DNA of 49,155 nt from Bacteroidales bacterium. Its GTDB lineage: Bacteria > Bacteroidota > Bacteroidia > Bacteroidales > P3. The translations under genes were made by a program, and so were the position numbers. Shown one piece after another: positions 1 to 49,155 of this stretch. Numbering within the stretch: position 1 is the first letter of the stretch; each line of letters opens with the position of its first letter. The notes beneath the pieces are model-generated. The model did not search any database and was not told where the DNA came from. It saw nothing but the letters and a program-made list of their open reading frames with translations. The stretch is taken from contig JAISLH010000111.1 in NCBI GenBank assembly GCA_031260565.1, positions 1 through 49,155 on the forward strand. Direction: 5' to 3'.

Positions 1-167
1 AGATAAAGATGTAATTATTTCTTCATTTTTGACCGCAATTTTGCACTAAGAATTGATAAAAAAAGACTTCAAATTTGCCGTTTTGCCAATTTAACCAACT
101 CAAAGTGCTAATTGCCGTCAGAAACAGGCATTTGAACACTCGCATCTTAGATTAAATTTTTTTTGTG

Positions 168-175
168 TATCTTTG
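168..175 (+). promoter_or_regulatory. -7 promoter element upstream of buk
   Basis: TATCTTTG matches the Bacteroidetes -7 consensus TAnnTTTG and lies 33 nt before the ATG of the butyrate kinase gene. No clear TTTG -33 element is visible at the usual distance. The rest of positions 1-167 holds no gene I can recognise. Confidence 0.65.
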
Positions 176-208
176 CACCCTTGTTTTGGCTAAAAATTGA
201 TAATTAAT

Positions 209-1288
209 ATGGGTAAAAGAAATTTAATTTTGGCTATCAATCCGGGTTCAACCTCTACAAAGATAGCCATTTACGAAGAAAACAATCAACTATTTATTAA
301 AAACATTAAGCATTCCGCCGATGAGTTGGCTCAGTTTGCAAAAATAACCGACCAATACGAATTTCGCAAGAATCTTATCTTGAAAGAGGTAGAAAATGCG
401 GGCTTTGACATCAACGAAATCCGCATTTTAATTGGCAGAGGTGGCTTGTTGAAACCTATAACTTCAGGTGTTTGGAATGTCAATCAGGCAATGCTGTCCG
501 ATTTGCAGGCAAGCCGTTACGGGCAACACGCAAGTAACCTTGGTGCAATTATTGCTCACAACATTGCTTGCTCTATTGACGGGGCTGAAGCTATAATTGC
601 CGACCCTGTTGTGGTAGATGAACTGGCTGATATTGCACGAATAAGCGGACATCCGTTGATGCCACGCAAGTCAATCTTTCATGCCCTGAACCAAAAGGCT
701 ATTGCAAGAAGATATGCAGACGATAACAACAGGCAATATGAAGATTTGAACCTTATTGTTGTTCATTTGGGCGGAGGTATTTCAGTAGGAGCACATCATA
801 AAGGCTTGGTGATAGATGTCAATCAGGCTTTGGACGGCAGCGGTCCTTTTTCACCTGAACGTTCCGGCTCTTTACCGGTCAATGAAGTAATAGATATTTG
901 TTTTGGAGGTAAGTACAGCGAAGCGGAGATAAGGAAAATGGTGTGTGGAGCAGGTGGTTACATTGCTTATCTTGGCACTAATGACGCTCTTGTGGTGGAA
1001 ACGAAAGCTAAGGATGGTAATGAAAAGTTTGCAGCTATCCAATCGGCAATGGTTTATCAGGTAGCAAAAGAAGTAGGTGCTATTGCAACGGTGCTAAAAG
1101 GTAAAGTAGATGCAATATTGGTTACGGGCGGCATAGCGTATAGCAAACCTTTTGTAAGCGAACTGACAGATAGAATATCCTTCATAGCCCCTGTTACGGT
1201 TTATCCGGGAGAAGATGAAATGGGAGCTTTGGCTCAAAACGCCGCAAGATACTTACACAAAGAAGTAGCAGGCAATCAATACAAATAA
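209..1288 (+). CDS. buk: Butyrate kinase
   Basis: A cytoplasmic acetate/butyrate kinase family enzyme that interconverts butyryl phosphate plus ADP with butyrate plus ATP. The 359-residue product opens with the ASKHA phosphate-binding motif NPGSTSTK (about residues 11-18) and has the later loops HLGGGISVGAH and DGSGPFSPERSG typical of butyrate kinases rather than acetate kinase. I chose ATG 209; an upstream in-frame TTG at 197 would add only four residues. No phosphotransbutyrylase gene is visible in the 208 bases upstream, so its partner may lie outside the window or elsewhere. Branched-chain 2-methylpropanoate kinase activity is also possible in this family. The gene has its own promoter and ends at a shared convergent terminator. 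Confidence 0.93.
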   Translation: MGKRNLILAINPGSTSTKIAIYEENNQLFIKNIKHSADELAQFAKITDQYEFRKNLILKEVENAGFDINEIRILIGRGGLLKPITSGVWNVNQAMLSDLQASRYGQHASNLGAIIAHNIACSIDGAEAIIADPVVVDELADIARISGHPLMPRKSIFHALNQKAIARRYADDNNRQYEDLNLIVVHLGGGISVGAHHKGLVIDVNQALDGSGPFSPERSGSLPVNEVIDICFGGKYSEAEIRKMVCGAGGYIAYLGTNDALVVETKAKDGNEKFAAIQSAMVYQVAKEVGAIATVLKGKVDAILVTGGIAYSKPFVSELTDRISFIAPVTVYPGEDEMGALAQNAARYLHKEVAGNQYK

Positions 1289-1307
1289 GATAGATAATAA
1301 CGAAAAT

Positions 1308-1341
1308 AAGACGGCGTTTGGTGAAAATCTAACGCCGTCTT
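1308..1341. terminator. Bidirectional terminator between buk and the EamA gene
   Basis: A perfect 11-bp stem (AAGACGGCGTT at 1308-1318 with AACGCCGTCTT at 1331-1341) surrounds a 12-nt loop. It sits between two convergent genes and touches the stop codon of the minus-strand one. The stem word ACGGCGTT/AACGCCGT is the same word seen in the dispersed palindromic repeats elsewhere in the window. Confidence 0.7.
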
Positions 1342-2267
1342 TATTTATGCGAAGTGTCCTTTTCGGCGTCCATTTGGGCTTTGGATTTGCTTTGAGTAAC
1401 GATATAGACGCCCAAAAAGACTAAGGCTGCCGCTAATGCTTTGTGCCAGCCAAATATATCTAAGCCTATGGCTATTGAAATAGCGGTGGTAACTATTGGT
1501 TGAAAGTAATTATACATACTTAAAGTGGTTGGGCGTAGTCGTGCTTGACCTATGGCTATCAGAAGGTAGGCTACAAAGGTTGCCATAAGCACAACGTAAA
1601 GCACTCTCACTATTTCGCTCATCTGCAACGCCGCATAATCAATGGCAATGACGCTTTTATAGCAGACAGGTGAGGTTACGACAACGGCAAAGAGCATAAG
1701 CCATTTCATAAGTACGACAGGGTGGTTGCGTTTTATTAAATCCCGAAAGACGGTTAGGTAGGTGGCGTAAGCCAAACAACTGATGACACACATCAGGTTG
1801 CCATGCAGAGAGCTGCTTTGGTCGTTTGCCCTGATGCCTGTCAAGATTAGTAACACTGCTCCTGCACAACCTATTGCTACTCCAGCAACTTTTTTGGTCG
1901 TTATCGGCTCTTTGAGGTAGAAAGCGGCTATTATCATCGTCAGAATTGGTACAATGGTAACGATAATTGACGCATCAACGGGCGAAGTTGAACTTAACCC
2001 AACGACAAAGAACATTTGGTTGAGAACAATACCCAGCAATGATGCAACAAAAAACAACAATATATCCTTTTTTGTAGCCTTATGTTTGCTGGAAACGAAG
2101 AAAGAAGCTATCCAAAACGCCACAGCAGCACCGACAAAACGAAAGAACGTCAAAGCCAAAGGTTCAATATGGTGCAGGCTTAGTATGGATTTGGTTATTG
2201 GTGTGTTCAATCCGAAGATTAGATTGACGCCAAGTATGGCTAAATGTCCTTTTGGTACTTCTTTCAT
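1341..2267 (-). CDS. EamA/DMT-family inner-membrane transporter
   Basis: A drug/metabolite transporter superfamily protein with two EamA repeats and about ten hydrophobic segments spread over 308 residues. It probably exports or imports a small metabolite; the substrate cannot be told from sequence. The first repeat begins around LAILGVNLIFGLNTPITKS and the second around GNLMCVISCLAYATYL. I start it at ATG 2267: the upstream in-frame TTG (2285) overlaps the likely -7 promoter box and is unlikely to be translated. The tail after the last membrane segment is polar (TQSKSKAQMDAEKDTSHK). It is divergent from the MuiA-like gene and convergent with buk. Confidence 0.88.
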   Translation of the reverse strand: MKEVPKGHLAILGVNLIFGLNTPITKSILSLHHIEPLALTFFRFVGAAVAFWIASFFVSSKHKATKKDILLFFVASLLGIVLNQMFFVVGLSSTSPVDASIIVTIVPILTMIIAAFYLKEPITTKKVAGVAIGCAGAVLLILTGIRANDQSSSLHGNLMCVISCLAYATYLTVFRDLIKRNHPVVLMKWLMLFAVVVTSPVCYKSVIAIDYAALQMSEIVRVLYVVLMATFVAYLLIAIGQARLRPTTLSMYNYFQPIVTTAISIAIGLDIFGWHKALAAALVFLGVYIVTQSKSKAQMDAEKDTSHK

Positions 2268-2282
2268 CAACAAAATTTTTTG

Positions 2283-2290
2283 CAAAAGTA
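2283..2290 (-). promoter_or_regulatory. -7 promoter element of the EamA gene
   Basis: On the minus strand this reads TACTTTTG, a match to TAnnTTTG, 15 nt before ATG 2267. It overlaps the alternative TTG start at 2285 and therefore argues for the shorter protein, which would have a very short leader. Confidence 0.6.
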
Positions 2291-2322
2291 TGTAAAAAAC
2301 TTATGTAACGTATTTTTTTTCT

Positions 2323-2330
2323 TACCTTTG
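2323..2330 (+). promoter_or_regulatory. -7 promoter element of the MuiA-like gene
   Basis: TACCTTTG, followed by CAGCCC, 21 nt before the ATG at 2352. It lies back to back with the minus-strand promoter at 2283-2290, so the two divergent genes share a region of under 90 bp. Confidence 0.65.
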
Positions 2331-2351
2331 CAGCCCTAAAACTTACGGATT

Positions 2352-4076
2352 ATGAATAGAAAAAAGAATTTTAAGGTCTTTGCTGCTGCTGTTATATGCT
2401 TTGCGGCGGCTATTACAGGCTATGGACAAGAGAAAACACAGGCTAAGGAAATTGAAGGAAAGATTACGAAAGTTACAGTCTTCCCTTATCAAGCCTTAAT
2501 TGAGAAAACGGCGAAGATTTCGCTCAAAGCGGGTAACAATGACATCGTTTTGACGGGCAATTCCCAATTTATGATAGCCAATTCGTTACAATTCCAAGCC
2601 GACAACAATGTTATGGTAACAGATTTCACCCCTGCGATGATTTACGTTGCCAACACGGCGGACGAAAGCAAGTTTTCGGCAGAGTCAAAACGCAAAATCA
2701 AGACGTTGAGAGACTCTATTGAGGACTTAAATTACGTTCAGGCTACGACAAGAAACTCCATTGCCGAACTGCAAAAGGAGAAAACGGCGCTGGACAATAT
2801 GAAGCCCATCTCCAATTCGCAAGCCGTTGATACGGTTCAGAAGATAAAGGATGCCATAACGTACTATCGCCAAAAGGTTACGGAGGTTAATGACCTGCTT
2901 CAGCAACAAAACAAGGAATTAAGCAAGCGTCAGGAGAAAATAACCGACCTTCAATCACAGCTAAACCTTATTTTGCAGGGAGAGAAAGAAAACAACCAAA
3001 AGACAAAAAGCGAGTATGTCATCAATATGAACATATACGCCGAAAAGGCTTGCGAGGTTACTTTCCTGTATAACTATCACGTGGGTAACGTTGCTTGGAC
3101 TCCGCTTTACGATGTCAAGTTTTCCGACCCTAAAAGCCCTGTTAAGTTTGTCTTAAAAGGTCAGTTATCGCAACAGACTGGTGAAGACTGGAAAGATATT
3201 ACCCTTGTATTCTCTTCCGAACAGCCAAACACCCAAGCGGCATTAGGAGAATTGTATCCTTATTATCTGTATAGTAATGCCCCTGTCCGCAAAACGCTAT
3301 CACGGGACAAAAAAGTGAAAGAAGTAGGGGATACAGATTTTATGATTGTTGAAGATAATATTTCTGAATATGATTCATTTGATATAACGCAACTATATTC
3401 TGTGGAATCAAATGCCACAAACGCCGTACAACGTTATACTTCCCATACGGTAACTGCAACAACTATGCTCGGCAAAGAGTATGAGGTAGGAACAAAGCAT
3501 ACTATCCTTTCTGACGGAAAGACAAAGACCATACCTTTGGAAACAAAAACCTCAATGGCGGCTTATAAGCATTATGTAATACCTAAACTTGCCAAGACCG
3601 TCTTCCTTTCAGCTCGCATTGCTTCTTGGGAAAGCCTTGAGCTGATGAGTTCCGAGAGTCGTATATATTTGGATAATCGTTATATCAATGACGGATATTT
3701 GACGTCAGAGAACACAGAAGACACTTTAACGCTCTCCATAGGGCAGGATAAGAGGGTTACCACCGAGCGAAAGGTTGTCCGCACCAAGCCAGAGAAGACA
3801 AACGTCTTCGGCTCTACTCTTGAAAACAATGTAGAAGTAACATTGACAATCCGTAACGGCAACCAGTATCCTGTATCGTTGAATGTGCAAGACCAGATAC
3901 CCGTAAGCCAGTTCAAGGACGTAAAAGTAACAGCCGTAGAGACTGCAAAGGCTACTTATGATGACAAAACGGGCAAACTGACTTGGGATTTGAATGTTGA
4001 GCAGGGGCAATCGCTGACGATAAAGTTTATTTACAACGTTCGCTATCCAAAGGATATGAAACTCATTCTAAACTAA
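2352..4076 (+). CDS. MuiA-like exported protein (DUF4140/DUF4139)
   Basis: A 574-residue protein with an N-terminal signal peptide (hydrophobic run about residues 9-25, ending GYGQ). Next come a DUF4140-like domain (about 35-140, starting KITKVTVFPYQALIEK), a coiled-coil stretch rich in Gln/Lys/Leu (about 115-215), and a long DUF4139 domain to the C-terminus that contains the family-like stretch WTPLYDVKF. Proteins of this architecture are annotated as mucoidy inhibitor MuiA family. Their molecular role is not established, and I infer only a cell-envelope location. There is no T9SS tag or lipobox. It is monocistronic, has its own promoter and is followed by two strong hairpins. Confidence 0.82.
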   Translation: MNRKKNFKVFAAAVICFAAAITGYGQEKTQAKEIEGKITKVTVFPYQALIEKTAKISLKAGNNDIVLTGNSQFMIANSLQFQADNNVMVTDFTPAMIYVANTADESKFSAESKRKIKTLRDSIEDLNYVQATTRNSIAELQKEKTALDNMKPISNSQAVDTVQKIKDAITYYRQKVTEVNDLLQQQNKELSKRQEKITDLQSQLNLILQGEKENNQKTKSEYVINMNIYAEKACEVTFLYNYHVGNVAWTPLYDVKFSDPKSPVKFVLKGQLSQQTGEDWKDITLVFSSEQPNTQAALGELYPYYLYSNAPVRKTLSRDKKVKEVGDTDFMIVEDNISEYDSFDITQLYSVESNATNAVQRYTSHTVTATTMLGKEYEVGTKHTILSDGKTKTIPLETKTSMAAYKHYVIPKLAKTVFLSARIASWESLELMSSESRIYLDNRYINDGYLTSENTEDTLTLSIGQDKRVTTERKVVRTKPEKTNVFGSTLENNVEVTLTIRNGNQYPVSLNVQDQIPVSQFKDVKVTAVETAKATYDDKTGKLTWDLNVEQGQSLTIKFIYNVRYPKDMKLILN

Positions 4077-4083
4077 GACAAAA

Positions 4084-4165
4084 CTAAAGCGGCGTTTCAG
4101 TGTCACGAAACGCCACTTTAGAAAATTAAAACGGCGTTTCAGTAAATTGAAACGCCGTTTTAATT
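4084..4165. repeat. Two tandem hairpins of the GGCGTTTC/GAAACGCC repeat family
   Basis: The first hairpin (arms 4084-4098 and 4107-4121, 8-nt loop) has two mismatched positions at most. The second (arms 4124-4140 and 4149-4165, 8-nt loop) is perfect over 17 bp. They separate the convergent MuiA-like and ogt genes and probably act as terminators for both. The first hairpin is, in reverse complement, almost identical to sequences at 40051-40086 and 43715-43748, so it belongs to a dispersed family. Confidence 0.8.
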
Positions 4166-4228
4166 GAATTTACGTTTGGCAGGATAAATCTTTGCACCTG
4201 ACAGATAAAACAAAGGCAGCAGTAAATA

Positions 4229-4711
4229 CTATCTTTTAGCCATTTGCTTTTCCCATAGAAGGATTTGCTCTTTCAAAGCTCTGCCATAAAAATAATTACC
4301 TGTGTCTCCGCTCTTGCGAATGACCCGATGACAAGGCACAATGAACGCCACAGGATTTTTTTTAACTGCACTGCCGACCGCTCTGACGGCTTTGGTGTTT
4401 AATTTCTTGGCAATATCTTCATAACAAACCTTTTGCCCGAAAGGAATCTTCAACAACTCCTGCCAAACGTTACATTGGAAATCCGTACCTCGCAAGTCTA
4501 ATTTTATGGTTTGGAAATTGAAGTCAGGCTTGTCAAGATTGGCTACAATGGTCTTTATTTGTTCATCGTTGCGGCTGTAATTTGGCTCGTCAATAGGTTG
4601 TTCCTCATCAACAAGAGCCAACTTCATAAGCCCCTTATCAGACTTCACACCCAAGACTTTGCCCCATTGACAGAGACAATAGCCATAAACGAACTGTTCT
4701 TTCTGTTTCAT
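4229..4711 (-). CDS. ogt: Methylated-DNA--protein-cysteine S-methyltransferase
   Basis: A suicide DNA-repair protein that moves the alkyl group from O6-alkylguanine (and O4-alkylthymine) in DNA to its own cysteine. In 160 residues it shows the active-site motif PCHRV (Cys at residue 127). Before it lies the helix that flips the damaged base (VRAVGSAVKKNP, about 109-120) and after it the Asn/Gly loop SGDTGNYFYGRALKEQ. The length fits the Ogt/MGMT single-domain form without the Ada regulatory domain. It starts 12 bp after the stop of the coiled-coil gene on the same strand and is probably cotranscribed with it, although no functional link is obvious. Confidence 0.95.
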   Translation of the reverse strand: MKQKEQFVYGYCLCQWGKVLGVKSDKGLMKLALVDEEQPIDEPNYSRNDEQIKTIVANLDKPDFNFQTIKLDLRGTDFQCNVWQELLKIPFGQKVCYEDIAKKLNTKAVRAVGSAVKKNPVAFIVPCHRVIRKSGDTGNYFYGRALKEQILLWEKQMAKR

Positions 4712-4723
4712 TATGTTATAGTT

Positions 4724-5857
4724 TTATTTTTTGCCAATATAGGATAGGAATTCAAGGTCCAAAGACAGGGAAATAAAAGGTGTAACCTTCCATTGCTTCT
4801 TTGTTTGTATCGCAAAGCCGTCTGGCAACTGCATACCGACCTTATAATCGTCTGCCAAAAGATGATACTGAGCTATGTTTAGCCCGCAGGTAAGGTGAAA
4901 GAAGTCAAGGAATTTATAGTTTGCACCAACGTAAAAGTTCTTAAACAGGTTCTGACCACCAAAGCCAACATACAATCCTAAATCAGACGAAAATCTGTCA
5001 TTAGGTTTGTTGAAGTCAAGCAACATAACAGACGCCCCTGTTACAAAATCAAACTCCACAAAGCCATCATTACGATTGACAATCTTGTTATGGAGCTTGC
5101 CGTCAGTGTCAATGAAAGGCATAATATCCCATTCGGGGATAGGGTAAAACCGCATTGATATTCCCTGAATAACTCTCACTTTTTTCTTACGGCTTACGGC
5201 TTGAGCAATCTTAGCTTCGGCTTCATCGGCACGCTTCTTTGTGTATTTAAGTTCCTCATTGATTTTAAGCAGTTCCTTTTCGGCAATGACAAGTTGCTCC
5301 CTCAGCGTGTCGGTCATTTGTGAGTACTTATCTTTCTCTGATGTGGCTACAGATAGCTGCCTGTCCTTTTCACCAATGCTTTTTTCCTTGTCGCCGATAC
5401 TCTTTTCCAAATACTCTATTTCCTTTTCCTTGCCGGCTATTGAAGCGTTTTTGGCTTGCAGAGAGCCTTCAATCTTCACCTTATCAATGTTGGAATTGCT
5501 TATTGCCTCCTTATATAGCAGTTCTTTTTCGGCAAACAATATTTCTTTTTGTTGCAAGACCTTTATCTGTTCTTCCAACAGCAAGTTTTTGTCGTTTAAC
5601 TGGGTGCGAAACTCTCCATTGATGAGTTCTAAAGTGTCGTTAATCCGCTGCAAAGCATATTTCTCGCTTTCCATACGGCTTATCTGCTCCTTTTGAGTTG
5701 AGATTATGACCTTGATGGAGTCTATCTCGTCTGAAAGTAAGGTTATCTGAGCTTTAAGGAATTCTGTTTCTATTATACTATCCAAACCCTCCTGTGCCTT
5801 AGCCACTGAAGCAATAAGCAGAAAGGCAATGAAAATATATTTACAAAGTCTATTCAT
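4724..5857 (-). CDS. Exported coiled-coil protein of unknown function
   Basis: A 377-residue protein with an N-terminal signal peptide (IFIAFLLIASVAKAQ, cleavage likely after residue 21). A long charged coiled coil follows (about residues 35-215, many Lys/Glu heptads such as KEKEIEYLEKSIGDKEKSIG). The C-terminal domain of about 150 residues (from about 225) alternates aromatic and glycine residues (LYVGFGGQNLFKNFYVGANYKF) and could be a small beta-barrel or beta-sandwich. I do not recognise a named family. By layout it resembles periplasmic spacer proteins with an outer-membrane-associated end, but that is inference. It is followed at 12 bp by ogt and has its own promoter. Confidence 0.75.
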   Translation of the reverse strand: MNRLCKYIFIAFLLIASVAKAQEGLDSIIETEFLKAQITLLSDEIDSIKVIISTQKEQISRMESEKYALQRINDTLELINGEFRTQLNDKNLLLEEQIKVLQQKEILFAEKELLYKEAISNSNIDKVKIEGSLQAKNASIAGKEKEIEYLEKSIGDKEKSIGEKDRQLSVATSEKDKYSQMTDTLREQLVIAEKELLKINEELKYTKKRADEAEAKIAQAVSRKKKVRVIQGISMRFYPIPEWDIMPFIDTDGKLHNKIVNRNDGFVEFDFVTGASVMLLDFNKPNDRFSSDLGLYVGFGGQNLFKNFYVGANYKFLDFFHLTCGLNIAQYHLLADDYKVGMQLPDGFAIQTKKQWKVTPFISLSLDLEFLSYIGKK

Positions 5858-5883
5858 ATAAAAGCAGTAATTGATTGAGGCTG

Positions 5884-5891
5884 CAAAAGTA
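5884..5891 (-). promoter_or_regulatory. -7 promoter element of the coiled-coil/ogt unit
   Basis: The minus strand reads TACTTTTG, 26 nt before ATG 5857, within the context TTTTTTTCTTACTTTTGCAG. The same context is seen at the fabD promoter. Confidence 0.65.
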
Positions 5892-5917
5892 AGAAAAAAA
5901 TTATAAATAGAAAACAG

Positions 5918-5949
5918 AGAAGCCAGACGATTGATGTTGTCTGGCTTCT
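5918..5949 (-). terminator. Rho-independent terminator after rsmI
   Basis: The arms AGAAGCCAGAC (5918-5928) and GTCTGGCTTCT (5939-5949) pair perfectly over 11 bp around a 10-nt loop. On the minus strand the stem is followed by a T-rich stretch. It lies 34 nt beyond the rsmI stop codon. Confidence 0.8.
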
Positions 5950-5983
5950 TTATGTTGCTGTTGGTTGATATGGGAAATGTTAC

Positions 5984-6655
5984 CTACGCTACGGCGGAGA
6001 CAAGAATTACTATCTCACCTTTGATTTGGTTGTCGGTATAATATTGAAGCAGGTTTTGGATTGTGTCTCGTTTTATTTGCTCAAACTTCTTTGAAATCTC
6101 ACGGCAGACACAGCAAAGGCGGTCTTGTCCAAATGTTGCCGCTAAATCCGTCAAGGTTTTCAACAAACGATGAGGAGATTCGTAGAATATAATAGTCCTT
6201 GTCTCATCCTTTAATATTTCAAGGCGAGATTGGCGACCTTTCTTATGCGGCAGAAAACCCTCAAAACAAAACCTGTCACAAGGAAACCCCGAACAAACCA
6301 AAGCAGGAACAAAAGCCGTTGCTCCTGCCAGACATTCCACCTCTATACCATTACGAATACATTCTCTTGTGAGCAAGAAACCCGGGTCAGAGATAGCAGG
6401 TGTGCCAGCGTCTGTTATCAAAGCAATGGTTTTGCCAGAAAGCAGCTGATTGATGATGTTGGTAAGCGTTTGGTGTTCGTTGAATTGGTGGTGAGCAACA
6501 ACTGGAGTATTTATATCATAATGAGTGAGCAGAGTCTTTGACGTACGAGTATCTTCAGCCAATATCAAATCCGCCTCCTTTAAGATACGAATGGCTCGAA
6601 GCGTTATATCTTCAAGATTACCTATGGGTGTAGGGACAAGATACAGCTTTGTCAT
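5984..6655 (-). CDS. rsmI: 16S rRNA (cytidine(1402)-2'-O)-methyltransferase
   Basis: A tetrapyrrole-methylase-fold enzyme that 2'-O-methylates C1402 in the decoding centre of 16S rRNA using S-adenosylmethionine. The 223-residue product starts with the family N-terminus LYLVPTPIGNLEDITLRA and has AEDTR and the SAM-binding loop ITDAGTPAISDPG (about 79-91). It lacks the C-terminal extension of the longer E. coli protein, as I recall for Bacteroidetes members. Its start codon directly follows the stop of the YebC-family gene, so the two are almost certainly cotranscribed. Confidence 0.95.
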   Translation of the reverse strand: MTKLYLVPTPIGNLEDITLRAIRILKEADLILAEDTRTSKTLLTHYDINTPVVAHHQFNEHQTLTNIINQLLSGKTIALITDAGTPAISDPGFLLTRECIRNGIEVECLAGATAFVPALVCSGFPCDRFCFEGFLPHKKGRQSRLEILKDETRTIIFYESPHRLLKTLTDLAATFGQDRLCCVCREISKKFEQIKRDTIQNLLQYYTDNQIKGEIVILVSAVA

Positions 6656-7393
6656 TTATTCCTCCAACAACTCTTCACTCATCTCCATATTGTGATAAAC
6701 TGCCTGCACATCATCATCGTCTTCCAACAAATTGATGATTCGCATAATTTTCTTCGCCTCTGGCAATTCTACTGATATGGTAGTGTTTGGTATCCGTTGC
6801 AACTCCGCATTTTCGGCTTCAATACCCGCTGTCTCCAATTCCTTTTGCATCTTTGCGAAGTCTTCCATCTGACAATAGGCTGTCAAATAACCTTCTTCCT
6901 GCTCTATCTCCTCAGCACCTGCGTCAATCAAAGCAATCTCCAACTCCTCCACATCTCTATCTCCGACCGCTATTTCAAACACCCCCTTACGAGAGAAAAT
7001 GAAGTTTAACGAGCCATTAGTCCCCATACTTCCGCCAAATTTATTGATAATGCTGCGGACAGTGGAAACGGTGCGATTGTTGTTATCAGTAAGGCACTCT
7101 ATAAATATAGCCACTGCGTGCTGAGCATAACATTCAAAGGTCATTTCCACTAAGGCTGCAGTGTTTTTGTCCGATGCCTTATTGATAGCCCTCTGCAATG
7201 TTTCCTTAGGCATATTGACGCCTTTTGCATTAGCGATTGCCAAACGCAGACGAGCATTAGCTTCGGGGTCATTTCCACCTTCTTTGACGGCAACGGTGAT
7301 GTCCTTGATGATTTTAGAGAAAGTCTTTGAACGTTTGCTATCCAAAGCACCTTTTTTTCTCTTAATTGTTGACCATTTGTTGTGTCCTGACAT
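6656..7393 (-). CDS. YebC/PmpR-family protein
   Basis: A 245-residue member of the YebC/PmpR family, recognised by the near-invariant N-terminus MSGHNKWSTIKRKKGALDSK and the acidic C-terminal domain (LLEDDDDVQAVYHNME). Family members are described as DNA-binding regulators and, more recently, as translation factors that help ribosomes at difficult stretches. Which applies here cannot be read from sequence. It is the first gene of a two-gene unit with rsmI, and its stop is immediately adjacent to the rsmI start. The pairing of two translation-related genes mildly supports the translation role. Confidence 0.93.
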   Translation of the reverse strand: MSGHNKWSTIKRKKGALDSKRSKTFSKIIKDITVAVKEGGNDPEANARLRLAIANAKGVNMPKETLQRAINKASDKNTAALVEMTFECYAQHAVAIFIECLTDNNNRTVSTVRSIINKFGGSMGTNGSLNFIFSRKGVFEIAVGDRDVEELEIALIDAGAEEIEQEEGYLTAYCQMEDFAKMQKELETAGIEAENAELQRIPNTTISVELPEAKKIMRIINLLEDDDDVQAVYHNMEMSEELLEE

Positions 7394-7414
7394 AATCTTT
7401 TGGTTTTTAGAAAG

Positions 7415-7422
7415 TGCAAAAA
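7415..7422 (-). promoter_or_regulatory. -7 promoter element of yebC-rsmI
   Basis: The minus strand reads TATTTTTG, 21 nt before ATG 7393. It is arranged divergently to the promoter-like sequence at 7503-7510. Confidence 0.6.
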
Positions 7423-7502
7423 TACAAATATTTCCTCAAATATGCCCTTTGACGCAAAAAATAGTGTTTTTTCAAACAATTTTGGCAGTATCAAAAAAAT
7501 TT

Positions 7503-7510
7503 TATCCTTG
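7503..7510 (+). promoter_or_regulatory. Promoter-like -7 element ahead of the 21-bp array
   Basis: TATCCTTG followed by CACCC differs from TAnnTTTG at one position and resembles the buk promoter (TATCTTTGCACCC). It lies 24 nt before ATG 7535 and suggests that the array is transcribed. Confidence 0.45.
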
Positions 7511-7534
7511 CACCCTAAAATCGTAATAAAACGT

Positions 7535-7966
7535 ATGAACAAAATAACACAAAATATTCCGTCTAAAACAGCAGCAAATGTTGTTTATTCCACAGAAAAT
7601 AAATTCTTCATTACATGTAGTAATTACTTTATTACATGTAATAATTCCTTTATTACATGTAATAATTTCTTCATTACATGTAGTAATTACTTTATTACAT
7701 GTAATAATTTCCTTATTACATGTAGTAATTACTTTATTACATGTAGTAATTACTTTATTACATGTAATAATTTCCTCATTACATGTAGTAATTACTTTAT
7801 TACATGTAGTAATTACTTTATTACATGTAGTAATTACTTTATTACATGTAATAATTCCTTTATTACGTGTAATAATTTCCTCATTACATGTAATAATTTC
7901 TTTATTACATGTAGTAATTACTTCGTTACATGTAATAAAAACATAATAAATTATGGCAGAAAGTAG
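7535..7966 (+). CDS. Possible small gene encoding a seven-residue Cys-rich tandem repeat
   Basis: An open frame of 143 codons begins with a plausible 24-residue N-terminus (MNKITQNIPSKTAANVVYST). It then consists of 16 heptapeptides of the type FITCSNY or FITCNNF and ends NIINYGRK. The 21-bp unit is exactly seven codons, so length changes by whole units keep the frame. There is a promoter-like box 24 nt upstream of the ATG. Against a real protein: a second forward frame (LHVVITL type) and one reverse frame are also open through the array, as happens in low-complexity DNA, and there is no signal peptide or recognised domain. I regard it as a transcribed repeat that may or may not be translated. 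Confidence 0.3.
   Translation: MNKITQNIPSKTAANVVYSTENKFFITCSNYFITCNNSFITCNNFFITCSNYFITCNNFLITCSNYFITCSNYFITCNNFLITCSNYFITCSNYFITCSNYFITCNNSFITCNNFLITCNNFFITCSNYFVTCNKNIINYGRK
7607..7942. repeat. Tandem array of 16 near-identical 21-bp palindromic units
   Basis: Sixteen uninterrupted units of exactly 21 bp share the core ATTACATGTARTAATT. ATTACATGTAAT is a perfect 12-bp palindrome, and in units of the other class AGTAATTACT forms a perfect 10-bp palindrome across the unit junction. Two unit classes alternate irregularly: one reads GTAGTAATTAC, the other GTAATAATT(T/C)C. One unit has ACGTGT in place of ACATGT and the last unit diverges at its end. There are no spacers, so this is not a CRISPR array. 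The 21-bp period is about two helical turns, which would put palindrome centres on one face of the DNA. Confidence 0.95.
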
Positions 7967-8021
7967 ATATGTTTTCCCGCGAGCAAATGCGGAGTTTTTT
8001 GTTTATGCCGCAGACGAATAA
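7953..8021 (+). pseudogene. Possible truncated gene start after the array
   Basis: A 22-codon open frame (MAESRYVFPRANAEF, then FVYAADE and stop) starts just inside the end of the repeat ORF. The pattern of aromatic, proline and glutamate residues resembles the first residues of larger Bacteroidetes proteins that I cannot name. It may be the decayed N-terminus of a lost gene that the array once preceded. It is too short to assign and could be chance. Confidence 0.2.
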
Positions 8022-8025
8022 CAAA

Positions 8026-8349
8026 CTATAAATCTTTTGCTACTAACTTGCTAACTTTATTTAATAAGGTGTCCATTTGAGCTGGATTGCTGAGGTAATA
8101 CGTCCAGCAGCTGTCAAATGATTTTTCGCTCACGTTATGCTCCTGAAAGATGTCCTGCCGAAAAGCCGAAAGTCTGTTTGCTTGACTTGCAGTCGTGTCC
8201 TTTACTGTTGCTACAATGGCTTTTGCTTTCTGCATTTGATAAACAATAACCGCCATAGTGTCCTGCTTTATTGGCAAATCCGCTTGGCTACTTTCCTTAC
8301 TGCAAGAGGCAAATAAGACAACAAAGGCAACAAATATTACTCTCTTCAT
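8026..8349 (-). CDS. DUF4296-type lipoprotein
   Basis: A 107-residue protein with a lipoprotein signal peptide: a hydrophobic run at residues 5-14 and the lipobox LFASC with the acylated Cys at about residue 16. The mature part contains the helical DUF4296 pattern, with a conserved-looking YQMQKAKA segment and the FRQDIFQEHNVSEKSFDSCWTYY region. Function is unknown; Bacteroidetes genomes usually carry one small DUF4296 lipoprotein. It starts 4 bp after the nucleoside phosphorylase gene and is the last gene of the fabD unit. No strong terminator is visible after it. Confidence 0.78.
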   Translation of the reverse strand: MKRVIFVAFVVLFASCSKESSQADLPIKQDTMAVIVYQMQKAKAIVATVKDTTASQANRLSAFRQDIFQEHNVSEKSFDSCWTYYLSNPAQMDTLLNKVSKLVAKDL

Positions 8350-8353
8350 ATAT

Positions 8354-9220
8354 TTATAATCTTTCCAAAACTTTTTCTATCAAATCATTCATTGGCTTGC
8401 TGTAATCATCTACAAACTCTCCGCTTGCTCTATTGGCAACTACGTTACAGACCGCAAGCACGCTATGCCCCAAAGCCCTGCCTAAAGCATAACACATTGA
8501 AGCCTCCATTTCGTAATTGACAACTCTAATGCCGTTAAAACAAAAAAGCGGCAGCCTGTCGTTAATGCTATCGTCCGCCAGCTCCAATCGCAATTTACGA
8601 CCCTGAGCAGCATAGAAGCCGGGTGCTGTAATGGTGATTGCCTGCTGCATATCAAAGGCAATATTGTTTATAAGAGTTTGCGAAGCCTCCACAGCATAAG
8701 GTCTGGGGAAAGATTCGTCCCATTTCATAAAGCTAACAAAGTCGTCAGTTAGTCTCTCGTTCAAAACCTGCTTTGCATTATAGAAGCGAAATGAACCGTC
8801 AATGCCCACAACATAACGGGAAGCAACAGCTTGGTTACAGCCGACATCTGCCTGCATTGAGCCGCAAGTGCCGATACGTATAAAATTAAGGTGTTGATGA
8901 GAGGGATTTATCTGTTTTGTACGGAGATTGATATTAACGGCGGCGTCCAATTCGGTAAGTATTATATCAATGTTGCCAACACCCATACCGGTTGCCACAA
9001 CTGATACTTTCTTTCCCTTAAATGAGCCACTATGAATGATGATACCTCTGTTGCTGCGTTTGAGTGTAACAGTGTCAAACTTATCAGACACCATAGCCAC
9101 ACGTTCAGGCTCTCCCACGAGGATAACGTTTTCATTCAACTCATCGTTCTGAAGCCTGATGTGATATAAACTGCCGTCAGGGGCTAACACAAGTTCGGAC
9201 GCTGCCATTGATTGACTCAT
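8354..9220 (-). CDS. Nucleoside phosphorylase (uridine phosphorylase-like)
   Basis: A member of the PNP/UDP phosphorylase family (nucleoside phosphorylase-I fold) that splits a nucleoside with phosphate into base and ribose 1-phosphate. The 288 residues include the phosphate-site segment VATGMGVGNIDIILTEL, the loop RIGTCGSMQADV and the ribose-binding VNYEMEASMCYALG near residue 250. The motif spacing looks closer to uridine phosphorylases than to purine enzymes, but the base specificity is inference. The gene sits 12 bp after fabD and 4 bp before the DUF4296 gene on the same strand. Confidence 0.88.
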   Translation of the reverse strand: MSQSMAASELVLAPDGSLYHIRLQNDELNENVILVGEPERVAMVSDKFDTVTLKRSNRGIIIHSGSFKGKKVSVVATGMGVGNIDIILTELDAAVNINLRTKQINPSHQHLNFIRIGTCGSMQADVGCNQAVASRYVVGIDGSFRFYNAKQVLNERLTDDFVSFMKWDESFPRPYAVEASQTLINNIAFDMQQAITITAPGFYAAQGRKLRLELADDSINDRLPLFCFNGIRVVNYEMEASMCYALGRALGHSVLAVCNVVANRASGEFVDDYSKPMNDLIEKVLERL

Positions 9221-9232
9221 AACACACCTTAT

Positions 9233-10120
9233 TTATATGGAAGCGGACAGAAATTCGCCGTCTGCCTTTACCTTTTTTACAAGTCCTTGCAGCACATTGC
9301 CCGGTCCAACTTCTATAAATATATCCGCTCCGTCTGCAACCATATTTTGGGAGATTTGAGTCCAAAGAACCGGTGATGTCAATTGATTTACGAGGTTTGA
9401 CTTTATTTCTTGAGGGTCGGTAACAGGCTTTGCAGTGAAGTTTTGATAGACAGGGCAGATTGGTTGAGCGAAATGTGTCGCCTCTATAGCCGCTGCCAAT
9501 GACACGCGTGCCGATTCCATAAGCGGAGAGTGAAAAGCACCACCGACTTTCAAAGGTAAGGCACGTTTAGCCCCTGCTTCTTTCAGCTTTTGGCAAGCAA
9601 TCTCAATACCCTTCATTGACCCTGAAATAACCAACTGACCGGGGCAATTATAGTTTGCACAAACTACCACTTCATCTTCAATCTCTCGGCATACCTTTTC
9701 TATAATCTCATCATCCAAACCTATGATTGCCGCCATTGTAGAAGGGTTTTGCTCGCATGCCTTTTGCATTGCCAACGCTCTTGCAGAGACAAGTTTCAGT
9801 CCATCTTCAAAACTCATTGCCTTTGCAGCCACTAAAGCCGAGAACTCACCAAGAGAATGTCCTGCAACCATATTTGGCTTGAAGTCTTCGCCCAAAGCAG
9901 CGGCGAGAATTGTTGAATGCAGAAAAATAGCTGGCTGAGTAACCTTTGTTTGCTTCAAATCGTCATCTGTCCCTGCAAACATAAGGTCAGTAATTCTAAA
10001 ACCGAGTATGTCGTTTGCCTGCTCAAAAAGAGCCTTGCTTGTCAAGGAATTATCGTATAAGTCCTTTCCCATTGTTACAAATTGAGCTCCCTGTCCGGGA
10101 AACAAATATGCTTTTTTCAT
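9233..10120 (-). CDS. fabD: Malonyl-CoA--acyl carrier protein transacylase
   Basis: Loads malonyl units onto acyl carrier protein for fatty-acid synthesis. The 295-residue product has the oxyanion motif FPGQGAQ (residues 7-13), the nucleophile elbow GHSLG (Ser 89), the Arg in SARA (about 114) that binds the malonyl carboxylate, and the catalytic His in AFHSPLM (about 197). It also has the typical C-terminal GPGNVLQGLVKK. It is the first gene of a three-gene minus-strand unit. The other usual fatty-acid synthesis genes (fabH, acpP, fabF) are not next to it. Confidence 0.96.
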   Translation of the reverse strand: MKKAYLFPGQGAQFVTMGKDLYDNSLTSKALFEQANDILGFRITDLMFAGTDDDLKQTKVTQPAIFLHSTILAAALGEDFKPNMVAGHSLGEFSALVAAKAMSFEDGLKLVSARALAMQKACEQNPSTMAAIIGLDDEIIEKVCREIEDEVVVCANYNCPGQLVISGSMKGIEIACQKLKEAGAKRALPLKVGGAFHSPLMESARVSLAAAIEATHFAQPICPVYQNFTAKPVTDPQEIKSNLVNQLTSPVLWTQISQNMVADGADIFIEVGPGNVLQGLVKKVKADGEFLSASI

Positions 10121-10145
10121 TTTGTTAAAGTGTTTTATTCAAACT

Positions 10146-10153
10146 GCAAAAGT
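10146..10153 (-). promoter_or_regulatory. -7 promoter element of the fabD unit
   Basis: The minus strand reads TACTTTTG, 25 nt before ATG 10120, with the same flanks (TTTTTTTCTTACTTTTGCAG) as the promoter at 5884-5891. Confidence 0.65.
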
Positions 10154-10414
10154 AAGAAAAAAAGATAACAATACAATTTTGGAGGCTTTTCTTCATCTTC
10201 ACACGACCAAATTTGACGACAGCAAAATGAAATAAAGCACCTGCTTTTTCAAATTCTAATCAAATAATTTATACAAAAAGGACATCATTTTCGGTGGAAA
10301 AATGGACTGAAATTTTAGAAAAAACTTACAGAAAAAGATATTATTTTCGCCAAATTAACGATTATTCTGATGTTTTTTTAACATATTTTCACCAATAATA
10401 GTCTTGCTTTGCCC

Positions 10415-10467
10415 AAACGCCGTTTCATTTTCTTGAAGTGGCGTTTTAATTTCATGAAACGCCGCTT
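10415..10467. repeat. Copy of the GGCGTTTC/GAAACGCC palindromic repeat
   Basis: AAACGCCGTTTC (10415-10426) can pair with GAAGTGGCGTTT (10435-10446), with two G-U wobbles in RNA. GGCGTTTT also pairs with the following GAAACGCC, so two alternative hairpins are possible. The right half (AAGTGGCGTTT, then GAAACGCCGCTTTA) matches the copies at 40052-40085 and 43715-43748 except in the loop. Confidence 0.75.
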
Positions 10468-10482
10468 TATTTTGGCAAAAAA

Positions 10483-10518
10483 GGGTAAAAAAATAGGGAT
10501 AATACATTCTATTATCCC
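10483..10518 (-). terminator. Rho-independent terminator for a minus-strand transcript with no clear gene
   Basis: GGGATAATA (10496-10504) and TATTATCCC (10510-10518) form a perfect 9-bp stem with a 5-nt loop. On the minus strand the stem is followed by TATTTTTTTA. A similar terminator sits at 40104-40132. Upstream on the same strand are promoter boxes at 10692-10699 and 10726-10733, so a transcript of roughly 190-230 nt is possible. Confidence 0.65.
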
Positions 10519-10691
10519 CATAATGGTTCATATCAAGCCGAAACTTGACAATATAGCAGTCTTACGTATTTCCTACGTCTGCATTCGGCATATCATTTGC
10601 ATTTTTCTCTCACCTGAATTATATAAATCTACCATCTCAAAATCTCTTTTTTTATCACGTTTTTTCTAATCACTATCTCAATTTGATTTTG

Positions 10692-10699
10692 CAAAATTA
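10692..10699 (-). promoter_or_regulatory. -7 promoter element of a possible small minus-strand RNA
   Basis: The minus strand reads TAATTTTG. An identical box flanked by GC lies 34 nt further upstream at 10726-10733. The unit between here and the terminator at 10496-10518 contains no convincing gene. Confidence 0.4.
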
Positions 10700-11094
10700 C
10701 AAAGAATTTTTCTAATAAGAGACAGCAAAATTACCTTTAATTATTTTTTTTGTTTCTAATCTGCATAAGATATATGTACTCAACTGAGCAAAAAAACCTG
10801 CAATACGACTGCGTACAATGAGTAAGTATAGCCCGATTGTGAATAATGTTGTCAGGCTTTTTTACCAAAATTGACACAAACTAATTCTGAAAAAAACGGA
10901 AAAGAGGCTAAAAACAATGAAAACAGGTAAATATTTTTTCAAAACTTTGGCTGGCAATATTTTTGAACATAATAGATTTGTTATTAGAGTGTTGCCGTAT
11001 AGTAAAACTTCATTAAATGAGGGTGAAATGAGAGAAAAAAGTGCCGAAATGAATTTTTTTTGTGCTGAAATGTTTGTATATCAAAAAAAAGTTG

Positions 11095-11102
11095 TACTTT
11101 TG
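11095..11102 (+). promoter_or_regulatory. Upstream promoter of the rpsL operon or of a leader RNA
   Basis: TACTTTTG with TTTG at 11073-11076 (18-nt spacer) gives both Bacteroidetes promoter elements. The local context AAAAAAGTTGTACTTTTGCA is repeated at the rpsL-proximal promoter at 11342-11349. No gene follows within the next 230 nt, so it is either a second promoter for the operon or drives a leader or small RNA. Confidence 0.5.
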
Positions 11103-11341
11103 CACTCCGAAAATTACGAATGTCTTGTTCATTTGGCATATAAGTTTTGTCAGATTCTATGATAAAAACATGGGTTGCGTGCTAAACAGGATTTATTCTA
11201 AAAACTATTGGCTGTAGTTTTATGAACATTTGGAGTTTTTGAGCGAATATAGAAAGTTAAAGAATATATGGAGCGGAGAGGTGCAAACCTTAAAATTTTA
11301 AATTCTTTTTCTAAATATTTTGCAGTTTAAGAAAAAAGTTG

Positions 11342-11349
11342 TACTTTTG
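11342..11349 (+). promoter_or_regulatory. Main promoter of the ribosomal protein operon
   Basis: TACTTTTG is preceded by TTTG at 11319-11322 with a 19-nt spacer, which is the textbook Bacteroidetes arrangement. The leader to ATG 11411 is about 55 nt. Confidence 0.75.
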
Positions 11350-11410
11350 CAGCCCGATTTTTCGGTAAAAAGTTAAGATAAAATAGAATAAAAAGCGTAA
11401 ATAATAAGAT

Positions 11411-11794
11411 ATGCCAACAATTCAGCAATTAGTTCGTAAAGGACGCACGAAGTTAGAATATAAGAGTAAGTCTCCTGCATTGGACTCATGTCCTCAACGT
11501 AGGGGGGTTTGCACGAGGGTTTATACTACAACACCTAAGAAGCCTAATTCTGCAATGCGTAAAGTTGCCAGAGTTAAATTGACAAACACTAAGGAGGTTA
11601 ATGCTTATATCCCTGGTGAGGGTCATAATTTACAGGAGCACTCTATCGTTATGATTAGAGGAGGTCGTGTTAAGGATTTGCCGGGTGTTCGTTACCATAT
11701 TATTCGTGGGGCTTTAGATACGGCAGGAGTTGATGGAAGAAAGCAACGCCGCTCAAAATATGGAGCAAAACGACCAAAAGCTGCTAAAAAATAA
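11411..11794 (+). CDS. rpsL: 30S ribosomal protein S12
   Basis: Decoding-centre protein uS12, 127 residues. It has the conserved loops [13 protein letters not shown] (Lys 43 and 44) and [12 protein letters not shown] (Lys 88, Asp 89). These are the positions where substitutions give streptomycin resistance in other bacteria, and the residues here are the sensitive, wild-type ones. The C-terminus is Lys-rich ([12 protein letters not shown]). It is the first gene of the fused str-S10-spc-alpha gene run, with its own strong promoter, and 15 bp separate it from rpsG. Confidence 0.98.
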
Positions 11795-11809
11795 TAAACA
11801 GAAGGTAAG

Positions 11810-12277
11810 ATGAGAAAAGCTAAACCAAGTAAGAGAATAATTTTGCCAGATCCGAAGTTCAATGACACTTTGGTTACTAAGTTTGTAAATAACATCATGC
11901 TTAAGGGCAAGAAAACGATAGCATACAATATTTTTTATGATGCAATAGATATAGTTGCAGACAAGTCAAGTGAAGGCGGATTAGATGTATGGAAGAAGGC
12001 ATTGGCAAATGTAACCCCCAATGTTGAGGTTCGTAGCCGCAGAATAGGTGGTGCAACCTTTCAAATTCCATCAGAGATACGTCCTGACCGCAAGCAATCA
12101 ATGGGTATGAAGAACCTTATAGGCTTTGCTCGCAAGCGTAATGAAAAATCTATGGCTCAACGTTTGGCAGGAGAGATTCTCCAAGCATTCAAAGAAGAAG
12201 GTGCAGCCTTTAAGAAGAAAGAAGACGTTCATCGTATGGCAGAAGCTAACAAGGCTTTCTCTCATTTTAGATTTTAA
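11810..12277 (+). CDS. rpsG: 30S ribosomal protein S7
   Basis: uS7 nucleates assembly of the 30S head and contacts the E-site tRNA. It has 155 residues with the usual [16 protein letters not shown] start and the [15 protein letters not shown] beta-hairpin segment (about 75-89) that reaches the mRNA exit. Length and motifs are normal for the family. It lies between rpsL and fusA, the standard str-operon order. In other bacteria S7 represses its own operon; no corresponding intergenic structure is obvious in the 15-bp gap. Confidence 0.98.
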
Positions 12278-12305
12278 TAAATAAGAAAAAAGGAAGAATA
12301 GATTT

Positions 12306-14384
12306 ATGTCGGATTTACATTTCACACGGAACATTGGTATTATGGCTCACATAGACGCCGGTAAGACAACAACTACCGAGCGTATATTGTACTACACTGG
12401 TAAGAATTATAAAATCGGTGAAGTGCATGAGGGCGCTGCTACAATGGACTGGATGGCTCAAGAACAAGAGCGAGGCATTACTATTACTTCTGCTGCAACG
12501 ACTGTATTTTGGAAATATGACGATAATCAATACAAAATAAACATCATTGATACACCGGGACACGTTGATTTTACTGTTGAGGTAGAGCGTTCTTTGCGTG
12601 TTTTAGATGGTGCTGTAGCTTTGTTCTGTGCTGTCGGAGGTGTAGAGCCTCAGAGTGAGACGGTATGGCGTCAGGCTGATAAATATAATGTGCCTCGTAT
12701 AGGTTTTGTCAATAAAATGGACAGGGCAGGGGCAGACTTCTTTAATGTGGTCAATCAGATAAAAGAACGACTTGGAGCAAATCCTATTCCATTGCAGATA
12801 CCAATAGGACAGGAAGATATGTTCAAAGGCGTTATCGATTTGATTTCTAACAAGGCGTTGATGTATGACGAAGAGTCAAATGGTATGAAGATGTATGAAA
12901 TACCAATGCCTGATGATTTGAAAGAAATAGCAGCAAAATATCGTAAAGCGTTGATAGAGGGAGTAGCTGAGGAAGACGATGAGTTGCTGATGAGATATAT
13001 GGAAGACGAAAATAGCATAACAGAAGAGGAGATGATACACCAAATTCGCAAGGCTACTTGTGAAATGAGAATTACTCCTGTGTTGTGTGGTTCTTCATTT
13101 AAGAATAAAGGTGTTCAAAACCTTATTGATGCTGTTTGTAAGTTTTTACCAAGCCCTATTGATGTTCCGGAGATAGAAGGAATAAATCCTAAAACAGACG
13201 AGAAGACAACCCGTCAAGTTGATGCGAAAGCACCATTTGCAGCGTTGGCATTTAAGATTGCTACCGACCCTTATGTAGGTCGTATATGTTTCTTCCGTGT
13301 CTATTCAGGAGCTTTGGACGCTGGCTCGTATGTGTTTAATGCTGCAACAGGCAAAAAGGAGCGTATATCTCGTATTATGCAGATGCATGCTAACAAGCAA
13401 AATCCATTAGATAGAATAGAAGCAGGTGATATAGGTGCTGCTGTTGGTTTCAAGGAAATAAAGACTGGAAATACTCTTTGTGATGAAAATCATCCGATAA
13501 TATTAGAGTCAATGTCTTTTCCTGAGCCGGTTATTTCTATAGCAGTTGAGCCAATAAAGCAAGCAGATTTAGATAAGTTTAATAACGCTCTAACAAAATT
13601 GACCGAAGAAGACCCTACGTTGCAAATATCAACCGATGAAAACTCAGGACAGACCATTATGAAAGGTATGGGTGAGTTACATTTGGATATTATTATGGAT
13701 AGAATGCGTAGAGAGTTTAGTGTAGAATGTAATCAGGGTGCTCCTCAGGTGGCTTATAAAGAGGCTATAACAGCTTCTTGCGAACACAGAGAAGTATATA
13801 AGAAGCAGACGGGTGGCAGAGGTAAATTTGCTGACATCGTCTTTTCGCTTTCTCCTGCCGATATTGATGCTAAGGGCTTGCAGTTTGTTAATGAGGTTAG
13901 AGGAGGTAATATTCCTAAGGAATTTATACCTTCCATAGAAAAGGGATTTAAGCAGGCAATGCAAAATGGCGTCTTGGCAGGCTTCCCATTGGAGAGCATG
14001 AAGGTCGTGATAAAAGACGGCTCTTTTCATCCTGTTGATTCAGATGCTTTGTCTTTTGAGTTATGTGCAAAGGTGGCTTTCAAAGAAGCCGCAAGAAAAG
14101 CTAAGCCTGTGTTGCTTGAACCTATTATGTTGGTAGAGGTAACTACTCCTGACGCTTATTTGGGGGATGTAACAGGGGATTTAAATCGCAGGCGTGCAAT
14201 ATTGGAAAGTATTACAGCTAAGATAGGAGTGCAGGCTGTGCGTGCAAAAGTGCCATTAGCTCAAATGTTTGGCTATGTAACCTCACTGAGGACGATTACT
14301 TCGGGGAGAGCGAATTCCACAATGGAATTTTCCCACTATGCCGAAGCTCCAAAAGATGTAACAGAAGCGGTGTTGAAAAAGTAA
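12306..14384 (+). CDS. fusA: Elongation factor G
   Basis: Translocation GTPase that moves tRNAs and mRNA after peptide-bond formation and helps recycle ribosomes. The 692-residue product carries all G-domain motifs: G1 AHIDAGKT (14-21), the switch-I RGITI, G3 DTPGH (82-86) and G4 NKMD (136-139). Domain II follows, and domain IV ends with the [14 protein letters not shown] region near the C-terminus. It appears full length. It sits in the str operon 28 bp after rpsG. In this window tuf does not follow fusA: rpsJ comes next, as I recall for Bacteroidetes. Confidence 0.97.
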
Positions 14385-14406
14385 ATAACAAGATAAAATA
14401 TAGATT

Positions 14407-14712
14407 GTGAATCAGAGAATAAGAATAAAATTGAAATCATACGATCATAATTTGGTAGATAAATCTGCTGAAAAGATTGTGAAGACTGTAAAGCTGGCAG
14501 GTGCAACGGTTAATGGTCCTATACCATTGCCGACCCGCAAGAAAATTTTTACAGTGAATCGTTCTACTTTTGTAAATAAGAAATCAAGAGAGCAGTTTGA
14601 GTGGAGTTCTTATAAGAGATTGTTGGATATTTACAGCAATTCTTCAAAGACAATAGATGCTCTTATGAAGTTGGAATTACCAAGTGGAGTTGAAGTAGAG
14701 ATAAAGGTTTAA
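14407..14712 (+). CDS. rpsJ: 30S ribosomal protein S10
   Basis: uS10, which is both a 30S head protein and, as NusE, part of transcription antitermination complexes. It has 101 residues with the conserved [22 protein letters not shown] start and the GPIPLPTRK loop (about 38-46). The start codon is GTG at 14407: no ATG exists nearby and the alignment with the family begins right here. GTG is rare among the other genes of this run. An 83-nt intergenic gap with a possible CAGC/GCTG hairpin precedes rplC. Confidence 0.97.
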
Positions 14713-14795
14713 TTAAGAAAAAAGAGAGTAAAAATAATTCAATATAATTATTCAGCCGCTGTCTGTAGATACGCTGAGAAAAAGTAAAAGAAAAA

Positions 14796-15425
14796 ATGTC
14801 AGGATTATTAGGTAAAAAAATAGGGATGACTAGCATCTATGATGCCTCTGGGAAACAACAACCATGCACGGTTATTGAAGCTGGTCCTTGTGTTGTAACA
14901 CAAGTAAGGACTCCTGAAAAAGACGGGTATAGTGCTATTCAATTAGCCTTTGAAGAAATGAAAGAAAAAGCTTGCACAAAGCCAATGAAAGGGCATTTTG
15001 CAAAGGCTAATACGACACCAAAAAGATATGTTATGGAGTTCTCTCGTTTTGAAGAGGGTGAAAGAAAACACTTTGGGGATATTTTGACTTGCAATGTTTT
15101 TACTGAAGGCGAATATGTAGATGTTGCTGGAATATCTAAAGGAAAAGGCTTTCAAGGTGTAGTAAAGCGACACGGATTTAGTGGTGTTGGTGATAAAACT
15201 CATGGTCAGCATGACAGACTTAGAGCACCAGGTTCGGTTGGCGCATCATCTTATCCTTCTAGAGTATTCAAGGGATTAAGAATGGCTGGTCGTATGGGAG
15301 GCAGTAGAGTAAAAGTCCAAAACCTTCAAATCTTAAAAATAATTGAAGAGAAGAATTTAGTTTTAATTAAAGGCTCTGTTCCTGGAGCAAAAGGGAGCAT
15401 ATTAAAGATTGAGAGATGGAGTTAA
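14796..15425 (+). CDS. rplC: 50S ribosomal protein L3
   Basis: uL3, one of the first proteins to bind 23S rRNA; its extended loop reaches toward the peptidyl-transferase centre. It has 209 residues with the typical [19 protein letters not shown] start and the loop [13 protein letters not shown], followed by [15 protein letters not shown] (about 131-146). The gene overlaps the start of rplD by 10 bp, which suggests translational coupling. It follows an 83-nt gap after rpsJ, the longest in the S10 part of the cluster. Confidence 0.98.
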
Positions 15426-16051
15426 AGATTTATAATATAAATGGAGTTGATAGTGCAAGAACTATCACGGTTGATGACACTTTGTTTGCAACAGAACCCA
15501 ATGACCATGTTATTTGGTTGGATGTAAAACAATATTTAGCAAATCAAAGGCAAGGCACACATAAGTCTAAAGAGCGTTCGGAAGTTTCTGGTTCGACAAG
15601 AAAACTTAAGAAGCAAAAAGGAACGGGTGGAGCAAGAGCAGGAGATATTAATAGCCCTACAATTGTTGGAGGTGGTAGAGCATTTGGACCAAGACCGAGA
15701 GATTATCATTTCAAATTGAACAAAAAAGTTAAGCGTTTGGCTCGTCTTTCAGCCCTTTCTTACAAAGCAAAGGGAGATAGTATAATGATAGTAGAAGACT
15801 TTGGCTTTGAGGCACCTAAGACTAAAAACATGATAAAAGTATTAGCTGACTTGAAGATGAATGATAAAAAAACGTTGCTTGTTACTCAGAATGATAAAGA
15901 AAATTTTGTGCTTTTGTCTGCACGTAATCTAACAAAAGTAAGAGTTACAGATGCTGAGTCTATCAATACTTATGATGTTTTGAATGCAAGCAAATTAGTC
16001 ATTACTGAGACCGCAGTTAAGGAATTAGAAAAATTATTGGCTAATTCGTAG
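15416..16051 (+). CDS. rplD: 50S ribosomal protein L4
   Basis: uL4 lines the peptide exit tunnel next to L22. It has 211 residues. The tunnel loop is visible as [17 protein letters not shown] (about 62-78), the region where macrolide-resistance changes occur in other species, followed by [13 protein letters not shown]. Its ATG lies within the last codons of rplC (10-bp overlap). In gamma-proteobacteria L4 represses the S10 operon; no such leader can be identified here with confidence. Confidence 0.98.
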
Positions 16052-16076
16052 TAATATAAATAATAATTAGAGTAAA

Positions 16077-16370
16077 ATGAATATCATCGTAAAGCCGATT
16101 ATTACAGAAAAAATGACCAAGACGACAGAGAGGTTCTCAAACCGCTTTGGGTTCATAGTGGATAAGCGTGCAAACAAAATAGAAATTAAGAAAGAAATTG
16201 AGCTGATGTATGGTGTAAAAGTTGAACAAGTAAACACAATGAATTACGATGGAAAAAACAAATCAAGATATACCAAGTCAGGTTTTATACAAGGTAAATC
16301 GAATTCTTTCAAAAAGGCTATCGTAACGTTAGCCGAAGGTGATACAATAGATTTTTTTAGCAATATTTAA
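16077..16370 (+). CDS. rplW: 50S ribosomal protein L23
   Basis: uL23 sits at the exit of the nascent-peptide tunnel and is the docking site for trigger factor and the signal recognition particle. It has 97 residues, begins MNIIVKPIITEKMTK and contains the anchoring segment RFGFIVDKRANKIEIKKEIE (about 23-42). The central extended loop is intact (DGKNKSRYTKSGFIQGKSN). Spacing to rplB is 9 bp. Length is normal for the family. Confidence 0.97.
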   Translation: MNIIVKPIITEKMTKTTERFSNRFGFIVDKRANKIEIKKEIELMYGVKVEQVNTMNYDGKNKSRYTKSGFIQGKSNSFKKAIVTLAEGDTIDFFSNI

Positions 16371-16379
16371 TATAAAGAG

Positions 16380-17204
16380 ATGGCTTTAAAAAAATTAAAA
16401 CCGACAACACCGGGGCAACGTTTTAAGGTTGCTAGTACATTTGAAGAAATTACTTCATCAAGACCTGAGAAGAGTTTGGTTTATGGTACAAGGAAATCAG
16501 GCGGTAGAAATAATCAGGGCAAGATGACCATGCGTTATATAGGCGGTGGTCATAAGAAAATGTATCGTTTTATAGATTTTTGTAGAGATAAAGATAATAT
16601 CCCTGCTATAGTCAAAACAATAGAATACGACCCAAATAGAACTGCCCGCATAGCATTGTTGTTCTACGCTGACGGAGAAAAGAGATACATTCTTGCTCCC
16701 CATGGATTGAAGGTAGGTCAAACTGTTTTATCAGGTGCAGGAGTAGCTCCAGAAATTGGAAATGCATTGCTATTAAGCGAGATACCTTTTGGCACTATCA
16801 TTCACAACTTGGAGTTAAACCCAGGTCAAGGTGCAAAGTTAGTACGTAGTGCAGGCACTTATGCTCAACTGATGTCAAGAGATGGTAAGTATGCAATAAT
16901 TAAAATGCCTTCGGGAGAAAATCGTATGATACTTCAAACTTGCAGGGCAACAGTGGGTATGGTTTCTAACATTGAGCATAATCTTGAGATTTCTGGTAAG
17001 GCAGGTCGCTCTCGTTGGTTGGGCAGAAGACCGCGTACGAGGGGAGTTGTTATGAATCCAGTTGATCACCCGATGGGAGGAGGAGAAGGACGTGCTACAG
17101 GAGGGCATCCACGCTCGAGAAAAGGTCTTCCATCTAAGGGTTACAAGACTAGAACTCCAAATAAGCATTCAGATAAGTATATTGTAGAAAGACGTAAGAA
17201 ATAG
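16380..17204 (+). CDS. rplB: 50S ribosomal protein L2
   Basis: uL2 is required for subunit joining and peptidyl-transferase activity. It has 274 residues with the SH3-like and OB-like core ([20 protein letters not shown], about 41-60). The strictly conserved C-terminal loop [21 protein letters not shown] (about 222-242) includes the functionally important His. Length is standard. It is 9 bp after rplW and 7 bp before rpsS. Confidence 0.98.
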
Positions 17205-17211
17205 TTAAGAT

Positions 17212-17490
17212 ATGAGCCGTTCATTAAAAAAAGGACCCTATATTCATTATAAGTTAGAGAAGAAAGTTTTGACAGCACAAGAGCAAAACAAGAAGGTTAC
17301 AATTAAGACTTGGTCAAGGGCGTCTATGATTTCTCCAGATTTTGTAGGTTTGACTATAGCAGTTCATAATGGGAACAAGTTTATTCCAGTGTATGTAACT
17401 GAAAATATGGTAGGACATAAATTAGGCGAGTTTGCTCCGACAAGAATATTTCGTGGTCACGCAGGACAGAAAGATAAAGGTAAAAAATAA
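17212..17490 (+). CDS. rpsS: 30S ribosomal protein S19
   Basis: uS19 lies in the 30S head and forms intersubunit bridges with the 50S central protuberance. It has 92 residues, with the typical [18 protein letters not shown] start, the [14 protein letters not shown] segment (about 33-46) and the [11 protein letters not shown] motif (about 67-77). Nothing unusual is visible. It follows rplB by 7 bp and precedes rplV by 14 bp, the standard S10-operon order. Confidence 0.97.
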
Positions 17491-17504
17491 AAATAGTTAA
17501 GCAA

Positions 17505-17948
17505 ATGGGTTCAAGAAAACATATAGTTGCAGAGGCACGCAAAAAGGCTAAGAAAAACCTTTACATGGCTAAATTGGTAAATAATCCTTCTTCTCCTCGT
17601 AAGGCAAGACTGATTGCAGATGCTATAAGAGGTGTAGATGTTGATAAAGCATTGGGTATTTTGCAGTATAGCCAAAAAGAATCAGCACTTAAGTTTCGTA
17701 AGTTGTTACTTTCTGCTATTGCAAATTGGCAATCTAAAAATGAGGGTAAGAGAATAGAGGAGAGTAATCTTTATGTGAAGAGCATTTTGGTTGATGGAGG
17801 ACGACAAGTGAAAAGACTACGTACCGCACCTCAAGGCAGAGGATATAGAATAAAAAAGCGATCAAATCACGTTACTATAGTTTTAGAAGGCAGGGAAGAC
17901 ACAAAGACACAAGTTGCTCAAGGATTAAAAACAGAAGAATCTAAATAG
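17505..17948 (+). CDS. rplV: 50S ribosomal protein L22
   Basis: uL22 places a long beta-hairpin in the peptide exit tunnel opposite L4. It has 147 residues, longer than the roughly 110 of E. coli because of a basic N-terminal extension ([18 protein letters not shown]) and a short polar C-terminal tail. I recall similar extensions from Bacteroidetes proteins. The hairpin is visible as [17 protein letters not shown] (about 105-121). Spacing to rpsC is 11 bp. Confidence 0.97.
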
Positions 17949-17959
17949 TTAAAATAGAG

Positions 17960-18679
17960 ATGGGACAAAAAACAAATCCAATAGGTAATAGATTAGGTAT
18001 CATCAGAGGCTGGGATTCTAATTGGTATGGAGGAAAGAACTTTGGAGATAAATTGGTTGAAGACGATAAGATAAGGAAGTATATAAATGCTCGTTTAACC
18101 AAGTCGGGAATTTCAAAAATATATATTGAAAGAACCTTAAAGTTTGTAACTGTTACTATTAATACAGCGAAGCCAGGTCTTATTATAGGAAGAGGTGGTC
18201 AAGAGGTGGATAAACTAAAGGAAGAATTAAAAAAACTCACAGATAAAGATGTTCAGATAAATATATTTGAAATCAAACGACCTGAATTAGACGCTGCTTT
18301 GGTGGCATCTTCCGTAGCAAGGCAAATAGAGGGTAGAGTTTCTTATAGAAAAGCTATTAAAACAGCCATAACTTCCACTATGAGAACTGGAGCAGAGGGC
18401 ATTAAAATATCTATTTCTGGTCGCATAGGCGGAGCGGAAATGGCAAGAAGGGAACATTATAAGGAGGGAAGGACTCCATTACATACTTTGCGTGCTGATA
18501 TAGATTATGCTAGAGATGAAGCTCATACTACTTATGGAAGAATAGGCATAAAAGTTTGGATATGTAAGGGCTTAGTATATGATAAGAGAGAGATAGTTTC
18601 TACAGCAAATATGAATAATGCAAAGGAAGGAAGAATGCCTCGTTTTGCCTCACCACGTTTGAGAAGAAAAAAAGATTAA
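17960..18679 (+). CDS. rpsC: 30S ribosomal protein S3
   Basis: uS3 lines the mRNA entry channel and takes part in mRNA unwinding. It has 239 residues. The N-terminus is [21 protein letters not shown], the KH domain contains [15 protein letters not shown] (about 74-88), and the C-terminal domain contains the [18 protein letters not shown] stretch (about 154-171). It ends in a short basic tail rather than a long extension. It has normal length and sits in the usual place between rplV and rplP. Confidence 0.98.
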
Positions 18680-18699
18680 CGATCAAATTTTAGACTGAT

Positions 18700-19125
18700 A
18701 TGTTACAACCGAAAAAAACGAAATACAGAAAGCAACAAAAGGGTAGAATAAAAGGGCTTGCCCATAGAGGTCACGAGTTGGCGTTTGGAAGTTTTGGAAT
18801 AAAGTCATTGGAAACAAGTTTTATTACCGGTCGCCAGATAGAGGCAGCTCGTCAAGCCGTCACTCGTTACATGAAACGTGAAGGGCAGATATGGATTAGA
18901 ATATTTCCAGATAAACCTATAACCAAAAAACCTAACGAGGTTCGTATGGGTAAAGGCAAGGGAGCTCCAGAGTACTTTGTTGCAAGAATAATGCCTGGTA
19001 CAATGTTGTTTGAAGCCGAAGGCGTACCGATGGATATAGCCAAGGAAGCAATGCGATTGGCTGCACAAAAGCTACCAGTAATAACAAAATTTGTAGTTAG
19101 GCGTGATTATATAGAAGAAGTATAA
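18700..19125 (+). CDS. rplP: 50S ribosomal protein L16
   Basis: uL16 supports the A-site tRNA and is a late assembly protein of the 50S. It has 141 residues with the [20 protein letters not shown] start, the [21 protein letters not shown] helix (about 42-62) and the conserved loop [15 protein letters not shown] (about 82-96). The Arg that is hydroxylated in E. coli lies near the last motif. It is only 4 bp from rpmC, which suggests coupled translation. Confidence 0.97.
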
Positions 19126-19129
19126 TAAT

Positions 19130-19339
19130 ATGAAGAGTAAAGAATTAAAAGATATTCCTGTTACGGAATTGCAGGAGAGATTAGAAACTGAGTTTATGCG
19201 ATTGGTAAAACTAAAAATCAATCATGCTGTATCTCCTTTAGAAAATACGAATATTTTGAAAGAAACGCGTAGAAATGTGGCAAGGCTTAATACGGAGATA
19301 AGATATAGGCAATTAAATTCTGTCAGTGAGGTTAAATAA
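19130..19339 (+). CDS. rpmC: 50S ribosomal protein L29
   Basis: uL29, a small two-helix hairpin protein near the tunnel exit next to L23. It has 69 residues with the motif LQERLETEFMRLVKLKINHAV (about 14-34) and the RNVARLNTEIRYRQ helix near the end. It starts 4 bp after rplP and ends 13 bp before the rpsQ ATG. Nothing is unusual for the family. Confidence 0.96.
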   Translation: MKSKELKDIPVTELQERLETEFMRLVKLKINHAVSPLENTNILKETRRNVARLNTEIRYRQLNSVSEVK

Positions 19340-19352
19340 TTAGGAATAAGTG

Positions 19353-19607
19353 ATGGAAAGAAATCTAAGAAAAGAAAGAACGGGAGTGGTGGTTAGTGAT
19401 AAAATGGACAAAACTATTACCGTATTGGTTGAGAGAAAGGTAAAGCATCCTAAGTACGGGAAATTTGTAAAAAAAAGCACCAAGTTTATGACTCATGATG
19501 AAAAAAGTGAGGCGTCAGTAGGTGATACTGTAAGAATAATGGAAACGAGACCATTAAGTAAAAATAAATGTTGGAGATTAGTTGAAATAATAGAAAGAGC
19601 TAAATAA
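19353..19607 (+). CDS. rpsQ: 30S ribosomal protein S17
   Basis: uS17 is an OB-fold primary 16S rRNA-binding protein. It has 84 residues starting [21 protein letters not shown], with the [13 protein letters not shown] segment (about 26-38) and the [15 protein letters not shown] motif near residue 70. I use ATG 19353; a GTG directly upstream (19350) would add one Met and is not needed. It is separated from rplN by a single base. Confidence 0.97.
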
Positions 19608-19608
19608 A

Positions 19609-19977
19609 ATGATACAGCAAGAATCAAGATTAGTTGTTGCGGACAATAGCGGGGCGAAAAGTGTTCTTTGTATTAGAGTGCTTGGAGGTACTAAAAGAAG
19701 ATATGCTTCTGTTGGAGATAAAATAGTGGTGGCAGTTAAAGATGCCATACCTTCTGGAAACGTTAAAAAAGGCATTGTGTCAAAGGCAGTTATAGTCAGA
19801 ACTAAGAAAGAAGTAAGAAGGCAAGATGGCTCTTACATTCGCTTTGACGACAATGCTTGTGTTTTATTAACAGCAAATGATGAATTGAGAGGGACACGTA
19901 TTTTTGGACCTGTTGCTAGAGAGTTGAGAGAAAAGCAGTTTATGAAAATTGTTTCGTTAGCTCCAGAAGTGTTGTAA
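19609..19977 (+). CDS. rplN: 50S ribosomal protein L14
   Basis: uL14 binds 23S rRNA and forms intersubunit bridges; it is also the docking site of the silencing factor RsfS. It has 122 residues starting [24 protein letters not shown] and contains the signature [20 protein letters not shown] (about 64-83) and [13 protein letters not shown] near the end. Standard length. It starts one base after the rpsQ stop codon. Confidence 0.98.
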
Positions 19978-19997
19978 AAATAATAAGTATAGAGTAT

Positions 19998-20315
19998 ATG
20001 AAATTGCATGTAAAAAAGGGAGATACAGTTAAGGTTATTGCCGGTAATTCTAAGGGAAGTACGGGTAGGGTGCTGATGGTGTATCCTGAAAAAAGTAGAG
20101 CAATAGTAGAGGGCTTAAATAAAGTAAAAAAGCATCAGAAGCCAAATGCAAAAAACACACAAGGTGGCATTATAGAGAAGGAAGCTCCTGTGCATGTTTC
20201 CAACTTGATGGTAGTTGATACTAAAGGCAATGCAACAAGAGTTGGTAGAATAATAGATGAGAAAACAAATAAGTTAGTTAGATATTCTAAAAAGTCAGGG
20301 GAGGTAATAAAATAA
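19998..20315 (+). CDS. rplX: 50S ribosomal protein L24
   Basis: uL24 is an assembly-initiating 50S protein with a KOW motif, seen here as [21 protein letters not shown] (about 6-26). It has 105 residues, with the [24 protein letters not shown] stretch (about 43-66) that contacts the tunnel exit. Its last base overlaps the first base of rplE (ATAATG junction), so the two are probably translationally coupled. Confidence 0.97.
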
Positions 20316-20875
20316 TGTATTATACACCAAGATTAAAACAAAAATACAAAGAAGAAATAATTGCTTCTTTAACCAAGGAGTTTGGGTATAAGACAGTGAT
20401 GCAGGTTCCAAAACTGCTTAAAATATCATTAAATCAAGGGTTAGGTCGCAGTGCAATTGCTGATAAAAAAGCCATTGATCAGGGGATAGAAGAGATGTCT
20501 TTAGTTGCAGGACAAAAGGCTGTTGCGACTAAATCTAAAAAGGACATATCTAATTTTAAGCTAAGGAAAGGAATGCCAATAGGAGTTAGGGTAACTCTTC
20601 GTGGCGATAAAATGTACGAATTCCTTGATAGGTTAGTTTCTTCTGCTGTTCCAAGAATACGTGATTTCAGAGGCATCAACGATAAAGGTTTTGATGGAAG
20701 AGGAAACTTTACTTTTGGAATAACAGAGCAGATCATATTTCCTGAAATAGATATTGATAAAATTAATCATATTCAGGGCATGGATATAACATTTGTTACG
20801 TCGGCTCAGTCAGATAAAGAGTCGCTAGCTTTATTAAAAGCATTTGGTTTTCCTTTTAAAACACAAAATAACTAG
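20315..20875 (+). CDS. rplE: 50S ribosomal protein L5
   Basis: uL5 binds 5S rRNA in the central protuberance and touches P-site tRNA. It has 186 residues with the conserved [18 protein letters not shown] region (about 32-49), the [15 protein letters not shown] segment (about 90-104) and the [20 protein letters not shown] loop (about 112-131). The start overlaps the rplX stop by one base. Length is typical. Confidence 0.97.
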
Positions 20876-20884
20876 TAGTGAATT

Positions 20885-21154
20885 ATGGCAAAAGAATCGA
20901 TTAAAGCAAGAGAAAGAAAAAGAGAGCAGATGGTAGCAAAATATGCTGCAAAGCGCAAAGCACTAATAGAATCTAAAGACTATGATGCATTACAAAAGCT
21001 CCCAAAGAATGCTTCTCCCGTTAGACTTCATAACAGATGCCAATTGACAGGAAGACCTAAGGGATATATGCGTCAATTTGGCGTTTCTCGTATCAATTTT
21101 AGAGAAATGGCTTTGGCAGGGTTGATACCAGGCGTAAAAAAGGCAAGTTGGTAA
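20885..21154 (+). CDS. rpsN: 30S ribosomal protein S14 (zinc-free type)
   Basis: uS14 is a head protein that contacts S3 and S10. This 89-residue form carries only one cysteine (in [17 protein letters not shown], about 51-67). It lacks the two CXXC pairs of the short zinc-binding form and is therefore the C-minus type. It ends with the family motif [18 protein letters not shown]. Along with the single-cysteine L36 further down, it indicates zinc-independent versions of these proteins in the operon. Confidence 0.97.
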
Positions 21155-21180
21155 TTTTGATAAGTAAATAATATATAGAT

Positions 21181-21579
21181 ATGATAACAGATCCAATAGC
21201 AGATTATTTGACTCGTATTAGAAATGCTTCATTAGCAAAGCATAGAGTTGTAGAAGTGCCTGCATCTAAGATAAAAAAAGAGATAACCAAGATATTGTTT
21301 GACAAGGGTTATATTTTAAACTATAAGTTTGAGGAAGATATTTTTCCAAAGACAATCAAAATAGCATTGAAATATCATCCATCTACGAAAGAACCAGCAA
21401 TGACTACCTTGAAGCGAGTAAGTAGTCCTGGTTTGAGAAGATATGTTGGGGCATTGAAAATGCCACGTGTTTTGAATGGATTGGGTATAGCAATAGTTTC
21501 TACATCAAAAGGACTTATGACCGATAAGGAAGCAAGGGCATTGAATGTAGGGGGAGAAGTTCTTTGCTATATTAGTTAG
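21181..21579 (+). CDS. rpsH: 30S ribosomal protein S8
   Basis: uS8 is a primary 16S rRNA-binding protein of the central domain; in E. coli it represses the spc operon. It has 132 residues starting [20 protein letters not shown], with the signature [20 protein letters not shown] (about 100-119) and GGEVLCYIS at the end. All are standard. It lies 26 bp after rpsN; no S8-binding mimic was recognised in the flanking gaps. Confidence 0.98.
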
Positions 21580-21606
21580 TGGATAATAAAGAGGAGATTA
21601 TAATAA

Positions 21607-22161
21607 ATGTCAAGAATAGGAAAATTACCAATCAGTCTTCCAAAGGGAGTAGATATTTCTGTTTCAGATAATAATGTTGTTACAGTAAAGGGAGTACTAG
21701 GAACTTTGACTCAAAGTGTAGATAGTTCCATTGCAATTAAAATAGAAGACGATACATTGACTTTAAGTAGAGAGTCAGATCAAAAGCGACACAAAGCATT
21801 GCACGGATTGTATCGCACTTTGATTGCCAATATGGTAAAGGGTGTTTCAGAGGGATTTAAGTCAGTTCAAGAGGTAGTGGGAGTTGGGTATAAAGCTCAG
21901 GCACAGGGGCAAGTTTTGGAATTGGCGTTAGGATACTCTCATAATGTATATGTTGAATTACCAAAGGAAATGAAAGTTGAAACAGTAACCGAAAAGGGGA
22001 AAAATCCTTTGATTATTATGACTTGTTACGACAAGCAATTATTAGGACAAGTTGCTGCAAAAATTCGCTCCTTGCGTAAGCCTGAGCCATATAAGGGTAA
22101 AGGTATTCGTTTCCAGGGTGAAATCATTCGTAAGAAGGCTGGTAAGGCTGCTGCTAAATAA
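21607..22161 (+). CDS. rplF: 50S ribosomal protein L6
   Basis: uL6 is built of two similar domains and lies near the sarcin-ricin loop, where translational GTPases bind. It has 184 residues starting MSRIGKLPISLPKGVDI and includes LHGLYRTLIANMVKGVSEGF (about 60-79). The C-terminal signature RKPEPYKGKGIRFQGEIIRKK (about 158-178) is complete. Normal length; 27 bp after rpsH and 17 bp before rplR. Confidence 0.98.
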   Translation: MSRIGKLPISLPKGVDISVSDNNVVTVKGVLGTLTQSVDSSIAIKIEDDTLTLSRESDQKRHKALHGLYRTLIANMVKGVSEGFKSVQEVVGVGYKAQAQGQVLELALGYSHNVYVELPKEMKVETVTEKGKNPLIIMTCYDKQLLGQVAAKIRSLRKPEPYKGKGIRFQGEIIRKKAGKAAAK

Positions 22162-22178
22162 TTTGAAAATAATAAGAG

Positions 22179-22532
22179 ATGGCAACTAAAAAAGAAATAA
22201 GAAGATTTAAGTTAAAGAAGGTTATCCGTAAGAACGTAATAGGAACACATGAAAGACCTCGTTTGACAATATTTAGAAGTAACAAGGAAATTTATGCTCA
22301 GGTGATAGATGATGTGAAAGGTGCTACGTTGGCTTCGTCGTCATCAAGAGAAAAGACTTTTGAAAAGAATGGAAATAAAATGGAAGTAGCTGTATTGGTT
22401 GGCAAGTTGATTGCAGAAAGAGCAAAAATGGCAGAAATTAATACAGTGGTTTTTGACAGAAATGGTTACTTATATCACGGAAGAGTGAAGTCTTTGGCTG
22501 ATGCTGCTCGTGAAGGAGGCTTAAAATTCTAA
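22179..22532 (+). CDS. rplR: 50S ribosomal protein L18
   Basis: uL18 binds 5S rRNA together with L5 and anchors it to the 50S. It has 117 residues with the basic N-terminal arm ([20 protein letters not shown]), the [20 protein letters not shown] core (about 28-47) and the terminal [23 protein letters not shown], which is close to invariant. Four bases separate it from rpsE. Nothing unusual. Confidence 0.97.
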
Positions 22533-22536
22533 GACT

Positions 22537-23055
22537 ATGGCAGAATTAAATATAAAGAGAGTAAAATCAAGTGAAATAGAGTTTAAGGATAGACTTGTCC
22601 ATGTTAATAGGGTTACAAAGGTAACTAAGGGAGGTAGAACTTTTAGCTTTGCTGCTATAGTTGTTGTTGGTAATGAAAACGGTGTTGTTGGCTATGGTTT
22701 AGGGAAGGCAAAGGAAGTTACAGCAGCAATTGCCAAGGGAATTGATGACGCTAAGAAAAATTTAATAAAAGTTCCGGTACTAAAAGGGACAGTTCCCCAC
22801 GAACAAATAGGTAAATATAGCGGGGCTAAGGTCTTTTTAAAGCCCGCAGCTCCAGGTACTGGTGTTATAGCTGGTGGTGCCATGCGTGCAGTTTTAGAGA
22901 GCGTTGGAGTAACAGATGTGCTTGCTAAGTCAAAGGGGTCATCAAATCCTCATAGTGTTGTAAAGGCAACCGTTGATGCATTGTCTCGGATGAAAGATCC
23001 TTATACTATTTCACGATTAAGAGGGATAGAAATGGATAGAGTGTTTAACGGATAA
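22537..23055 (+). CDS. rpsE: 30S ribosomal protein S5
   Basis: uS5 stands at the mRNA entry site with S3 and S4 and affects decoding fidelity. It has 172 residues, with the double-stranded RNA-binding-like N-terminal domain ([21 protein letters not shown], about 20-40) and the [21 protein letters not shown] segment (about 100-120). The KGGRTF loop, where spectinomycin resistance arises in other bacteria, is wild type. It starts 4 bp after rplR. Confidence 0.98.
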
Positions 23056-23068
23056 AATTTAGAAAATA

Positions 23069-23248
23069 ATGAAAGTAAAAGTAACACAGATAAAGAGCGG
23101 TATAGGACATACACTTCGTCAGAAGCAGACATTGGCAGCATTGGGTCTGCACAAAATTAGTCAGTATCGGGAACATGAATTGACTCCTCAAGTAGAAGGA
23201 ATGATAAATAAGGTTAATCATTTGATAAGAGTAGAAAAAATAAATTAA
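23069..23248 (+). CDS. rpmD: 50S ribosomal protein L30
   Basis: uL30, a 59-residue protein near the 5S rRNA. It reads MKVKVTQIKSGIGHTLRQKQ at the start, then TLAALGLHKI, and ends LIRVEKIN. The IKSGIGHTLRQKQTLAALGL block is the family signature in its usual place. It starts 13 bp after rpsE and ends 8 bp before rplO. It is short enough to be missed by length-filtered gene calls, but position, start and motif are unambiguous. Confidence 0.95.
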   Translation: MKVKVTQIKSGIGHTLRQKQTLAALGLHKISQYREHELTPQVEGMINKVNHLIRVEKIN

Positions 23249-23256
23249 TAAGGGAT

Positions 23257-23703
23257 ATGAATTTAAGTAATTTGAAACCGGCAGAGGGTTCAACTAAAAC
23301 CTCTAAAAGAATAGGCAGAGGACAAGGTTCGGGCAGAGGTGGAACATCTACGCGCGGGCATAAAGGGGCTAAGTCTCGCTCAGGGTATTCTCGTAAGATA
23401 GGTTTTGAAGGAGGACAGATGCCTTTGTATAGACGCTTGCCTAAATTTGGTTTTAAAAATATTAATCGCGTAGAATATGTAGGCATCAACTTAGATACGT
23501 TATCCATATTAGCTGAAACTAAAGGTATCGTAGAAGTAACGCTTGATACATTAAAGCAGTACGGACTAATGCCATCCAATAGTAAAGTTAAAATATTGGG
23601 AAGAGGTGAATTGAATGTTAAAATAAACGTATCTGCTAACGCATTTTCTGCTTCAGCAAAAAACGCAATAGAGAATAAAGGCGGAATAGCAACAATAATG
23701 TAA
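23257..23703 (+). CDS. rplO: 50S ribosomal protein L15
   Basis: uL15 is a 23S rRNA-binding protein of late assembly. It has 148 residues with the long basic Gly-rich N-terminal extension (KRIGRGQGSGRGGTSTRGHK, about 17-36, then GAKSRSGYSRKIGFEGGQMP). The globular C-terminal part contains VKILGRGELNVKINVSANAFS (about 109-129). Length and motifs are standard. It is followed at 8 bp by secY, the usual spc-operon neighbour. Confidence 0.98.
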   Translation: MNLSNLKPAEGSTKTSKRIGRGQGSGRGGTSTRGHKGAKSRSGYSRKIGFEGGQMPLYRRLPKFGFKNINRVEYVGINLDTLSILAETKGIVEVTLDTLKQYGLMPSNSKVKILGRGELNVKINVSANAFSASAKNAIENKGGIATIM

Positions 23704-23711
23704 TCAAGATA

Positions 23712-25061
23712 ATGAAACGATTTATCAATACACTAAAAAATATTTGGAATATACGTGATTTAAGGTCAAAGATACTGTATACGTTGGCTCTTGTGCTAAT
23801 ATATAGGATAGGCTCTTATGTTGTTATTCCAGGTATCAATCCTGCTACACTGAATAATCTGCAAAGTCAAACTCAAAATGGAGTGCTTGGCTTATTAAAT
23901 ATGTTTTCAGGAGGTGCGTTTTCAAATGCTTCAATCTTTGCATTGGGTATTATGCCATACATAACTGCATCCATTATTATGCAGCTATTGACAATGGTAG
24001 TTCCTTATTTCACAAAAATGCAAAGGGAAGGAGAAAGCGGGCGTAGAAAAATAAACCAAATGACAAGATGGCTGACGATAATTGTTACAATTTTCCAGTC
24101 GTTCGCATATTTGGCAAATCTAAGATACCAAATAGGTAATGCAACTATTTATAGTATTACAGGTAGTGACTCTTTGACGTTTATGAATTTCACTTTTCCT
24201 ATTGCTATATTATTGACTTGTGGCACTTTGTTTGTAATGTGGCTTGGTGAAAGAATAACAGATAAGGGTATCGGTAACGGTATTTCATTATTGATTATGG
24301 TTGGGATTGTAGCACGTTTGCCGTTTGCTCTCTTTTCAGAGTTTGTGTCTAAGGTTGAAGATTTGGGCGGTGGATTAGCTATATTCTTTGTTGAGTTGCT
24401 ATTTTTGATAATAGTGATAATGCTGTGCATATTGCTTGTACAGGGAACTCGTAGAATACCTGTACAATACGCTAAAAGAATAGTGGGAAACAAACAATAT
24501 GGCGGAGTTAGACAGTATATTCCTATCAAAGTTAATGCTGCTGGCGTTATGCCTATCATTTTTGCCCAAGCAATAATGTTTATTCCCGTTACTTTTTCAG
24601 GCTTTTCTGGAGATGGCAGTAGCGCAATAGCAATTGCTCTATCTGATTTTCAAGGATTTTGGTATAATTTGATATTTGCAATTTTAATCATTGCATTCAC
24701 TTATTTTTATACGGCGGTTGCAATTAATCCCAAACAAATGTCGGATGACATGAAAAAAAATGGTGGCTTTATCCCAGGCATTAAGCCGGGTAAGAAAACT
24801 GAAGAGTTTTTTGATAACGTATTATCAAAGATTACGTTGCCAGGCTCCATATTTCTTGCTTTCGTAGCCGTTATGCCAGCTATAATAGGACCATTATTTG
24901 ACGCAGGCACTCAATTTGCTCATTTCTATGGTGGTACATCATTGTTGATTATGGTGGGCGTGGTATTAGATACGCTACAGCAAATTGAAAGCCATTTGTT
25001 GATGCGTCACTACGATGGTTTGACTAAAACGGGTAGGATAAAAGGACGCTCTAGTATGTAA
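23712..25061 (+). CDS. secY: Preprotein translocase subunit SecY
   Basis: Channel subunit of the SecYEG complex in the inner membrane, which moves unfolded proteins across or into the membrane. The 449 residues show ten hydrophobic segments. The plug/second-helix region reads GGAFSNASIFALGIMPYITASI (about 67-88), and the cytoplasmic loop with the SecA/ribosome-binding Arg reads RRIPVQYAKRIVG. Complete at both ends. It is the only membrane protein in the ribosomal gene run and is followed by map. Confidence 0.97.
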   Translation: MKRFINTLKNIWNIRDLRSKILYTLALVLIYRIGSYVVIPGINPATLNNLQSQTQNGVLGLLNMFSGGAFSNASIFALGIMPYITASIIMQLLTMVVPYFTKMQREGESGRRKINQMTRWLTIIVTIFQSFAYLANLRYQIGNATIYSITGSDSLTFMNFTFPIAILLTCGTLFVMWLGERITDKGIGNGISLLIMVGIVARLPFALFSEFVSKVEDLGGGLAIFFVELLFLIIVIMLCILLVQGTRRIPVQYAKRIVGNKQYGGVRQYIPIKVNAAGVMPIIFAQAIMFIPVTFSGFSGDGSSAIAIALSDFQGFWYNLIFAILIIAFTYFYTAVAINPKQMSDDMKKNGGFIPGIKPGKKTEEFFDNVLSKITLPGSIFLAFVAVMPAIIGPLFDAGTQFAHFYGGTSLLIMVGVVLDTLQQIESHLLMRHYDGLTKTGRIKGRSSM

Positions 25062-25068
25062 TGTGGAA

Positions 25069-25878
25069 ATGTTGATTAGCAAGGGAATACATATAAAGAA
25101 TAATTTGGAAATAGAACTTATGCGTAAGAGTGCTCTTATGGTGGGAGATACTTTAGCAGAAGTTTCTAAGCATATCAAACCAGGTGTTAAGACAAAAAGG
25201 TTGGATATGATAGCTGAAGACTTTATACGTTCTCATAATGCAGTGCCAACATTCAAAGGATATAATGGATTTCCTGCGTCTTTATGTATATCGATAAATG
25301 AGGTCGTTATACATGGAATACCAGGAGAAAGAGAGATAAAAGAAGGGGATATAGTTTCTATAGATTGTGGAGTCACATTTAATGGTTGGGTTGGGGATTC
25401 TGCTTATACTTTTTCTACAAGCGGAGTGCCAAAGGAAACAAAAAGGCTACTTCAAGTTACCAAAAGTTCCCTTTACTTGGGAGTCGAAAAATGTCAAATA
25501 GGGCAAAGGGTGGGAGACATTGGATCTGAAATTCAAAACTATTGTGAGCCGTTTGGTTATGGCGTTGTGAGAGAATTTTGCGGACATGGTCTTGGTAAAA
25601 AAATGCACGAGAAGCCTGATGTTCCTAATTATGGTAAAAGAGGCACTGGCATTAAACTACACGAAGGCATGACTATTGCGATAGAGCCAATGATAACAGA
25701 GGGAATGAAGGATATAATTGTGGAAAACGATAAATGGACGTGCAGAACAGCGGATATGTCTGTTGCTGCTCACTTTGAGCATGACATAGCTATTACTGCT
25801 AATGGTCCAGATATTTTGTCAAGTTTTACTCAAATAGAAGAGGCAATAAAACAAAACGATAACTTAGAGTTGATATAA
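25069..25878 (+). CDS. map: Methionine aminopeptidase type I
   Basis: Removes the initiator methionine from nascent proteins in the cytoplasm using two divalent metal ions. With the start at ATG 25069 it has 269 residues. The metal ligands are all visible: Asp 99 and Asp 110 ([19 protein letters not shown]), His 173 ([13 protein letters not shown]), Glu 206 (AIEPM) and Glu 237 (HFEHDIAIT); the substrate-binding His is in VIHGIPG. A GTG at 25063, two bases after the secY stop, would add two residues and cannot be ruled out. It is cotranscribed with secY and infA. Confidence 0.96.
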
Positions 25879-25880
25879 AT

Positions 25881-26099
25881 ATGGCAAAACAAGCGTCTCT
25901 GCAATTAGATGGAGTAGTATTGGAATCTTTGGGAAATGCAACTTTTCGTGTTGAGTTGGAAAATGGACACGTTATTATTGCTCACATATCAGGAAAGATG
26001 AGAATGCACTACATAAAGATTTTGCCAGGGGATAAGGTGCAAGTAGAAATGTCTCCTTATGATTTGACAAAAGGAAGAATTAGTTATAGACATAAATAA
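25881..26099 (+). CDS. infA: Translation initiation factor IF-1
   Basis: IF-1 blocks the A site during initiation and helps IF-2 and IF-3. It has 72 residues and a single OB-fold/S1 domain: [21 protein letters not shown] (about 8-28), then [28 protein letters not shown], ending KGRISYRHK. Complete and standard. It starts 2 bp after map and is 14 bp from rpmJ, the arrangement common in Bacteroidetes and Firmicutes. Confidence 0.98.
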
Positions 26100-26113
26100 A
26101 AGTATAATAAGAA

Positions 26114-26230
26114 ATGAAAGTAAGAACATCGGTAAAGAAAAGATCTCCAGAATGTATAGTCGTTCGCAGAAAGGGAGTTGTTTATGTTATCAATAAGAAA
26201 AATCCCAAATACAAGCAAAGACAGGGGTAA
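26114..26230 (+). CDS. rpmJ: 50S ribosomal protein L36 (zinc-free type)
   Basis: bL36, 38 residues: [20 protein letters not shown], followed by [18 protein letters not shown]. The usual form has three cysteines and a histidine holding zinc. Here only Cys 14 remains, and Asn and Tyr replace the later ligands, so it should not bind zinc. It lies between infA and rpsM, the conserved place. Too short for most gene-length cut-offs but unmistakable. Confidence 0.96.
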
Positions 26231-26260
26231 TTTAATAATTTAATAACAAAGTAGAGATTT

Positions 26261-26638
26261 ATGGCAAGAATTGCAGGTATTGATTTACCAAAAAATAAAA
26301 GAGGCGTAATAGGGCTGACCTATGTATATGGTATTGGGAGAAGTCTTGCTTCAAAAATTTTGGCAAAGGCAAGCATAGATGAGAACAAAAAGGTAAGTGA
26401 TTGGACTGATGAAGAGCAAAATGCAATCCGGACAATTATAGGAGATGAATATAAAGTAGAGGGGGCTTTGCGATCTGAAGTTCAAATGAACATTAAGCGT
26501 TTGATGGATATCGGTTGTTACCGAGGCATTCGTCACCGTATAGGACTTCCGTTAAGAGGACAAAGCACAAAAAACAATGCCCGTACTCGTAAAGGTAAAA
26601 AGAAAACTGTTGCAAACAAGAAAAAGGCGACTAAATAA
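26261..26638 (+). CDS. rpsM: 30S ribosomal protein S13
   Basis: uS13 is a head protein that forms bridges to L5 and contacts P-site tRNA. It has 125 residues starting [21 protein letters not shown], with [11 protein letters not shown] (about 25-35) and the signature [28 protein letters not shown] near residue 86, then a basic tail. It opens the alpha-operon part of the run. A 79-nt gap with a 6-bp hairpin separates it from rpsK. Confidence 0.98.
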
Positions 26639-26651
26639 TGAAAGGTGAGTG

Positions 26652-26683
26652 GAATGCGGATTATATTAGTTTTAGGAGCATTC
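26652..26683 (+). promoter_or_regulatory. Hairpin in the unusually long rpsM-rpsK gap
   Basis: GAATGC (26652-26657) and GCATTC (26678-26683) can form a 6-bp stem with a 20-nt loop, located in a 79-nt gap where most neighbouring gaps are under 30 nt. It has no T-run, so it is not a terminator. A role in translational control of rpsK-rpsD (for example by S4) is a guess from position only. Confidence 0.3.
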
Positions 26684-26717
26684 TATAATTATAAATAAAA
26701 AAAAGCAGGAACAAAGT

Positions 26718-27107
26718 ATGGCAAAAAGTTCTAAACCGACGAAAAAAAGAGTAGTAAAAGTTGAGCCAATGGGTAAGGCATTTATATTTGCTTCGTTCAA
26801 CAATTGTATAATTTCGTTGACGAACAATGCAGGACAGGTAATATCATGGTCGTCTGCAGGAAAAATGGGCTTTAGAGGCTCAAAGAAAAATACACCTTAC
26901 GCTTCTCAAATGGCGGCAGAAGATTGTGCTAAAACAGCATTTGATTATGGTTTGAGAAAGGTTAAAGTATTTGTTAAAGGACCTGGTGCAGGACGGGAAG
27001 CAGCTATCAGAGCAATCAATGCTTTGGGTATAGAGGTGTTGGAAATAACAGACGTCACACCATTACCACATAACGGGTGTCGTCCTCCAAAACGCAGACG
27101 TGTATAA
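26718..27107 (+). CDS. rpsK: 30S ribosomal protein S11
   Basis: uS11 sits on the 30S platform and contacts mRNA upstream of the P site. It has 129 residues with a basic N-terminus. Typical family stretches are [21 protein letters not shown] (about 25-45), [19 protein letters not shown] (about 77-95) and the C-terminal [16 protein letters not shown]. Complete, with normal length. It lies between rpsM and rpsD. Confidence 0.98.
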
Positions 27108-27131
27108 TTTTAACATTTAAAAGGAAAAAGT

Positions 27132-27737
27132 ATGGCAAGATATATTGGTCCAAAAAGCAAAATAGCAAGAAAGTTCAAAGAACCCATTTTCGGAGCAGAC
27201 AGAGCATTTGAGAAGAAAAACTACCCTCCGGGACAACATGGCGTTAATAAAAGACGTGGTGGTAAGCAATCAGAGTATGGAATACAGTTAATGGAAAAGC
27301 AAAAAGCCAAGTATACTTACGGCATATTGGAAAAACAATTCCGTAACATATTTGAGAAGGCTTCTCGCAAGGGTGGTATTACAGGTGAGGTATTGTTGCA
27401 GTTAATAGAATCGCGTTTGGATAATGTGGTCTATCGTTTGGGAATAGCAAAGACAAGAAGTCAAGCACGTCAGTTGGTTTCCCATCGTCATATCACTGTT
27501 AACGGTGATATAGTTAATATTCCATCCTATATGCTCAGAGCAGGGGACATAGTTTGCGTAAGAGAACGTTCAAAATCATTGGAGGTTGTTACTAATTCAG
27601 TGGCATCAAGAACTAACTATTCTTGGTTGGAGTGGAACGCAGATAAATTAGAAGGAAGGTTTTTAAATTATCCTGAACGCTCTGAAATACCTGAAAATAT
27701 TAAAGAGCAACTAATTGTTGAATTATATTCTAAATAA
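27132..27737 (+). CDS. rpsD: 30S ribosomal protein S4
   Basis: uS4 is a primary 16S rRNA-binding protein of the body and, in several bacteria, the repressor of the alpha operon. It has 201 residues: the N-terminal domain [14 protein letters not shown] without zinc cysteines, the NYPPGQHG motif (about 36-43), and the S4 RNA-binding domain [20 protein letters not shown] (about 97-116), then HRHITVNG. Standard. It is 9 bp before rpoA. Confidence 0.98.
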
Positions 27738-27746
27738 TAAATAAGT

Positions 27747-28727
27747 ATGGCGATATTAGCGTTTCAACAACCTGAGAAGGTTATAATGATAGAGACTGGA
27801 GATTCACACGGATTGTTTGAGTTTCGCCCTCTTGAACCTGGTTACGGAATGACAATGGGCAACGCATTGCGTCGTATCTTGTTGTCTTCGTTGGAAGGGT
27901 TTGCAATAACATCTGTTAGAATAGAAGGAGTTAGTCACGAGTTTGATACAATAGAAGGAGTGATGGAAGATATGACAGAGATTATCCTTAACTTGAAGCA
28001 AATACGTTTCAAGCGTAAGATAATATCTGAAAATAGTGAAACTCTCAAATTTGCAATAAATGACAAGAAAGTCTTTAAGGCAGGTGATATAAACAAGCAT
28101 CTTAATGCCTTTCAGGTAATCAATACTGACTTGGAAATATGCCACATGGAGACTTCTGTTAAGTTAAATATTGAACTGACTGTTGAAAAGGGCAGGGGAT
28201 ATGTTCCATCAGATGAGAACAAGAAACCTAATGATGTGATTGGAACTCTTGCAATAGATTCCATCTATACACCTATTAAGAACGTTCAGTTTTCTGTTGA
28301 TAACTACCGTGTTGAGCAAAAAACAGATTATGAAAAGTTGGTGTTGGAGATAACTACTGACGGTTCAATCTCTCCAAAGAACGCTTTGAAAGATGCAGCA
28401 ACAATATTGATCAGTCACTTTATGTTGTTTTCAGATGATGATGCAATGTTTGTTAAGGCAGAAGAGCCTGTAGAAGATACAGATTTAGATGAAGAATCGT
28501 TGCATATGCGTCAGTTATTGCAGACAAAACTCAAAGAAATGGACTTGTCAGTTCGTGCTTTAAATTGCTTGAAGTCAGCAGATGTAGAGACGTTAGGTGA
28601 GCTTGTAGCATTCAACAAGAACGAATTATTAAGGTTCCGTAACTTTGGTAAAAAATCACTTACTGAGTTAGAGAGTCTTGTTAAGTCAAAGAATCTTGAA
28701 TTCGGAATGGATATTTCAAAATATTAA
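27747..28727 (+). CDS. rpoA: RNA polymerase alpha subunit
   Basis: The alpha subunit dimerises to start core RNA polymerase assembly, and its C-terminal domain contacts DNA and activators. It has 326 residues. The N-terminal assembly domain contains [21 protein letters not shown] (about 27-47), an acidic linker follows (about 235-255), and the C-terminal domain has [20 protein letters not shown] and [15 protein letters not shown]. Complete. It lies between rpsD and rplQ, the conserved order. Confidence 0.98.
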
Positions 28728-28747
28728 ATTAAAGAGAGGAGTAAGAA

Positions 28748-29344
28748 ATGAGACACGGTTGTAAAGTAAATAAACTATCAAGAACACACGCTCACAGAGC
28801 AGCAATGCTGTCAAATATGGCAACGTCATTGATTTTACACAAAAGAATAGAGACGACATTGGCGAAAGCTAAGGCGTTAAGAGTATATGTAGAGCCATTA
28901 ATCACCAAATCTAAGACCGACAATACGCATCAGAGGCGTGTCGTTTTCTCATATTTGCGTAGCAAAGAGGCTGTAACCGAGTTGTTCCGTGAAGTTTCAA
29001 CGAAGGTAGCTACCCGTAATGGCGGTTACACACGCATACTAAAGACTGGCAGAAGACTGGGTGACGGGTCGGAAATGGCTATGATGGAGTTGGTTGATTA
29101 CAATGAAAACTTGCTAAAAGACACAACTTCCAGCAAAGCAAAGGGAACTCGGCGTGGTAAAAAGCCCGCAACAGCAGCTAAAAATGAGGCAATCCCAACT
29201 GCAAAACCAGCAAAACAAGAGGACGTAGTTGAACAAACTGCAGACCAAACGACTGAAATTGTAGAGCAAGTTGAGGAAATTCCAACTGCTGAAACTGAGA
29301 CTTCGGAAACAGAAAACGAAGTTTCAGAACAACAAGAAAGCTAA
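28748..29344 (+). CDS. rplQ: 50S ribosomal protein L17 with acidic C-terminal extension
   Basis: bL17 surrounds part of 23S rRNA near the tunnel exit. The core (about residues 1-120) starts [20 protein letters not shown] and includes [21 protein letters not shown] (about 94-114). It is followed by about 75 residues of low complexity, first basic ([16 protein letters not shown]) and then rich in Glu, Thr, Val and Gln, which the E. coli protein lacks. Such tails are common in Bacteroidetes L17; their function is unknown. It is the last gene of the ribosomal run and is followed by a terminator. Confidence 0.96.
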
Positions 29345-29372
29345 AATTGTAAAATAGTTTCATAATTTTCTG

Positions 29373-29404
29373 AGCCTCGATTCTCCTTGAAAAGAGGCTT
29401 TTTT
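29373..29404 (+). terminator. Rho-independent terminator of the ribosomal operon
   Basis: AGCCTC (29373-29378) pairs with GAGGCT (29394-29399), followed directly by a run of T. It lies 29 nt after the rplQ stop codon. Confidence 0.75.
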
Positions 29405-29444
29405 ATTGCCTGTAAGTTACTAAAACATCATTTTACTACTTGAG

Positions 29445-29594
29445 AAGTGCCGTTTCATATTGAAGAAATGGCACTTTTTTTATGCTAAAATGGCAATTTT
29501 TGCATATTAAAACGGCATTTTGGCGTAACGAAACATAATCTTAACATAAATGAAACCGCAATTTATTATATAATAAGTGGCGTTTTGTGAAAGT
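29445..29594. repeat. Degenerate palindromic repeats between rplQ and mgsA
   Basis: AAGTGCCGTTTC (29445-29456) pairs with GAAATGGCACTT (29465-29476), with one G-U wobble, and is followed by a T-run. It is followed by looser copies of the same word: AAAATGGCAATTTT, AAAACGGCATTTTGGCG, AATGAAACCGCAATTT and AAGTGGCGTTTTG. The last copy sits just before the mgsA promoter at 29600. This is a decayed cluster of the family found at 4084, 10415, 40007 and 43693. Confidence 0.65.
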
Positions 29595-29599
29595 TTTAG

Positions 29600-29607
29600 T
29601 ACCTTTG
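29600..29607 (+). promoter_or_regulatory. -7 promoter element of mgsA
   Basis: TACCTTTG followed by CAAAAC. It predicts a leader of about 135 nt, unusually long for this window, which is filled by A-rich repeats. Confidence 0.65.
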
Positions 29608-29616
29608 CAAAACAAA

Positions 29617-29750
29617 AATATGAAGAAATAAGACATAAAAGTTAAAGAAATAAGACATAAAAATTAAAGAAATAATACGCCAAATTAAAGAAGTAAGGCA
29701 TCAAAAACAAAGAAATAACATAATAAATTAAAGAAAAAACGCATAAAAGT
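29617..29750 (+). repeat. Degenerate ~22-bp tandem repeat in the mgsA leader
   Basis: Six imperfect units of 19-24 bp share the core TTAAAGAAATAAGACATAAA; the first two are nearly identical. The final unit runs into the mgsA start (ATAAAAGTATGAAAAAACAA), and the first begins ATGAAGAAATAAGACAT. The units therefore look like copies of the gene's own initiation region that have drifted. The stretch is almost all A, T and G on the sense strand and should be unstructured in RNA. Confidence 0.7.
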
Positions 29751-30197
29751 ATGAAAAAACAACTCACAATCGCACTTGTAGCACACGACAGACGCAAAAA
29801 TGATATGGTAAATTGGGCATTATCTCATAGCGAAATCCTGATTCAGCATAAATTAGTCTGCACTGGAACAACTGGAAGTCTTATACAACAGGCATTTAAG
29901 GACGCAGGAATTGAACAGGCAGAGCTGATTTGTATGCACTCAGGTCCTATGGGCGGAGACGCAGAGATTGCTGCGATGGTGGTAAGAAAGGAAATTAACC
30001 TCGCTATTTTCTTGATTGACGACCTCAATCCGCAGCCTCATGAAGCTGATATTCAGATGTTACTGCGGCAATGCAGGGTTCATAATGTGCCAATAGCCTG
30101 TAACCAATTCAGTGCAGACCTGATGATAACGAGCGAACTTTGGGATAACGATAGTTATGTGCCGAAAATACCTCAGTATAAAGACTTTATAAGATAA
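29751..30197 (+). CDS. mgsA: Methylglyoxal synthase
   Basis: Converts dihydroxyacetone phosphate to methylglyoxal and phosphate, an overflow bypass of lower glycolysis in the cytoplasm. It has 148 residues with the phosphate-binding TGTTG (about 38-42), the catalytic Asp in SGPMGGD (Asp 70), and the DDLNPQPHEAD segment with His 97 and Asp 100. The N-terminal ALVAHDRRKNDM (His 12, Asp 13) is also typical. It is monocistronic with a long A-rich leader and a strong terminator. Methylglyoxal is toxic, so tight control through the leader would make sense, but no mechanism can be read from sequence. Confidence 0.95.
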   Translation: MKKQLTIALVAHDRRKNDMVNWALSHSEILIQHKLVCTGTTGSLIQQAFKDAGIEQAELICMHSGPMGGDAEIAAMVVRKEINLAIFLIDDLNPQPHEADIQMLLRQCRVHNVPIACNQFSADLMITSELWDNDSYVPKIPQYKDFIR

Positions 30198-30249
30198 CAA
30201 AACGCCAAATCAAAACAAATAGAGTAGGGGAGTTCAACAATAAATTCAC

Positions 30250-30650
30250 CACTTTTTGACTTAAAAGTTACTGATTTGTTGCAAAAAGTTGCTGATATTA
30301 TACAAAATATCAGCAACTTTTTTTGTTATATCACTGACTTATTCTAAAAAATAGCTCTTTCATCAACAAAAAGTCAGCGTTTTGGAAGAGCAAAATGACT
30401 GTTTTGTTAAAAAAAGTCAGTGATTTGGCAATAAAAAGTCAGTGAGTTGGCAGTGAAAAGTCAGTGAGTTAGAACTGATAACTCACTGACTTAATAATTA
30501 AAATGTACTGACTTTTTATTTTAAAACAACTGTTTCACAAAATTAAAACAGTTAAAACACTTTTTCAAATGAGCTCATTTTTGATGCCAAGTCAGTGAAA
30601 AAACAAAAAAAGTCAGCAACTTTTTATATCAAGTTACTGACTTTTTAATC
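30250..30650. repeat. Cluster of AAAAAGTCAGTGA-type repeats and hairpins
   Basis: About a dozen full or partial copies of the word AAGTCAGTGA or its complement TCACTGACTT fill this stretch. Three copies at 30411, 30433 and 30455 are direct repeats with a 22-bp period. Inverted copies form hairpins: 30283-30299 with 30306-30322 (17 bp), 30460-30470 with 30480-30490 (11 bp), and 30607-30616 with 30637-30646 (10 bp). No gene lies between 30198 and 30817. The word is unrelated to the GGCGTTTC family. Confidence 0.8.
30283..30324 (+). terminator. Terminator of mgsA
   Basis: The perfect 17-bp stem AAAAAGTTGCTGATATT / AATATCAGCAACTTTTT with a 6-nt loop is followed by T. It lies about 85 nt after the mgsA stop and is also the first member of the repeat cluster. 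Confidence 0.7.
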
Positions 30651-30734
30651 AAAAGTAAGGATTCTAATGTTGCAAAATTTTGTTTTTTTTTTTTAAGTAA
30701 ATGATTTTGAAACGGGTATCCTTACTATTTTTAT

Positions 30735-30819
30735 AAAAAATTAGGGATTAGCAATCAATCAACTAATAAAAAAACATGCATTATGAAAACAAGTTTTAAC
30801 ACTAATCCCCTAATTTTTT
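30735..30819 (-). terminator. Long-loop inverted repeat at the end of the HU-like gene
   Basis: AAAAAATTAGGGATTAG (30735-30751) pairs with CTAATCCCCTAATTTTTT (30802-30819) with one bulged C. The 50-nt loop is large for a simple terminator. On the minus strand it starts at the HU-like stop codon and ends in a T-run, so termination is plausible. Confidence 0.45.
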
Positions 30820-31384
30820 ATTTTTTTGCGGCTTTTTTGATGTTAGTTTCTGCAGATTCTATGTCTTTTTCTGCTGCTTTCAACTCATTTTCTGCCGCTT
30901 CAATCTCTGCCGCCTTCTCTTTTGTGATGAGAGTTTCGCCTTTTTGCAGTTCTACATTATAGGATTGCAAGCCGGTAATGTCCAAGTTTTTCTCCTTAAA
31001 TGTTGCCATTTTCAACATTTGCTTCATATCTTTTGACGGACGGAAAAGAATGTATGCACTTTTTATAGTAGATGCATCTACTTGAGCAAGAGTTGTTTTT
31101 GCTGTTGCGTGGATTGCGGGGCTCAAAATCCCTAAATCTCCAATCCTAACACTATGACCTGATGCTAAATATTCAGCACAAACATCTGTCAATGTGGTTA
31201 AACAACTCAACACATCTCCACGTGATAGTGAAGTTTCTGTCGTTATTCTATCGCAAAGTTGCCGAGTTTCGATTGTTTCTCCGCGAAATATCTTTGCTAA
31301 ATAGCGAGTTCCGGGACTTGACCCTACGTGAATGTTCCTCATAACCTTCACGTAACTGATAATTAAGTTCAAAAAAGGTGTCAT
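30818..31384 (-). CDS. HU-like DNA-binding protein with C-terminal extension
   Basis: A 188-residue protein of the Bacteroidetes HU-like family. The N-terminal 110 or so residues resemble an HU/IHF fold: RYLAKIFRGETIETRQLCDRI, a helical pair LSRGDVLSCLTTLTDVCAEYL, and the beta-arm region SVRIGDLGILSPAI. The C-terminal part is extended and ends in a highly charged, Ala/Glu/Lys-rich helix (about 155-188) that is probably disordered or coiled. It is likely a nucleoid-associated protein; its target and role are unknown. It has its own promoter and a long leader with an 8-bp palindrome. Confidence 0.8.
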   Translation of the reverse strand: MTPFLNLIISYVKVMRNIHVGSSPGTRYLAKIFRGETIETRQLCDRITTETSLSRGDVLSCLTTLTDVCAEYLASGHSVRIGDLGILSPAIHATAKTTLAQVDASTIKSAYILFRPSKDMKQMLKMATFKEKNLDITGLQSYNVELQKGETLITKEKAAEIEAAENELKAAEKDIESAETNIKKAAKK

Positions 31385-31431
31385 AACTAAATGATTTTTT
31401 TTTGGTTTTTACTAATATTTTGTTAATGTTT

Positions 31432-31468
31432 TAAAGACATTTTGTCTTTATTTCGGGGTGCAAAATTA
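31432..31468 (-). promoter_or_regulatory. Promoter and palindrome upstream of the HU-like gene
   Basis: The minus strand reads TAATTTTG at 31461-31468, a -7 match, followed by a leader of about 70 nt. The leader contains a perfect 8-bp inverted repeat, TAAAGACA (31432-31439) with TGTCTTTA (31443-31450), 3-nt loop. This could be a hairpin in the RNA or an operator near the transcription start. Confidence 0.5.
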
Positions 31469-31627
31469 CAAAAATTTTGAATACCCACAAACTTTTCGCC
31501 AACTTTTTTAGTTTTTTACTAACACTTTTGATTTTTTTTAACCACTTTATTATAGATTTTTCTCAATTTTCTTATAGTTTTTATTCATTTTACAAGATGT
31601 TTTTCTTTGTTTTATCGTTTTTTTTAG

Positions 31628-31635
31628 TACATTTG
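31628..31635 (+). promoter_or_regulatory. -7 promoter element of the acyltransferase gene
   Basis: TACATTTG, 21 nt before ATG 31657. Confidence 0.6.
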
Positions 31636-31656
31636 CCGCTCAAAAATATATAAAAA

Positions 31657-32235
31657 ATGGATTATTTTTATCACGAATCGGCTGTCATTGAGCCGAATTG
31701 TAAGATTGGAAATGGCACTAAAATATGGCATTTTTCCCATATTATGAGCGGTTGCACAATAGGTGACGGCTGCAATATTGGTCAAAATGTTGTTATTTCT
31801 CCCCAAGTTGTGCTCGGTAAAAACGTGAAAATTCAAAACAATGTCTCCGTTTATACAGGAGTAATTTGCGAAGATGACGTCTTTTTAGGACCATCCTGTG
31901 TCTTTACGAACGTCATTAACCCTCGTGCAGCAGTCAATCGGAAGGCAGAATACGCCAAAACTTTGGTCAAAAAAGGCGTTTCAATAGGTGCAAACGCCAC
32001 TATTGTATGCGGAATTACAATAGGTAAGTTCGCTATGATAGGAGCTGGAGCTGTTGTAACAAAGGATGTTAAGGATTATGCTTTGGTTGTTGGCAATCCG
32101 GGCAGGGAAGTAGGTTGGATAAGTGAGTATGGCGATAAGTTAGACTTTGGAAATCAGGACGGAAATGTAGTAACCTGTCCTCACACAGGTCAAAAGTATT
32201 TGTTTTCAAACGGTAAAGTTTTACGGGTTAAGTAG
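31657..32235 (+). CDS. Left-handed beta-helix N-acyltransferase (WbpD/WlbB-like)
   Basis: A 192-residue hexapeptide-repeat transferase. The repeats run from about residue 5 to 145 (for example IGNGTKIWHFSHIMSGCTIG and IGDGCNIGQNVVIS). The segment FTNVINPRAAVNRKAEYAKTLVKKG is like UDP-2-acetamido-3-amino-glucuronate N-acetyltransferases, which use acetyl-CoA to build rare sugars for surface polysaccharide. The C-terminal VTCPHTGQKYLFSNGKVLRVK is also typical of that group. The exact sugar substrate is inference. No other polysaccharide genes flank it. It is monocistronic, and its last 15 bp overlap the end of uvrB on the other strand. Confidence 0.85.
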   Translation: MDYFYHESAVIEPNCKIGNGTKIWHFSHIMSGCTIGDGCNIGQNVVISPQVVLGKNVKIQNNVSVYTGVICEDDVFLGPSCVFTNVINPRAAVNRKAEYAKTLVKKGVSIGANATIVCGITIGKFAMIGAGAVVTKDVKDYALVVGNPGREVGWISEYGDKLDFGNQDGNVVTCPHTGQKYLFSNGKVLRVK

Positions 32236-34218
32236 TGATTTCATAGCCGCAATTTCGTCTCTATATTTGGCGGCAGAAAGAAAATCAAAGTCTTTAACGG
32301 CGTTTTGCATCATTGTTTCAAGATTTTTTATCTCCTTTTTCAGGTCTTTTTGGCTGAGAGTCAGGCGATATTTTGTCATATTCTCTGATTTTAATGCTGC
32401 TTTTGCTTTGCTTGCGTCTTCTTTATGACTGATTATCAGGTTGGAAATCTCTCTTTTAATCTGCACAGGCGTTATATTGTGAGTCTTATTGTAGTCAATT
32501 TGTATGCTGCGATGGCGATTATTGACATCAATAGCCCTTTGCATTGAGCCTGTAATCCTGTCTCCGTAAAGAATAGCCTTTGAGTTAGTATTGCGAGCTG
32601 CCCGTCCTATGGTTTGAATAATGGCTCTGTCGGAACGGAGAAATCCCTCTTTATCAGCGTCAAGTATTGCAACTAACGACACTTCTGGGATGTCTAAACC
32701 CTCACGAAGCAAATTAACACCAACTAAAACATCAAACAATCCGAGTCGCAAGTCTCTGATTATTTCTACTCTGTCAATGGTTTCCACGCCGGAATGAATG
32801 TATTTGTTACGGATACTCAGCTTTGTAAGATATGCAGACAGCTCTTCTGCCATACGTTTTGTAAGAGTTGTAACTAAAACTCTTTCATTTCGCTGCACTA
32901 CAACATTGATTTGCTCCAATAAATCATCAACTTGATTGACCGCAGGCTTCACTTCCACAACCGGATCTAAAAGACCTGTCGGACGGATTAGCTGTTCTAC
33001 CACCACTCCTTCAGCCTCTTGCAACTCAAAATCTGCAGGAGTAGCACTGACATAAACCGATTGCTTGGTCATTTTTTCAAACTCTTCAAACCGCAAAGGT
33101 CTGTTATCATGAGCGGCAGGAAGGCGAAATCCATACTCAATAAGAGGGACTTTGCGACTGTGATCTCCTCCATACATAGCGTGAATTTGGGGTATTGTAA
33201 CATGACTTTCGTCAATAACCATCAGGAAATCTGGCGGAAAATAATCCAAAAGACAAAAAGGTCGCTGTCCTTCTTTCCTCTTATCGAAGTAGCGAGAGTA
33301 GTTTTCAATACCGCTACAATAGCCAAGTTCCTGTATCATTTCTATGTCATTTGACACCCTATCCTCCAATCTTTTAGCCTCAAGTTCCCGTCCCTGATCT
33401 CTAAACCATTCTGCCCGAATGAACATATCTTGTTGTATCTCTCTCAAAGCTTGATGTATGGTGTTTTTATTGGTGAGAAAATTTCCTGCAGGATAGATAA
33501 CCAACTCAGATTGTGGCTCTATTGTCTGTCCAGTCAAAGGGTTGATGATGTATAACGCCTCTATTTCATCGTCAAACAGGGATATTCGGTATGCAGATTC
33601 AGAGTATGCTGGAAAAATATCAATGTTTTCGCCCCTCACTCTGAACTTTCCGCGAGTGAAATCCACTTCATTTCGGGCGTAAAGGCTGTCATTTAGCTGT
33701 AACATAAAGGCGTTTCGCTCCAACTTTTGTCCCACTTTTAGTCTGATAGTTCCCTGTTCAAAGTCTTCCGGATTGCCAATTCCGTACAGGCAAGAGACAG
33801 AACTGACTACTATTACGTCTCTTCTGCCGGACAATAACGCTGATGTAGTGCTAAGCCTTAGGCGTTCCAAATCGTCATTGAGGCTTAAATCCTTTTCAAT
33901 GTAAGTGTTTGTCTGCACAATATACGCCTCCGGTTGGAAGTAATCATAGTAAGAAACGAAATATTCAACGGCATTATCAGGGAAGAAAGTCTTAAATTCG
34001 CTGTAAAGTTGTGCCGCAAGCGTTTTGTTATGACTTAAAATAAGAGTCGGACGTTGCAGTTTTTCTATCACATTTGCAATGGTAAAAGTCTTGCCGGAGC
34101 CTGTTACACCTTGAAGAACCATTGCTTTTGAGCCGTCATTTAGCCCATTTACCAACTGATTTATGGCGTTAGGCTGGTCGCCTGTTGGTGAAAATGGGGA
34201 TTGAAGTTTGAATTCCAT
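32221..34218 (-). CDS. uvrB: Excinuclease ABC subunit B
   Basis: UvrB is the helicase-like damage-verification subunit of nucleotide excision repair. The 665 residues carry the Walker A motif GVTGSGKT, the damage-probing beta-hairpin YYDYFQPEAYI, the DESH box (VIDESHVTIPQ), late helicase motifs (GLDIPEVSLVAILDADKEG) and the C-terminal UVR domain (FLSAAKYRDEIAAM) that binds UvrC. I start at ATG 34218 (MEFKLQ): a longer in-frame ATG at 34245 overlaps the -7 promoter box and would add nine residues foreign to the family. The 3' end overlaps the acyltransferase gene by 15 bp. Confidence 0.97.
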   Translation of the reverse strand: MEFKLQSPFSPTGDQPNAINQLVNGLNDGSKAMVLQGVTGSGKTFTIANVIEKLQRPTLILSHNKTLAAQLYSEFKTFFPDNAVEYFVSYYDYFQPEAYIVQTNTYIEKDLSLNDDLERLRLSTTSALLSGRRDVIVVSSVSCLYGIGNPEDFEQGTIRLKVGQKLERNAFMLQLNDSLYARNEVDFTRGKFRVRGENIDIFPAYSESAYRISLFDDEIEALYIINPLTGQTIEPQSELVIYPAGNFLTNKNTIHQALREIQQDMFIRAEWFRDQGRELEAKRLEDRVSNDIEMIQELGYCSGIENYSRYFDKRKEGQRPFCLLDYFPPDFLMVIDESHVTIPQIHAMYGGDHSRKVPLIEYGFRLPAAHDNRPLRFEEFEKMTKQSVYVSATPADFELQEAEGVVVEQLIRPTGLLDPVVEVKPAVNQVDDLLEQINVVVQRNERVLVTTLTKRMAEELSAYLTKLSIRNKYIHSGVETIDRVEIIRDLRLGLFDVLVGVNLLREGLDIPEVSLVAILDADKEGFLRSDRAIIQTIGRAARNTNSKAILYGDRITGSMQRAIDVNNRHRSIQIDYNKTHNITPVQIKREISNLIISHKEDASKAKAALKSENMTKYRLTLSQKDLKKEIKNLETMMQNAVKDFDFLSAAKYRDEIAAMKSLLNP

Positions 34219-34234
34219 ACGATTTTTCTTTTGG

Positions 34235-34242
34235 CAAAAGTA
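34235..34242 (-). promoter_or_regulatory. -7 promoter element of uvrB
   Basis: The minus strand reads TACTTTTG, 16 nt before ATG 34218. It overlaps the first codons of the longer possible reading frame, which decides the start. No LexA-like site was recognised. Confidence 0.6.
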
Positions 34243-34294
34243 CATAAATATTAGGTTTCGTTGTGTGATAACGGCGTATTGAGAAGATTTTTAT

Positions 34295-34302
34295 TACTTT
34301 TG
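34295..34302 (+). promoter_or_regulatory. -7 promoter element of ispG
   Basis: TACTTTTG followed by CAACC, 22 nt before ATG 34325. It is divergent from the uvrB promoter, about 53 bp away. Confidence 0.6.
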
Positions 34303-34324
34303 CAACCGATAAATCTCTGTTTTT

Positions 34325-35482
34325 ATGGACATAACTCTTAAAAGACGCACAACGAAAGTAGTAAATGTCGGGTCGGTAAGCATTGGAGGAGATAACCCAA
34401 TTCGCATACAATCAATGACTAATACGGACACTTTGGACACCAAAGCCACCGTTAAACAGGTCATAGAACTTGCTAATGCTGGTTGTGAATTGGTGAGAAT
34501 AACGGCTTCGGATACTAAAAGTGCGGAGAAACTTTACGACATTCGCAATGAAATAGTGAAGCTTGGATACGATATTCCTTTGATTGCCGACATCCATTTC
34601 AATCCAAAAGCGGCGGAAATAGCAGCAAAAATTGTTGATAAAGTAAGGATAAATCCCGGTAATTATATTGATAGAAATACGCAAAATGACTATTCTGAAC
34701 AGCAATATCAAGATGAATTGAGCCGTATATCAGAGAGATTGCAGCCGTTAATTGAGATTTGCAAACGCCATAAGACCGCAATGAGAGTTGGAACTAACCA
34801 AGGTTCGCTTTCCCAAAGGCTGATTAGTCGTTACGGGAATACTCCTTTGGCAATGGCAAACTCTGCTTTGGAGTTCGTAAAGATTTGTAAAAGTTTTGAA
34901 TATGAGCAATTAGTCTTGTCAATGAAGTCATCTAATGTGCGGACAATGACCATTGCAACTCGGCTATTAGTGGATATGTTGGATGCAGAATCGCTGAACT
35001 ATCCTGTTCATATTGGCGTCACGGAAGCGGGAGAAGGCGAAGATGGCAGGATAAAGTCGGCAGTTGGCATTGGTTCTTTGCTGACTTTGGGCATTGGAGA
35101 CACCATTCGCGTATCTTTAACCGAAGATCCTGTAGCCGAAATCCCTGTTGCTCAAGCTATACTTCAGTCATCCGGTTGTAGAGTTTTTAAGGCTGAAATC
35201 ATTTCTTGTCCATCTTGCGGCAGGACAAAGTACGATATTGAGGCGGCAGTTCGCCAAGTTAAGACACGATGTAGCCATCTTACTGGTGTGAAAATTGCGG
35301 TTATGGGCTGTATAGTCAATGGTCCGGGTGAAATGTTAGACGCAGATTACGGGTATATTGGCTCTTTGGATGGCAAAGTTCATCTTTATAGAAAAGGAAA
35401 ACTTGCTTTCTCCAACGTAGAAGAGCATAAAGCGATAGATGTTTTACTTGAAATGATAGCACAAGACGGCAAATCAAAGTAA
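34325..35482 (+). CDS. ispG: 4-hydroxy-3-methylbut-2-enyl diphosphate synthase, compact form
   Basis: A [4Fe-4S] enzyme of the MEP pathway that converts the cyclic diphosphate MEcPP to HMBPP for isoprenoids. It has 385 residues. The TIM-barrel part begins GSVSIGGDNPIRIQSMTNTD (about 16-35) and the iron-sulfur part has CPSCGR (Cys 295, 298) and MGCIVNGPGE (Cys 329, Glu 336). The wording of both halves resembles the long, roughly 600-residue IspG that I recall from Bacteroidetes, but the insertion domain between them is missing here. It starts a plus-strand unit with the MerR-like gene (9 bp later) and ddl. Confidence 0.95.
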   Translation: MDITLKRRTTKVVNVGSVSIGGDNPIRIQSMTNTDTLDTKATVKQVIELANAGCELVRITASDTKSAEKLYDIRNEIVKLGYDIPLIADIHFNPKAAEIAAKIVDKVRINPGNYIDRNTQNDYSEQQYQDELSRISERLQPLIEICKRHKTAMRVGTNQGSLSQRLISRYGNTPLAMANSALEFVKICKSFEYEQLVLSMKSSNVRTMTIATRLLVDMLDAESLNYPVHIGVTEAGEGEDGRIKSAVGIGSLLTLGIGDTIRVSLTEDPVAEIPVAQAILQSSGCRVFKAEIISCPSCGRTKYDIEAAVRQVKTRCSHLTGVKIAVMGCIVNGPGEMLDADYGYIGSLDGKVHLYRKGKLAFSNVEEHKAIDVLLEMIAQDGKSK

Positions 35483-35491
35483 TAAAGCACT

Positions 35492-35833
35492 ATGAAAGAG
35501 GATAAATTTTGCTATTCTATCAAAGAAGTTTCAGAGGAGTTGGGTTTGTCATATCCTACTTTGCGGTTCTGGGAGACTCAATTTAGACAGATAAAACCCA
35601 ATAAAAACAAGCGAGGAGTGAGGAGTTATACTAAGGAAGTTGTAGAAATAATACAGACAATAGCCTATCTCACCCGACAACAAGGCTACACTTTGGACGG
35701 AGTAAAGAAGTATCTTGATAGCAATACCAAGTTTCAGAACATTGACAAAAAGGCTCAGGTTATCCAAACGCTCAATGAAGTTAAGCAAGCCCTCTTAAAC
35801 ATCAAGCAAGGCTTAGAAAAACAAGAACAATAA
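35492..35833 (+). CDS. MerR-family transcriptional regulator
   Basis: A 113-residue small MerR-like protein. The winged helix-turn-helix covers about residues 6-75: YSIKEVSEELGLSYPTLRFWE, then RSYTKEVVEIIQTIAYLTRQQGYTLDGVKKYL. A short coiled-coil tail follows, without an effector-binding domain. One-domain MerR-like proteins of this size are common in Bacteroidetes and often lie in housekeeping clusters; the target genes are not known. Spacing of 9 bp after ispG and 21 bp before ddl suggests one operon. Confidence 0.85.
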   Translation: MKEDKFCYSIKEVSEELGLSYPTLRFWETQFRQIKPNKNKRGVRSYTKEVVEIIQTIAYLTRQQGYTLDGVKKYLDSNTKFQNIDKKAQVIQTLNEVKQALLNIKQGLEKQEQ

Positions 35834-35854
35834 TCTCAAAAAAACATTACTAAA

Positions 35855-36817
35855 ATGAAGGAAAACATAGCAATAATGGCTGGCGGCGACAGCGGAGAGT
35901 ATGAGGTGTCAATCTTATCTGCCAACAATGTTGCGGCGGACTTGGATAAAAATCTTTACAACCTTTACCTCATTGTTGCAAGACAGGGCAAATGGATATT
36001 CACACAGGATAACACTGCTTACGAAATAGACAAAACCGACTTCAGTTTAACGATTGGCAACAGAAAGATAACGTTTGACGCCGCTTTTATAATCATTCAC
36101 GGCACGCCGGGAGAGAATGGCTTGCTGCAAGGTTACTTTGATATGCTTGGAATCAAATATACGGGTTGCTCAGCTTTGACTTCGGCTGTTACTTTTGACA
36201 AAGCGGTCTGCAATGAAGTCGTTCGCAACTTCAATATCGTTAATGTAGCGAAGAATATTGCCTGTTTCAAAACAAATACTCTTGACTTGCGTACGATAAT
36301 TGACCATATTGGCTTCCCTGCTTTTGTCAAACCTTCGCAAGGAGGCTCATCTTTGGCAACCTTTAAGGTCAATAATGCCGTTGAACTTCACCATGCTATC
36401 ACTGCTGCCTTTGAAGTTGATAACAAAGTACTAATTGAGCAGTTTATTAAAGGTAGAGAATTGACCTGCGGAGTCTTTAATGATGAGGCTTTTCCTGTTA
36501 CAGAAATCGTAACAGATAGGGAGTTCTTTGACTATGACGCAAAATACAAAGGCTTGTCAAATGAGATAACACCCGCCAACATACCTGACAAACTCAAAGA
36601 AAACATACAGCAAACCTCTAAGCAAATCTACCAAAGGCTTGGCTGCAAGGGTGTCTGCCGAGTGGATTTTATCTATGACGTTCAGGACAATACCTTATTC
36701 TTTTTGGAGATAAACACCGTGCCCGGTCAAAGTCCGCAAAGCATAATACCACAACAAGTGAGAGCAATGGGCAAGACAACGCAATGGCTTTACAACGCAA
36801 TGCTGTCGGAGTTATAG
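35855..36817 (+). CDS. ddl: D-alanine--D-alanine ligase
   Basis: An ATP-grasp enzyme that joins two D-alanines for peptidoglycan precursor synthesis in the cytoplasm. It has 320 residues with the N-terminal GGDSGEYEVSILSA (about 11-24), the GTPGENGLLQGYFDMLGI stretch (about 84-101), the ATP-grasp loop KPSQGGSSLATF (about 160-171) and the metal/product site LEINTVPGQSPQSIIPQQ near residue 285. Length is normal. It is the last gene of the ispG unit and is followed by a strong terminator. Confidence 0.95.
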   Translation: MKENIAIMAGGDSGEYEVSILSANNVAADLDKNLYNLYLIVARQGKWIFTQDNTAYEIDKTDFSLTIGNRKITFDAAFIIIHGTPGENGLLQGYFDMLGIKYTGCSALTSAVTFDKAVCNEVVRNFNIVNVAKNIACFKTNTLDLRTIIDHIGFPAFVKPSQGGSSLATFKVNNAVELHHAITAAFEVDNKVLIEQFIKGRELTCGVFNDEAFPVTEIVTDREFFDYDAKYKGLSNEITPANIPDKLKENIQQTSKQIYQRLGCKGVCRVDFIYDVQDNTLFFLEINTVPGQSPQSIIPQQVRAMGKTTQWLYNAMLSEL

Positions 36818-36840
36818 AAATTACTTGCATATTACACAAC

Positions 36841-36875
36841 AAAGACCGAAGAGTTTTAATCTTCGGTCTTTTTCT
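36841..36875. terminator. Terminator between ddl and the T9SS cargo gene
   Basis: AAAGACCGAAGA (36841-36852) and TCTTCGGTCTTT (36860-36871) form a perfect 12-bp stem with a 7-nt loop and a T-run on the plus strand. It lies between convergent genes and may serve both. Confidence 0.8.
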
Positions 36876-36899
36876 TTTGTTGTGGCATTGCAATCGCCT

Positions 36900-38303
36900 T
36901 TACTTCACCACAAACTGCTTTTTCACCATACCCTTCTCAGTATGTACTGTGGCAATGTAGTTACCTGAACTGAACTTAGAAGTATTGACCTTAACAGAAG
37001 AAGTCTTTAATGATTGCTCATAAACTTTCTGCCCTGTGGCGTTAGTTATCTCAACTTTCTGCATTGGGATAGCAGTAGTTATTGTTATCTCCTTGTCTGC
37101 AGGATTTGGGGAAAGTTTTGCTACAATATCATTGCCAATCACACCATCTAAACCACTACTGCATTGCTTTATAAAACTATTTATATCACTAAATATTGTA
37201 TCTAATTGTGTAATCACAAACGAACGATAGTAATAAGTTGTATTGCACAACAAATAACTATACGGCAATGTCCAAGAATAAAGACTTTGGTTTGTATCAT
37301 AAGGATAATAAACAACATTTGGGTTATTCAAATTTAGATTATTTGGATTAGTGTCAAAGACAAAGCCTATTGTATGAGGCACAGGAAACCCGTGTGCTGA
37401 TGTAACTACTTCTAAAGTTATTGTACTATTGGTTGTGTCGTCAATAGAAGTTGAATTAAATTGGCATTGAGTTATGGGTGTCGTGTCAAGAATTGGGAAG
37501 AGATAAAATGCAGGATAGCATGTTTCGTTTACTGCTACTAAGTTATAGAGAGTAGTATACGGCGCCATGGCAGCTTTTAATGCGTCTATTGCACTCATTA
37601 TTGGCTGCCACACTGTATCAAAAAGTTCTAATACATAAGGGGTCATTTCTGAACAGCAAAGTTGTTCTATTGGTTTTGGCTCTGTAACCAATTTTAGATT
37701 TCTAACTAAAAGAGTCCCCACTACACCATCCAGACGACACCAATGCCTTGGATGGCTTCCAGTTGCAGGATGATTAGGAGAAAAATTTCCTGCGACATAA
37801 AACGTATCCGTAATAAAAATGGGATTATCAAAAAAGACTTCAATCCATCCAGAGTACCCGGTATGAATATCGGCTATAGTATCTATTCTTATACTATCAA
37901 TTACATTACCCAAGCCTCTATGCAGTTCTAAAAAAGACTTATCATTGCTATCACAGTCATTGATTAATGTTCCATCACTTCTACCGATGCTTCCTAACAT
38001 TGCAAGTCCTCTTATGCAGATGAGAGAATCTACATAATATGGTTGAGCAGTTTTTACAAGATTTAATTTGCTAGGCTCTCCAGCAGCACCAAAGCCTATA
38101 AGACGTCCAGTAGAATACTCATAAACGGTGTCAGCTAATTCGTTGAAACAAATAGGGGTAACAGGAAAAGCTCCACTGGCAAAGCAAGGAGGTAATAAGA
38201 AGTTGCTTTCACATTGTGGAGGATAAATCGTATCCAAATTAAGTTGCCCTATTGCAGTTAGCGAACATAATGTTGCTATTGCTATTAAACATATATTTTT
38301 CAT
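36900..38303 (-). CDS. Exported protein with T9SS type A sorting domain
   Basis: A 467-residue protein with a signal peptide (ICLIAIATLCSLTAIGQ, about 4-20) and, at the C-terminus, a type A sorting domain of about 75 residues. That domain starts LSPNPADKEITI, contains VEITNATGQKVYEQ and ends GNYIATVHTEKGMVKKQFVVK. This tag directs cargo through the type IX secretion system to the outside or the cell surface. The large central part (about 21-390) is rich in Cys, Pro, Thr and Tyr and matches no family I know. The preceding gene ends 5 bp upstream, so the two exported proteins are likely made together. Confidence 0.82.
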   Translation of the reverse strand: MKNICLIAIATLCSLTAIGQLNLDTIYPPQCESNFLLPPCFASGAFPVTPICFNELADTVYEYSTGRLIGFGAAGEPSKLNLVKTAQPYYVDSLICIRGLAMLGSIGRSDGTLINDCDSNDKSFLELHRGLGNVIDSIRIDTIADIHTGYSGWIEVFFDNPIFITDTFYVAGNFSPNHPATGSHPRHWCRLDGVVGTLLVRNLKLVTEPKPIEQLCCSEMTPYVLELFDTVWQPIMSAIDALKAAMAPYTTLYNLVAVNETCYPAFYLFPILDTTPITQCQFNSTSIDDTTNSTITLEVVTSAHGFPVPHTIGFVFDTNPNNLNLNNPNVVYYPYDTNQSLYSWTLPYSYLLCNTTYYYRSFVITQLDTIFSDINSFIKQCSSGLDGVIGNDIVAKLSPNPADKEITITTAIPMQKVEITNATGQKVYEQSLKTSSVKVNTSKFSSGNYIATVHTEKGMVKKQFVVK

Positions 38304-38308
38304 TTGCT

Positions 38309-39712
38309 TTATTGGTTTTGATTATTACTTGAACATACTATTGGAGCGGGCAAAACATAATTGTTTGCACTATCAGCACTCCAATTAATGTCTGCATCTG
38401 GAGTCTGTTCTAATGGCTCGTATTCCATATTTCCCATACTCATTGGGTATAAAGTCTCTGGTAAAGGTTTGCTGCAATGATAAGTATTGCTAAATATTTG
38501 CCTGTTTGCGTACCATACATTTACATTATCACTTGTGTTATCTACACCTATTGCTGCAAAAAGGTAGGGCTTGTATTCCACAACTCCATTTAATAAAATT
38601 AGAGGATTTACAACGGGACCTACTGCTGTATAGTACTTCATAACAGAGGTAGGCAATGTCGATTGTGATACGTCCCAAGTCAAAACAGCATCGTAAGTGT
38701 TATTTGGATTAGGATAAGCTGGGAAAGAAGAAACTATAAGCATTGTGCCGTCAGCATCGTGGTACGACAAATCTCTTATCATAATGTCAAATGATTGCGA
38801 ACCTTCAAGATATTGCTGTTGAAGCAGTGGCATAGAACTATTATTTACGTCTGAAACCAACATTATTGCTCTTGTTGTTGTTGGCAGTTGTGGGTCATTG
38901 TAAATCACTGTTCCAACTATTGCCAAATAACCAGACTGTATAGTTTTGGCGTGAAACTTATTAAGAGGGGAATAATAAGAAGCTGGTAGTAGTGGATACG
39001 TTCGCTGAATGAAATTAGGAATATTGTTCTTCTCATATCTCCTGACAATAATAGCCGTTTGCGCACCATCAAAATATGTTCCTATACTCAATACATATTC
39101 TTCATTTAATTCCAAATCATCAAAAGTTTCAGATGAATTATTAGGATAATAGAAGTCATAATGCCAACCTATTGCTTCATCACTATGCAAAAAGAAAGGT
39201 TGAGCTTTATTTGCGTCAGTACCTATTGTAACAATTTGCACAGCATTATCTCTTGGTCTCAAATATACTTCTATTTTGTCTATGGATTTTGCATTGTTTA
39301 TTATATCCACATCAAAGCTACTACTAAAGAACAAATCATTTATTTTTGCCCTTGCTATAAACCCATTTGCGTTTGCAGTTTGCCCACAAAAATAAATCCT
39401 ATCTTCCAATATAACCATATCTTTCACTTCGTATTGCTGAGGCAATTCGGCTACATTAACGTTGTTTGGAAGATTAACATCTGTGTAGTAGAACACATAC
39501 TGAGTCGTAGAACTTGATTGGGAAAAAGAAATGGTTGCCGAATCACCTACAGCAACAATTTTTTGCGTGTAAGTGATTCCTGAATCGTTGATTTCCCTTA
39601 TTTCACTGAATATTTTTGATACACCCTGAGCCACTACACTATCTGTAGTACAAAGAACCATTAACAGCAGAACTATTGCTACAACTGTTCTAATTTTTAA
39701 AAATTTCATCAT
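38309..39712 (-). CDS. Exported protein of unknown function
   Basis: A 467-residue protein with a signal peptide (VVAIVLLLMVLCTTDSVVAQ, about 10-29). The rest is a series of beta-rich stretches with many Tyr, Asn and Ser residues. Repeating phrases such as VAIVGTVIYND, LLVSDVNNSS and LFAAIGVDNTS hint at a propeller-like or repeat fold. I see no sorting domain: the C-terminus ends NYVLPAPIVCSSNNQNQ. It is the first gene of a pair with the T9SS cargo gene (5-bp gap). It might be a partner or a periplasmic factor of that cargo, which is inference. Confidence 0.72.
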   Translation of the reverse strand: MMKFLKIRTVVAIVLLLMVLCTTDSVVAQGVSKIFSEIREINDSGITYTQKIVAVGDSATISFSQSSSTTQYVFYYTDVNLPNNVNVAELPQQYEVKDMVILEDRIYFCGQTANANGFIARAKINDLFFSSSFDVDIINNAKSIDKIEVYLRPRDNAVQIVTIGTDANKAQPFFLHSDEAIGWHYDFYYPNNSSETFDDLELNEEYVLSIGTYFDGAQTAIIVRRYEKNNIPNFIQRTYPLLPASYYSPLNKFHAKTIQSGYLAIVGTVIYNDPQLPTTTRAIMLVSDVNNSSMPLLQQQYLEGSQSFDIMIRDLSYHDADGTMLIVSSFPAYPNPNNTYDAVLTWDVSQSTLPTSVMKYYTAVGPVVNPLILLNGVVEYKPYLFAAIGVDNTSDNVNVWYANRQIFSNTYHCSKPLPETLYPMSMGNMEYEPLEQTPDADINWSADSANNYVLPAPIVCSSNNQNQ

Positions 39713-40006
39713 ATTGTTTTTATTTTAAATTTATGGTTTTATTACCGCTGCAAATGTACGAAAAAAAATTGACAACCAAACATTTTGACAACTTTTTTTG
39801 GCATAATGTTTTTTCTTGAATACAATATTGTTGTCAAAAATTAGTGCAATAATTATATTATTATTTCATATAATTTACACAAAACACACACTAAAAGCAG
39901 CCGTTTTTTCGCATAAATTTTACATAAAAAACAAAGAAAATCGCCATTTCAAGGTTTATTCTGATGTTTTTCTAACATATTTTAGTAAGGTAAAATGATG
40001 GTTGTC

Positions 40007-40096
40007 GCCAAAAGCCACTTAGTCACAGCGAAAGGCTGTTTCAATTTTCTAAAGTGGCGTTTCGTGACGCTGAAACGCCGCTTTAATTTTGGCAAA
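40007..40096. repeat. Copy of the GGCGTTTC/GAAACGCC palindromic repeat
   Basis: An outer inverted repeat (GCCAAAA at 40007-40013 with TTTTGGC at 40087-40093) encloses an inner hairpin, AAGTGGCGTTTC (40052-40063) with GAAACGCCGCTT (40072-40083). Positions 40052-40085 are identical over 34 nt to 43715-43748. In reverse complement 40051-40086 differs at one base from the hairpin starting at 4085. Confidence 0.85.
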
Positions 40097-40103
40097 AAGC
40101 ACG

Positions 40104-40132
40104 AAAAAAGGGATAAAATATCATATTATCCC
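40104..40132 (-). terminator. Terminator of a small minus-strand transcript
   Basis: GGGATAA (40110-40116) pairs with TTATCCC (40126-40132), followed on the minus strand by TTTTTT. It is the counterpart of the terminator at 10483-10518, with the same stem sequence. Confidence 0.6.
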
Positions 40133-40189
40133 CACAAGGTTACATATTGCTTTATTGAAGTGTGATTACGTGAAATTTATACAAAAACA

Positions 40190-40285
40190 TCAGGTTTTTA
40201 ACAGGCAAAAGAGGTGCTTTTTAATGATACTTTGTTGCATTAAATCTGTAATTTTAATTGATGTTTTTTGATATTTTGTTGCCAT
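40190..40285 (-). CDS. Possible 31-residue peptide gene
   Basis: A minus-strand open frame of 31 codons starts MATKYQKTSIKITDL and ends HLFCLLKT. It has a good -7 box (TACCTTTG on the minus strand at 40309-40316) 23 nt before the ATG and a terminator about 60 nt after its stop, so it looks like a complete small transcription unit. The peptide is basic, has no recognised family and could be the remaining start of a decayed gene. A longer frame reaching 40393 runs through the promoter box and is less likely. Confidence 0.35.
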   Translation of the reverse strand: MATKYQKTSIKITDLMQQSIIKKHLFCLLKT

Positions 40286-40408
40286 AATTCTATTTTGTTT
40301 TGGTTTTGCAAAGGTACGCAAAAATCTTTTACGAAAATCAAGTGTTGGTAATAATTGTACATTTTGATGAAAATCAACGAAAAATGTATTCATTCAAAAA
40401 AAAAATCG

Positions 40409-40416
40409 TATTTTTG
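40409..40416 (+). promoter_or_regulatory. -7 promoter element of the ABC exporter operon
   Basis: TATTTTTG followed by CAGCC. It predicts a leader of about 110 nt before ATG 40532. The leader contains no obvious terminator or known riboswitch. Confidence 0.6.
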
Positions 40417-40531
40417 CAGCCTTGAATTTAAACAAAACGTATTGAACAAAGCCGTTTGTGGATAAGCAACAGCGTTAGACGGGGAGCTTAAAAAGAGAAA
40501 GAAAATAGTAAGAAAACAAAGAAAAAGGACT

Positions 40532-41446
40532 ATGGATATATTAACAGTAAATAATGTAACGAAAGCTTACAGCAACCATAAGGCTTTGGACAATGTTTCG
40601 CTCAAGGTCAATGAAGGCGAAATATTTGGCTTATTGGGTCCTAACGGAGCAGGAAAAACGACTCTGATACGTATGATAAACCAAATTACTGCACCGGATA
40701 GCGGCGAAATTCTGCTCTATGACCACAAGATAAAGGCATCTGACATCACTCTTATAGGATATTTGCCCGAAGAACGAGGCTTGTATAAGAAGATGAAGGT
40801 CGGAGAGCAGGCTATATATTTGGCGGAGTTGAAGGGATTGAAACCTTCTGTTGCTCAAAAGAAGTTAAAGGCTTGGTTTGAGAAGTTTGATATTTCTTCT
40901 TGGTGGGATAAGAAAGTGGAAGAGTTGTCTAAGGGTATGCAACAAAAGGTGCAGTTCATTACTACCGTGCTTCACGAGCCGAAATTGTTGATATTTGATG
41001 AGCCTTTTAGCGGCTTTGACCCCATAAACACCAATTTACTAAAAGAAGAGATAATACAATTACAGGCAAATGGGGCAACCATAATCTTTTCTACTCACAA
41101 TATGGAGTCGGTGGAAGAAATTTGCGACAGCATTGTGCTTATCAACAAGGCAGAAAAGATATTGGAGGGTCAGGTGAAGGACATCAAGCAACGTTTTAAG
41201 CATAACGAATATGAGGTTGTTACGCCTGCGGACGATTATAGTATGGAAAGCCTCTTACCAAGTGGCTGCCAACTGATAAGAAGTGAAATAAACAGCGAGC
41301 TAAGGACGTCTATATTGACTATTGAAAAGGGTAGGAATGCAGAGTTGTTAAGCAGAATTCTTACTATTACCGATATTATTTCTTATAGAGAATTACTGCC
41401 GTCAATGAACGACATATTTATCAAAACAGTTAAGAATTATGAATAA
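40532..41446 (+). CDS. ABC transporter ATP-binding protein (NatA-like)
   Basis: Cytoplasmic ATPase subunit of an ABC-2 type exporter. It has 304 residues with Walker A GPNGAGKTT (about 35-43), the signature LSKGMQQKVQ (about 130-139), Walker B LLIFDEPFSGFDP (about 151-163) and the switch His in STHNMES. A C-terminal extension of about 80 residues follows, and the DUF4162-like end (SMNDIFIKTVKNYE) is typical for NatA-type subunits. It overlaps the permease gene by 8 bp. The substrate is unknown; sodium, drug or lipid export are all known for the family. Confidence 0.92.
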   Translation: MDILTVNNVTKAYSNHKALDNVSLKVNEGEIFGLLGPNGAGKTTLIRMINQITAPDSGEILLYDHKIKASDITLIGYLPEERGLYKKMKVGEQAIYLAELKGLKPSVAQKKLKAWFEKFDISSWWDKKVEELSKGMQQKVQFITTVLHEPKLLIFDEPFSGFDPINTNLLKEEIIQLQANGATIIFSTHNMESVEEICDSIVLINKAEKILEGQVKDIKQRFKHNEYEVVTPADDYSMESLLPSGCQLIRSEINSELRTSILTIEKGRNAELLSRILTITDIISYRELLPSMNDIFIKTVKNYE

Positions 41447-42779
41447 AATAAAGATTATTATAAGGCGAGAATACCTTACAAGGGTTAGGAAGAAGTCGTT
41501 CTTGGTGATGACGATATTGGGTCCGTTATTGATAACTTCTCTGTGGCTTGTGCCGTTTTTTCTTGCCCAGACTTCGGACTCTCAATCACGTATCATAGTT
41601 GTTGATGAAACCGGAAACAAAGAGCCAAAGACCGAGCCGTTATTTAAAAACAAGTTGAAGAGTAATGAGGAAGCGAAGATAGAATATATGGAAGATATTG
41701 CTAAGGCACAGGCTCTTTTACGGGAAGGAAGTTGCGAAGCTGTGCTGGAAATAGTTAGTGCCAACGATATGCCACCCATTAAGTCTTTTTGGTTTTTCGG
41801 CGACAGCGAGCCAAGTTTGAGTGCGCAACATGATGTAGAAAACCAGCTTACGGCATTGTTCAAAGACCATTATTTGAAATATAATTGCGGTGTTACTGAA
41901 GAAGACATAGCCTTTATCAATAACCCAAAGGTCAATTTCTACTCCAAAAACATCCTTACCGGAAAAGACTCTTATAAGGAAATAAAAACAGGCTTGGGAG
42001 CAATCGCTGGCTTCCTTATCTATTTCTTTATCTTTATCTTTGGTTCGCAAATCATACGCAGTGTTTCCGAAGAGAAGATGAGTCGTATTGTTGAGGTTTT
42101 GGTCTCTTCCATAAAGCCTGTCCAATTGCTTTTGGGCAAGTTGATAGGTGTTGCCTTGGTGGGCTTAACTCAGTTTATGCTGTGGATAGTTCTTACTTTT
42201 GCTGTGATAATGGGTATTCAGAGTGCTGCCCCTGACCTGTTTTCTGCTCCTCAAAAAGAAAATATAACGCTCAATGAGCAGGTGATAAGTGTAGATAAAG
42301 TTCAACAGATAGATGCTGCTCCTACATCACAAATCATTCAAGGCTTGTTCTCCATCAACTATGGGCTTATAATAGTTATGTTTCTGTTTTACTTCATTGC
42401 AGGCTACTTTTTATATGCTTCCCTGTATGGTGCGGTCGGCTCGTTGATTGATATTGATACGGACGGACAGCAATTCACTCTGCCGATAACCATTCCTATG
42501 ATTTTGGCTATAGTCTGTCTGCCGATGGTTATGAATAATCCGTCAGGTCCTGTTGCATTTTGGTTAAGCATCATACCTTTTACCTCACCTATAATAATGA
42601 TGGTACGCATCCCTTTCGGTGTTCCAATTTGGGAAGTATGCCTTTCAATGGGTTTGATGTTACTTGCAATATGGGGTAGTATTTGGTTGGCGGCGAAGAT
42701 TTACAGAACGGCTATTCTACTTTACGGCAAAAAGATCACTTATAAGGAGATTTGGAAATGGTTAAAGTACCGAAATTAG
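41439..42779 (+). CDS. ABC-2 type permease (NatB-like)
   Basis: Membrane subunit paired with the preceding ATPase. It has 446 residues: one N-terminal membrane segment (LVMTILGPLLITSLWLVPFF, about 22-41), a large extracytoplasmic domain (about 45-185), then five or more membrane segments starting GAIAGFLIYFFIFIFGSQII. The juxtamembrane EEKMSRIVEVLVSS motif before the third segment is typical of ABC2_membrane_3 proteins. The gene overlaps natA-like by 8 bp and the nuclease gene by 22 bp, so all three are probably cotranslated. Confidence 0.9.
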   Translation: MNKIKIIIRREYLTRVRKKSFLVMTILGPLLITSLWLVPFFLAQTSDSQSRIIVVDETGNKEPKTEPLFKNKLKSNEEAKIEYMEDIAKAQALLREGSCEAVLEIVSANDMPPIKSFWFFGDSEPSLSAQHDVENQLTALFKDHYLKYNCGVTEEDIAFINNPKVNFYSKNILTGKDSYKEIKTGLGAIAGFLIYFFIFIFGSQIIRSVSEEKMSRIVEVLVSSIKPVQLLLGKLIGVALVGLTQFMLWIVLTFAVIMGIQSAAPDLFSAPQKENITLNEQVISVDKVQQIDAAPTSQIIQGLFSINYGLIIVMFLFYFIAGYFLYASLYGAVGSLIDIDTDGQQFTLPITIPMILAIVCLPMVMNNPSGPVAFWLSIIPFTSPIIMMVRIPFGVPIWEVCLSMGLMLLAIWGSIWLAAKIYRTAILLYGKKITYKEIWKWLKYRN

Positions 42780-43522
42780 TCTTAACACTCGTTCTATTCT
42801 GCCTTAACTTTAATCTGTATTCGCAAAAGAGCATTTTCTCTTTGGACAATGCTCAACCAGCTTCATCACAAAAGTTAGAAGTCATAGACCATACCTACTT
42901 TCGTTTGGGTTATAACGCCAAGCACAAAAACTCTTCTTGGGTTGCCTACATCCTAACCAAGCAGATGGTAAGCACGAAGAACGTTGAGCGAGCTAAAAGT
43001 TTCAAAAAAGATAAATCTGTAAGCGTTTCGGCTCTTTCAACCGACTATAACAATAGCGGATATGATAGAGGACATCTTTGCCCTGCCGCAGATATGGCGT
43101 GGAAAGAGGAGGCTATGAAAACGACTTTTCTTATGAGCAACATATCCCCCCAAATGCCACAATTCAACAGAGGGAAGTGGAAAGCATTAGAAGAGAAAGT
43201 CCGCTCGTGGGCTGCGGATAACGACAGCATTATAGTAATAACGGGTGCTATTTTGGACAATTGCAGCAAGGGAAAGATAGGTAAAAACAAAGTTAGTGTC
43301 CCTTGTCGTTTTTACAAAATAGTTATAGACATTTCCTATCCTACCTACAAAGCCATAGCCTTCGTTATGGACAACGACAATCTGGATAACGATATATTTA
43401 CTTATGTTGTCAGCATTTCGGACATTGAACTTGCCACAAGCCTTGACTTTTTCCCTGCCTTCAAATCCAACTCTACAATTACCGACCTTGAACATAGCAC
43501 AGACGTTTTGCAGTGGAAGTAG
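42758..43522 (+). CDS. Secreted DNA/RNA non-specific endonuclease (NUC family)
   Basis: A beta-beta-alpha metal nuclease of the Serratia nuclease family, which degrades DNA and RNA outside the cytoplasm. From ATG 42758 it has 254 residues: signal peptide LVLTLVLFCLNFNLYSQ (about 7-23), active-site motif YDRGHLCPAADM with the catalytic His 106, and the metal-binding SNISPQMPQFNRGKWKALE (Asn 138). The start overlaps the permease gene by 22 bp; an upstream TTG (42752) would add two residues. It may scavenge nucleotides or remove extracellular DNA. Its link to the exporter is only positional. Confidence 0.92.
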   Translation: MVKVPKLVLTLVLFCLNFNLYSQKSIFSLDNAQPASSQKLEVIDHTYFRLGYNAKHKNSSWVAYILTKQMVSTKNVERAKSFKKDKSVSVSALSTDYNNSGYDRGHLCPAADMAWKEEAMKTTFLMSNISPQMPQFNRGKWKALEEKVRSWAADNDSIIVITGAILDNCSKGKIGKNKVSVPCRFYKIVIDISYPTYKAIAFVMDNDNLDNDIFTYVVSISDIELATSLDFFPAFKSNSTITDLEHSTDVLQWK

Positions 43523-43535
43523 AACAAACCTTACA

Positions 43536-43646
43536 CTAATCTACAACAAACTTCTTTGTCGTTATACCTTTACTATTATAAAGTCTCACAAGATAGCTTC
43601 CCTTTACAAAATTGCTAACGTTTATTGCGGCGGTATTGTCATTGAC
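43536..43646 (-). pseudogene. Relic of a T9SS type A sorting domain
   Basis: On the minus strand 36 codons in frame read VNDNTAAINVSNFVKGSYLV, then RLYNSKGITTKKFVVD and a stop. This is the end of a type A sorting domain, very similar in style to the end of the 36900-38303 protein (SGNYIATVHTEKGMVKKQFVVK). Directly upstream on the same strand is an in-frame stop codon and then a palindromic repeat at 43693-43771, so the rest of the gene is gone. I judge it a remnant of a deleted secreted-protein gene convergent with the nuclease. Confidence 0.75.
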
Positions 43647-43692
43647 TTATTTTATTTCATTTTATTTTCAGCAATATACATCTGGTAAAAAT

Positions 43693-43771
43693 AAAACGCC
43701 ACTTTAGCGTCACGAAGTGGCGTTTCGTGACGCTGAAACGCCGCTTTAGGAAATTAAGGTGGCGTTTCATT
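43693..43771. repeat. Copy of the GGCGTTTC/GAAACGCC palindromic repeat
   Basis: AAACGCCACTT pairs with AAGTGGCGTTT, and GGCGTTTC pairs with GAAACGCC, giving two mutually exclusive hairpins in a row. A third, partial copy (AAGGTGGCGTTTC) follows. Positions 43715-43748 equal 40052-40085 over 34 nt. The copy lies at the broken edge of the T9SS relic. Confidence 0.85.
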
Positions 43772-43806
43772 TTTGCGAAAAGATATAAGATAAAAATAAA
43801 ACAGGC

Positions 43807-43873
43807 TACTTTTGCTACCTTTGTGCAAAATATTTCCGTAAGGTTTTGTTTTCCGATATTTTTTGTATCTTTG
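43807..43873 (+). promoter_or_regulatory. Three stacked -7 elements upstream of the deoxynucleoside kinase gene
   Basis: TACTTTTG (43807-43814), TACCTTTG (43816-43823) and TATCTTTG (43866-43873) all match TAnnTTTG. The last is 60 nt before ATG 43934. The first two are only 9 bp apart and cannot both be used at once. Confidence 0.55.
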
Positions 43874-43933
43874 CCACATTAAATTTGACCAAAATCGTAT
43901 TGGTAATCAGTCTAAATTCTAAATTTTTAACCT

Positions 43934-44542
43934 ATGCACGTAGCAATAGCAGGTAATATTGGCAGTGGAAAGACGACTCTCTCCACCCTATTGGCAAAAC
44001 ACTTCAAGTGGGAGCCTATTTACGAAAAAATGGAAGACAATCCATACATAGAGCACTTCTATGACGATATGCGGAGGTGGGCTTTCAATTTGCAGGTTTA
44101 TTTTCTCAACGCTCGCTTTCGCCATGTGGTTGAAGCCAGACAACAATTTGAAAACATCATTCAAGACCGTACTCTGTTTGAAGATGCATATATCTTCGCA
44201 CCTAACCTGTATTCAATGGGCTTGATGACCACTCGTGATTTTGAAACCTACAAATCACTCTTTGATTTGTTGCTTTCCTTTGTGCCAAACCCTGACTTGA
44301 TTATTTACTTAAAAGCTTCCGTGCCAACGCTTGTGCGACAAATTCAAAAGAGAGGCAGAGCCTACGAATCTTCTATAAGGCTTGACTACATCAGTTCTTT
44401 GAATGAGCGTTATGAAGATTGGTTAAGCGGCTATAAAGGTAAAATTCTTGTTGTCAATATGGACGAAAAAGATATTGAACGACCAGAAGACTTACACGAA
44501 ATAATAGAAAAAATCAATGCAGAAATAAACGGATTATTTTAA
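43934..44542 (+). CDS. Deoxynucleoside kinase
   Basis: Phosphorylates deoxynucleosides (deoxyadenosine/deoxyguanosine kinase type) with ATP in nucleotide salvage. It has 202 residues with the P-loop GNIGSGKTT (about 7-15), EKMEDNPYIE (about 31-40), the DRTLFEDA motif (about 78-85) and an Arg-rich lid (RQIQKRGRAYESSIRLDY, about 135-152). The exact nucleoside preference cannot be told. Its stop overlaps the start of kdsB by one base (TAATG type), which suggests coupling. Confidence 0.92.
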   Translation: MHVAIAGNIGSGKTTLSTLLAKHFKWEPIYEKMEDNPYIEHFYDDMRRWAFNLQVYFLNARFRHVVEARQQFENIIQDRTLFEDAYIFAPNLYSMGLMTTRDFETYKSLFDLLLSFVPNPDLIIYLKASVPTLVRQIQKRGRAYESSIRLDYISSLNERYEDWLSGYKGKILVVNMDEKDIERPEDLHEIIEKINAEINGLF

Positions 44543-45303
44543 TGATGAAAGCATTGGCTATAATCCCTGCTCGCTATGGCAGCACTCGCTTTGAAGGCAA
44601 ACCATTATCAATGTTGCAGGGTAAGGAAATGATACTTTGGGTCTGCGAGGCGGTCAATAAATCAAATCTTTTCTCAGAAACAATAGTGGCAACGGACGAT
44701 TTACGGATTTATGACGTAGTAGAAAAGCACGGATTTAAGGCAATGATGACATCAAGTTCTCATTCCAACGGCACGCAACGCTGCGAGCAAGTACTGACAG
44801 AAGAAGAGAGAAAAGGAAAACAATACGATGTCGTGGTCAATGTTCAGGGTGATGAGCCGATGATACGCAAGGAGCAATTAGAGCTTGTCCTCAACTCATT
44901 TAAGCAAGATAACAGCACTCAGATTGCAACACTTAGAAAGCAGATTGAAGATAAGGACACGCTCCTGTCGCCAAACGTTGTAAAGGTTGTGGCAAGTGAT
45001 ACGACAGCTCTTTACTTTTCCCGTTCCGTTGTGCCATTTATGAGGGGTAAAACGTTGGAAGAAGGTATCCAAAGAAAGTTATACTTTAAGCATATAGGGC
45101 TTTATGCCTATCGTTCTGACGTTTTACATCGTTTAGTCGGCTTATCACCTACACCGTTGGAAGAAGCAGAGTCTTTGGAGCAACTGCGATGGTTGGAAAA
45201 CGGCTACTCAATATGCGTAATGACCACAACACACGACTCATTCGGCATAGACACAGCAGAAGACTTGCTTGCGTTGAACCAAAAGTTAGATTCACAAACA
45301 TAA
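44542..45303 (+). CDS. kdsB: 3-deoxy-manno-octulosonate cytidylyltransferase
   Basis: Activates KDO with CTP to CMP-KDO for lipopolysaccharide core synthesis. It has 253 residues with the nucleotide-binding start IIPARYGSTRFEGKPL (about 7-22), the VNVQGDEPMI motif (about 95-104) and the FGIDTAEDL signature near the C-terminus. Its presence implies a KDO-containing outer membrane and so a Gram-negative cell. It overlaps the kinase stop by one base, and the phospholipase D family gene begins 17 bp after it. Confidence 0.95.
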   Translation: MMKALAIIPARYGSTRFEGKPLSMLQGKEMILWVCEAVNKSNLFSETIVATDDLRIYDVVEKHGFKAMMTSSSHSNGTQRCEQVLTEEERKGKQYDVVVNVQGDEPMIRKEQLELVLNSFKQDNSTQIATLRKQIEDKDTLLSPNVVKVVASDTTALYFSRSVVPFMRGKTLEEGIQRKLYFKHIGLYAYRSDVLHRLVGLSPTPLEEAESLEQLRWLENGYSICVMTTTHDSFGIDTAEDLLALNQKLDSQT

Positions 45304-45320
45304 AGCAAAGAAAGATTGTT

Positions 45321-46388
45321 ATGAACGCAAAATTCCGATTATTTGATGACAATAAGACGATGTTTGATGCCGCTATCAACGATATATTACAGGCAAAGGA
45401 AACTATATGTCTTGAAATCTATCGCTTCGGGCAAGACTCTATGGGCAAGAAGTTTTCAGATGCCTTAATTCAAAAAGCAAAAGAGGGCGTCAATATAAAG
45501 TTACTGGTTGATGCTTGGGGGACTGGGCAGAATGAAACGTTCTTTGAGCCACTGATAAAGGCTGGAGTACAGTTCCGAATCTATCATAAATTGATATGGG
45601 ACAGGGGCTACCTTTCAAAGAATCATTGTCGCAATCACCGCAAACTTCTAATCATTGACTCAAATGTAGCATATATCGGCTCATCTAACATAACCACTTA
45701 CTCATTACCTTGGAGAGAGTTGAACCTTCGCATAGAAGACACCGGTCTTACGGCTATTCTGACCCGCTCTTTCAAGAATAGCTACCGTATCTATAACCGT
45801 TATTCGTTCAGAAAAGGCAAGGGCAAGCGTGATGTGAAGTATGGGGACTGGCTTTTCGTACAAGACCTGCCCAGCCCTTACAGACAGAACATCAAAGGCA
45901 AGTATGAGCAGATGATAGACAAAGCAACAAGAGAAGTAATCATTGAAACACCATACTTTTTACCCGGATACAGACTGCGAAAGAAGCTCGGAGAAGCAGC
46001 ACAACGAGGAGTCAGAGTGGTCATTATTACACCTTTTCATTCAGATGTGCATGCTGTTGATATAATTCGCCGACATTATTCCGGTATTTTGCACAAAAGC
46101 GGCGTTGAATTGCAGTTTTACTCACCCGGAAACCTTCATGCAAAATGCGTAATGATTGATAACGCTGTTTTTTCTATCAGTTCTGCCAACTTTGATTATC
46201 GTTCTTTTCGTTACCAATACGAGTTAGCACTGATGGGACGTGATACTGATGTTCTCAAACTCCTGCGTCAGCACATTGACCTCTCACTTGATTGCTGCCA
46301 ACCATTCAACTACAAGACTTGGAAAAGCCGTTCGCCGATTGAAAGGCTTATAGAGCGACTTTTATTACCTTTTAGGCATCTGTTTTAG
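45321..46388 (+). CDS. Phospholipase D / cardiolipin synthase-like protein
   Basis: A phospholipase D superfamily protein of 355 residues with both catalytic HxK(x4)D motifs: His 106/Lys 108/Asp 113 (NHRKLLIIDSN, followed by YIGSSN) and His 273/Lys 275/Asp 280 (LHAKCVMIDN). It lacks the N-terminal membrane segments of classical cardiolipin synthases and resembles ClsB-type enzymes, which make cardiolipin from phosphatidylglycerol or phosphatidylethanolamine. Other PLD activities cannot be excluded. I start at ATG 45321; the frame is open further upstream but only as a shadow inside kdsB. Two lipid genes (this and pssA) lie next to each other. Confidence 0.88.
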   Translation: MNAKFRLFDDNKTMFDAAINDILQAKETICLEIYRFGQDSMGKKFSDALIQKAKEGVNIKLLVDAWGTGQNETFFEPLIKAGVQFRIYHKLIWDRGYLSKNHCRNHRKLLIIDSNVAYIGSSNITTYSLPWRELNLRIEDTGLTAILTRSFKNSYRIYNRYSFRKGKGKRDVKYGDWLFVQDLPSPYRQNIKGKYEQMIDKATREVIIETPYFLPGYRLRKKLGEAAQRGVRVVIITPFHSDVHAVDIIRRHYSGILHKSGVELQFYSPGNLHAKCVMIDNAVFSISSANFDYRSFRYQYELALMGRDTDVLKLLRQHIDLSLDCCQPFNYKTWKSRSPIERLIERLLLPFRHLF

Positions 46389-46464
46389 AACTAATTATCT
46401 TAGTGATTGAGCCTTTCCTTGCCACAAGTGAATAAATGAATTTGCTACTTTGCTGAATTATTAC

Positions 46465-46472
46465 TACTTTTG
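46465..46472 (+). promoter_or_regulatory. -7 promoter element of the pssA-purS-queA unit
   Basis: TACTTTTG, 27 nt before ATG 46500. It overlaps the TTG at 46470 that would otherwise be an alternative start, so it favours the later ATG. Confidence 0.6.
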
Positions 46473-46499
46473 AAGCCGCTAAAAGAACAATTTTTGATT

Positions 46500-47249
46500 A
46501 TGATTAAACGACAAATACCAAATATAATAACACTTTGCAACCTGCTTTGCGGCATTCTTGCAATCATTTTTTTGTTTGACGAAAGTAGCCTTACAACCTC
46601 TTCTTACTTCATTTTGGCTGGGGCTTTGTTTGATTTTTTTGACGGGATGACGGCACGATTGCTTAAAGTTACGAGCCCAATGGGAAAAGAACTTGATTCG
46701 CTTGCAGATGTTGTTACCTTCGGTGTTGCTCCTGCTTTGATAGCTCTGGCTTTGATGATGGATAAAACGGGCTGTCTTGAAGGTGTTTGGACGTTTCTGG
46801 TTCTTATCCCTTTGTCAATGGCTCTTATGTCGGCGTATCGGCTGGCTAAATTCAACGTTGATAGCCGCCAAACAACATCTTTTCTTGGTGTTCCGACACC
46901 TCTGAATGCTCTTTTGTGGCTATCAATTCCAGTTATTGCTCACTTGTCGCTTTACAAAATTCATTTGTGGGGCTGGTATGACGAAACGTTTTATCGGTTC
47001 TTAGCTTGCGTGCTGACCAATGAGTGGTTTATCATCATAGGGTCGGTGATTATGTCGGTGATGCTGGTGGTTGAAGTGCCGATGATGGCGTTAAAGTTTA
47101 AGAATATGACGTGGCAGGACAACAAAGTAAAGTTTATCTTCATTATAATGTCGTTTGGTTTATTTTTTGTAATGAACTTTTATGCCATTCCTTTCATTGT
47201 AATCTTATATATTATCATATCAATAACCTCAAATTTTATAACAAAATGA
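46500..47249 (+). CDS. pssA: CDP-diacylglycerol--serine O-phosphatidyltransferase
   Basis: An integral inner-membrane enzyme that makes phosphatidylserine, the precursor of phosphatidylethanolamine, from CDP-diacylglycerol and serine. It has 249 residues with the full CDP-alcohol phosphotransferase motif: Asp 48-Gly 49, Ala 52-Arg 53, Gly 62, Asp 66 and Asp 70 (DGMTARLLKVTSPMGKELDS). About seven hydrophobic segments are visible. ATG 46500 is the chosen start because the longer frame begins inside the promoter box. Its TGA overlaps the purS ATG (ATGA). Confidence 0.94.
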   Translation: MIKRQIPNIITLCNLLCGILAIIFLFDESSLTTSSYFILAGALFDFFDGMTARLLKVTSPMGKELDSLADVVTFGVAPALIALALMMDKTGCLEGVWTFLVLIPLSMALMSAYRLAKFNVDSRQTTSFLGVPTPLNALLWLSIPVIAHLSLYKIHLWGWYDETFYRFLACVLTNEWFIIIGSVIMSVMLVVEVPMMALKFKNMTWQDNKVKFIFIIMSFGLFFVMNFYAIPFIVILYIIISITSNFITK

Positions 47250-47497
47250 GATACGAAGCAGAAATTGACGTAATGCCTTTGAAGGCGTTATTAGACCCGC
47301 AAGGTAAGGCGGTAACATCAAGTATGAAAAACATAAATCTTGAATCCATTACCAACGTTCGCATAGGCAGACACATCACTCTTGAAGTTGAGGCGGCGAG
47401 TAAGCAAGAGGCGGAAACGCTTGTAGATATGGCTTGTCAGAAACTGCTTCACAATCCGATAATGGAGAGCTATGATTTTGCCGTTACGGAGCTTTAA
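47246..47497 (+). CDS. purS: Phosphoribosylformylglycinamidine synthase subunit PurS
   Basis: PurS is the small dimeric subunit that bridges small-type PurL and PurQ in the fourth step of purine synthesis. It has 83 residues: AEIDVMPLKALLDPQGKAV (about 5-23), VRIGRHITLEVEAASKQEAET (about 39-59) and the signature CQKLLHNPIMESYDF near the end. ATG 47246 overlaps the pssA stop by 4 bp; the frame is open further upstream but only inside pssA. No other purine gene is near. Its presence suggests that this organism has the three-part enzyme rather than the single large PurL. Confidence 0.9.
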   Translation: MRYEAEIDVMPLKALLDPQGKAVTSSMKNINLESITNVRIGRHITLEVEAASKQEAETLVDMACQKLLHNPIMESYDFAVTEL

Positions 47498-47505
47498 GAG
47501 AGCCA

Positions 47506-48726
47506 ATGAAGATTAGCCCTTCGCCAATTCTCATTTCAGATTACGATTATCCTCTTCCAGCGGAACGAATAGCAAAATATCCGCTGGTGGAACGTGATAA
47601 ATCCAAGCTGCTTGTTTATAATAGCGGTGTGATTTCTCAAAAGGTCTTCGCAGATCTGCCAAATATCTTAGGCAAAGAAAGCTTCCTTGTCTTCAATGAC
47701 ACGAAGGTTGTACATGCACGGCTGTTCTTTGAGAAGCAAACAGGATCTGTGATTGAGATTTTCTGCTTAGAGCCCGTTGAACCAAACGATGTGCAGCTGG
47801 CTTTCGCTCAAAGGGAGCGTCTTGTCTTCAAATGCTTCATAGGGAACAACAAACGCTGGAAAGAAAACGAGATTTCAAAGACGGCAATAATCAATTCGCA
47901 AGCCGTAACTCTGACAGCCAAACGACTGAAACAGGAAAATGAAGCTCATATTGTAGAGTTTTCGTGGGATAAATCATTCACCTTTGCCGATATTATGCAG
48001 ACTTTTGGCATCGTTCCGCTACCTCCTTACATCAAACGAAAGGTACGGGAGGAGGATGAGGTGGATTATCAGACTGTTTATGCACTTCATAATGGTTCTG
48101 TAGCAGCTCCTACTGCGGGTTTGCACTTTACTGACAGCACTTTTTCGACTCTGAAAAGCAAGGGAATAAACTACGACTTCCTTACCCTGCACGTTGGAGC
48201 TGGAACTTTCAAACCTGTTACCACTGACAGCATTGCCGACCACATAATGCACACCGAAAAGGTTGCTGTGCCCAAATCTCTTATCCAATCGTTGATAGAC
48301 TACGCCGATAAGAACATCTGCTGTGTTGGAACGACATCTGTTCGCACCATAGAGAGCCTTTACTGGCACGGTTTGGCGATTATGGCTAATGGAGGGAAGT
48401 ATTTGGAGATGGATATAAAGCAATGGCAGCCTTATGATGAACAATCCGACATTTGCGTTAAACAATCCTTGCAAGCCATTTTAAACTCTATGGACGCAAA
48501 TGATACAGATACGCTTTGCGGACAAACACAAATCATCATAGCACCCGGTTATAGATACCGTATTGTCAAATCTATGGTTACCAACTTTCACCAACCGAAG
48601 AGTACTTTACTGCTTTTGGTGTCGGCTTTCATTGGAGAAAATTGGCAAAAGGTCTATCGCTATGCGTTGGACAACGATTTCAGGTTTTTATCCTTTGGTG
48701 ACGCCTGTTTGTTCTTCAAATGCTGA
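47506..48726 (+). CDS. queA: tRNA preQ1(34) S-adenosylmethionine ribosyltransferase-isomerase
   Basis: Transfers and rearranges ribose from S-adenosylmethionine onto preQ1 at position 34 of tRNAs, giving epoxyqueuosine. The 406-residue product has the QueA features LVFNDTKVVHARL (about 63-75), APTAGLHFT (about 203-211), HVGAGTFKPV (about 226-235) and TNFHQPKSTLLLLVSAF (about 363-379). It is about 50 residues longer than E. coli QueA; the extra length is spread through the middle. It starts 9 bp after purS and is the last gene of the unit. Confidence 0.92.
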   Translation: MKISPSPILISDYDYPLPAERIAKYPLVERDKSKLLVYNSGVISQKVFADLPNILGKESFLVFNDTKVVHARLFFEKQTGSVIEIFCLEPVEPNDVQLAFAQRERLVFKCFIGNNKRWKENEISKTAIINSQAVTLTAKRLKQENEAHIVEFSWDKSFTFADIMQTFGIVPLPPYIKRKVREEDEVDYQTVYALHNGSVAAPTAGLHFTDSTFSTLKSKGINYDFLTLHVGAGTFKPVTTDSIADHIMHTEKVAVPKSLIQSLIDYADKNICCVGTTSVRTIESLYWHGLAIMANGGKYLEMDIKQWQPYDEQSDICVKQSLQAILNSMDANDTDTLCGQTQIIIAPGYRYRIVKSMVTNFHQPKSTLLLLVSAFIGENWQKVYRYALDNDFRFLSFGDACLFFKC

Positions 48727-48757
48727 TTTTTTTGTAGCTTATTAATTATTTTTTTTG

Positions 48758-48765
48758 TACTTTTG
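48758..48765 (+). promoter_or_regulatory. -7 promoter element of the antiporter gene
   Basis: TACTTTTG followed by CAAAAA. The leader to ATG 48851 is about 80 nt. Confidence 0.6.
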
Positions 48766-48850
48766 CAAAAAAAGGTAAGTATTAGATGTAATTTTTATTA
48801 TCTTTTACCTGCCTGAAATTGTTATTAAGTTTAATTAAATAAGTATTGGT

Positions 48851-49155
48851 ATGGATATTGACATATTGTTATTGATTGGTTCGGTGTTGCTGTTTGTGAG
48901 TTTGCTGGCTGGCAAGACCTCATATAGACTTGGAGTGCCTACATTGCTGCTCTTCCTCTTGGTTGGTATGTTAGCAGGCAGTGAAGGTGCAGGAATAATG
49001 ATTAGTGACCCAAGAACAGCTCAGGTTATAGGCACTATAGCCCTCAATATCATACTTTTCACTGGCGGTATGGACACTAAATTTACGGAAATCAAACCTA
49101 TAATCTTTCAGGGTATCATTCTCTCCACGATAGGCGTTTTACTGACTGCCCTTCT
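48851..49155 (+). CDS. Potassium/proton antiporter, N-terminal part
   Basis: The first 101 residues of a CPA1-type cation:proton antiporter of the CvrA/NhaP2 kind, cut by the window end. It starts MDIDILLLIGSVLLFVSLLA, with the family stretch LGVPTLLLFLLVGMLAGSEGAG (about 28-49) and IALNIILFTGGMDTKFTEIK (about 63-82). Three hydrophobic segments are visible. The complete family proteins have about twelve segments plus a cytoplasmic TrkA-C or CorC-like regulatory domain, which cannot be seen here. It has its own promoter and is separate from the queA unit. Confidence 0.85.
   Translation, partial: MDIDILLLIGSVLLFVSLLAGKTSYRLGVPTLLLFLLVGMLAGSEGAGIMISDPRTAQVIGTIALNIILFTGGMDTKFTEIKPIIFQGIILSTIGVLLTAL

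Follow-up and report, generated by a model that had tools for sequence, protein, structure and literature searches.

The closest described counterpart of the feature analysed here is the type A sorting domain of type IX secretion system (T9SS) cargo proteins (TIGR04183; PF18962, Por_Secre_tail), which at full length comprises about 70 to 75 residues. The feature shares the second half of this domain, with the GxY motif and the KKFVV(E/D) ending that many intact tails of the same genome have, but lacks the first domain half, the protein body, the signal peptide and the start codon of a T9SS type A cargo protein. It was found in the window (the whole stretch of Bacteroidales DNA that was analysed, 49,155 nucleotides). 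A second comparison is with the pseudogene fragments that bacteria carry from multi-copy families of surface proteins, which likewise consist of an orphan 3' end, left from one of many paralogues, at a rearranged junction, and from which no distinguishing feature of the remnant was found. For the repeats beside it, a comparison is available in the work of Subirana and Messeguer, who describe tandem repeats in bacteria whose size is constant (20-23 nt) but whose sequence varies (PMC8161180).

The orphan tail and its paralogues

The remnant lies on the minus strand at 43536..43646, where 36 codons (43646..43539; VNDNTAAINVSNFVKGSYLVRLYNSKGITTKKFVVD) are followed by a TAG stop at 43538-43536. No frameshift and no internal stop were found in these codons. 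Against TIGR04183 the remnant scored 27.6 bits (E 2.1e-6, profile positions 38-71 of 72), passing the curated cut-off of 23; against PF18962 it scored 26.4 bits (E 8.3e-6, positions 42-75 of 75) and narrowly missed the cut-off of 27. In the whole-genome PF18962 scan its E value was 4.3e-5. The original prediction had described 36 terminal minus-strand codons ending in GITTKKFVVD as the relic of a T9SS cargo gene; the codon limits and profile matches confirm the first part and the sorting-domain match bears out the second.

An in-frame TAA (43647..43649, minus strand) stands immediately ahead of the first surviving codon, at the limit of homology to paralogous tails. In local alignments with 14 intact tails from the same genome, homology ended at 43648 at the furthest. 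A start codon and further homology were looked for upstream of the remnant codons and neither was found; between the tail and the repeat described below, each of the three minus frames contained stops and no tail-like sequence. The arrangement of a cargo protein, in which the tail is joined to a protein with a start codon and a signal peptide, is therefore not present. The remnant is a truncated homologue of intact genes that is unable to encode the protein, that is, an ordinary pseudogene fragment.

The genome (2.05 Mb; 2,047,486 bases in 133 contigs) gave 71 PF18962 matches at E <= 1, with 58 of the 71 above the cut-off, one of these only together with neighbours in its frame. The remnant was the sole match of the 71 to be reported with a stop inside. 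Its nearest kin are tails of the KKFVVE type that belong to intact cargo genes of this genome. The best DNA similarity was 81% over 91 bp (E 6e-19), and the 14 best-matching tails were 69-81% identical to the remnant over 75-112 bp, the matched stretch being essentially the coding end of the tail. The median pN/pS between the remnant and these 14 tails was 0.42 (29 codons only, a tiny sample), and the median among 91 paralogue pairs was 0.19. The raised value, though over 29 codons, would be in line with relaxed constraint.

A SprA_N match of 561 bits in a 2406-aa frame indicates that the genome is T9SS-competent. A wider set of secreted cargo had been read from the remnant; such a set does exist, given the 58 matches above the cut-off, and the remnant is not needed as proof of it. 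One of these matches falls in the window, in an intact cargo gene of 467 aa with a full sorting domain (36900..38303, minus strand; TIGR04183 39.5 bits, PF18962 41.1 bits).

Two further contigs, C52 and C53, end within T9SS tails, and paralogous tails can thus break assemblies and mimic orphan tails. The 36-residue tails on these contigs were considered as further remnants and rejected. Each lies 12 bp from a contig end and the two ends have their last 119 bp in common, so both were taken as assembly cuts. In the congeners, two stop-containing tails were present among the matches listed (G003:C1:2015-2179 and G002:C10:10813-11004). These are probably cargo genes in decay as well; tail decay thus occurs, though with a low frequency.

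The junction, its repeat and the relatives

The remnant is convergent with a DNA/RNA non-specific endonuclease gene (42752..43522, plus strand; PF01223, E 2.5e-53), the two stop codons being 13 bp apart. This gene is the last of three in a block that includes an ABC transporter and is kept in three of three congeners. On the other side, a deoxynucleoside kinase (dNK) gene (43934..44542, plus strand; PF01712, E 4.2e-51) opens a block of dNK, kdsB-like and PLD-like genes (the latter two names are putative and were read without a profile), the order of which is also kept in all three. The nuclease-kinase junction is absent from all three congeners (G001, G002 and G003), in each of which the two genes are on different contigs. 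The presence of the remnant at a junction missing from every congener makes a rearrangement or deletion at this place likely.

Two other junctions were compared. The cargo-ABC junction, which carries a repeat at 40056, was unconserved in 3/3 congeners (tblastn with the window gene at 38309-39712; G003 is represented by no more than 444 bp at that place). The PLD-pssA junction, which is free of repeats, was also unconserved in 3/3. Junctions between blocks thus change often in the genus, with or without a repeat.

Between the break and the repeat is an AT-rich stretch (43650..43684) for which neither the tails nor the repeat gave a homologous match. The repeat itself (43685..43777) belongs to the GGCGTTTC family. 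Reading of its sequence gives four units of 21 bp, alternately oriented, at 43694-43777, and the whole forms one long hairpin (43685-43776; -49.8 kcal/mol on folding, z -8.3). Exact GGCGTTTC was found 13 times in the window against 0.87 expected. Cores of the form GGCGTTTC-N8-GAAACGCC, allowing at most 2 mismatches, numbered 185 in the genome, 34 in G001, 2 in G002 and 17 in G003; a reversed control pattern gave 1, 0, 0 and 1, respectively. These counts point to an amplification of the family in this species. Hairpin-forming copies in the window were located at 4091-4156, 10440-10463, 40056-40079 and 43685-43777.

A search for the Y1_Tnp transposase (PF01797) gave no match at E <= 0.01 in the genome; the same search was positive in 6 of 14 control genomes. 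No Rfam family matched above its gathering score. The best match (MIR7504, 33 bits against 83) was read as the bare hairpin. A literature search with the repeat strings gave only unrelated papers among the matches listed.

An intact homologue at the same site in close relatives had been proposed as a check of the original prediction. None was demonstrated: no intact cargo gene with a visible tail was found at the remnant site in any relative examined. In G001 and G002 neither the kinase nor the nuclease has a cargo gene as its neighbour. In G003 the neighbour of dNK is a frame of 504 codons or more that looks secreted, is divergent from dNK and oriented like the remnant, and runs off the contig; its end is common to another contig at 99%, and its tail is therefore unreadable. 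A Pfam search of this frame gave no domain above cut-off, and the frame was rejected as an orthologue of genes in the remnant's own genome because the matches were partial, at 34-55% identity.

A home-made tail profile, built from 15 of 25 tails, was also run over 29 further loci around dNK (L032-L060), which reach about 1.5 kb to either side, with less than 450 bp upstream in L036, L041 and L049. Its single match was a tail in L047 that shares its strand with dNK. This was rejected as an intact counterpart because its arrangement differs from that of the remnant. The same profile found no tail in the nuclease surroundings L104-L106.

Origin of the remnant

With a probability of about 0.7, the remnant is a non-functional leftover of a KKFVVE-family cargo gene, the body of which was lost by deletion or rearrangement between the nuclease and kinase blocks. 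An intact cargo gene of this abundant tail family would once have stood between the two blocks, and a deletion or rearrangement there, in the organism's own lineage, would have removed the body and the first half of the sorting domain. As the mechanism, recombination at the repeat has no advantage over illegitimate recombination in AT-rich DNA. What counts against this explanation is that no relative has an intact cargo gene with a visible tail at the site. The lack of a frameshift or internal stop further implies either that decay was recent or that the fragment was copied in and not left behind.

Such copying would mean that a short tail was brought in by ectopic recombination between paralogous tails, and that a cargo gene never stood here. 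The 14 similar tails in the genome, the near confinement of the match to the coding end of the tail and the lack of a cargo gene at the site in G001 and G002 all agree with this, but a near-identical donor is missing from the genome (best 81%), and the explanation is rather unlikely.

A special case of deletion or rearrangement between the blocks is recombination between two GGCGTTTC copies, the first close to dNK and the second within or beside the cargo gene, which would have deleted the gene body and left the tail. It is supported by the distance of the repeat from the break (36-45 bp), by the 185 cores in the genome and by the lineage-specific junction. The original prediction had placed the repeat within 50 bp of the break, which holds, and had taken this as a sign of deletion or recombination at the repeat. 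Proximity still speaks for that suggestion; the gap to the break, the number of cores and the lack of a clear enrichment at tails speak against it. The break and the repeat edge do not coincide, so the proposed check, whether the deletion ends at the repeat, came out negative, with about 36 bp of unrelated AT-rich sequence in between.

Proximity is also weak as an argument, since roughly counted 5.8% of the intergenic bases of the window that are not themselves repeat are within 50 bp of one. Enrichment of repeats around intact tails was tried as a further line of evidence and gave no clear excess: 11 cores were counted around 30 intact tails (91,024 bases; the loci fetched out of the 58 matches above cut-off), against 8.2 expected from the genome density of 185 sites in 2,047,486 bases. 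The PLD-pssA junction, which has no repeat, is just as unconserved. From the gap, the background proximity and the counts around tails, the repeat is plausibly a bystander. The case for a role of the palindrome in the break is weak, and recombination between GGCGTTTC copies is accordingly improbable as the origin of the remnant. The broader proposal, that species-amplified palindromes of 21-bp units are break sites turning over the T9SS cargo repertoire and that the remnant is one scar of this, is more doubtful again.

A false contig join at a high-copy palindrome, which would make the remnant an assembly artefact, has a slightly lower standing still. The repeat is short and present in many copies, the assembly is in 133 contigs, and C52 and C53 end inside tails with a common terminal sequence. 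The tail, however, is already cut by the in-frame TAA 35 bp ahead of the repeat, and a false join at the repeat would leave this truncation unexplained. A join error could be the source of the odd nuclease-kinase neighbourhood. Finally, a working small protein of 36 codons, or a tail used in trans, can practically be dismissed: the codons are open and consistent with the conserved residues of the family, but the open stretch has no start codon, the first domain half is absent, the one promoter-like site on the minus strand is no more than chance would give (1.8 expected) and pN/pS is raised.

Periodic repeats and comparison with known systems

By itself the leftover tail means little, being another fossil from a family of secreted surface proteins that is large and changes fast. 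Truncation is seen here as a route of cargo gene loss in the genus. No paper on T9SS tail relics was present among the matches listed in a literature search. The adjoining repeats may matter more, as an intergenic class of fixed period.

Arrays with a period of 21-22 bp and unrelated unit sequences occur in the window, largely between genes. Tandem-repeat rows of this period were located at 7598-7938, 10415-10473, 16042-16083, 29466-29521, 29614-29748, 30263-30307, 30411-30470, 30610-30652 and 31535-31592, and a tenth at 5364-5408, within a coding frame. Of the 15 tandem-repeat rows of the window, 10 are thus of this period, whereas 30 simulated windows gave 7 such rows in total. Periods of 21-22 bp also dominate the tandem repeats of the congener stretches L095 (G003), L097 (G001), L105 (G002) and L106 (G001), where doubles of 42-44 bp occur as well, with other sequences. 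The same period with other sequences in three congeners implies that the sequence changes and the period stays. These arrays are more notable than the tail remnant.

In the main text of PMC8161180 there is no word beginning 'Bacteroid', and the accessible portion of PMC6749651 has nothing on period 21-22. The GGCGTTTC family can be compared with REP and related intergenic repeats, which are likewise short, intergenic, palindromic and of high copy number. It differs from REP in its alternating 21-bp units and in its occurrence in a genome without a match to the Y1/REP-type transposase family. The 21-22 bp arrays of the window and congeners, with their unrelated sequences, resemble the repeats of Subirana and Messeguer (PMC8161180); compared with the repeats described there, the GGCGTTTC family alternates in orientation and so forms hairpins.
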